Shown: one piece after another, positions 1 through 30,325 of the stretch | Numbering within the stretch: the stretch's first letter is position 1 | Layout of the letters: every line of letters starts with the position of its first letter | Source: a virus | DNA: 30,325 nt | Virus record (IMG/VR): IMGVR_UViG_3300037336_000252 | Location: 1 to 30,325 of that record | Strand: one strand, 5' to 3' | The notes under the pieces: model-generated | The model's database searches: none | Told to the model about the DNA's origin: nothing | What the model saw: the letters and a program-made list of their open reading frames with translations, nothing else | Made by a program: the position numbers and the translations under genes

Positions 1-327
1 TAAGAATATTTGATTAACAACATTTGGCGCAAATGCTCCAACTGTTAGCCAAGTAGATGGCATCTGTAAAGTTGCATTTTGATAATAAACAACTGCATTG
101 CCACCAATAATAGCATCGGTCATATCAAAGGTTAAGACTCCTGTTATTGGTGCGGTAACTGTTCCAAAGAAATCACCGTTATTCTTTTTGAATGTTATGT
201 TATTTTGTTGAAGTTGAGCTGAATTGGTTTCGCCGCCTCCACTCTCCCCCACCAACAAATGCACCATTTCAGGCGTTGAATTTACGCCTTTTGGTTTTTC
301 TTTAAATATGTATGTTTGTTTAGACAT
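1..327 (-). CDS. Tail fibre or distal tail protein, 3' end outside window
   Basis: This gene starts with ATG at 325-327 and stays open for 109 codons to the left edge of the window, so only its N-terminal part is visible. It begins MSKQTYIFKEKPKG, has a Gly-rich turn (GESGGGE) near residue 26, and then polar, beta-rich sequence with many Asn and Thr. I recognise no domain. Its start overlaps the stop of the leucine-rich-repeat gene by 8 nt (ATGTCTAA), which suggests translational coupling. Position at the end of the tail gene run and the composition suggest a fibre, fibre-attached or baseplate-tip protein; this is inference from context. Confidence 0.6.
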   Translation of the reverse strand, partial: MSKQTYIFKEKPKGVNSTPEMVHLLVGESGGGETNSAQLQQNNITFKKNNGDFFGTVTAPITGVLTFDMTDAIIGGNAVVYYQNATLQMPSTWLTVGAFAPNVVNQIFL

Positions 328-2287
328 TTACGTTACAGTTTTTAGATATTAATATTGTTTCTAAATTTGTTCCTGAAACAGAGTTGATGTTACTGCCAAA
401 AAGAACATAACAAATTGATGTAAAAGATGGTTGATTATTTGCCCATGTTTCAGATGTAGTATATCCTGTGGTTGTCATTTGGTTAACTCTTAAATCTAAA
501 TATTGCAAACTACTTGGCAAAGCAATAGTTGGGTTAAATGTTACTATTTGGTTATCTGTTAAAACTAAAAACTGCAAACTATTTGGTAAAGCAATAGTTG
601 GGTTAAATGTTACTATTTGGTTAACTCCTAAATTTAATTGTTGCAAACTATTTGGTAAAGCAATAGTTGGGTTAAATGTTACTATTTGGTTAACTCCTAA
701 ATCTAATTGTTGCAAACTATTTGGTAAAGCAATAGTTGGGTTAAATGTTACTATTTGGTTATTGTATAATAATAAATATAGCAAACTACTTGGTAAAGCA
801 ATAGTTGGGTTAAATGTTATTATTTGGTTAACTCTTAAATCTAAATATTGCAAACTACTTGGCAAAGCAATAGTTGGGTTAAATGTTACTATTTGGTTAT
901 CTGTTAAAACTAAAAACTGCAAACTATTTGGTAAAGCAATAGTTGGGTTAAATGTTACTATTTGGTTAACTCCTAAATTTAATTGTTGCAAACCTACAAT
1001 ATTACCGCATCCTAAAAATTCATAAACTACCATTTCACTTAAATCTAAAGAAGTACCATTAGCTGTTAAATTACATTTTAATCTACCACTTATTAAACTA
1101 AAATTAGTAATAACAATACTTGTTAAATCATTGTCAATACTATAACTTCTACTACTTAAAAACAATTCAAAACTCGCTTGGTCTGTTACGGGATAACTCG
1201 CATCACCCGTTACCCAATTTGCCGTAACATCAAAATTAAAAGTTTCATCCGTAATCTCAAAGTAATATAGCTTATTGTCTTCATCAACTATCCCTAAAGA
1301 ATTTCGCCAATCGCTAACAATCAAAGGTGTTAAATCTTCAAAAGTTGCTAAGCCTAAATCGGCTAAAGTTGTTGAATAAATTACGTTTTGTTTGAAGATT
1401 TCAACATCCAACCCTTCACCTCCGCTAATTTTATTAATTGAATGAAAATAAATAAAAGTTACCGTGTCAAATGTTTCTATCACAAAATTAGCTCTATAAT
1501 TTGGTTGCAAGACTAAATCCTCTTCATCAGGAAATTGCATATCCCAATCGGAAACTGCATGTTTTAATGTTTTATCAGTTGTGCTACGATTTGTGATGCT
1601 TATAAATTTTCCTAAATAAATATTTTGATTTTGAAAAACAGTACTTGGCGTAAAATTCTCAACCTCTGACGTATCATCATCTGTTAATACAAATGAAGTA
1701 GAAATTCCGTCTAAAGAAATAGATATTGTTCCTGTTCCTGTTATTTCTGTTGGAGCAAATTCTTGTTTTTCGACAAAATCATTAGAAACAACAATTCCAA
1801 ACTCACTATCTGTAACATTAATTTCAGTAACCAAAACAGTATTTAAAGGAATGTTTGGACGAATAGCAACTCCTATATTTTCAAAACCAGCCAAATAAAT
1901 TAATTCATTTGAAGTATTGGCAACAATTATATCTTTTCTAATATTGCCAGTTGTTGTAAAAGGAATTGTTTGCTCAAATGCAACGGCAGTAAAATAGTTT
2001 ATATTTAATATTCGCCACTGTACTCCTGACGGTACCGTAAGGTCATTTCCAAGAAGTGTAATTTCACCAACAAACAACAACTGACCAAAGCTATTGTTTA
2101 AGATAGCATCAATTATTTTCTTTATTTGAAGTTTTTCGCTTGTTCCATTGTTTGAAACGTGCAAATATGATGTATCAATTAATTCTAATTGTTCCTGAAG
2201 TTCTGGAATGCTTTTGGCATTGGTAAGTATTAAATTATACTTCTCATTAATAGTTGCCATTAAATTGTAAACTTCTTGAATATTCAT
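320..2287 (-). CDS. Tail fibre-like protein with C-terminal leucine-rich repeats
   Basis: This is a 655-residue protein in the tail fibre position. A longer frame exists from a TTG codon at 2314, but I choose ATG at 2285-2287 (MNIQEVYNL) because it has an A-rich leader and gives an ordinary N-terminus. The first part is coiled or beta-rich, with short motifs often seen in phage fibres. Residues about 430-605 consist of 23-residue units of the pattern NQIVTFNPTIALPNSLQ followed by a variable LxLxxN, which is a leucine-rich repeat with the xxLxLxxN signature. The units are nearly identical at DNA level with a 69-nt period. Leucine-rich repeats usually form a curved binding surface, so receptor binding or host adhesion is a reasonable inference. 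A C-terminal region with two Cys follows the repeats. Confidence 0.75.
   Translation of the reverse strand: MNIQEVYNLMATINEKYNLILTNAKSIPELQEQLELIDTSYLHVSNNGTSEKLQIKKIIDAILNNSFGQLLFVGEITLLGNDLTVPSGVQWRILNINYFTAVAFEQTIPFTTTGNIRKDIIVANTSNELIYLAGFENIGVAIRPNIPLNTVLVTEINVTDSEFGIVVSNDFVEKQEFAPTEITGTGTISISLDGISTSFVLTDDDTSEVENFTPSTVFQNQNIYLGKFISITNRSTTDKTLKHAVSDWDMQFPDEEDLVLQPNYRANFVIETFDTVTFIYFHSINKISGGEGLDVEIFKQNVIYSTTLADLGLATFEDLTPLIVSDWRNSLGIVDEDNKLYYFEITDETFNFDVTANWVTGDASYPVTDQASFELFLSSRSYSIDNDLTSIVITNFSLISGRLKCNLTANGTSLDLSEMVVYEFLGCGNIVGLQQLNLGVNQIVTFNPTIALPNSLQFLVLTDNQIVTFNPTIALPSSLQYLDLRVNQIITFNPTIALPSSLLYLLLYNNQIVTFNPTIALPNSLQQLDLGVNQIVTFNPTIALPNSLQQLNLGVNQIVTFNPTIALPNSLQFLVLTDNQIVTFNPTIALPSSLQYLDLRVNQMTTTGYTTSETWANNQPSFTSICYVLFGSNINSVSGTNLETILISKNCNVNV
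477..648. repeat. 172-nt perfect direct repeat, copy 1, inside 69-nt tandem repeats
   Basis: The 172 nt at 477-648 recur without a difference at 822-993, an offset of 345 nt, which is five 69-nt units. A core beginning GCAATAGTTGGGTTAAATGT occurs at 522, 591, 660, 729, 798, 867 and 936, one per unit. The repeats code for the leucine-rich repeats of the fibre protein. Confidence 0.95.
822..993. repeat. 172-nt perfect direct repeat, copy 2
   Basis: This is the second copy of the 477-648 segment, identical over 172 nt. It spans about two and a half of the 69-nt leucine-rich-repeat units, so the duplication moved several units at once and kept the reading frame. Confidence 0.95.
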
Positions 2288-2392
2288 TTTATAGTAAATG
2301 TTTGATTGAAACAAAATTACTATTTTTATTTAGACTAAATAAGAATATACTAAAATAAAATTATCGATGTAGTTAATTTTGTATTTAATAGC

Positions 2393-2400
2393 TAAATTTG
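2393..2400 (+). promoter_or_regulatory. Possible -7 box for the plus-strand gene
   Basis: TAAATTTG fits the Bacteroidota -7 consensus TAnnTTTG and lies 4 nt before the ATG at 2405, so the message would be nearly leaderless. I see no good TTG element at the usual 17-23 nt upstream, so confidence is low. Confidence 0.3.
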
Positions 2401-2404
2401 TGTC

Positions 2405-2593
2405 ATGGATTTTGTAATTATTCTTTTTGTTGTTTGTGTGGGCGGCTGCTATCTTGTTGCGAAAGCAATTGGTAACGCTATTTTTGGTGCAAGTGAAAAA
2501 AAAGATACTTATATTGATAAATCAGTACATCACCACTACCACGACAATAGAAGTATTAACGTGGATGGTGAAACTTTTAAAAACTTAGAGTGA
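2405..2593 (+). CDS. Small membrane protein, function unknown
   Basis: This 62-residue protein is the only convincing plus-strand gene in the window. Residues about 3-28 (IILFVVCVGGCYLVAKAIG) form one membrane segment. The rest is hydrophilic and includes a His-rich stretch (HHHYHDN) near residues 42-48. It sits between two leftward tail transcription units, points the other way, and has its own -7-like box in front and a hairpin terminator behind. A single-membrane-span protein near tail and lysis genes could be a holin-like, superinfection-exclusion or moron protein, but nothing in the sequence decides this. Confidence 0.65.
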   Translation: MDFVIILFVVCVGGCYLVAKAIGNAIFGASEKKDTYIDKSVHHHYHDNRSINVDGETFKNLE

Positions 2594-2637
2594 TGACTAT
2601 TCAAGAAAAAAGAAATAGTAAAAGCTATACCAACGAC

Positions 2638-2665
2638 AAAACCCGCCAATTAAAGCGGGTTTTTT
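2638..2665. terminator. Bidirectional rho-independent terminator
   Basis: AAAACCCGC and GCGGGTTTT are separated by an 8-nt AT-rich loop and form a 9-bp stem with an A tract on one side and a T tract on the other. It can end the plus-strand gene (stop at 2593) and the leftward tail operon (stop at 2685). Confidence 0.9.
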
Positions 2666-2684
2666 AATAAAGTAAACTTATAAG

Positions 2685-4736
2685 TTAATATTTCATAAAC
2701 CCAGCATCACCTTCAATTATTCCTGGAATTTCTACGTCACTTGAACTTCCATTTAATACATTGGCACCATCGGTAGAATATACAGTTGAAGCTTTTAATA
2801 ATTTTGCTGTCAATACATAAAGGTTTGTATCATCTAAAGCCGCATCTGTTTCAAGCTCCCCGCTTTTCACAAATTTAGTGTTGTCAATAAATAAATTTTT
2901 ATGTGATAAAGCTCTGCATAATTTTTCCCATATTCCTTCTGTTAATGGTTCGTAAATTATTTGCTTGCCTTTATACATCATGCCGCTTAACATAATTGTA
3001 GAAGTATCAGTTTTATGAATTGAACTTTCTTCATCAATAAAACCTTCAATTTTTGTAAAAGAGATTCTTAAACGATGTCTAATTCCAGTTGCATAATAAA
3101 CATCTGTATTGTCATCATTCCAATAATCATGACAAAGCGTATCTTCATGTCTAACTTTAACATAAATTTCTTCGGACAAATGAGTTAATATTCCGAAATT
3201 ATCGTCTTGATTGATTAATTGAACACGTATAGTTTCATCGATAAAATCTAACATATCAATAGAAAACTCATATATTTCATATTCAAATAAATTATAAATA
3301 CATCCAATAATTATGTTTAGATCAACTCCAGTATAATTTTCTGAAATTACAATTACATCTGAATTCTTATCCTCATCAAAAAATGAATTTTCAATAATGT
3401 GCCATGAGCTGCCAATATTTACATAACTTCCAACTTTTGCCCACTCTGGCAAAGTTCCATTTAATGAATGGGAACCATTTACTAAATTAGTATCATAATT
3501 ATAAATATTTCCGGCAGTAAAGTAAATTCCAGTTTTACCAGGTTCTAAATTATATTTAATCGCATCTCGTTTGTCTTTTATTCCGATATTATTGGTTTTT
3601 TGAACTATTGGAATAGTAACTTCATTTCCATTTTCTCGAATAACTTTAACTGTTTTGAAATTATAATTACTTTCAAATTGAGTTGTAATAACATCGGATG
3701 TTTGAAATAATTGAACATCTTTATACGGCAATTGAACATCTACCTCGCAACTTAAAGTGTTTTCATCATTTTTATAATTAGATGCGTCCCCAAAAGTAAT
3801 CCTTTGAGCAAATCGAATTGAATTGCTTTGACTGATGTAAAAATGAGGAACGTAAACTGAAGTTTCGTTTACATTAAAATCTTGCGTAAAAGAACAACCA
3901 AATTGATCGCGTACATAAAGAGTGTAATCCCCAGCTTCAAGTCCAGAAAAAACATTTGATGTTTGCCATTCATCATTATCTAAAGAATATTCTACAATTA
4001 AAGCAGGAACGCCATTTATGAATTGTGTATTATTTTGAATAGATAAAGTTGCTCCATTTGGGGAGTTGTTTATTGTTTTAACAAAGTTAAACGAAATTAA
4101 TGATTGAGGTGTTTTGAAAACATATGGAGCTATAAATCCATTTTCATCAATAAGGGTTATTTGAACTTCTGAATTTCTTAAAGCAACTAAAGTAAATGGG
4201 TTGTTTGTGTTTGCTAAAAAATTACCAAAATTAGAATAAATGTCAACAGCTAAAATAGAAGTGGTAATATTTAAGTTTACTTCTTCACATAAATTTGTTG
4301 CGGTTGAAAAATTTTCGTTTGTAATTTCAATAGCATTAAATCCTGTTTCATTTTGAATAATAACATCAACAATGCCATTACCGTCATTTGTATGAGTGAA
4401 AATAGCATTTGGATAATTTGCCTCTATAACTACAGCTCCAAGACCGTTATTTTCAGTTGGCGGAATATATGTAATATTAAAAAGATTTGTTGAATTATAA
4501 TCTAAATTAAAAGCTGCTATGTAATTATTAGCACAAGTTCCATTCCAGTTTGTTTCAGGTCCATTTCCGTTATCAAAAATAGTAGACATTGGTATAGTTG
4601 CTTGACCTGTTTGAACTCTTATAGTTCTAAATCTTTCTTTATAGATGAATTGGCTAGTTAATAATTCACCGAAACTAATACTATAGTTTAATGGGGGAAT
4701 TTGTAAAAAAGTGATTGTTACTCTTGAGTTTGCCAT
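2685..4736 (-). CDS. Phage tail protein with a SprB-like repeat
   Basis: This 683-residue protein is encoded directly after the 751-residue tail protein (4 nt gap) and ends at the bidirectional terminator. The sequence is beta-rich and Asn/Thr-rich. Residues about 248-282 (EYSLDNDEWQ, then LEAGDYTLYVRDQFGC) look like the SprB/Ig-like repeat common in Bacteroidota gliding adhesins, which carry the same L-AG-YT-V-D--GC spacing. The C-terminal half contains alternating strands and an HDYW-type segment. In siphoviruses the gene two places after the tape measure often codes for tail-tip or receptor-binding protein, so I infer a tail-tip structural role. It is not a confident match to any named family. 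Confidence 0.65.
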   Translation of the reverse strand: MANSRVTITFLQIPPLNYSISFGELLTSQFIYKERFRTIRVQTGQATIPMSTIFDNGNGPETNWNGTCANNYIAAFNLDYNSTNLFNITYIPPTENNGLGAVVIEANYPNAIFTHTNDGNGIVDVIIQNETGFNAIEITNENFSTATNLCEEVNLNITTSILAVDIYSNFGNFLANTNNPFTLVALRNSEVQITLIDENGFIAPYVFKTPQSLISFNFVKTINNSPNGATLSIQNNTQFINGVPALIVEYSLDNDEWQTSNVFSGLEAGDYTLYVRDQFGCSFTQDFNVNETSVYVPHFYISQSNSIRFAQRITFGDASNYKNDENTLSCEVDVQLPYKDVQLFQTSDVITTQFESNYNFKTVKVIRENGNEVTIPIVQKTNNIGIKDKRDAIKYNLEPGKTGIYFTAGNIYNYDTNLVNGSHSLNGTLPEWAKVGSYVNIGSSWHIIENSFFDEDKNSDVIVISENYTGVDLNIIIGCIYNLFEYEIYEFSIDMLDFIDETIRVQLINQDDNFGILTHLSEEIYVKVRHEDTLCHDYWNDDNTDVYYATGIRHRLRISFTKIEGFIDEESSIHKTDTSTIMLSGMMYKGKQIIYEPLTEGIWEKLCRALSHKNLFIDNTKFVKSGELETDAALDDTNLYVLTAKLLKASTVYSTDGANVLNGSSSDVEIPGIIEGDAGFMKY

Positions 4737-4740
4737 GATT

Positions 4741-6996
4741 TTATTTGTTTGATTTTAATACTTTCCATTTTCCTGCATCGTTTGGTTTTAGGTTAAATAA
4801 ATAACCAGTTTCTAAAACATTGAATTCGTTTAAAAACTCTACCAATCCGTAAAAATTTTTTATTTCTTTTCCTTGAATAATCGTGCTGCCTTGCACCATT
4901 TGCATAACGTCAAAATTACACTCATGCTCAAACTCTATCCATTCAGGAACAAATCGAGGTCTTTCTAATTCTGAATTAATGATGTTACCATTTTCAGAAT
5001 ATTCAGGCTTCCCAGTCATTTTAGTTTTTAATTGACTATTTGCTGTCGATGATGAATATCTTAAATATTCTGATTTATATAATTGAACGCCCGCTGATAT
5101 TACCCACGAATGTCGCATTAAATTGTTTACCGGAGATAACCTTAAATTACTTGCTGTTTCGGGCGCAAATATACCTGTTGGAATTTGCTCAAAATCATCA
5201 TGATATTTTCTTTGCTCAAAGATATTGGTAATTCCTTTTTTTAAATCCTCAAACCAAATCTTATCATCATAACTAGTGTCTAATGTGTCATAGGAATTAT
5301 AGGGTTTTCTTCTTGCGAATTCTTCACCATAATTGTCAGTTCTATAACTTGAAACAGCTTCATATATCTCTTTTACTTCTGTTATTATAGTTGTAAAATT
5401 AGTGTTTCCATTTGGTTCATCTAGCCCTTGTGCTTCGTCGTAAACGCCGCCATCTTCATAACCTATGTTTACAGCTGAATAATAGTATTTTTCAGCTTCA
5501 TATCTTTTAACTTTTTTTACTTGGTTGGGTAGTTTGATTGTAACATTTCTATTGTAAAAGAATTTCAAATCTTCAATTCGTACTCTTTCTTGATTTCTAT
5601 ATTCTTCAATTCCCATTCCAACGTTAAAAACTGCTCTAACATTTTGAATAGCATCTTTCAAAGAAGTTGTTAGTGGTTTGAATAAATTAGGATTATCTTC
5701 TGTTCCAATAGGTAATTTATCAAATTGCCTAATCCAAAAACCGTGAGTAACACCAATAAAAGCGCCAAATCCATCGATGGGATATCCTTTTTCTTTTCTT
5801 CCAAAATAATCTGAATAAAAACATTTTTCTTTTGAAGCGCAAATTTCTGTAAGCCTTTCAATAATATCATGAACAAATATAAATTTAGCTTTTGTTGGTT
5901 CAAAATAACTTTCTTCTTCAGCAAAAATTGATCCTTCAAAATCAGAAACGTCAACATAAAACCTAGCTCTTGAAGATGAAAAATTTCGCAAATCAGCTTT
6001 TATAAAAAATTCTAATCCGATACTGTCACCCTCATATACTGTGATACTATGGTCAAAATTCAGATTGAATGTTTGTCCGTTATCTATTGATAAAATGTTG
6101 GGATATATGTTAGAACCGCTTCCAGCGTGAAATAAATCAATTCTGTTTTTTACATTATAATTGTTTCCATTTTCAAAAATCGTTAAGCATACTTTGAAAA
6201 AAGCCCAGCTCCATTCATTTCCTATAAGATTAACTCCATCTACTATATCTGTTTTAAATTTTAAATTGTTGCCTTTAATTCTTATTTCTCGAGTTCTGTC
6301 GAATATTGCTAAAATTTGAATTCCATTTGTTCCAACAATATCATAACCGTTCATTCCTGGTATTGTACTTTGCGCTTGTTCGTGCGACCTAATATCTAAT
6401 GTCATTGGAAAAGCACTGGTTTGACTTCTAGTATTTCCAGCATCTGACCAAACCCGAAGCTCTACTGGATTGAAATTATTGTTTGCTTTCCATTTAGATT
6501 TTAAGAATATTTTTCTCCCATGCAACGCTACTTGATTAGTTTCTAATTCTTGAATTGGTTTTCCGTCCAAAGTTTCAACTCTATCAATCTCGACATCTTC
6601 GCTTTCTCTAGATTTTAATACTTCTTCTAATCCTCCCGAATTAAATTTTAATGAAACTTCATTGTTTTCAAAACTATAAGTTGACATTGCTAAATATCCC
6701 CAGTAGGTTTTTACCCAACCTCTACTTCTTGGATGAACTTCGTATTTCGTTAATTTTAATTTAGCTTTAATTCCATAAAGTTTTCTTTGAAAATTAATAA
6801 AATCAGCACTTTTATCTACAAACTTTAAACTGTTTGAAAACTTTGTAAAAATTCCATGATACTCCTCGTTTCTGGCAAATTCTTTATCGTCAGAACTCCA
6901 ACCGATTGGGTCAATACTTAAAACAAAAGTTTGTTTTGATTGCTCACAATAGATTTCGTACTTTACTTGCTGTGTATATTGTTGAAATATTCCCAT
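4741..6996 (-). CDS. Distal tail or tail-tip protein
   Basis: This 751-residue protein follows the tape measure gene with a one-base stop-start overlap (TAATG), as is usual for the distal tail gene of siphoviruses. It begins MGIFQQYTQQVKYEIY and is predicted soluble and beta-rich, with many aromatic residues. No signal peptide or membrane segment is visible. The C-terminal part (EFEHECNFDVMQMVQG, then FLNEFNVLETGYLFNL) is reminiscent of phage tail proteins that attach the tip complex to the tube. I assign the role mainly from gene order. Confidence 0.65.
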   Translation of the reverse strand: MGIFQQYTQQVKYEIYCEQSKQTFVLSIDPIGWSSDDKEFARNEEYHGIFTKFSNSLKFVDKSADFINFQRKLYGIKAKLKLTKYEVHPRSRGWVKTYWGYLAMSTYSFENNEVSLKFNSGGLEEVLKSRESEDVEIDRVETLDGKPIQELETNQVALHGRKIFLKSKWKANNNFNPVELRVWSDAGNTRSQTSAFPMTLDIRSHEQAQSTIPGMNGYDIVGTNGIQILAIFDRTREIRIKGNNLKFKTDIVDGVNLIGNEWSWAFFKVCLTIFENGNNYNVKNRIDLFHAGSGSNIYPNILSIDNGQTFNLNFDHSITVYEGDSIGLEFFIKADLRNFSSSRARFYVDVSDFEGSIFAEEESYFEPTKAKFIFVHDIIERLTEICASKEKCFYSDYFGRKEKGYPIDGFGAFIGVTHGFWIRQFDKLPIGTEDNPNLFKPLTTSLKDAIQNVRAVFNVGMGIEEYRNQERVRIEDLKFFYNRNVTIKLPNQVKKVKRYEAEKYYYSAVNIGYEDGGVYDEAQGLDEPNGNTNFTTIITEVKEIYEAVSSYRTDNYGEEFARRKPYNSYDTLDTSYDDKIWFEDLKKGITNIFEQRKYHDDFEQIPTGIFAPETASNLRLSPVNNLMRHSWVISAGVQLYKSEYLRYSSSTANSQLKTKMTGKPEYSENGNIINSELERPRFVPEWIEFEHECNFDVMQMVQGSTIIQGKEIKNFYGLVEFLNEFNVLETGYLFNLKPNDAGKWKVLKSNK

Positions 6997-9900
6997 TATC
7001 TTCTTTTGTTTCTCCAGTTAATTTGGTCATTTCTCCATTGTTGATAACCAAAATCAATGTTGTTATGAATTGTTGTAGATGATTTTTTGTTTTTAATTGC
7101 ATGAACAACTTCATCTAGTTTTTTATTAATTTGAGCATCGCTAAAACCTCCTGACTGTATCATTATTTGATACTCTGTTAGTTTCTTGTTGTCATCGCTA
7201 ACCGTTTGCTTCATTGAATTGTTTAAGTATTTTTTATACTCATCAAAGTTTTTCCAAACAATATCGTTTTTAGCCAATCGTGCCAAAGTTGGTTTATTTG
7301 GTGTCATTATTGGATTAGAACCATCCGGCTTAGTAATTATTTCAGAAACTCCACCATCACCAACGATTGCCATTTCCTCTGGACCGCCTTTTCTTCCAAG
7401 TTTATATTTTGGTAAAGGCGCCAATAAAACATTAGCTGCTTGAGCTGCAGCTATACCAATAGCTATAGGAATTTGAATAGCTCGGTAAGGCGTTCCTGCT
7501 GTTCCGAATGAAATAGCGTCTAATTGAACTGCCACCAACTGAATAGCCGTTAAGGTTTTTGCTAAATCTATTCCGATTTGAGCCAATGAAATTACCTTAT
7601 TGAAAATTGCAGCTTTTACAAGTTCTTTTTTGCGTTCCTTTTCAAGTTCTTTAGCTTTTTTTGCTTTCTCTTTTTCAAGCAAATCCTTTTGTCTCGCATC
7701 ATTTCCGGCTAACTCAATTTGATTGTCATAGTAGTCATTCCAATAATCCATTTCGGCTTCAATGGCTGACACTTTAGCATCGAATATTGTATTTGTTAAA
7801 TCAACTAATGAATAAGCTAGGTTATCAGCTAATTCTCTTGTTCTTTGATTAGCTTCAATTTGAAGTTCCAAAAGCCTTTCAGCTTTTTCTTTTTCGCTTT
7901 CGATTATGGCTTCATTCGAAGAAATTATAGTATCAACATTTAATTGCGATAAATCGGCTTTGTATTTCGAAAGTTTGTTTTCGGTTTCGGCTCTTTTTTC
8001 TGCTGAAATTTGCTCTTCTTTTGGGAGCAACGCATTGTTGTCTAATAAAGTTTGAATAGCATCTATTTGAACTTGAAGCTTTTCTTTTGCGAAATCCTGC
8101 GTGATCTTTAAAAGCTTTCTTTCGTGCTCGATTGCCGCATTTTCCAATAAATCATAATTATTTCCAGCCGCATCTAAAGTTCTTTGATACTGTTCGTTTT
8201 CTTTAGAAATTCGATTATTTAATGCCGTATCTGTATCTTGAATTTGAGCATCTACAAGTTTTTGAATTGAATTTACTTGTCCGTCGATTAGTTTCTCTCT
8301 ATCTTCTGTGCCTTTTTTAGCAGCTGTGGTTAAAGATTCTTGATACTTCTCAAAAACTAATTGTTGTTCAGATGTTAGGACTTTATTTGTTTGACCAGTT
8401 CTAATTATTTCATCGATTTGAATATTTGATAGTTCTCTAATAAATGTCCCTTTATCCTCATTGTATTTTCCTAACTGTGAAAGTTCATATTCTGCTTGTT
8501 CTTTAATTTTTGTATTATAAATTTGTTGTGAATCAAGCAATGCATCTATTCTTTTCTCAAAAGAAGCATCTTCATTGTCCAATATTTCTTTATCTAAATC
8601 AATCCCTAATTGCAGTCTAAATTGAGAAAGTTTAAAAGCTTCATCAATAGCTTTTTTTTCTAAATCATATTTTTCTTTTAAAAACTGCTTTCTTTTTGCG
8701 ATAGCTTTTTTGTCTTCTTCTGCTTGGATTGCGGATTCTTTTAAATTCCCTTGTTTATCTAAATCTTCAAGAATTCCATTTAGTTTAGTCTGTTCGGAAA
8801 TAGTAACTTCTGAGTTAGCTTTTAATGTCGCTCTCAAAGCATCATTTTGAGATTTTAACTCAACAAGGTTGTTTTTTTTGTCTTTTGTGCTTTCTCCAAA
8901 TGGATTTGTTAAAGCATATTTATTAATGGCATCAAACTCTTTTTGAGCGTTTTCAACTCTTTTATTTGATTCTTCAATTTGATTTTTAGTTCTTTCAAAT
9001 TCTTGTTTTTTTAAATCAACAAAAGTCTGAAGTTGAGATTTTACTATTTCTTTTTTTCGATTTATTTCCTCTTCATCTAGCTTTTTTGAACTTTCTCCTT
9101 TTGCTTTTCTTAATTCGATTTCGGATTCAATTCCTTTAAAATCTTTTTCTCTATTTTTATCTCGATCAGAAGTATATTTACTTTCTGTTTGTTGTAGATT
9201 TTCAGTTGCAAACCTTACTGCGTTTACTCTTTTTTCGGTTTCGCTTAACTCATCATTAAACACAACATAAGCAACAACTACAGCCGCTAAAGCTGCTAAT
9301 ATTATTCCCCATGGAGTTGCCGTCATGGCTGTATTTAAACCAGTTTGCGCTAAAGTTGCAGCCCTTACGGCTTGCGCTTCTGCTAAAATAGCCTTTGTTC
9401 CAATTCCTGTAGATAGCGCAAAATTAATCTGAGCAACCGTAGCTGCTGTTTTAATTGCAGAAAAAGCCGCAGTAACAAAATTAACTGCTCTTTGAATTGC
9501 TAAATATGACAATAATACACTTCCATATTTTATAAAATTAGAAATTATAGATTGTAAATTATCTCTTAAAAACTTTAATCCAGAAGCTAGTTTTTCAGTT
9601 CCCTGATTAGCATTATTAGTATTTAAAACATATTGCTCCCATTTGTCTTTAATATCCGTTAGGATTGATGCTACGCTTTCAGATGCAGCTGCAACTTCTT
9701 TGTTTAATGCAATATTATCAATATATTCTTGTTTAGCAGTGGAAACAGCCGTTGTAAGAATGTCATAGTTTGCAGCTAAAGAACCTATGACGGTGAATGC
9801 TCTTTTTTCTGTTATTTCAACTTCTTCTAATACTTTTGAAAGATTTTCTCCTTCATCTTTGGCTTTTGCTAATCCTCCAACAAATTTTACAAATACGCCA

Positions 9901-11198
9901 CTTGCATCTTTATTAAATTGTTTTGATAATTCTTGCTGGGTTAATCCTGTTAGTTTTAAAACTTTTTCAAGATTTGCGCCAGTAGCTACTGCATCATTTA
10001 TAACTTTGAAAGTAGATTGAATCGCACTTCTGGAGCTTTCTGCTTCGGAACCTAGTGAAGATGTTGCCGCTCCAATTCCTAGTATAGCTTCGGCGCTTGT
10101 ATTATAGACGGCTACACCTTTAGCTATTTCGGTTGCATTTCCTAAAATTTGCGCTTCTGTAGTGGCAAAATTATTTCCAAGTTGAGTAATTACAGATGCT
10201 AATTTATCTGCATTCTCAAAACTATCCGATGAAACTTGTATGAATTTTGCAAAATTCTGAACTTGTTCATCTGAAATAATATCAGAGGTTAGTTTTAATT
10301 TTTCAATTGCAGTCGAAAATTTCAATATGTTTTCAGTTCCTTTTACTCCAAGAGTTCCGGCAACTTCTGCTGATTTTAATAATCCTTGAATTGATATTCC
10401 GTTTAGTTTGCCACCTAGCTCAATAACTTCTGCTCCAAATTTCTTTAAATCATCTCCTGCAATATTGGTTGTTTTTCCAACAGCAATTAATTGACGATCA
10501 AATTCTACAACAACATTGAAAGTATCTCTCATTATTTTAGCAAACAATGCTATGCCAGTAACTATGCCAAAAGCTGAAACCAAATCTTTTAAAGTTCCTG
10601 ACAAACCTTGAAAAGCACTTTGATAATTACCTATATTTTTGGAATAATTTTTAGTTGCAGCATCAACAGCTTTTACTCTTTTGTCGAGTTTGTCAAATTC
10701 TCTTTGAGCAACTATAATTTCTGCATTGTTTCTTTTTTCTGCAGTAAGTAAGTTGGCTAGTGTTTTTTGAGCTGTTAATCTGTCTCTATTTAATTTTTCA
10801 TAAGTTCCAATAAGTCCTAACTGACTTCTTGTTTGAAGCTTTATTTCTTTGTTGGTTTCTGATAAAATTGTTCGCTCCTTGATCAAAGCTTTATTTGTTC
10901 CTTCAGTTGCTAATTCATTTTTTCTTTTGGTGGAAATTAAAGCCAATTCCGCCTGATTTTGTTCCTTCCAAACACTAATAGACTTTTCGCCAAGCTGATT
11001 AGTTATTTTTTGATTGGCTTGATATTCTTTGTCATTTCTGGAAGCTCTTAATTTTAAATTAGCCTCGTTTAAAAGCAATATAGAATCTACAAATTCTTTG
11101 TTTTTGTTTTTGGCTAATTCTACATTGGTAGCATATTCTTTACCCCAAAGAATGGCGTCGTCTTCAATTATCTGTTTTCTTGTTGTTGCTCCTGACAT
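6996..11198 (-). CDS. Tape measure protein (TP901-type core)
   Basis: At 1400 residues this is the longest protein in the window. The first 200 residues are charged and helical (KNKNKEFVDS, AEKRNNAEIIVAQREFDKL) and form coiled coil. Residues about 225-430 resemble the conserved tape measure core of the TP901 family (FDRQLIAVGKTTN, then GTLGVKGTENILKFSTAIEKL shortened here, then ATEIAKGVAVYN). Hydrophobic membrane-like stretches lie near residues 555-660, including an Ala/Val-rich segment (ILAALAAVVVAYVVF). Long coiled coil follows to about residue 1200, then another hydrophobic segment. The tape measure sets tail length, is packed inside the tube and helps DNA entry. Start and stop overlap both neighbours by one base. 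Confidence 0.9.
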   Translation of the reverse strand: MSGATTRKQIIEDDAILWGKEYATNVELAKNKNKEFVDSILLLNEANLKLRASRNDKEYQANQKITNQLGEKSISVWKEQNQAELALISTKRKNELATEGTNKALIKERTILSETNKEIKLQTRSQLGLIGTYEKLNRDRLTAQKTLANLLTAEKRNNAEIIVAQREFDKLDKRVKAVDAATKNYSKNIGNYQSAFQGLSGTLKDLVSAFGIVTGIALFAKIMRDTFNVVVEFDRQLIAVGKTTNIAGDDLKKFGAEVIELGGKLNGISIQGLLKSAEVAGTLGVKGTENILKFSTAIEKLKLTSDIISDEQVQNFAKFIQVSSDSFENADKLASVITQLGNNFATTEAQILGNATEIAKGVAVYNTSAEAILGIGAATSSLGSEAESSRSAIQSTFKVINDAVATGANLEKVLKLTGLTQQELSKQFNKDASGVFVKFVGGLAKAKDEGENLSKVLEEVEITEKRAFTVIGSLAANYDILTTAVSTAKQEYIDNIALNKEVAAASESVASILTDIKDKWEQYVLNTNNANQGTEKLASGLKFLRDNLQSIISNFIKYGSVLLSYLAIQRAVNFVTAAFSAIKTAATVAQINFALSTGIGTKAILAEAQAVRAATLAQTGLNTAMTATPWGIILAALAAVVVAYVVFNDELSETEKRVNAVRFATENLQQTESKYTSDRDKNREKDFKGIESEIELRKAKGESSKKLDEEEINRKKEIVKSQLQTFVDLKKQEFERTKNQIEESNKRVENAQKEFDAINKYALTNPFGESTKDKKNNLVELKSQNDALRATLKANSEVTISEQTKLNGILEDLDKQGNLKESAIQAEEDKKAIAKRKQFLKEKYDLEKKAIDEAFKLSQFRLQLGIDLDKEILDNEDASFEKRIDALLDSQQIYNTKIKEQAEYELSQLGKYNEDKGTFIRELSNIQIDEIIRTGQTNKVLTSEQQLVFEKYQESLTTAAKKGTEDREKLIDGQVNSIQKLVDAQIQDTDTALNNRISKENEQYQRTLDAAGNNYDLLENAAIEHERKLLKITQDFAKEKLQVQIDAIQTLLDNNALLPKEEQISAEKRAETENKLSKYKADLSQLNVDTIISSNEAIIESEKEKAERLLELQIEANQRTRELADNLAYSLVDLTNTIFDAKVSAIEAEMDYWNDYYDNQIELAGNDARQKDLLEKEKAKKAKELEKERKKELVKAAIFNKVISLAQIGIDLAKTLTAIQLVAVQLDAISFGTAGTPYRAIQIPIAIGIAAAQAANVLLAPLPKYKLGRKGGPEEMAIVGDGGVSEIITKPDGSNPIMTPNKPTLARLAKNDIVWKNFDEYKKYLNNSMKQTVSDDNKKLTEYQIMIQSGGFSDAQINKKLDEVVHAIKNKKSSTTIHNNIDFGYQQWRNDQINWRNKRR

Positions 11199-11794
11199 TA
11201 TTTCTTTCTTTTATTTGCGTTATTCTGACTTTCAATAGCTTTTATTTTACTCTCAACAATAGGTTGCATGGCATGATACTTTTCAACTGAAATAGAATAG
11301 AAGTCGAAATCATATCCTAAAATTGAAGTTTGAGCTGCCATGTTTGAAATAAGAATGTCAACTTGATTATTGTTTTCAAATTCTTCTTTTTGCTTTGGTA
11401 ATTGGTTTTTTAAATTGTTTATTTTGTGAATTATGCCTTCAGTTTCCTTTTCAATTTTTTCTAAATCTTCTAAATACTTTTCATTACATAAGCGATAACC
11501 ATATTCCAAAAGCATATTGATGAGATTTTCATCTTTATCAAACCGCAAACTCTCAACTGCATTATTAATTATTTCATATTTGTTGGCCAGAAAATTCAAT
11601 TCCTTATAAACATCAAATGTTTTTTTATGGTTTTTGCCATTAAATCTAGTATTGAAATCTTCACTTAATTTTGACCACAAATCAATTAATTCCTCTATTG
11701 GCGTTTCTTCATCCGATAAAAGAGAAACATCTCCAGTATCTAATATTTCTACTTGAATAACCTTTGGCAACTTTCTTAATGAATCGTAAATCAT
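11198..11794 (-). CDS. Unknown protein between tail chaperone and tape measure
   Basis: This gene overlaps the tape measure start by one base. A TTG codon at 11816-11818 would give a longer form, but the ATG at 11792-11794 (MIYDSLRKLPKVI) is the more ordinary start, giving 198 residues. The protein is acidic and helical, with a coiled-coil-like segment (EKIEKETEGIIHKINNLKNQ) in the second half and a basic tail. In siphoviruses this slot usually holds the second tail assembly chaperone, made by frameshift in many phages. The frame here is -1 relative to the upstream gene and is open across the junction, but I see no slippery heptamer before the upstream stop, so separate translation is more likely. 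Confidence 0.6.
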   Translation of the reverse strand: MIYDSLRKLPKVIQVEILDTGDVSLLSDEETPIEELIDLWSKLSEDFNTRFNGKNHKKTFDVYKELNFLANKYEIINNAVESLRFDKDENLINMLLEYGYRLCNEKYLEDLEKIEKETEGIIHKINNLKNQLPKQKEEFENNNQVDILISNMAAQTSILGYDFDFYSISVEKYHAMQPIVESKIKAIESQNNANKRKK

Positions 11795-11811
11795 AATTTT
11801 TTTAATTTGAG

Positions 11812-11832
11812 TTGTCAAGTAATCCTTGACAA
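11812..11832. other. Perfect 8-bp hairpin at the chaperone-tape measure junction
   Basis: TTGTCAAG and CTTGACAA form an 8-bp perfect stem around a 5-nt loop, between the stop of the chaperone-like gene and the next start. On the minus strand it is followed by an A-rich stretch, not a T tract, so a weak attenuator or a structure that affects re-initiation is more likely than a terminator. Confidence 0.6.
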
Positions 11833-11841
11833 CTGGATTTT

Positions 11842-12294
11842 TTAAGCAGTTAATCGTGTTTGGTAATAATTAATAATAAACGGTTTGAATTTTGTTTCTA
11901 TAGCCGCTTGTAAATTTTCATCAGTCAATCCAAATAAATCAGTTGAAAGCCAGTTCGGACTATCTAAAATATCATCAGTCTTTGGATCTGTAGAGCCGAA
12001 ATAAAACACATCATTATAAACGGTCATGTAAAATTTATCTAAAAATCCACCTGTATCTTTAGCATCAAAAGGTTCTCCTGCCTTCTTACTTCCATTTGTA
12101 ATTATTTCAGTTGCTTGAGAATAAAAGCCAATGGCGTTACCATAAATGTCCTGACTGTCTTCATGTAGTTGCTTTTTATTCAAGTCAATTAAATATTTAG
12201 ATAATGACCTGATAAAATCAAATAATGCCTTAGAAACCATTTCAGGTTCTAATTGCTTTGCCGCTGCTAATTTTGCATCAAATACCGTTAACAT
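11842..12294 (-). CDS. Probable tail assembly chaperone
   Basis: This 150-residue protein begins MLTVFDAKLAAAKQLEPEM and is mostly helical, with an acidic middle. It lies between the tail tube protein and the tape measure, which is the usual place for the tail assembly chaperone that keeps the tape measure soluble during tail assembly. The sequence alone has no motif I can name, so the call rests on gene order, size and helical character. A terminator-like hairpin lies just upstream, so its expression may be lower than that of the tube gene. Confidence 0.55.
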   Translation of the reverse strand: MLTVFDAKLAAAKQLEPEMVSKALFDFIRSLSKYLIDLNKKQLHEDSQDIYGNAIGFYSQATEIITNGSKKAGEPFDAKDTGGFLDKFYMTVYNDVFYFGSTDPKTDDILDSPNWLSTDLFGLTDENLQAAIETKFKPFIINYYQTRLTA

Positions 12295-12309
12295 AGCTTT
12301 TATTTTTAA

Positions 12310-12349
12310 GCAAAAAGAGGACTAAACACCTATGAGATGTCGTCCTCTT
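12310..12349 (-). terminator. Terminator-like hairpin inside the late operon
   Basis: On the minus strand AAGAGGAC and GTCCTCTT form an 8-bp stem, with a second inner pairing (ACATCT with AGGTGT), followed by a short T run (CTCTTTTTGC). It lies between the 76-residue gene and the chaperone gene and could lower expression of the tape measure and tip genes relative to capsid and tube genes. Confidence 0.75.
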
Positions 12350-12371
12350 CTACAATAAAATGAATTAAATC

Positions 12372-12602
12372 TTATTTTCCTTTAGAAACTTTTTGTGCTT
12401 CTTTCACTTCAATGTCATCTACTGATTTTTCAGTAGCTGCTGCGAAAGCTTTCTTTAGTTCTAATAATCGGTCTTTTGGTAAAAGCAATCTGAAAATGTG
12501 AATGTTTTCAAATTCTTCTTTGAACTGCTCAAAGGTTTTGTTTCCTTTTCTCCAGGAAGGACAAAATGAAATTCCTTTGTATGAATTCTTTTTTGAGTTC
12601 AT
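12372..12602 (-). CDS. Small protein after the tail tube gene, unknown
   Basis: This 76-residue protein starts at an ATG one base beyond the stop of the tail tube gene (TAA at 12604-12606), so the two are likely co-translated. It is basic at the N-terminus (MNSKKNSYKGISFCPSW), helical in the middle and ends with a charged tail. I recognise no domain. Its place between tube protein and chaperone suggests a tail assembly role, but this is only context. Confidence 0.6.
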   Translation of the reverse strand: MNSKKNSYKGISFCPSWRKGNKTFEQFKEEFENIHIFRLLLPKDRLLELKKAFAAATEKSVDDIEVKEAQKVSKGK

Positions 12603-12603
12603 T

Positions 12604-13470
12604 TTATACAGTGATTACCAAAGCTCCAGTATCTTCATACGTTGCTTCTGTTTTTTGAACAACACCGTTTAACTCAACTGTAAATCCAGTAGCAAAACCA
12701 GTTCCAGTTAAAGTATATACGCCATCAGCATCTGCCGCAACAAATGAATGAGTAGCAGGTGCTCCAGAACCATCTTTTAAAAGAATGTCGGCATCTTCAA
12801 AAGCTTTAATTACATCATCTCCGGAACATCCAGCTGAAGCTTTGAATTTTATTTCAGTTGCTGAAGCTGATACTAATTCAAGATCAATATCAAAAATGCC
12901 TTGAAGTTCAAGATGTGACCAGCTTGGTTTTAATTCAACTGGTCCGTTGATGTATTCTTTTGAATCCTCATAAGTGATTGTAACGACGCAAAATTGAGGT
13001 TTGTCATCTGTCGCTTTGTTTTGCGGACCAACTTCAATAGTGATTAATTGACCTCTTACTTTAGTTCCATCTGGAGTTGTACCAATAATCTTTTGATCAT
13101 CCGTAAACTCATAAACTCTCATCTTCTTACCATCGTAAGATTTCAAAGCTCCATAAGAACAAGCACCTAAGTGAACTTCGAATGTTACAGCAGATTTACC
13201 TTCTTTAGTAAGGTATTTTCTTCTACCTTCAAAAAAAGTTGGTTCTATATTGGCATTGGCCAAAGCCTCAAGCTCAAACAACATGATGATTTCTTTAGCC
13301 GCTTCTGCGGTTCTCCAATCAGCTAAAGTTTTAGCCGCTGTTGCGGTTGCAAACTCTTGAGAAGTTGGTGCCAACGCATGGCGAACAACCGGAGCAACTA
13401 AACATTGCTCTTTTGCTCCTGTATTTTTTTGGCTCACATCGGATTGTGAGCATTCTATGATTTTTGGCAT
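12604..13470 (-). CDS. Major tail (tube) protein with C-terminal Ig-like domain
   Basis: This 288-residue protein lies between the tail-completion genes and the chaperone, where the tube protein gene is normally found. The body is beta-rich and acidic. The last about 80 residues (SGAPATHSFVAADADGVYTL, then GTGFATGFTVELNGV) look like an Ig or IPT-type decoration domain, which many siphovirus tube proteins carry at the C-terminus. No signal peptide is present. Start is the ATG at 13468-13470, with an A/T-rich leader. Tube proteins stack into hexameric rings around the tape measure. Confidence 0.7.
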   Translation of the reverse strand: MPKIIECSQSDVSQKNTGAKEQCLVAPVVRHALAPTSQEFATATAAKTLADWRTAEAAKEIIMLFELEALANANIEPTFFEGRRKYLTKEGKSAVTFEVHLGACSYGALKSYDGKKMRVYEFTDDQKIIGTTPDGTKVRGQLITIEVGPQNKATDDKPQFCVVTITYEDSKEYINGPVELKPSWSHLELQGIFDIDLELVSASATEIKFKASAGCSGDDVIKAFEDADILLKDGSGAPATHSFVAADADGVYTLTGTGFATGFTVELNGVVQKTEATYEDTGALVITV

Positions 13471-13489
13471 AGTTTCTATTTTTTAATGA

Positions 13490-14017
13490 TTAACAATTAA
13501 ATTGATACTTTAGATTTCCGTTTATTGAAAAAAGATGAAACGGTTGGCTGTCGTTTAACTTGATTTTTGACGTGTCAAATCCTGACAATATTTCGTTTAA
13601 TCCTTTTTCAATTTCTGTAATTTCTATTGCTTTTATTTTTCTAACTAATTTTAAAATGTATTCCTGAACTTCACTGTCTGCTCGGTAATATTTTGGAGTA
13701 ATTACTTTATTTAAATTAAGCATGATAACGATTTTGATTTTTGCTTTAAAAACTATTCCATCATCGGTTGTGTGCTTTTTGTCATCAATAAAAAAAACAT
13801 TCCCACCTACTGCATCAATGTCATCATAATAGACTTCTTTGCTTTCGCTGTTTGTAATTAAAACCGTTGGAACAATCAATTTACCATCAGTTGATATTGT
13901 TCTTTGAACTCTACCATAAAAATCAACATTTTCAAAACCTAATTTATCATTCAAAATATTCTGAATGATTTTAATTTTGTTGTCAATTCCTATTGATGGA
14001 TAATTATTGTAATTCAT
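13490..14017 (-). CDS. Probable tail terminator or tail-completion protein
   Basis: This 175-residue protein lies one base downstream of the preceding connector-like gene and before the tube gene. Its length, mixed alpha/beta sequence and order fit the tail terminator (completion) proteins that cap the tube and join it to the head. The N-terminus (NKIKIIQNILNDKLGFENV) is a helix, followed by strands. I see no diagnostic motif, so the assignment is by gene order. Confidence 0.5.
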   Translation of the reverse strand: MNYNNYPSIGIDNKIKIIQNILNDKLGFENVDFYGRVQRTISTDGKLIVPTVLITNSESKEVYYDDIDAVGGNVFFIDDKKHTTDDGIVFKAKIKIVIMLNLNKVITPKYYRADSEVQEYILKLVRKIKAIEITEIEKGLNEILSGFDTSKIKLNDSQPFHLFSINGNLKYQFNC

Positions 14018-14018
14018 T

Positions 14019-14603
14019 TTACCAGTTATTACTTCCGTCTTTTACAAGAACTTTATAAGGAAATATTTTTTTTGATGCATCTTTGATGGCTTTTGATAAT
14101 TCGTGCGTTAATCCACGAGCAACTAAAGTTCCGGCATCATTTCTGTAGCCGTTCAATTCTAATTTTAAGTTTGACATTGCAAGCTTTGAATTCCTTTCTG
14201 AAATGTTGATTCTTTTTGTTGAAACAAACGATTCTAGGACCATAATAACAACCTTATAACCGATAGCATCATCAAACAAAACTATGTTGTCTGTTATGAT
14301 TTGATCATAATCAATAGAAGCATCATAATCAACATGCTTGTCTAATATCAAAGGCATAATTTCACGAACTGTATTAGCTCTAAAGTCATTAAGAATTGTA
14401 TTGAAATCCGCTGCGGTTATTGATACATTATCAATAGTAGCTAAGATATTCTCAAGAGTTGCCAAAGCGTGAAATGATTTAAAAACTCTTTGGGAAGTAC
14501 CAACAGAGTTGGCTTCATCTACATCAATAGTGAAGCCAATTTCTACTGGCGTTCCAAAACCAATTCTACTAATCAAACTCGTTGTGATTTCGCTTGAATA
14601 CAT
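14019..14603 (-). CDS. Probable head-tail connector or head-closure protein
   Basis: This 194-residue protein follows the major capsid protein gene by 10 nt. It starts MYSSEITTSLISRIGFG and mixes helix and strand, with no membrane segment. Genes directly after the capsid gene in siphoviruses usually code for adaptor, stopper and tail terminator proteins. It may be one of these. No motif confirms which. Confidence 0.5.
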   Translation of the reverse strand: MYSSEITTSLISRIGFGTPVEIGFTIDVDEANSVGTSQRVFKSFHALATLENILATIDNVSITAADFNTILNDFRANTVREIMPLILDKHVDYDASIDYDQIITDNIVLFDDAIGYKVVIMVLESFVSTKRINISERNSKLAMSNLKLELNGYRNDAGTLVARGLTHELSKAIKDASKKIFPYKVLVKDGSNNW

Positions 14604-14613
14604 TTAGTTAGTT

Positions 14614-15903
14614 TTATGCTGCAACAATCTCAGCTTCGAATACTAATATTTGTTCCTCGTTCAAAGCATCGATATACTTAGCTAGTGTAGCGTCTAAATT
14701 ACCAGTCTTAGCGGTTGTTTTACCAGTTGCTGAGTTGATAGCCGCAATAACAGAAACTTTAGTATAATTCACTGCTTTGTAAGCGTAGTTCGCGTCATCT
14801 TCTGTTTGCGTGTCTTCTCCAGCAGTCGCCTCCTCAGAATCTAATAAATAGATTGAACCTACATTATTAACTACAGGAATAGACAGTGATTGAGAAGATG
14901 TGAATTCAGCAAACGGTTCGTCTGTACTCCATTTTTTCAACAGAATAAATGAGCCAGATTTCGCATAATCAGCACCTTTTGACTGTCTTGTTTCTTCAGC
15001 TAAAATTCCATAAGCAAGATCACCCACTTTGTTTGTAGTTAAGAAGATTACATTTTCTTGTTTCCAAGGCATGTGGACAGTTCTTATACCGTCACGCTCA
15101 GTTGTAATGGTTCTATCAACAACAATGATCTGTAAACCAAACTTACGCTGCATTAATGCATTTACTTGTATTTGGTCCGGCACAGGTATGTTGGCGTTTT
15201 CTCCAGCAAAATTTTGACTAAAAGCATAGTTTTGACGAGTTTCAGCATTTTCTGCTAAATAATCAAAAGCAGTGTCAGACATCATGATAAACTTGATCAT
15301 GTCGCCTTTCATTTTAGCTACTTTAACGATACGTTTAATATCGCTTATAGGTTTAGCGTTTACGGTATCTGACCATGCATTAGTTGTTCCGTATTTATTA
15401 GCGGCTAAATAGCCATAATCAACACGAATTCCAAGACCAACATTATTTTCATCTTCAATTAATGCAACCCCAGTAGATAACCCTTGAAGAAACTCAAATT
15501 CGTGTTTCTCATGAATACCCATTGTACATTTAGTCGCGTCATCAAAAATCTTGTCGATAATTACAGCGTCTTCAACTTTACGAGCCTTTAACACATCAAT
15601 GTCTGTAAGCTGCTTTTCCGTCAACTTCATTTTCATACCATGTTTAGGTATGTCGCCAGTTGCGCTTCCAAGAGAGCTTCTTTTCTTTAATGGTAGGCTT
15701 GAATCTAAAGCAACCACATCAGCGGCTACAATGCTTGAATTTACTGTTAATGTTTGCCATTTAAGGTCAACACTCAATCTTTCCGTCAACATATCTTTAT
15801 ACAGGTATGTCAACTCTGTTTTCTTTCCATTTACTCGTTCTTCAATGGATTTAGCTAATGCGCCGAAGTAGGCGATAAAAGCTACAAATAATGATTTGTT
15901 CAT
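14614..15903 (-). CDS. Major capsid protein
   Basis: This 429-residue protein has the size and position expected for the main head protein, after scaffold and decoration-like genes. The sequence resembles the major capsid protein E-type proteins seen in Bacteroidota phages: an N-terminal helical arm, then DLKWQTLTVNSS, a central alpha/beta region (IKFIMMSDTAFDYLAENAET), and a C-terminal part with an aromatic strand (YAKSGSFILLKKWSTDEPF). An extra Glu/Thr-rich C-terminal tail (SEEATAGEDTQTEDD) follows and could be surface-exposed. Codon use and GC appear a little higher than in neighbouring tail genes, as is common for highly expressed capsid genes; this was judged by eye. Confidence 0.8.
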   Translation of the reverse strand: MNKSLFVAFIAYFGALAKSIEERVNGKKTELTYLYKDMLTERLSVDLKWQTLTVNSSIVAADVVALDSSLPLKKRSSLGSATGDIPKHGMKMKLTEKQLTDIDVLKARKVEDAVIIDKIFDDATKCTMGIHEKHEFEFLQGLSTGVALIEDENNVGLGIRVDYGYLAANKYGTTNAWSDTVNAKPISDIKRIVKVAKMKGDMIKFIMMSDTAFDYLAENAETRQNYAFSQNFAGENANIPVPDQIQVNALMQRKFGLQIIVVDRTITTERDGIRTVHMPWKQENVIFLTTNKVGDLAYGILAEETRQSKGADYAKSGSFILLKKWSTDEPFAEFTSSQSLSIPVVNNVGSIYLLDSEEATAGEDTQTEDDANYAYKAVNYTKVSVIAAINSATGKTTAKTGNLDATLAKYIDALNEEQILVFEAEIVAA

Positions 15904-15906
15904 GAT

Positions 15907-16305
15907 TTAGTCTTTTGTAAAACGGATTAATGGTAAGGCAGTTTGGGCCGCAGCTAGTACCGAAGCAATAACATAGGCAGAGGCGTTCTTGTTAACCGAA
16001 CCTCGAACCATTACTGATACGAAAGGTTTAGTTTTTAAAACACTCGATACAACAACACCTTTGTAGGTGTGAGAAGCTGGCAATGCGCCATAGTTTTCTC
16101 CTGAAATAGGCATAGGTTTTAAAACTCCTGTTGAAGTTTCTTCTATAACCAAATGACCCGCTGGAATTACATCAGGAGTAAATCCTGTTACATCCAACGT
16201 TTTACCGCCTGGAATTACTTCCAATAAATGAGCGATTACAATACTGTCGTTACCAGTATCGAATGTTTCAGCGGCATTACTTAAGTTAGCGGTTGTTCCC
16301 GACAT
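15907..16305 (-). CDS. Head decoration-like protein
   Basis: This 132-residue protein lies between the scaffold-like gene and the major capsid gene. The sequence is beta-rich and Gly/Val-rich (GHLVIEETSTGVLKPMP, then HTYKGVVVSSVL, then FVSVMVRGSVN), which recalls the lambda gpD-type decoration proteins that stabilise the expanded head: they bind at capsid three-fold sites and have this strand-rich make-up. Size and position fit. The match is by eye, without alignment. Confidence 0.55.
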   Translation of the reverse strand: MSGTTANLSNAAETFDTGNDSIVIAHLLEVIPGGKTLDVTGFTPDVIPAGHLVIEETSTGVLKPMPISGENYGALPASHTYKGVVVSSVLKTKPFVSVMVRGSVNKNASAYVIASVLAAAQTALPLIRFTKD

Positions 16306-16330
16306 AGCTTTTTAGTTTTAAATTTATAAA

Positions 16331-16984
16331 TTATACTTTTCCTTCAAGCATTTTATCAATTACGTCTTGGTTTACTTTTGGGTTTGGATCACCTCCCCCG
16401 GCTGGACCACCGTAATTATTAGTATCAGCAGAAGCTTGAACCAACTCGCTGTATTCAGTCTCCAAACCTTTGATTTGGTCTTCAAATGAAGTTTCTGAAT
16501 TAACGTCTATACGGCTCACCCAATTAGGTTTAATGCTTTCTGGAATTCTTTTCAAAACCTCAGATTTAGCAAATAAATCAGATGCTGTCGCTTTTTTTGT
16601 TTCTAAAACTTTACCAGTTTTGATTGTTTCCAATTCCTCTCCCAACTTCTTGTTAGATTCCAAAATAGCTTGAGCCCATGCTGGGACATCGCCTTTTGGT
16701 GGTTCTGGGTTGGGTGGAGTTGGTGGATTAGGCGGTGTTGGTGGATTAGGTTCTTTAGATTTTGCCTCAAGAGTTCTAACTCTGTCATCCTCTTTTGCAA
16801 TGTCTTCGATGCTTAAAACATCGTTAAAACCATTAATCAATAAATCAATCGCTGCGTCATCCGCACCATCGGCTGGTTTAACTGCGAGTTTATCCGCTAA
16901 TGCGTCTAGCCTCTTTTGTGATAGGTTTGCCTTAGGAAACAATGCCTTAAGTCTGTCAATCACTTTTTGTTTTTCTACTGCCAT
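16331..16984 (-). CDS. Scaffold-like protein with proline-rich linker
   Basis: This 217-residue protein has an N-terminal helical region (VIDRLKALFPKANLSQKRL), a strikingly proline-rich linker at residues about 78-98 built from NPPTPP units, a coiled-coil region (AQAILESNKKLGEELETIK) and a Gly/Asn-rich tail. Helical, acidic, hydrophilic proteins directly upstream of the capsid gene are typically scaffolding proteins that guide head assembly and then leave. I see no protease catalytic triad, so no separate maturation protease can be named. A TAnnTTTG box lies 32 nt upstream of the start. Confidence 0.6.
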   Translation of the reverse strand: MAVEKQKVIDRLKALFPKANLSQKRLDALADKLAVKPADGADDAAIDLLINGFNDVLSIEDIAKEDDRVRTLEAKSKEPNPPTPPNPPTPPNPEPPKGDVPAWAQAILESNKKLGEELETIKTGKVLETKKATASDLFAKSEVLKRIPESIKPNWVSRIDVNSETSFEDQIKGLETEYSELVQASADTNNYGGPAGGGDPNPKVNQDVIDKMLEGKV

Positions 16985-17015
16985 AACTAATTGTTAAAAT
17001 GTTAATTGTGAATTA

Positions 17016-17023
17016 CAAATGTA
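17016..17023 (-). promoter_or_regulatory. Possible promoter -7 box for head genes
   Basis: On the minus strand TACATTTG fits TAnnTTTG and lies 32 nt before the scaffold-like gene. No clear TTG element is found at 17-23 nt upstream. If real, it would restore transcription of the head genes downstream of the inserted methyltransferase cassette. Confidence 0.4.
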
Positions 17024-17114
17024 ATAATTTTTTCTTATTATTTATAATTATTATAAATAAGATTTATTTAAACAAAAAACGCACACCATTTTAGATTCAC
17101 GTTCCGTCATCGCC

Positions 17115-17207
17115 TTAATAAATATGCAAATTACCACACTCTTCATCTTTCATGGAGTTTAGTTTTGATAAATTTATTGTTGACTCCTTGAAGTTTGATG
17201 GTTTCAT
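17115..17207 (-). CDS. Possible 30-residue peptide, unknown
   Basis: A short frame from ATG at 17205-17207 encodes 30 residues beginning MKPSNFKESTINLSKLNSM and ending GNLHIY. It lies just after the half-site that ends the methyltransferase cassette and has an A-rich leader. I recognise nothing in it; it may be the remains of a phage gene broken by the insertion, or chance. Confidence 0.25.
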   Translation of the reverse strand: MKPSNFKESTINLSKLNSMKDEECGNLHIY

Positions 17208-17223
17208 AATATTTTATTTTACA

Positions 17224-17240
17224 GTTAGCAGTAATACTAC
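17224..17240 (-). repeat. Cassette end (half recombination site) after the methyltransferase
   Basis: On the minus strand GTAGTATTACTGCTAAC covers the stop codon of the methyltransferase. Its reverse complement, GTTAGCAGTAATACTAC, closely matches the bases that begin the same cassette at 18084 going left (GTTAGCAGTAGTACGG). No second arm of the hairpin follows, so only half a site is present. Confidence 0.65.
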
Positions 17241-17992
17241 ATTTGTTCTCCGAATGAAGTTACTACTGTAAAATCTTTTTCTTTTCTTTTTTCTTCCACC
17301 CTCTCTAAAGAAATATTAAAATACTCTTTGTTATTCTCAATACCTATAAAATTTCGGTTAGTATTTATGCAAGCAACTCCAGTAGTTCCCGAACCCATAG
17401 TGAAATCTAAAACCGTTTCATTTTCGTTTGTGTAGGTTTTTATTAAATATTCCATTAATGCAACGGGTTTTTGTGTTGGGTGTAGCCCTGCGTTTTTATT
17501 ATCTGCCTTAGTAAACTCAATTATAGCTTTTGGGTGGTACTCATCATTTATGTTAGCATCTAAACCAGATGTAGTGCTTACCTCGTGTTTGGTATTATAA
17601 CCACCTTTTTGTCGCATTACACCTTTAGTTTTTATGGGATAGTAGTTGTGTAAGTTAAAAACAGATATATTTTCAAAAGGCTTTAAAGGTTGATATTTAA
17701 CGGATGCAAAATTTCCAGCCTTTTTCTTATCCCATATCCAATCATACTTATAGTTTTTAATATTACTCATTCTCAAAGCACTACTAAAAGGCTCGCTACC
17801 AAATAATACAATAGCTCCGTTTGGCTTTATAATTCTATTTAATTGTTCCCACATAAGTTTAAAATCAATAACTGAATCCCATTTACAAGCCGTTGTGCCA
17901 TAAGGTGGGTCTGTTATAATAGCATCTATACTTCCGCTTTCAATCGTTTTCATTACTTCAAGGCAATCTCCAAATCTTAAATCTATTGTCAT
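17237..17992 (-). CDS. DNA (N6-adenine or N4-cytosine) methyltransferase
   Basis: This 251-residue enzyme transfers methyl groups from S-adenosylmethionine to DNA. The catalytic DPPY motif is at residues 28-31 (ITDPPYGTT), an HPTQKP motif is near residue 167, and the S-adenosylmethionine-binding FTMGSGTTG is at about 197-205. Catalytic motif before binding motif is the beta-group order. No restriction enzyme gene is adjacent, so it is a solitary enzyme, perhaps protecting phage DNA from host restriction. It is not a normal member of the head operon: it is flanked by a complete hairpin site upstream and a matched half-site downstream and interrupts the run from portal to scaffold. Confidence 0.9.
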   Translation of the reverse strand: MTIDLRFGDCLEVMKTIESGSIDAIITDPPYGTTACKWDSVIDFKLMWEQLNRIIKPNGAIVLFGSEPFSSALRMSNIKNYKYDWIWDKKKAGNFASVKYQPLKPFENISVFNLHNYYPIKTKGVMRQKGGYNTKHEVSTTSGLDANINDEYHPKAIIEFTKADNKNAGLHPTQKPVALMEYLIKTYTNENETVLDFTMGSGTTGVACINTNRNFIGIENNKEYFNISLERVEEKRKEKDFTVVTSFGEQM

Positions 17993-18074
17993 ATTTTAAT
18001 TTTTTGCCCTACCTAAAAAAAGAAAAGAAAAAAGTTCTGTTCTCCGATTGAGCATTTGTGGTTAATTACCGTAC

Positions 18075-18172
18075 TACTGCTAACACGTGCTATAAGAAAT
18101 AGCGGGTTCAGTGGTAAATTGATGTTTTCGTTTTCATAATCCGCTACTTCTCATAGCACCATCCGTTATGTG
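18075..18172 (-). repeat. attC-like recombination site inside the head operon
   Basis: Read on the minus strand, the site begins with an ATAACGG box, then a stem arm GTGCTATGAGAAGTAGCGG, a loop of about 30 nt, the returning arm CCGCTATTTCTTATAGCAC and a GTGTTAGC box. The stem is 19-22 bp with G-T wobbles and one mismatch. The 5' arm has about three more unpaired bases next to the box than the 3' arm. The same layout is seen at the junctions of the 24.5-30 kb array. The 5' box and arm form the last codons of the upstream 78-residue gene. Confidence 0.75.
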
Positions 18173-18370
18173 TCCTTTTTCAATTAAATGCTTGACTTTT
18201 GAAACAACATTTTTCCTTTGTGTTGAAGAAAGATTGCTGTTGTTTTCTTTGATTAACTTGAATTCAGCAATTAATAATTCATAATCACTAATCAAGCTTT
18301 CAGTTTTAGCCTTAATGCGTTGCTTTTTGGCTTTTCGCTGTTTGAAAAAATTTATAATATAATTTACCAT
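18134..18370 (-). CDS. Small phage protein coupled to portal; C-terminus runs into the hairpin site
   Basis: This 78-residue basic, helical protein starts on the stop codon of the portal gene (1-nt overlap), so it is a normal member of the head operon. It has a Lys/Arg-rich start (FFKQRKAKKQRIKAK) and a helical second half (STQRKNVVSKVKHLIEKG). I do not recognise a named family. The last residues (ITDGAMRSSGL) are encoded by the first arm of the attC-like site, so the original C-terminus was probably replaced when the methyltransferase cassette entered. Confidence 0.7.
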   Translation of the reverse strand: MVNYIINFFKQRKAKKQRIKAKTESLISDYELLIAEFKLIKENNSNLSSTQRKNVVSKVKHLIEKGHITDGAMRSSGL

Positions 18371-19800
18371 TACGCGGTTGGGTTAACAGGTTCTACGATT
18401 GCCTTAGCTTTTTCAGCATCAATTAAAAGCATTTCAGCTTTTGGGTCTTCAACCATATCAATTAATTTAATGGCGGTTTCAGAGGACATTAATCCAGCCT
18501 CTTTTAATTTAGTGATAACATCAGTTGCACTTTGAATATCGTCAGGAATGATTGAATTAAAGATAATATCAAAATACAAAGCAGCCGCCTCTTTAGCCAA
18601 GGTTGTGTTTGTTGTCATTGATATTCCAGACAAAATAATATTTGCAATACGCTCAATCATTGTTCTGTTTTCCCCTTCATTCATTAACGCCTTAATAACT
18701 GCATCAAGAAACAACAATTTCAAAGCCACTCCAGATATTGCTCCAAGTCCTTTAACGTTGTCAAATGATAAATCAGGGGTTTGAGAAATTGAATAAATCA
18801 AGTCTTTAATGCTCTCCGTTTCTAGCTTTGCAGACTCGACAGAGTTAGATGCTGACAGGAATTCAGCTCTTCCGTTAACATACTTTCCTTCATCATCTTT
18901 TTTCATTGGAAAGTTTATAACCTTGCCCATCGCATCTTTTTCTGGCAATGAAGCCACTTCTCCGAATGTCATTAAAATAGGGTATGCACTATAATCATTC
19001 GAGCCTCCTAATTTTGAAAGCGTAGTTTCGTATCGGTCAATCAATTCTCTTACTCCAAACCATTCCGGCTCATCTTGTGAAACGTAAACAATAGGAATTC
19101 TATCAAAACCATGTTTTATAATTCCTTTTTCTGAATAAGTCAAAACCCCTGATTTATCATTCAAGTAATGGAAGTTAAGATTGTCCCAAATTTCAACGTG
19201 GTTAATATCCGTACCGCTTTCATCAGCTGCAACATACTCCCACATAAAAGCCAACATATCGCCCGAAACATCAAAATAAGGCGTCATCATTCCTTTTGTG
19301 TTTTCTAAAACCTTTGATTTGATTTCTTTTGCTTGCGACTTTAAACCTATCTTGCTTAAGATTTTATTTAATACAGAGCTCGGGTTTAAGTCTGAAATAT
19401 AAAATTGAATAGCTGATTGCGTTTCCGATTTTTTAAGAGAAATAATCTTTTGAATTTTACTATCAATTCTATTTACTTTCCAAATTTGGTAAAACAATTT
19501 TGATAGGCTATTTTCATCTGAAGGAATTAAAGTCGCTGGCTTTCCAACTTCAAAAGCTGTAGCTGTATTTACAATCTTCTTTGCAAAATTTATAGGAATA
19601 CGAACTGCTTTGATGTTATTGTTGTCTACGGTTTTATCCTTTTGAATTTTTCCGACCTGAGTGTCACGAATACTCCTGTCGTGGTCTTTATACTCTTTTT
19701 GATACTCCTTAATTTTAGCAATATCCTTGCTTTGCTTCTTAATAACATCAATTACTTTTTGAGGTTCATTAAGCAAATCTTTTAAAAAATTTTCTTCCAT
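18370..19800 (-). CDS. Portal protein (SPP1 gp6-like)
   Basis: This 476-residue protein follows the large terminase gene by 4 nt, the usual order. The sequence resembles the SPP1 gp6-type portal family: an N-terminal KEYQKEYKDHDRSIRDTQ segment, then IKAVRIPINFAKKIVNTATA leading to the pore-forming core, an acidic region that recurs in portals (HVEIWDNLNFHYL), and LSFDNVKGLGAISGVALKLL, which is typical of the family's C-terminal part. The portal is the dodecameric ring at one head vertex through which DNA is packed and released. Its stop overlaps the start of the next small gene. Confidence 0.85.
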   Translation of the reverse strand: MEENFLKDLLNEPQKVIDVIKKQSKDIAKIKEYQKEYKDHDRSIRDTQVGKIQKDKTVDNNNIKAVRIPINFAKKIVNTATAFEVGKPATLIPSDENSLSKLFYQIWKVNRIDSKIQKIISLKKSETQSAIQFYISDLNPSSVLNKILSKIGLKSQAKEIKSKVLENTKGMMTPYFDVSGDMLAFMWEYVAADESGTDINHVEIWDNLNFHYLNDKSGVLTYSEKGIIKHGFDRIPIVYVSQDEPEWFGVRELIDRYETTLSKLGGSNDYSAYPILMTFGEVASLPEKDAMGKVINFPMKKDDEGKYVNGRAEFLSASNSVESAKLETESIKDLIYSISQTPDLSFDNVKGLGAISGVALKLLFLDAVIKALMNEGENRTMIERIANIILSGISMTTNTTLAKEAAALYFDIIFNSIIPDDIQSATDVITKLKEAGLMSSETAIKLIDMVEDPKAEMLLIDAEKAKAIVEPVNPTA

Positions 19801-19804
19801 GGCT

Positions 19805-21274
19805 TTAATAATTTATTTTATTTAATTCTTCTGCGCTTGTTTTTAAAACTATTGTATTTGAGTTGTGAGCGATGTGGCCATAACGTGCCGCATCCCAAAT
19901 ATGGTTAAACTTGTCTAAAGGTTGGTTAATAGCAATACCAGCTATCTCTTTCATTTTGTAGTTTTGCTGTTCCTTTAACGCTTGTTTGTAAAGATGGTTT
20001 TTAACGATGTGAATTTTCTTCTTCTTCATCGACCCAAGCCAGAACATTACAGATTTTGTTTTGCTGATTTTATAAGCATTTACAAATCCTTCGCGTTTCA
20101 AACCCTTTACCATTTCAACCGTTCCTTTATTCTCTCCTGTATATTTATCAGCAGAATCGCAAGGAATGATATCTTTTGCCTTGTCTATACCTAAACTTTC
20201 AAGCAATAAGGATAAAGACTCTGGATTGTCGATAGGCTCATAGGATAATGGTTCTATCCAAATATTATGCTCATCTTCTGCGTATTTAATAAGCGTATTT
20301 GGATCAACTGTAAATCCAAAATCATTTGGATATATAACCGCTTTGTCTTTTGGAAATTTATCAATCCATGACACAAATGGAAATATCAACCCTTTCATGG
20401 CGCCACGTAATCCCAAGCCGTAACACCGCCAATACACTTCATCAGCAGTTCCATTCTTGATATTTTCTTCGTTTGGTGGTAGTTGGTTCGTTTCTGAAAT
20501 TGGTTCTATTTTTCCAGTGAGTTTATTGTAAATCTGGATTACATTTTCTTTGATTATATAAGAGCCTGTTTTCCACGGTTCGGTTATAACTATCTCGTTT
20601 CGCTCCTGTGGCGTTATGAATTTATTATCTTTAAACGTGGTTCGAACAAATGCTACATCTGGACGAGTTAGAACATTATCAAAAAACCAATGGTCCGTAA
20701 ATGATGGATTATAATCCGCCCACCAAAATTTACGACAACGCATTTTAACCTGGTCAAAGACTGATTTCTTAATAAACATAACTTCATTGAAAAAAGCATA
20801 GTCACAACCACCCCCATGCTTACCGTCTCCAATAAAATATATTTTACTATTTCCGATTTTGAAGGATTTAATTTCATCGGTGTCTTTGAATTTATTAGGC
20901 AAACCGAAATGATCTAACCGCCTCTTGAAGTCATCATATAGAGTAGTTTTAAACTCGTTGTAAGTCTCTCTATAGATATTTATAGTGCATCCATCTATTT
21001 CTACAAATTTACATAACCAAATTATAGCGTCAACGCTGGACCAAGTTTTACCACTCCTACTTGAGCCTTCTAATGCGGCACCACGATAACCAGATACGAG
21101 CTCTAATTTACCATCAACAAAATCATATTTTTGGCTGGTTATTGATTCGAAAAGTAGTTTGTAGTTTGGATTTGTTTCTTCTTCTAATTCACACAGCCTC
21201 TTATGTGAAATATCAATGTCTCTTTCGTTTAAAAGAGTTTCAAATTCTAATATTTCAGAATCAGTTAAAGGCAT
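19805..21274 (-). CDS. Terminase large subunit (packaging ATPase and nuclease)
   Basis: This 489-residue protein is the motor that packs phage DNA into the head and cuts it. The Walker A motif GSSRSGKT is at residues 70-77 within ALEGSSRSGKTWSS. A hydrophobic-acidic segment (DYAFFNEVMF) near residue 150 fits Walker B. The nuclease domain follows, with an acidic strand (DFGFTVDPNTLIKYAEDE), a conserved CDSADKYTG segment and a C-terminal acidic site (FNHIWDAARYGH). Start is ATG at 21272-21274, 2 nt after the stop of a 54-residue gene. Length and domain order are normal. Confidence 0.93.
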   Translation of the reverse strand: MPLTDSEILEFETLLNERDIDISHKRLCELEEETNPNYKLLFESITSQKYDFVDGKLELVSGYRGAALEGSSRSGKTWSSVDAIIWLCKFVEIDGCTINIYRETYNEFKTTLYDDFKRRLDHFGLPNKFKDTDEIKSFKIGNSKIYFIGDGKHGGGCDYAFFNEVMFIKKSVFDQVKMRCRKFWWADYNPSFTDHWFFDNVLTRPDVAFVRTTFKDNKFITPQERNEIVITEPWKTGSYIIKENVIQIYNKLTGKIEPISETNQLPPNEENIKNGTADEVYWRCYGLGLRGAMKGLIFPFVSWIDKFPKDKAVIYPNDFGFTVDPNTLIKYAEDEHNIWIEPLSYEPIDNPESLSLLLESLGIDKAKDIIPCDSADKYTGENKGTVEMVKGLKREGFVNAYKISKTKSVMFWLGSMKKKKIHIVKNHLYKQALKEQQNYKMKEIAGIAINQPLDKFNHIWDAARYGHIAHNSNTIVLKTSAEELNKINY

Positions 21275-21276
21275 TG

Positions 21277-21441
21277 TTAATCAATTTTTTCAACAAATAC
21301 ATCCGCGTCTTTTAGGGTAATGGATATGTTATCATTATCGCAAGTTTCAGCAAAATCTAAAAGCGCATAACCGATAAGCTCTGGGTCTGTGGTAAGCTTT
21401 CCGTTTACGAATACTTGACCGTTAATTATCGATAGTTTCAT
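21277..21441 (-). CDS. Small 54-residue protein upstream of terminase, unknown
   Basis: A compact gene from ATG at 21439-21441 encodes 54 residues beginning MKLSIINGQVFVNGKL and ending FVEKID. It ends 2 nt before the large terminase start, so it belongs to the same operon. The sequence is acidic, with alternating hydrophobic residues that suggest a small alpha/beta fold. I do not recognise a family. The tight packing and good protein-like composition make it likely to be real despite its size. Confidence 0.65.
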   Translation of the reverse strand: MKLSIINGQVFVNGKLTTDPELIGYALLDFAETCDNDNISITLKDADVFVEKID

Positions 21442-21455
21442 TTTTTGGAATGGGT

Positions 21456-21665
21456 TTATTTACAAGCATTATCAAGCTTCGACTGTCTTTCTTGTTCAAG
21501 TAGGCTAATGAATCTATAATCAATACCGCTAACCGTTGGGTTGTCTAAAACTTGTTGAATTTGTGCATCGTAATAATTATTAATGCTTTTAATTTCAGCA
21601 TCGCAATTATCGTTTGAACAACTTAAAGCAATGAATAATAGGATAAATAGTAATAGATTTTTCAT
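21456..21665 (-). CDS. Small lipoprotein
   Basis: The product has 69 residues. The N-terminus MKNLLLFILLFIALSC is a lipoprotein signal peptide with the lipid-carrying Cys at residue 16, so the mature part (SNDNCDAEIKSINN onward) should sit on a membrane outside the cytoplasm. The mature protein has two more Cys, which may pair, and a helical segment rich in Gln and Glu. A longer frame runs upstream to 21839, but it has no lipoprotein-type start, so I choose ATG at 21663-21665. In this place, before the terminase genes, it could be a lysis (Rz1-like) or exclusion lipoprotein; that is only a suggestion. Confidence 0.65.
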   Translation of the reverse strand: MKNLLLFILLFIALSCSNDNCDAEIKSINNYYDAQIQQVLDNPTVSGIDYRFISLLEQERQSKLDNACK

Positions 21666-21887
21666 TTTATAAATTTTTAAATTAAAAAAACAACTAACAT
21701 TTGATTTTTTATAAGGCTTTAACACTACCGTTTTAAGACCTAACGTGAACCGACTCAAATTTTCTACGTTCCAATAGGCATTTACTCGAAACGCCTCCAA
21801 TAACTCACGCATAGCATATGATTTTAACGAAGAATACAAGCCTCCGATTGGTTATACTTGAGGGCTTATCCTCATGAGCTGTTTTAG
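21666..21887. other. Stretch without a convincing gene
   Basis: I see no supported gene here. A frame on the minus strand continues upstream from the lipoprotein but has no plausible function. A small hairpin (TGAGG and CCTCA, 21859-21874) lies just downstream of the tRNA and could mark processing of its 3' end. The rest is AT-rich leader. Confidence 0.5.
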
Positions 21888-21960
21888 TTGCAAGGACGGG
21901 ACTCGAACCCACGACCTGATGGTTATGAGCCACCCGAGCTACCAACTGCTCTACCTTGCT
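21888..21960 (-). tRNA. tRNA-Met (anticodon CAT)
   Basis: The 73 nt fold as a cloverleaf on the minus strand: acceptor AGCAAGG with CCTTGCA, D arm GAGC/GCTC, anticodon loop CTCATAA, and T arm GTGGG-TTCGAGT-CCCGT. CCA is not encoded. The first acceptor pair is an A-A mismatch. The initiator-type three G-C pairs in the anticodon stem are absent, so an elongator Met tRNA, or an Ile tRNA with a modified CAT anticodon, is more likely than an initiator. Confidence 0.88.
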
Positions 21961-22054
21961 TTATTTCATTGGACTCCAGCTTGGCTGTAGATGCCGTGGC
22001 TGTGAAAACAGTCATACAGACTGCAATCATAAAGAGGTAACGAATTGATTTCAT
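21923..22054 (-). CDS. Short signal-peptide-like frame running into the tRNA
   Basis: From ATG at 22052-22054 a 43-residue frame begins MKSIRYLFMIAVCMTVFTAT and then STAKLESNE, which looks like a normal secretion signal with a cleavage site after ASTA. After about 30 residues the frame enters the tRNA gene and stops inside it. It lies directly behind a good promoter. It is either a remnant of a secreted protein, cut short by the tRNA, or a real leader peptide. The tRNA part cannot be evolving as protein. Confidence 0.35.
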   Translation of the reverse strand: MKSIRYLFMIAVCMTVFTATASTAKLESNEIKQGRAVGSSGGS

Positions 22055-22058
22055 TTGT

Positions 22059-22090
22059 CAAATTTAACAAAATATGTTACACTATTGCAA
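22059..22090 (-). promoter_or_regulatory. Promoter for tRNA and lipoprotein, with repeated operator-like sites
   Basis: On the minus strand a -33 TTG (22088-22090) and a -7 TAAATTTG (22059-22066) are 21 nt apart, which fits the Bacteroidota pattern. CAAAATATGTTA occurs twice on the plus strand (22068-22079 and 22088-22099), exactly 20 nt apart, so two helical turns. The pair overlaps the promoter and could be a repressor or activator site. Confidence 0.6.
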
Positions 22091-22117
22091 AATATGTTAT
22101 ATAGTATTTAAAAAAAA

Positions 22118-22678
22118 CTATTCTTGCTTTGTTGCTTTGGCTATTAACTGCGCAATTCTTGCATCTCTTTCAGTTGGATTTAAACTTTGACCGTTAGTAG
22201 TCAAATCATTTTTAATAGTGGCATAATCTCCCTCAATTTTTGATATTTCAGATTGATAATAATGGATTTGCTTTCTAATTTCATTTTGCTTTTCCAAAGG
22301 CAGAACAAAATCACCTTTAGAGTTATGAGAGCTTACAGGCTTATTACCAACGATAAAGAAAAACTTAACGGATCCAATTAATTGTTGTTCCATAATATCA
22401 ATTTGATTTTGATAAAACATCAAACGGTCAATTTTTAGTTTTAAGCCCTGTTTAACGGCATTAACTTCAATGGTAATACTTGCTTCCTCTTTTGCTTTGT
22501 TAACCTTTCTTTGATACTCTAAAAACTTACTGTTAGCCGTGTTCCAATCTTTATCGAATGTAGTTTTACCTTTTGCCCACTTTTGCCCAAATTTTGCCCA
22601 CGTATCAACATAATTAAGCTCATCGACTTTTAGCAAATCGAAAATCCATTTTTGGCGGTTCTTTGGGTTGTTGGTCAT
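22118..22678 (-). CDS. Probable terminase small subunit
   Basis: This 186-residue helical protein is encoded two genes upstream of the large terminase. The N-terminus contains Trp-rich turns (DTWAKFGQKWAKGKTT, then DWNTANSKFLEYQRKVN) that look like a DNA-binding module, and the middle (TIEVNAVKQGLKLKIDRLM) resembles the oligomer-forming part of small terminases. A C-terminal helical, charged tail would contact the large subunit. Small terminase recognises the packaging site on phage DNA. The call rests on size, composition and context; I do not see an unambiguous family motif. Confidence 0.65.
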   Translation of the reverse strand: MTNNPKNRQKWIFDLLKVDELNYVDTWAKFGQKWAKGKTTFDKDWNTANSKFLEYQRKVNKAKEEASITIEVNAVKQGLKLKIDRLMFYQNQIDIMEQQLIGSVKFFFIVGNKPVSSHNSKGDFVLPLEKQNEIRKQIHYYQSEISKIEGDYATIKNDLTTNGQSLNPTERDARIAQLIAKATKQE

Positions 22679-22751
22679 AATTGTATTTTATAAAACATTT
22701 ATAAACGGCACTCTTTTTTTTAAGTTTTCGCTATTTGCCATTTTTTAACTG

Positions 22752-23939
22752 TTATTCAACTGTTACTCCGTTGTGTTTAATTGTTAATGTAGGGTCTAGT
22801 TTTCGCATTCTTTTTACACAAACATCAACGTACCTACAATCCAACTCCATACCGTAGCATTTTCTTTTAAGTTGGTGAGATGCTACCATTGTACTTCCGC
22901 TTCCTAAAAATAGGTATAATACACTTCCACCACTTTTACTACCATCGTTTATTCCTTTTTCACATAATGGGATTGGCTTCATAGTTGGGTGTAAATCATT
23001 TTTTTTAGTACGTTCAATGTCCCAAATATCCATTCCATTATTTCCACCATAAAAATTATGTTCAGATGCCCACCCATAAAAGATTGGCTCATATTTACTC
23101 ATATAATCAGAATTAGAAAGTGTATGGTTTCCTTTATTCCAAATTATCAAAGCTCTATATTGAAGTCCTGTCCTTTTCATACTTGCGAAATATTTATCTA
23201 TCCCAAGTCTATAAAATGAAATGTAAAAAGCTCCTTTACAAAAAAGAAGTATGTTAGTATTTATAGAATCTAAAAAATCATCACCGTCAGAATCGGACAT
23301 TTTATCATTTTTTATTACACCGTGTTTAGCGTTAAACGATTTACTTCCATCTACGTTTATTCCACCCGTAAAATCCATTAAGTAAGGAGGGTCTGTAAAC
23401 ACCATATCCGCTTTTTCACCATTCATTAACTTTGCAACCGTATCACTGCAAGTACTATCTCCACAAAGTAAACGATGCTCTCCAATTTCGTAAAGGTCGC
23501 CTAAAACGGTTATCGGTATTTCGGGCGGTGTAGTATCAAAGTCGTCTTCTTCAGCTTCTAAAACTTCCGTATTAAACTCTGGAATATCCAACCCCCACTC
23601 GGTTAACTCTTCGGCTTCCCATTCGTTGTTTAATTGCTCCCAATCCCATTCGCCAAAACCAACGTTATCTTTTATAATAAATTCATTTTGTTGTTGCTCG
23701 GTTAAATTTGATGCTTTGATTATTGGAACTTCTTTTAAACCCGCCTCTTTACATGCTTTTAATCGCATATTGCCACCTAATACAATCATATCATCGTTGA
23801 CTACAATAGGGCGCAAATTAAGCATTTCCGGAAAGTCTTTAATAGACTGCACCAACTTTGCAAACTTATCATCTTTGATGGTTCTAGGGTTGTTTGGGTT
23901 CGGTTTTAAATCGCTTAATTTTTTAGTTTCTATAATCAT
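22752..23939 (-). CDS. ParB-like nuclease domain fused to DNA methyltransferase
   Basis: This 395-residue protein has two parts. Residues 1-100 form a ParB-type domain (LKPNPNNPRTIKDDKFAKL, then IVLGGNMRLKACKEAG with the GGNMRL motif near 55-60). Residues about 140-390 form a DNA methyltransferase with DPPY at 183-186 (FTDPPYLMDF), HPTMKP near 320 and the S-adenosylmethionine-binding FLGSGS at 344-349. Such fusions are common in phages and mobile elements and modify DNA at a specific site. It sits upstream of the small terminase, so it may modify DNA before packaging. The ParB part may bring the enzyme to its sites. Confidence 0.88.
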   Translation of the reverse strand: MIIETKKLSDLKPNPNNPRTIKDDKFAKLVQSIKDFPEMLNLRPIVVNDDMIVLGGNMRLKACKEAGLKEVPIIKASNLTEQQQNEFIIKDNVGFGEWDWEQLNNEWEAEELTEWGLDIPEFNTEVLEAEEDDFDTTPPEIPITVLGDLYEIGEHRLLCGDSTCSDTVAKLMNGEKADMVFTDPPYLMDFTGGINVDGSKSFNAKHGVIKNDKMSDSDGDDFLDSINTNILLFCKGAFYISFYRLGIDKYFASMKRTGLQYRALIIWNKGNHTLSNSDYMSKYEPIFYGWASEHNFYGGNNGMDIWDIERTKKNDLHPTMKPIPLCEKGINDGSKSGGSVLYLFLGSGSTMVASHQLKRKCYGMELDCRYVDVCVKRMRKLDPTLTIKHNGVTVE

Positions 23940-23967
23940 AAATCGAAGGTACTAAATTTTTTTTGTT

Positions 23968-24243
23968 TTAAAAAGGCATTTCGTTTTCGACGAAAGAAAC
24001 TACACTATAATTAATTTCAAAGGTTAACTTTTTTAATTTATTAATCGTTAATTTTTCTCTTTGAATATTCGCAACTAATGTAGATTTAAAACAATTTATT
24101 GGAATTTCTTTTAAAGCATAACTTCTTTTATTTTTAACATCTTTATAAACAAAACCATATTTATACAATGTGGTAATTTCTTGTATCATATTAATTAATG
24201 TTTTACTACATTGGTTGCGTGAATTTGTTTGATTATAGGACAT
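23968..24243 (-). CDS. Small basic protein, unknown
   Basis: The product has 91 residues with ATG at 24241-24243 (MSYNQTNSRNQCSKTL). A longer frame begins further upstream, but its start would overlap the neighbouring gene and the promoter, so I choose this start. The protein is basic and mixes helices and strands (KYGFVYKDVKNKRSYALKE). I do not recognise it. It is likely transcribed from the promoter just upstream, which would place its start codon almost at the transcript end, so a leaderless message is possible. Confidence 0.55.
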   Translation of the reverse strand: MSYNQTNSRNQCSKTLINMIQEITTLYKYGFVYKDVKNKRSYALKEIPINCFKSTLVANIQREKLTINKLKKLTFEINYSVVSFVENEMPF

Positions 24244-24252
24244 ATTATTACA

Positions 24253-24285
24253 CAAATGTAACATATTATACAATAAAGTTGCAAA
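24253..24285 (-). promoter_or_regulatory. Promoter, similar to the tRNA-lipoprotein promoter
   Basis: On the minus strand -7 TACATTTG (24253-24260) and -33 TTTG (24282-24285) are 21 nt apart. The flank carries TTGCAAAATAT on the plus strand, also present at the 22.06-22.1 kb promoter, and GTAACATATTAT, which resembles GTAACATATTTT there. The shared elements suggest common control. Confidence 0.55.
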
Positions 24286-24529
24286 ATATATTATTATTTT
24301 TTCTTCTACTGCTTGCATTTGATAATTGCAATTTTATAAGTTTTTTTTTAGAAACAAGTTGACCGTTAATATAATAACCGTTTCTTTTTTCGTTATACGT
24401 TAATTTTCTAAAATTTTTAGTTCTTTTTCTCGGGCAATGTTGCAATTGATATAGGAAACCATCATTTAAACAAACGATTTTATCGTATATTTTGAAGCGA
24501 AATTGTATTTGGTTTTCAGTTGGTTGCAT
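24266..24529 (-). CDS. Small basic protein, unknown
   Basis: This 87-residue protein starts at ATG 24527-24529, 24 nt beyond the end of the last cassette. It is Lys/Arg-rich with many Asn and Tyr (HCPRKRTKNFRKLTYNEKRN, then GYYINGQLVSKKKLIKLQL). The G-YYINGQLVSKKKL run looks like a short DNA-binding element found in some phage proteins, but I cannot name it. A promoter for the next gene overlaps its 3' end. Confidence 0.5.
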   Translation of the reverse strand: MQPTENQIQFRFKIYDKIVCLNDGFLYQLQHCPRKRTKNFRKLTYNEKRNGYYINGQLVSKKKLIKLQLSNASSRRKNNNIFCNFIV

Positions 24530-24552
24530 AATTTAGTTGATGTTATTGATTA

Positions 24553-24561
24553 GTTATGTGC
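24553..24561 (-). repeat. Half recombination site at the left end of the array
   Basis: GCACATAAC on the minus strand matches the start of the same cassette at 25183-25191 (GTTATGTGC read the other way). No returning arm follows, so the last cassette lacks a complete site. A deletion, or the point where the array was inserted, could explain this. Confidence 0.55.
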
Positions 24562-24566
24562 AAGTG

Positions 24567-25271
24567 CTACCATAGCGTTAAAATTCGAGTTTTGTCTTCC
24601 AAACGCTTACAGGCATTGTCGTAGAAACCCTTATTAATTTCATATCCTACGAGTTTACGTTTCAATTCCCAACAAGCAATAGCAATACTTCCACTTCCTA
24701 AATGTGTATCTAAAATAAAATCATTTTCATTTGTGTAGTAAGTAAGCAACCACTTGTATAAATCAACAGGTTTTTGCGTGGGATGTATCTTATTCGGTTC
24801 AGCGGTTACAACGTGTTTTCTAAACATCTTTGCGGGTTTGGCAAAACTCATCCAAGCCATTTCACACATTGCACTACTAAAATCTTGTGGTTGCTTTTTA
24901 TCCCAAATTATAAACCCTTGTGATGGTGGTAAATCAAAATAATTACCACCCCAAATAATTTGATTTTTGCTTACTCTCATAAGTTCCTCAAAGTATTGCT
25001 TGCTGGGTATTTCGTTATCCCATTCACATTTTTCAAACTTTTGTCTAAAAGGGTTACTACTTATTCCTATCCCATAAGGCGGGTCAACTATTGCAATATC
25101 AAAGTGGTTATCATCATATCGTTTCAATGCCTGTAAGCAATCCTCGTTATAAAGAGAAATTAGTCCTCCGAAATCCGCACCAGCACATAACACGGGTTTG
25201 GCAAAAGCGGGGCTTCCGTTTTCCAATTGAACATTTGTGGTTTTATTATCTTCTATCATTCTATTAAACAT
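24567..25271 (-). CDS. DNA methyltransferase in a cassette, N-terminus from repeat
   Basis: The enzyme has 234 residues if translation starts at ATG 25269-25271. DPPY is at 63-66 (IVDPPYGIGI), an IHPTQKP motif follows in the middle, and HLGSGS at 190-195 binds S-adenosylmethionine; this is the beta-type order. The first about 35 residues (MFNRMIEDNKTTNVQLENG, then SPAFAKPVLCAG) are encoded by the attC-like site, not by methyltransferase sequence, which really begins near ISLYNEDCLQAL. A GTG within the site box at about residue 27 could be the real start. No restriction enzyme is adjacent. It may protect phage or host DNA. Confidence 0.85.
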   Translation of the reverse strand: MFNRMIEDNKTTNVQLENGSPAFAKPVLCAGADFGGLISLYNEDCLQALKRYDDNHFDIAIVDPPYGIGISSNPFRQKFEKCEWDNEIPSKQYFEELMRVSKNQIIWGGNYFDLPPSQGFIIWDKKQPQDFSSAMCEMAWMSFAKPAKMFRKHVVTAEPNKIHPTQKPVDLYKWLLTYYTNENDFILDTHLGSGSIAIACWELKRKLVGYEINKGFYDNACKRLEDKTRILTLW

Positions 25272-25318
25272 TTGTGGTTAAAATCCCCGCCTTTGCCAAG
25301 CCCGAACCCGTTGTGCGA
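25183..25318 (-). repeat. attC-like site, methyltransferase cassette / 74-residue cassette
   Basis: Minus-strand order: GCACAAC box, arm GGGTTCGGGCTTGGC then AAAGGCGGGG, loop of about 70 nt, arm CCCCGC then TTTTGCCAAACCCG, box GTGTTATGTGC. The loop holds two copies of ACCACAAATGT and part of a methyltransferase-like repeat element. The stem is 20 bp or more with bulges. Confidence 0.75.
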
Positions 25319-25322
25319 GATG

Positions 25323-25547
25323 CTAGTTGGAATCGGCTAAAACTTCCCACTTTATTTCCTTTAACATTTCGTTCATTGCCATTTCAAAATTTGAAAAATA
25401 AAATGGTTGCTCTGGAATTCCTGAATAACTTGAAAAATGCGTCCAGTATTTCTTAATGCCAAATAAAGACCATTTGTACTTTTGTATTTCTATAAGAAAT
25501 CCTTTTTTGTGTTTTGTAATTCTAAAATTTGATTTTTCGTATGTCAT
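25323..25547 (-). CDS. Small cassette protein, unknown
   Basis: This 74-residue protein begins MTYEKSNFRITKHKKGFLIE and has a WSLFGIKKYWTHFSSYSG stretch, a mix of aromatic and basic residues. The second half is helical and ends NEMLKEIKWEVLADSN. I recognise no family. It is a single-gene cassette between two hairpin sites. Its two ends match: TCGCACAAC at the left and GTTGTGCGA at the right, reading on the minus strand. Confidence 0.6.
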   Translation of the reverse strand: MTYEKSNFRITKHKKGFLIEIQKYKWSLFGIKKYWTHFSSYSGIPEQPFYFSNFEMAMNEMLKEIKWEVLADSN

Positions 25548-25582
25548 TTTTGTTTATTTTAATTTGTTATTTAAAAGCACCA

Positions 25583-25720
25583 TCGCACAACAGCAGTTAC
25601 ACAAGATGGCAAAATTTATTAGTAGCATCACATTCACGTTTCGCAATAATATTTATCTTTAACGGAAAATATCCAGTCACGAACTTTGCCACTTCTTGTA
25701 GCTGCGAAACGTTAGTTGTC
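25583..25720 (-). repeat. attC-like site between HicA and the 74-residue gene
   Basis: Minus-strand order: ACTAACG box, arm TTTCGCAGCTACAAG then AAGTGGCAAAG, loop, arm TTTTGCCATCTTGTGTAAC then TGC, box TGTTGTGCGA. The arms pair over about 20 bp with some mismatches. It is the first site left of the toxin-antitoxin cassette. Confidence 0.7.
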
Positions 25721-25743
25721 AGTTTCGCGTAACGCAAGTGAAA

Positions 25744-25980
25744 TTAGCAATTTTCTTCAATCCAAGTATAAATTTCTTGTAGAGTTTTTCCCATAGTTGC
25801 TAAATTAGTTTTAGCGTGCATAGCTGGGATTTCTTTATCTTTTTCTCTATGTGTAATAGTTCTAAAACAGTTAGGGCATTTATAGTGGTCGTGTGAAGCT
25901 GTGGTTCTAATATATCTACAACCGTGAAATTTTAGAAACGAAATCCAATCTTTTGTTTTTACAGGTCTATTATTACCCAT
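25744..25980 (-). CDS. hicA: HicA-like toxin (mRNA interferase)
   Basis: This 78-residue protein has the HicA fold pattern: an N-terminal helix (DWISFLKFHGCRYIRTT), a catalytic His in a SHDHYKCP segment, and a C-terminal helix (NLATMGKTLQEIYTWIEE). HicA cuts mRNA and stops growth unless bound by HicB. Unusually it carries a CPNC pair after the His, so it may bind zinc at the point where the family usually has a short turn. It starts 3 nt after the stop of the antitoxin gene, so antitoxin comes first. Toxin-antitoxin genes are frequent passengers in cassette arrays because they stabilise them. Confidence 0.78.
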   Translation of the reverse strand: MGNNRPVKTKDWISFLKFHGCRYIRTTASHDHYKCPNCFRTITHREKDKEIPAMHAKTNLATMGKTLQEIYTWIEENC

Positions 25981-25983
25981 CTA

Positions 25984-26355
25984 CTATACTATTGCTTCTA
26001 ACATTGATGTTTTTAATGTGCTTTGTTCAAGTCCTTGCAAAACACCATTTTCATCAACATATAATTTTGAGAAATTTTTTGTTTTAAATTTTTCTTTGGT
26101 AAATCCTAACTTTCGTAAATAACTATCTCTTTGTTCTGTAGATAATTCTAAAAAATCTTTGCAGAATAATTCCATATTGTGTTGAAAAGATTCTTTAGCG
26201 TCAATTTCATTAGAACCATAACCACTTACTAAAAGTGTTGGAGATATTATAACAAAAGAATCCCCGTCCTTTCCAGACGCAGTTAAAACTTTTATGTTTA
26301 TTTTGCCTCCTTTAATTCTTAAAAACTCTCTAATTTCAGTGAAATTAAAACTCAT
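25984..26355 (-). CDS. hicB: HicB-like antitoxin
   Basis: This 123-residue protein precedes the toxin gene. Residues about 30-75 (FVIISPTLLVSGYGSNEIDA, then KESFQHNMELFCKDFLEL) fit the HicB partial RNase H-like fold, with the S-GYGS-NEID turn and following helix. The C-terminal part (LGFTKEKFKTKNFSKLYVDE) is less typical and no clear DNA-binding domain is seen. The expected role is to block HicA and repress the operon. An inverted repeat upstream of the start is a candidate operator. Confidence 0.7.
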   Translation of the reverse strand: MSFNFTEIREFLRIKGGKINIKVLTASGKDGDSFVIISPTLLVSGYGSNEIDAKESFQHNMELFCKDFLELSTEQRDSYLRKLGFTKEKFKTKNFSKLYVDENGVLQGLEQSTLKTSMLEAIV

Positions 26356-26381
26356 ATTTTAAATAATTAATTATACAAACT

Positions 26382-26408
26382 ATTTTGCGCGCACAATGAA
26401 CAAATTTA
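26382..26408 (-). promoter_or_regulatory. Candidate hicBA promoter box and operator
   Basis: On the minus strand TAAATTTG (26401-26408) fits the -7 consensus. Between it and the hicB start lies ATTGTGCGCGCAAAAT (26382-26397), palindromic at 14 of 16 positions around TGCGCGCA. HicB-type antitoxins usually bind a palindrome at their own promoter. No clear -33 element is present at the standard distance. Confidence 0.45.
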
Positions 26409-26503
26409 CACATAGTTTTAAATATAAAAAATATTATCAAATAGATTAAGTATTATTTAACTTATTTAAAACGCGTCTAAATAACAATTAAAAAAAAACC
26501 GAA

Positions 26504-26645
26504 CGGCTAACAACGGTTTTATTCAATTTTGCAGGTTTGGTCTTTTTTTATTTTGGAAGTTTTTTAATCTAAAATTTGTCTATATTTGTTAAGGCTTGGT
26601 TATCAATCAGCAAAACTGAAATAAAGCCGCAAAACGTTAGCAAAC
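26504..26645 (-). repeat. attC-like site between the 95-residue cassette and hicBA
   Basis: Minus-strand order: TTTGCTAACG box, arm TTTTGCGGCTTTATTTC then AGTTTTGC, long loop, arm GCAAAATTG then AATAAAACCG, box TTGTTAGCCG. The stop codon of the upstream gene is the TAA of the box. Confidence 0.7.
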
Positions 26646-26924
26646 AGCTTGCGGGGCGTCTATACTGCACCAAAATTCTATGTCTGTAATGTCCCAACAA
26701 TGCAATGGATAAGTTTCATCTTCCGTCCATTCTTCTAGTCCGTTATCTGATAAAATAACTAGCCAATATTGTAATTCTGTGAATCCTGTTTTATTATTAC
26801 CTACAAATAGCCCAACTAAAAATGGTTTGTTTGGACAATTATTGTTTTCAGTCCATGTATAACTTCCATCTTCAAATCTTTCAATGTCGATAAAGTGTTT
26901 TTCGTTTACGTTAATCCAATTCAT
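26637..26924 (-). CDS. Small cassette protein, perhaps DUF551-like
   Basis: This 95-residue protein is rich in Trp and acidic residues (MNWINVNEKHF, then SYTWTENNNCPNKPFLVG, then YWLVILSDNGLEEW, then CWDITDIEFWCSIDAP). The W-INV start, the central FLVGLFVG strand and the closing W-DI-D-EFWCSID recall the small DUF551 family of phage and plasmid proteins, but I cannot confirm this by eye. The stop codon TAA is the one in the TTTGCTAAC box of the adjoining site. Confidence 0.5.
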   Translation of the reverse strand: MNWINVNEKHFIDIERFEDGSYTWTENNNCPNKPFLVGLFVGNNKTGFTELQYWLVILSDNGLEEWTEDETYPLHCWDITDIEFWCSIDAPQAVC

Positions 26925-26945
26925 AATTTTCGTTTAAAAAGCCGA

Positions 26946-27083
26946 AGTGATAACAAGTGTTTGCAGTCAGTGGCTAGATTTGGTTATTTCCGAAATATTT
27001 CGGATTAATTTATTTAATTTTTTGTACTTGAATTATTAGTGATTATTCAGCCACCGAACGGCAAGCACTCGACCGTTAGTAGC
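26946..27083 (-). repeat. attC-like site between the lipoprotein and 95-residue cassettes
   Basis: Minus-strand order: CTACTAACGG box, arm GAGTGCTTGC then CGTTCGGTGGCT, loop, arm AGCCACTGACTGCAAACACT, box TGTTATCAC. The arms pair over about 18 bp with wobbles. The loop carries the 16-nt perfect palindrome TCCGAAATATTTCGGA at 26989-27004. Confidence 0.7.
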
Positions 27084-27087
27084 TATT

Positions 27088-27345
27088 CTACCGTATAGTG
27101 TCGCCAACATTATATTTATTATTTGTATCATATGTTCCATATTTCAATCCTTGATTATCAAAGTATTCGTATCGACAAAAACCATCGGCAGCATTTAAAG
27201 AATTTGGATATTTAAAAGTTATTATAAATGGTTTTTCTGGCTTTATATTCTCTTTACCACAACTAGTAAATAAAAAAAGAACAGCTACTAACATTGCATA
27301 TACAAAAGCAATAGGATAGTTTTTTGATTTAAATATATTTTTCAT
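27088..27345 (-). CDS. Small lipoprotein in the array
   Basis: This 85-residue protein has a lipoprotein signal (FVYAMLVAVLFLFTSCG) with the modified Cys at residue 29. The mature part contains aromatic residues and ends KYNVGDTIR. I recognise no family. It lies next to a half-site only (27388-27426) on its upstream side, so it probably now shares one mobile unit with the 98-residue gene. Confidence 0.65.
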   Translation of the reverse strand: MKNIFKSKNYPIAFVYAMLVAVLFLFTSCGKENIKPEKPFIITFKYPNSLNAADGFCRYEYFDNQGLKYGTYDTNNKYNVGDTIR

Positions 27346-27387
27346 TTTGTTTTTATTTAGGTTTAATTTATTAATTTGTATTTTTCA

Positions 27388-27426
27388 GCATTGCCTTAGT
27401 ATATGCACTGACGTTAGTGGCAAGGC
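27388..27426 (-). repeat. Degenerate attC-like half-site
   Basis: On the minus strand GCCTTGCCACTAACG and a following CAGTGCATATACTAAGGC are present, but no returning arm with a TGTTR box. The box matches the start of the same cassette at 27745-27753, so the site was probably complete once. Confidence 0.5.
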
Positions 27427-27719
27427 TAAATAAACTCCTCAATCTTATGAGTATCTAAACCAGTATAAGTGTGTATCAACTTTCGCAAAGCCAAACCACA
27501 ACTTTCTGCCATTTTTAAGCGTTCTTCTATATTCATATTGTCATACTCTTGATTGTCATACATTTTATCCATCAAAGCCGTTTGAAAGATAATTGTAGCA
27601 TTCATAAAATCTCTTTTTGAATAGTTCGGTTTGTTTTCATTTCCATTTGCATCAGCATCAGCATTTTGATTTAACAAGTCATCAGCAATTGTTTCTAATT
27701 CTTTTTTGTATGCTCTCAT
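27426..27719 (-). CDS. Small cassette protein, unknown
   Basis: A longer frame begins at ATG 27747-27749, but that codon lies in the recombination box, so I choose ATG 27717-27719 (MRAYKKELETIADDLL), giving 97 residues. The protein is helical, with an Asn/Ala/Asp-rich stretch (NADADANGNENK) near residue 20 and a second helical part (NATIIFQTALMDKMYDNQ). It may bind a partner or DNA; nothing decides this. It shares a unit with the lipoprotein gene after the half-site. Its ends match over GTTAGTGGC. Confidence 0.6.
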   Translation of the reverse strand: MRAYKKELETIADDLLNQNADADANGNENKPNYSKRDFMNATIIFQTALMDKMYDNQEYDNMNIEERLKMAESCGLALRKLIHTYTGLDTHKIEEFI

Positions 27720-27744
27720 TTTATTTTTATTTATTAAAATCCCA

Positions 27745-27883
27745 GCCACTAACAGCGTGTATAAAAAATGGTGGGTTCTATGTTAATTTAATGTTCTGTG
27801 ATTCTAATTATGTTTTGTGCTTGCTGAAAGTTTTAGAGTTCTAATCCGCCACTTCTTATACACGCAAAACGTTGTTAGCAAAC
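27745..27883 (-). repeat. attC-like site between the zinc-ribbon cassette and the 98-residue cassette
   Basis: Minus-strand order: TTTGCTAACA box, spacer of eight bases, arm GCGTGTATAAGAAGTGGCGG, loop of about 70 nt, arm CCACCATTTTTTATACACGC, box TGTTAGTGGC. The stem is about 20 bp with two G-T wobbles and two mismatches. Confidence 0.78.
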
Positions 27884-28099
27884 ATTTGAGCAGATGCCTT
27901 TAGAACATTCGCTATATGCACCGTAATTTCTCGCTCTTGTTTCCTTAATTGTTTCAATTCTCACTTCAAACCCCTCATTAGTCAGTTCTGTAAATTCTTT
28001 TTCGGTCTGATTACTTAAACTATCAACGTGACACGCTAATGTGAATCCGTTGCACTTTGGACATATAGCCACTTTTGAAACTTTACCTTCTGTTCTCAT
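27875..28099 (-). CDS. Small Cys-rich (zinc-ribbon-like) cassette protein
   Basis: This 74-residue protein contains CPKC near residues 13-16 (AICPKCNGFTLACHVD) and CSKGIC near the C-terminus, so it could bind one zinc ion. The middle is helical and charged (QTEKEFTELTNEGFEVRIE). Such small zinc proteins often bind nucleic acid or protein, but no family is evident. The stop codon TAA lies in the TTTGCTAAC box. The cassette ends match over GTTAGCAAA. Confidence 0.6.
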   Translation of the reverse strand: MRTEGKVSKVAICPKCNGFTLACHVDSLSNQTEKEFTELTNEGFEVRIETIKETRARNYGAYSECSKGICSNVC

Positions 28100-28108
28100 A
28101 ATAAACGA

Positions 28109-28211
28109 TTTGCTAACACCACCTATACACCATAAAGCGATTGAGGATAGTGTTAAGATTAAACATTCTGCTACGCTTTACGGTGCATAGCTTTACCGTT
28201 ATAGGTAAGGC
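28109..28211 (-). repeat. attC-like site between the 106-residue and zinc-ribbon cassettes
   Basis: Minus-strand order: CTATAACGG box, arm CTATGCACCGTAAAGCG, loop of about 40 nt, arm CGCTTTATGGTGTATAG, box GTGTTAGC. The arms pair over 17 bp with two G-T wobbles and no mismatch. Confidence 0.78.
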
Positions 28212-28531
28212 TATTCGACCTCCGTTTCATAATCACGTTTCAGTTTGACAAGTAAATTATTAACTACTTGTTGAGGTAATTTTTCAAAAAGTCGTTCAAT
28301 TAAACTACTACTATCAAAATCAGCTTCACGATAATAAATCATATCGTCTAAAACACTAACAAATTGCTCAACTACTTCTGTTTTAATATCACGTTTAGGT
28401 GGTGTTTTGTAGTCTGTTTTTCCATCTTCTGTTTTAGCATAGATACGATCTTCAATGTCTTCGCAAACATTTACATTTTCGGCTTTAAAAATTAACTCAA
28501 AGCGATAATTTCTTTTTAATAATACTTCCAT
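28211..28531 (-). CDS. Small cassette protein, unknown
   Basis: This 106-residue protein is helical, with acidic and aromatic stretches (FELIFKAENVNVCEDIEDRI, then VSVLDDMIYYREADFDSSSL, then KLPQQVVNNLLVKLKRDY). I do not recognise it. The stop is TAG just before the recombination box. The two ends match closely: TTTATAGGTAGGGCTT at one and GTTATAGGTAAGGCTA at the other, where the first is read on the minus strand and the second on the plus strand. Confidence 0.55.
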   Translation of the reverse strand: MEVLLKRNYRFELIFKAENVNVCEDIEDRIYAKTEDGKTDYKTPPKRDIKTEVVEQFVSVLDDMIYYREADFDSSSLIERLFEKLPQQVVNNLLVKLKRDYETEVE

Positions 28532-28553
28532 TTTTATTTAAGTTTGTGAGAAG

Positions 28554-28676
28554 CCCTACCTATAAAAGCACATAGGCAATATGGCGGAGTTATTGGTTAA
28601 TATTAAGTTTAGTTTTTCAATTCAAGTTTAGTGGTGTAAATCCCGCACTTCGCAAAGCCGCAATCCGTTACCTGCC
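28554..28676 (-). repeat. attC-like site, box mutated on one side
   Basis: Minus-strand order: GGTAACGG box, arm GCGGCTTTGCGAAGTGCGGG, loop of about 60 nt, arm CTCCGCCATATTGCCTATG, then TTTATAGG, where the expected GTTA is TTTA. The arms pair less well than at other sites. The altered box may make this junction inactive. Confidence 0.6.
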
Positions 28677-28678
28677 AT

Positions 28679-28909
28679 TTAAAAAGGCTTCCAGTAATCT
28701 AAAGATGTTGTCATTATTCCTTTGTTAAATTCGTGTGTAATCCATTTATATGAGTGTTCTCCATTATTAATTGACCAAATTACTTTTTCAACATTCCAAT
28801 CTTTAGAGATTGAACTTCCAAGTATTTGCACTGTTTGTTCATCTTTAGGGTGGTTTTTTGTGGTCAATTTAGTAAACCCATTTTCTTTAGCAAAATCTTC
28901 TATTGTCAT
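28679..28909 (-). CDS. Small cassette protein, unknown
   Basis: This 76-residue protein starts MTIEDFAKENGFTKLTTKNH and contains a Trp-rich second half (DWNVEKVIWSINNGEHSYKW, ending SLDYWKPF). The N-terminal helix and following charged region could suit a small binding domain. No family is evident. Its cassette ends match over GTTRCCTGCC: GTTGCCTGCC at one end and GTTACCTGCC at the other. The stop TAA lies 8 nt before the box. Confidence 0.55.
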   Translation of the reverse strand: MTIEDFAKENGFTKLTTKNHPKDEQTVQILGSSISKDWNVEKVIWSINNGEHSYKWITHEFNKGIMTTSLDYWKPF

Positions 28910-28930
28910 AATTTTGTGATAAAAACGGCA

Positions 28931-29061
28931 GGCAACACAGTATAAAATTAATACGGGTTAAGTGCCAAATTGCAGCGAATTACTTTTTAATTAAGTTTAG
29001 ATAAGTACGGATGGTTTTCGCTTTTTATTACCGTACTAATCTTATACAAACCGTTATACCC
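28931..29061 (-). repeat. attC-like site between the GIY-YIG and 76-residue cassettes
   Basis: Minus-strand order: GGTATAACGG box, arm GTATAAGATTAGTACGG, loop of about 70 nt with further pairing, arm CCGTATTAATTTTATAC, box TGTGTTGCC. The arms pair over 17 bp with only G-T wobbles. Confidence 0.8.
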
Positions 29062-29215
29062 AATTTACCCAACGCTCCCACAAATCGAGAATCCAAAGCA
29101 ATCTGTTTACTTTACGTTCGTATTTCTTAGGTATTTTATTTGGTCGTATAGAGTTATCTGAACCGCTTAATTTACGGCTAAGTTCACTCCAGTTAATTAG
29201 GTTTTTTACTTCCAT
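29054..29215 (-). CDS. Small protein matching the C-terminal part of the GIY-YIG gene
   Basis: A 53-residue frame from ATG 29213-29215 begins MEVKNLINWSELSRKLSG and continues IRPNKIPKKYERKVNRLL. It is closely related to the last about 55 residues of the neighbouring gene (SKKIINWHELSRHLSG, then IRPNKIPKKYEKKINRFL). It overlaps the end of the 60-residue gene by 10 nt, and its TAA stop is the one in the recombination box. So a module exists both as a free protein and as a domain. The function of the module is unknown; the conserved W-ELSR-LSG and IRPNKIPKKYE segments suggest a small binding domain. Confidence 0.65.
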   Translation of the reverse strand: MEVKNLINWSELSRKLSGSDNSIRPNKIPKKYERKVNRLLWILDLWERWVNWV

Positions 29216-29388
29216 ATTAATAAATGTGTATTGTTATCCTTTACATTCATTTTTTCGTCTTGGTTTTCTTTTTCATATAAGAAATCTCTACTTTCTTTGT
29301 TTGTCATTTCCTCTGAACCAATTACAGTGTATTTTTCTGTTGAAAATAATTCTTGTCTGATTTGTCTGATTGTCATTTGAGTTGTCAT
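29206..29388 (-). CDS. Small cassette protein, unknown
   Basis: This 60-residue protein begins MTTQMTIRQIRQELFSTEKY and is charged and helical (EMTNKESRDFLYEKENQDEK), ending NTHLLIWK. I do not recognise it. It has its own promoter in the 3' end of the preceding gene and overlaps the 53-residue gene by 10 nt, so the two are probably co-translated. Together with the GIY-YIG gene it forms a three-gene cassette. Confidence 0.55.
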   Translation of the reverse strand: MTTQMTIRQIRQELFSTEKYTVIGSEEMTNKESRDFLYEKENQDEKMNVKDNNTHLLIWK

Positions 29389-29416
29389 AATTTCTTTTGT
29401 TTTAATTATTATACTA

Positions 29417-29447
29417 CAAATATACAGTATTATGTATTAACTACCAA
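29417..29447 (-). promoter_or_regulatory. Promoter for the 60- and 53-residue genes
   Basis: On the minus strand -33 TTG (29445-29447) and -7 TATATTTG (29417-29424) are exactly 20 nt apart. It overlaps the 3' end of the GIY-YIG gene, lies 29 nt before the next start, and shares ACTGTATATTTG with the promoter upstream of the GIY-YIG gene. Confidence 0.7.
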
Positions 29448-29883
29448 ATAAAATATCAATTATATTTAAAAACCTGTTTATTTTCTTTTCGTATTTCTTT
29501 GGTATTTTATTAGGTCTAATGTTTTGACCATTACCAGACAAGTGTCTGCTTAACTCGTGCCAGTTGATAATCTTTTTTGAAAATTCACTTAAATTCATAT
29601 TTTCGTTGTCATCAAATAAAAATGGTTTTAAATCGTTTTCATTTATTCCATTATCAATTTCATAAATAACAGACAGATTAAACCACTCACCATTTAATCT
29701 ATTTTCGTTATATTTATTGTGTAACGCTTTTTCAATTAAATAGTCATCGCTAACAGCGTATGTAATCAAAACCTCAACTTTAAAAGGACAAGAACATTGT
29801 ATTTCCTTTATCCTTTTATCTACATTATTACTTACACCTATTTTGCAAATGTTTTCTTTTTTATTCCCTATAAAGTATATCAT
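29437..29883 (-). CDS. GIY-YIG/T5orf172-like protein with extra C-terminal module
   Basis: This 148-residue protein begins MIYFIGNKKENICKIGVSNN, followed by VDKRIKEIQ and later EKALHNKYNENRLNGEWF. The YFIG--KIG spacing, the R-K-IQ helix and the ALH--Y--NR-NGEWF pattern are those of the T5orf172 or MUG113-type GIY-YIG domain, which cuts or binds DNA in known relatives. The last 55 residues (NWHELSRHLSG, then IRPNKIPKKYEKKINRFL) are a separate module that occurs alone as the 53-residue gene. The first about 85 residues form the nuclease-like part. It has its own promoter and is the first gene of its cassette. No cleavage activity is shown by sequence alone. Confidence 0.75.
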   Translation of the reverse strand: MIYFIGNKKENICKIGVSNNVDKRIKEIQCSCPFKVEVLITYAVSDDYLIEKALHNKYNENRLNGEWFNLSVIYEIDNGINENDLKPFLFDDNENMNLSEFSKKIINWHELSRHLSGNGQNIRPNKIPKKYEKKINRFLNIIDILFGS

Positions 29884-29911
29884 ATTGTATATTTTTAGTA
29901 TTATAATATAG

Positions 29912-29943
29912 CAAATATACAGTTTTTAATGCTATTAAACAAA
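29912..29943 (-). promoter_or_regulatory. Promoter for the GIY-YIG gene
   Basis: On the minus strand -33 TTTG (TTG at 29940-29942) and -7 TATATTTG (29912-29919) are 20 nt apart, a good match to the Bacteroidota pattern, 29 nt upstream of the start. The ACTGTATATTTG element is repeated at the next promoter in the same cassette. Confidence 0.75.
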
Positions 29944-30004
29944 TAGTAAAGCAAAATAAAAATACACTTTTCTGTAAATTATTTTATCCAACAATTAAAA
30001 AACA

Positions 30005-30064
30005 GGGTATAACACAGTATAAAAGCCATAGAAAAAACGGCTCTTATACCAAACGTTAGTGGCA
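30005..30064 (-). repeat. Compact 60-nt attC-like site at the right
   Basis: This is the cleanest site. On the minus strand: GCCACTAAC box, spacer GTTTG, arm GTATAAGAGCCGT, a loop of about 6 nt, arm ATGGCTTTTATAC, spacer TGT, box GTTATACCC. The stem is 13 bp with two G-T wobbles and no mismatch. At 60 nt it is the length of a typical integron attC. Confidence 0.82.
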
Positions 30065-30074
30065 AGTTTCAGAA

Positions 30075-30296
30075 CTACTTTGCTAAATAAGTCGTTTTAT
30101 TTTCAATTTCAAGTTTAGTTTTTTCCATTTCTAAATTATACCAAACGCATTGCATAATTGCCATTTTTTTAATGTCATAATTAAAACCACCGTTGATATA
30201 TTTTTGAAATTCTGTTGGACTAATTTCAAGTAATTCACAAAACTTTTCTTTTGATAAATTAAATTCTTTAATCAAATTTCGTGCATCACGAGCCAT
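30075..30296 (-). CDS. Small HTH-like protein
   Basis: This 73-residue protein has a helical N-terminal half (NLIKEFNLSKEKFCELLEIS, then PTEFQKYINGG) that resembles the helix-turn-helix of Cro-like phage or cassette regulators: a short helix, LSKEKFCELLE, a turn, and SPTEFQKYI as recognition helix. The second half (MAIMQCVWYNLEMEKTKLEI) is a helix that could make a dimer. It is the most upstream cassette visible; its upstream boundary is beyond the window. A role as DNA-binding regulator is an inference from helix pattern. Confidence 0.55.
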   Translation of the reverse strand: MARDARNLIKEFNLSKEKFCELLEISPTEFQKYINGGFNYDIKKMAIMQCVWYNLEMEKTKLEIENKTTYLAK

Positions 30297-30325
30297 TGAT
30301 AATTGAATGTTTAAGTATATAAAAT

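Follow-up and report, generated by a model that had tools for sequence, protein, structure and literature searches.

The late operon of a phage carries a DNA methyltransferase gene among its head genes, and we wondered how the gene came to be there. The stretch of DNA analyzed, hereafter called the window, spans 30,325 nucleotides (Table 1). Its late operon lies on the minus strand. Relatives of its terminase occur in Flavobacterium and other Flavobacteriia genomes and in viral contigs, and the window phage is a flavobacterial tailed phage of Bacteroidota. A sequence-only reading had proposed that a methyltransferase cassette, with a complete attC-like site and a matched half-site at 17224, entered the operon between the portal-linked small gene and the scaffold gene, far from the array. 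Our analysis makes it very probable that the cassette entered a 71-codon head gene by integron-type site-specific recombination at TAAC/GTTA.

Table 1. Positions of the window features discussed in the text.
Feature	Position	Strand	Remarks
Window record			Linear IMG/VR virus record, 30,325 bp
Capsid E-type major capsid protein	14614-15903	-	Late operon
132-aa gene	15907-16305	-	Late operon
Scaffold-position gene, adjoining capsid genes	16331-16984	-	phrog_5824 and synteny in relatives
Complete cassette unit, 941 bp	17225-18165	+ (read G|TT to G|TT)	Removal restores head gene; ends recur in 40 other viral contigs
R' start of cassette, GTTAGCAGTAATAC	17224-17237	+	13/14 complementary to R'' end 18071-18084
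Orphan N6/N4 DNA methyltransferase, 251 aa, cassette cargo	17237-17992	-	N6_N4_Mtase PF01555 E=5e-34; phrog_67 E=1e-79
R'' end of the cassette's attC-like site, GTTAGCAGTAGTAC	18071-18084	-	Inverted match to R' start
attC-like hairpin of methyltransferase cassette	18081-18168	-	57.2 bits, E=5e-10; G.T wobbles at stem pairs 8 and 13
78-codon head-operon gene	18134-18370	-	Last 10 codons read through insertion junction; native form 71 codons, ending KGHITVK
Portal protein, SPP1 gp6-like	18370-19800	-	PF05133 E=2.5e-46
Terminase large subunit	19805-21274	-
Array attC-like site	25188-25313	-	Covariance model E=2e-5; N-terminus of methyltransferase 24567-25271 starts inside
Array attC-like site	25589-25717	-	Stem scan score 15.75
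Array attC-like site	26508-26639	-	Covariance model E=1.7e-4
Array attC-like site	26951-27078	-	Covariance model E=0.004
Array attC-like site	27289-27416	-	Covariance model E=0.006
Array attC-like site	27750-27874	-	Covariance model E=2e-7
Array attC-like site	28114-28201	-	Covariance model E=3.5e-7
Array attC-like site (weak)	28563-28670	-	Covariance model E=0.017
Array attC-like site (scan only)	28934-29055	-	Stem scan score 14.5

On the plus strand the inserted unit reads G|TTAGCAGTAATAC, the methyltransferase gene in reverse, GTACTACTGCTAAC, the hairpin and G|TTATG. It opens with TTAGCAGTAATACTAC, CATCCG follows the hairpin, and both borders are G|TT. There are exactly two copies of GTTAGCAGTARTAC, one at 17224-17237 (+) and the other at 18071-18084 (-); they are mutually inverted, as expected for the R' start and R'' end of one and the same cassette. 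Circularization would join these ends into a single attC with an extended R''/R' pair. Position 17224 is therefore not a half-site, as had been thought, but the start of a complete single cassette with its own attC. The matching ends reported earlier are real, in inverted order. The cargo is indeed a methyltransferase. Direct reading of the protein reveals the DPPY and FxGxG-type motifs of N6/N4 DNA methyltransferases, and no restriction partner was found near the gene. By analogy with known orphan phage methyltransferases, it most likely shields phage DNA from host restriction.

In silico removal of the cassette joins the flanks as AAAGGACACATAACTGTAAAATAA and turns the 78-codon gene into a 71-codon gene, whose 71-residue product ends KGHITVK before the stop. 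The native residues of the 78-codon gene end after KGHI and TDGAMRSSGL is encoded by the cassette, confirming that the last codons of the longer gene lie inside the first hairpin arm. Homologues of the small gene at 18 loci, among the matches listed, end KGHIKVNK, KGHIKVNQ, KGHIQVNQ, KGHIVVNK, KGHLTINK, KGHVQVIQ and the like, and are about 71-75 residues long where complete. Neither the hairpin nor the methyltransferase was found at these 18 listed loci, no methyltransferase of the cassette type occurs at any terminase-relative locus, and the covariance model described below had no match in the empty-site relatives. In L112, which has the nearest relative of the small gene (66% identity), the portal, small and scaffold genes stand together: the scaffold gene comes about 140 bp after the small gene, a short spacer with no insert. 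Two other loci (L003 and L004) have different small genes at this position. The sequence-only reading had expected relatives with an uninterrupted portal, small-gene and scaffold block and a junction at YAAC/GTTA boxes, and both expectations held. Methyltransferase without hairpin, or the reverse, was not seen in the relatives, as both are absent.

The restored native tail is only three residues long. A tail like that of the relatives is restored by 8 of 15,168 arbitrary deletions spanning the region, and 7/8 are one GTTA junction shifted within its overlap. This rarity argues that the junction is not due to chance. Because cassette removal also restores the reading frame, misassembly at the junctions is unlikely. 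A self-contained cassette, bounded by G|TT and leaving an uninterrupted target when removed, is inserted at one exact point in the last codons of the small head gene.

The attC-like hairpin lies where it had been placed. Twenty-five hairpins of recombinase-bearing phages, all from outside the window, served to build a covariance model, and the cassette hairpin is its top match in the window. The other window matches with E<0.02 number seven, all in the array at 25.2-28.7 kb and on the same (minus) strand. The cassette hairpin is thus homologous to the array sites of other phages. Across 979 kb, mostly recombinase loci together with the window and two sibling arrays, the model gave 172 matches, nearly every one on the strand of the genes. 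Terminase relatives that are not on recombinase-bearing records, 947 kb in all, gave 3, on two contigs. Across 149 distinct aligned sites, 95.8% of the cells are paired, compared with 55% in shuffles. Folded as RNA, the minus strand of the cassette hairpin reaches -32.3 kcal/mol (z -4.0, 0/200 shuffles as good); the opposite strand, folded as single-stranded DNA, reaches -14.0 (z -2.6). Like the site of an integron cassette, the hairpin has R''/R' complementarity of its own and folds better on one strand. The stems are gapless in an ungapped scan, which scores no bulges. Stem pair 13 is G.U (G.T) in 141/142 aligned sites, in an alignment that leans to the model; among sites found by the scanner alone, which scores G.T and A.C alike, pair 13 is G.T in 62/117 and pair 14 in 39/117. 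The G.T at pair 13, an A.C mismatch on the other strand, is a fixed strand mark.

Neither a tyrosine recombinase in the window record, a linear fragment, nor an attI-like sequence beyond chance-level matches in the window was found. The array of the window therefore counts as a CALIN, and we infer its enzyme from sibling phages. About 28 N-terminal codons of the second methyltransferase (24567-25271) consist of the DNA of array site 25188-25313. Array site 27289-27416 overlaps the 5' part of an ORF at 27088-27345, and its ends mismatch those of its neighbours, as in a fused or decayed site.

Comparison with other phages indicates that such units move. For 53% of neighbouring array pairs, the cassette start matches its own R'' over at least 5 nt after GTT; the same match is found in 6% of cases within one physical site and in 2% of random cases. 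The 19-base end of the window cassette, ATGTAGTATTACTGCTAAC, occurs exactly in 40 other viral contigs (reversed control, 0), 24/40 of which have the matching start GTTAGCAGTARTAYGG within 1.5 kb. The TAAC of this end is followed by 35 different 12-mers. Some of the 40 contigs have genes other than this methyltransferase, so the cassette ends are more widely shared than the cargo.

When entire cassettes of different records were compared as DNA, no full-length pair passed the filters, and for this reason two cultured phages of Flavobacterium sp. LMO6, snusmum6 and mymlan6, were compared over whole loci. A 788-nt unit (100% identity) and a 700-nt unit (99.6% identity) occupy different array positions in the two. 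Each unit has its hairpin first, at or just past TAAC, and ends at the next TAAC. The upstream hairpin therefore travels with the gene, and its polarity is that seen in the window. A third common stretch starts past the hairpin, and not all breakpoints are clean. Similar units have been shuffled between the two isolates. The mymlan6 homologue of the window methyltransferase has start and end letters identical to those of the window cassette.

The candidate enzyme is a tyrosine recombinase of 266-267 aa encoded by sibling phages (L130 and L155); three phages of the terminase clade of the window carry it. XerA, XerC/D and IntI profiles all matched below cut-off. The best match, to NF040815 (XerA/XerC/XerD), reached 187 bits against a curated cut-off of 220; with the IntI profile TIGR02249 the scores were 139 and 147 bits, the cut-off being 265. 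Ahead of the HxxR motif, 36 residues separate two conserved blocks that are 84 residues apart in IntI4; judged by this spacing, the recombinase lacks most of the IntI-specific insertion. In a midpoint-rooted tree with some long branches it stands apart from two sampled IntI (support 99/87). A host IntI was considered as the mover and rejected, as none scored above the cut-off in eight Flavobacteriia genomes. At E<=1e-60 no copy of the recombinase was found in 199 genomes of one Bacteroidota family, in a search run without a positive control. At E 1e-45 across the phylum Bacteroidota, 82/395 have recombinase relatives with 36-56% identity.

Most of 80 viral relatives of the recombinase have attC-like sites, nearly all of them on the strand of the recombinase gene and no more than a few kb before its start. 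In most loci an attI-like junction, TAAC|TACTATATGTA, lies 51-52 nt before this start. Its recombinase side is conserved and its cassette side variable, as expected of attI, and its place beside the recombinase gene is that of attI in IntI integrons. When flipped, the sites show classical attC polarity, with AAC-A in 119/147 and C-GTT in 138/147. The cassette genes do not run toward their own attC: 102/105 are on the recombinase strand with the travelling site upstream. The sibling recombinase probably moves such cassettes, and would either act in trans on the window cassette or have been lost since.

Under the reading we favor, the methyltransferase is a circularizable integron-type cassette of one gene and one attC-like hairpin. 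Its target was an ordinary TAAC/GTTA at the 3' end of the 71-codon head gene, an attG-like secondary site that resembles attI by TAAC/GTTA only. Site-specific recombination, presumably on the folded minus strand and by the ~267-aa XerA-like recombinase found beside sibling arrays, left the upstream operon intact. The last 3 codons and the stop of the head gene gave way to 10 codons that run across the junction into cassette sequence, and the orphan methyltransferase came to lie co-directionally within the late head operon.

Other histories of the locus can be imagined. In one clade member (L155/L202) an integron occupies the portal-scaffold gap, with the array after portal and the recombinase before the scaffold gene in the same orientation; this reading joins both contig ends, which are taken as circularly permuted. 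The earlier claim that a cassette entered the operon stands, but this locus is not always distant from an array. The single cassette could therefore be what remains of a whole integron, with array, attI and recombinase, once present in the gap. We consider this improbable: the scaffold-side junction of the window is not attI-like and matches a native small-gene terminus, the frame returns once exactly one cassette is taken out, and the intact small gene and short scaffold spacer of L112 also point against it.

Phage accessory genes often arrive by homologous or illegitimate recombination, and the portal-scaffold gap is variable in relatives, so that the methyltransferase might have come in this way with a chance neighbouring hairpin and no integron-type enzyme. 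Both ends lie at G|TT, however, and their recurrence in 40 contigs before 35 different followers is not expected from flanking homology, which makes this history very unlikely. Least credible of all is that the hairpins are RNA elements such as terminators, processing signals or translation controls, repeated for expression rather than mobility. They do lie upstream of genes, and the better-folding strand is the sense strand, with G.U pairs; an additional RNA role may exist beside mobility. As a replacement for mobility, an RNA role leaves unexplained the cassette-wise complementarity of ends, the shuffling of units, the attI-like junction and the restored gene. The window insertion is well supported as a real, precise ectopic cassette insertion.

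Cassette insertion at secondary (attG) genomic sites is known from bacterial integrons. The window resembles such events in that a lone cassette, not part of an array, occupies a short GTT-type target. It differs in its target, a phage head gene, and in its enzyme, which would belong to another clade. With class 1 and chromosomal integron cassettes the phage units share G|TT borders, R''/R' pairs of their own, a folded single-strand site and arrays. As in classical integrons, the recombinase gene is divergent from the site polarity and has an attI-like junction. In contrast to these, phage cassette genes run toward the recombinase, the sites are marked by the near-invariant G.T wobble and the recombinase is not IntI. 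It has the same catalytic core as XerA/XerC/XerD (NF040815), but is genetically tied to attC-like arrays. The phage system is of the integron kind and not categorically new. It may well be a second integron lineage, with a recombinase outside the IntI clade, inverted genes, an invariant G.T wobble and insertion into phage structural genes, widespread in Bacteroidota phages, chromosomes and plasmids; we hold this with less confidence than the insertion itself.

Phage cassette arrays are already known as CALINs, including that of Polaribacter phage P12002L, whose P12002L_attC2 was recombined by IntI1, in a study that used IntegronFinder and HattCI plus INFERNAL (Qi 2023, PMC9892861). The arrays are alike in their attC-like sites and methyltransferase cargo; the text consulted reports neither a phage-borne non-IntI recombinase nor a lone cassette in a structural operon. 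No Bacteroidota or phage integron with a non-IntI recombinase was found in the literature searched, which comprised published, mostly open-access papers. To judge from this literature, phage integrons with a non-IntI recombinase are new, and so is an ectopic cassette insertion that can be placed to the nucleotide in a virion operon.

The window provides a natural case, exact to the nucleotide, of a gene cassette entering a virion operon, and the relatives have the empty site intact. The case suggests an integron-like system that standard finders probably overlook, because its recombinase is not IntI and its genes lie inverted. Cassette exchange would then let phages trade methyltransferases, which are likely anti-restriction genes.

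Related elements were also seen outside the phages. On Flagellimonas marinaquae plasmid NZ_CP092416.1 (L267, 4592-6792), erm(F) has an attC-like site on one side and, on the other, an attI-like TAAC|TACTGGATAT that directly precedes a related recombinase (xerA); the ends of the erm(F) unit, GTTATGCGG and CCGCATAAC, match. With such sites flanking erm(F), the system may also bear on the exchange of resistance genes. On plasmid pHH1107 (L268) the tnpF beside tet(X3) is related to the phage recombinase, at 49% across some 206 residues, and no sites were detected there. A Chryseobacterium plasmid (L266) and four Bacteroidota genomes (L297, L298, L303, L309) have longer recombinases of about 350-390 aa, with arrays downstream and polarity opposite to the phage type. 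Three other Bacteroidota genomes (L294, L299, L305) have short recombinases with sites upstream like the phage type, and are possible chromosomal or prophage counterparts. At one locus (L236:4913-6058) three sites are inverted, whereas the array and recombinase a few kb away have the usual orientation.

Elsewhere in the window, a tRNA-Met gene (21887-21960) adjoins the terminase gene, and a ParB_N and N6_N4_Mtase fusion gene (22752-23939) lies between terminase and array. A 69-bp unit is repeated in seven tandem copies at 408-1062, within a long minus-strand ORF (320-2314).
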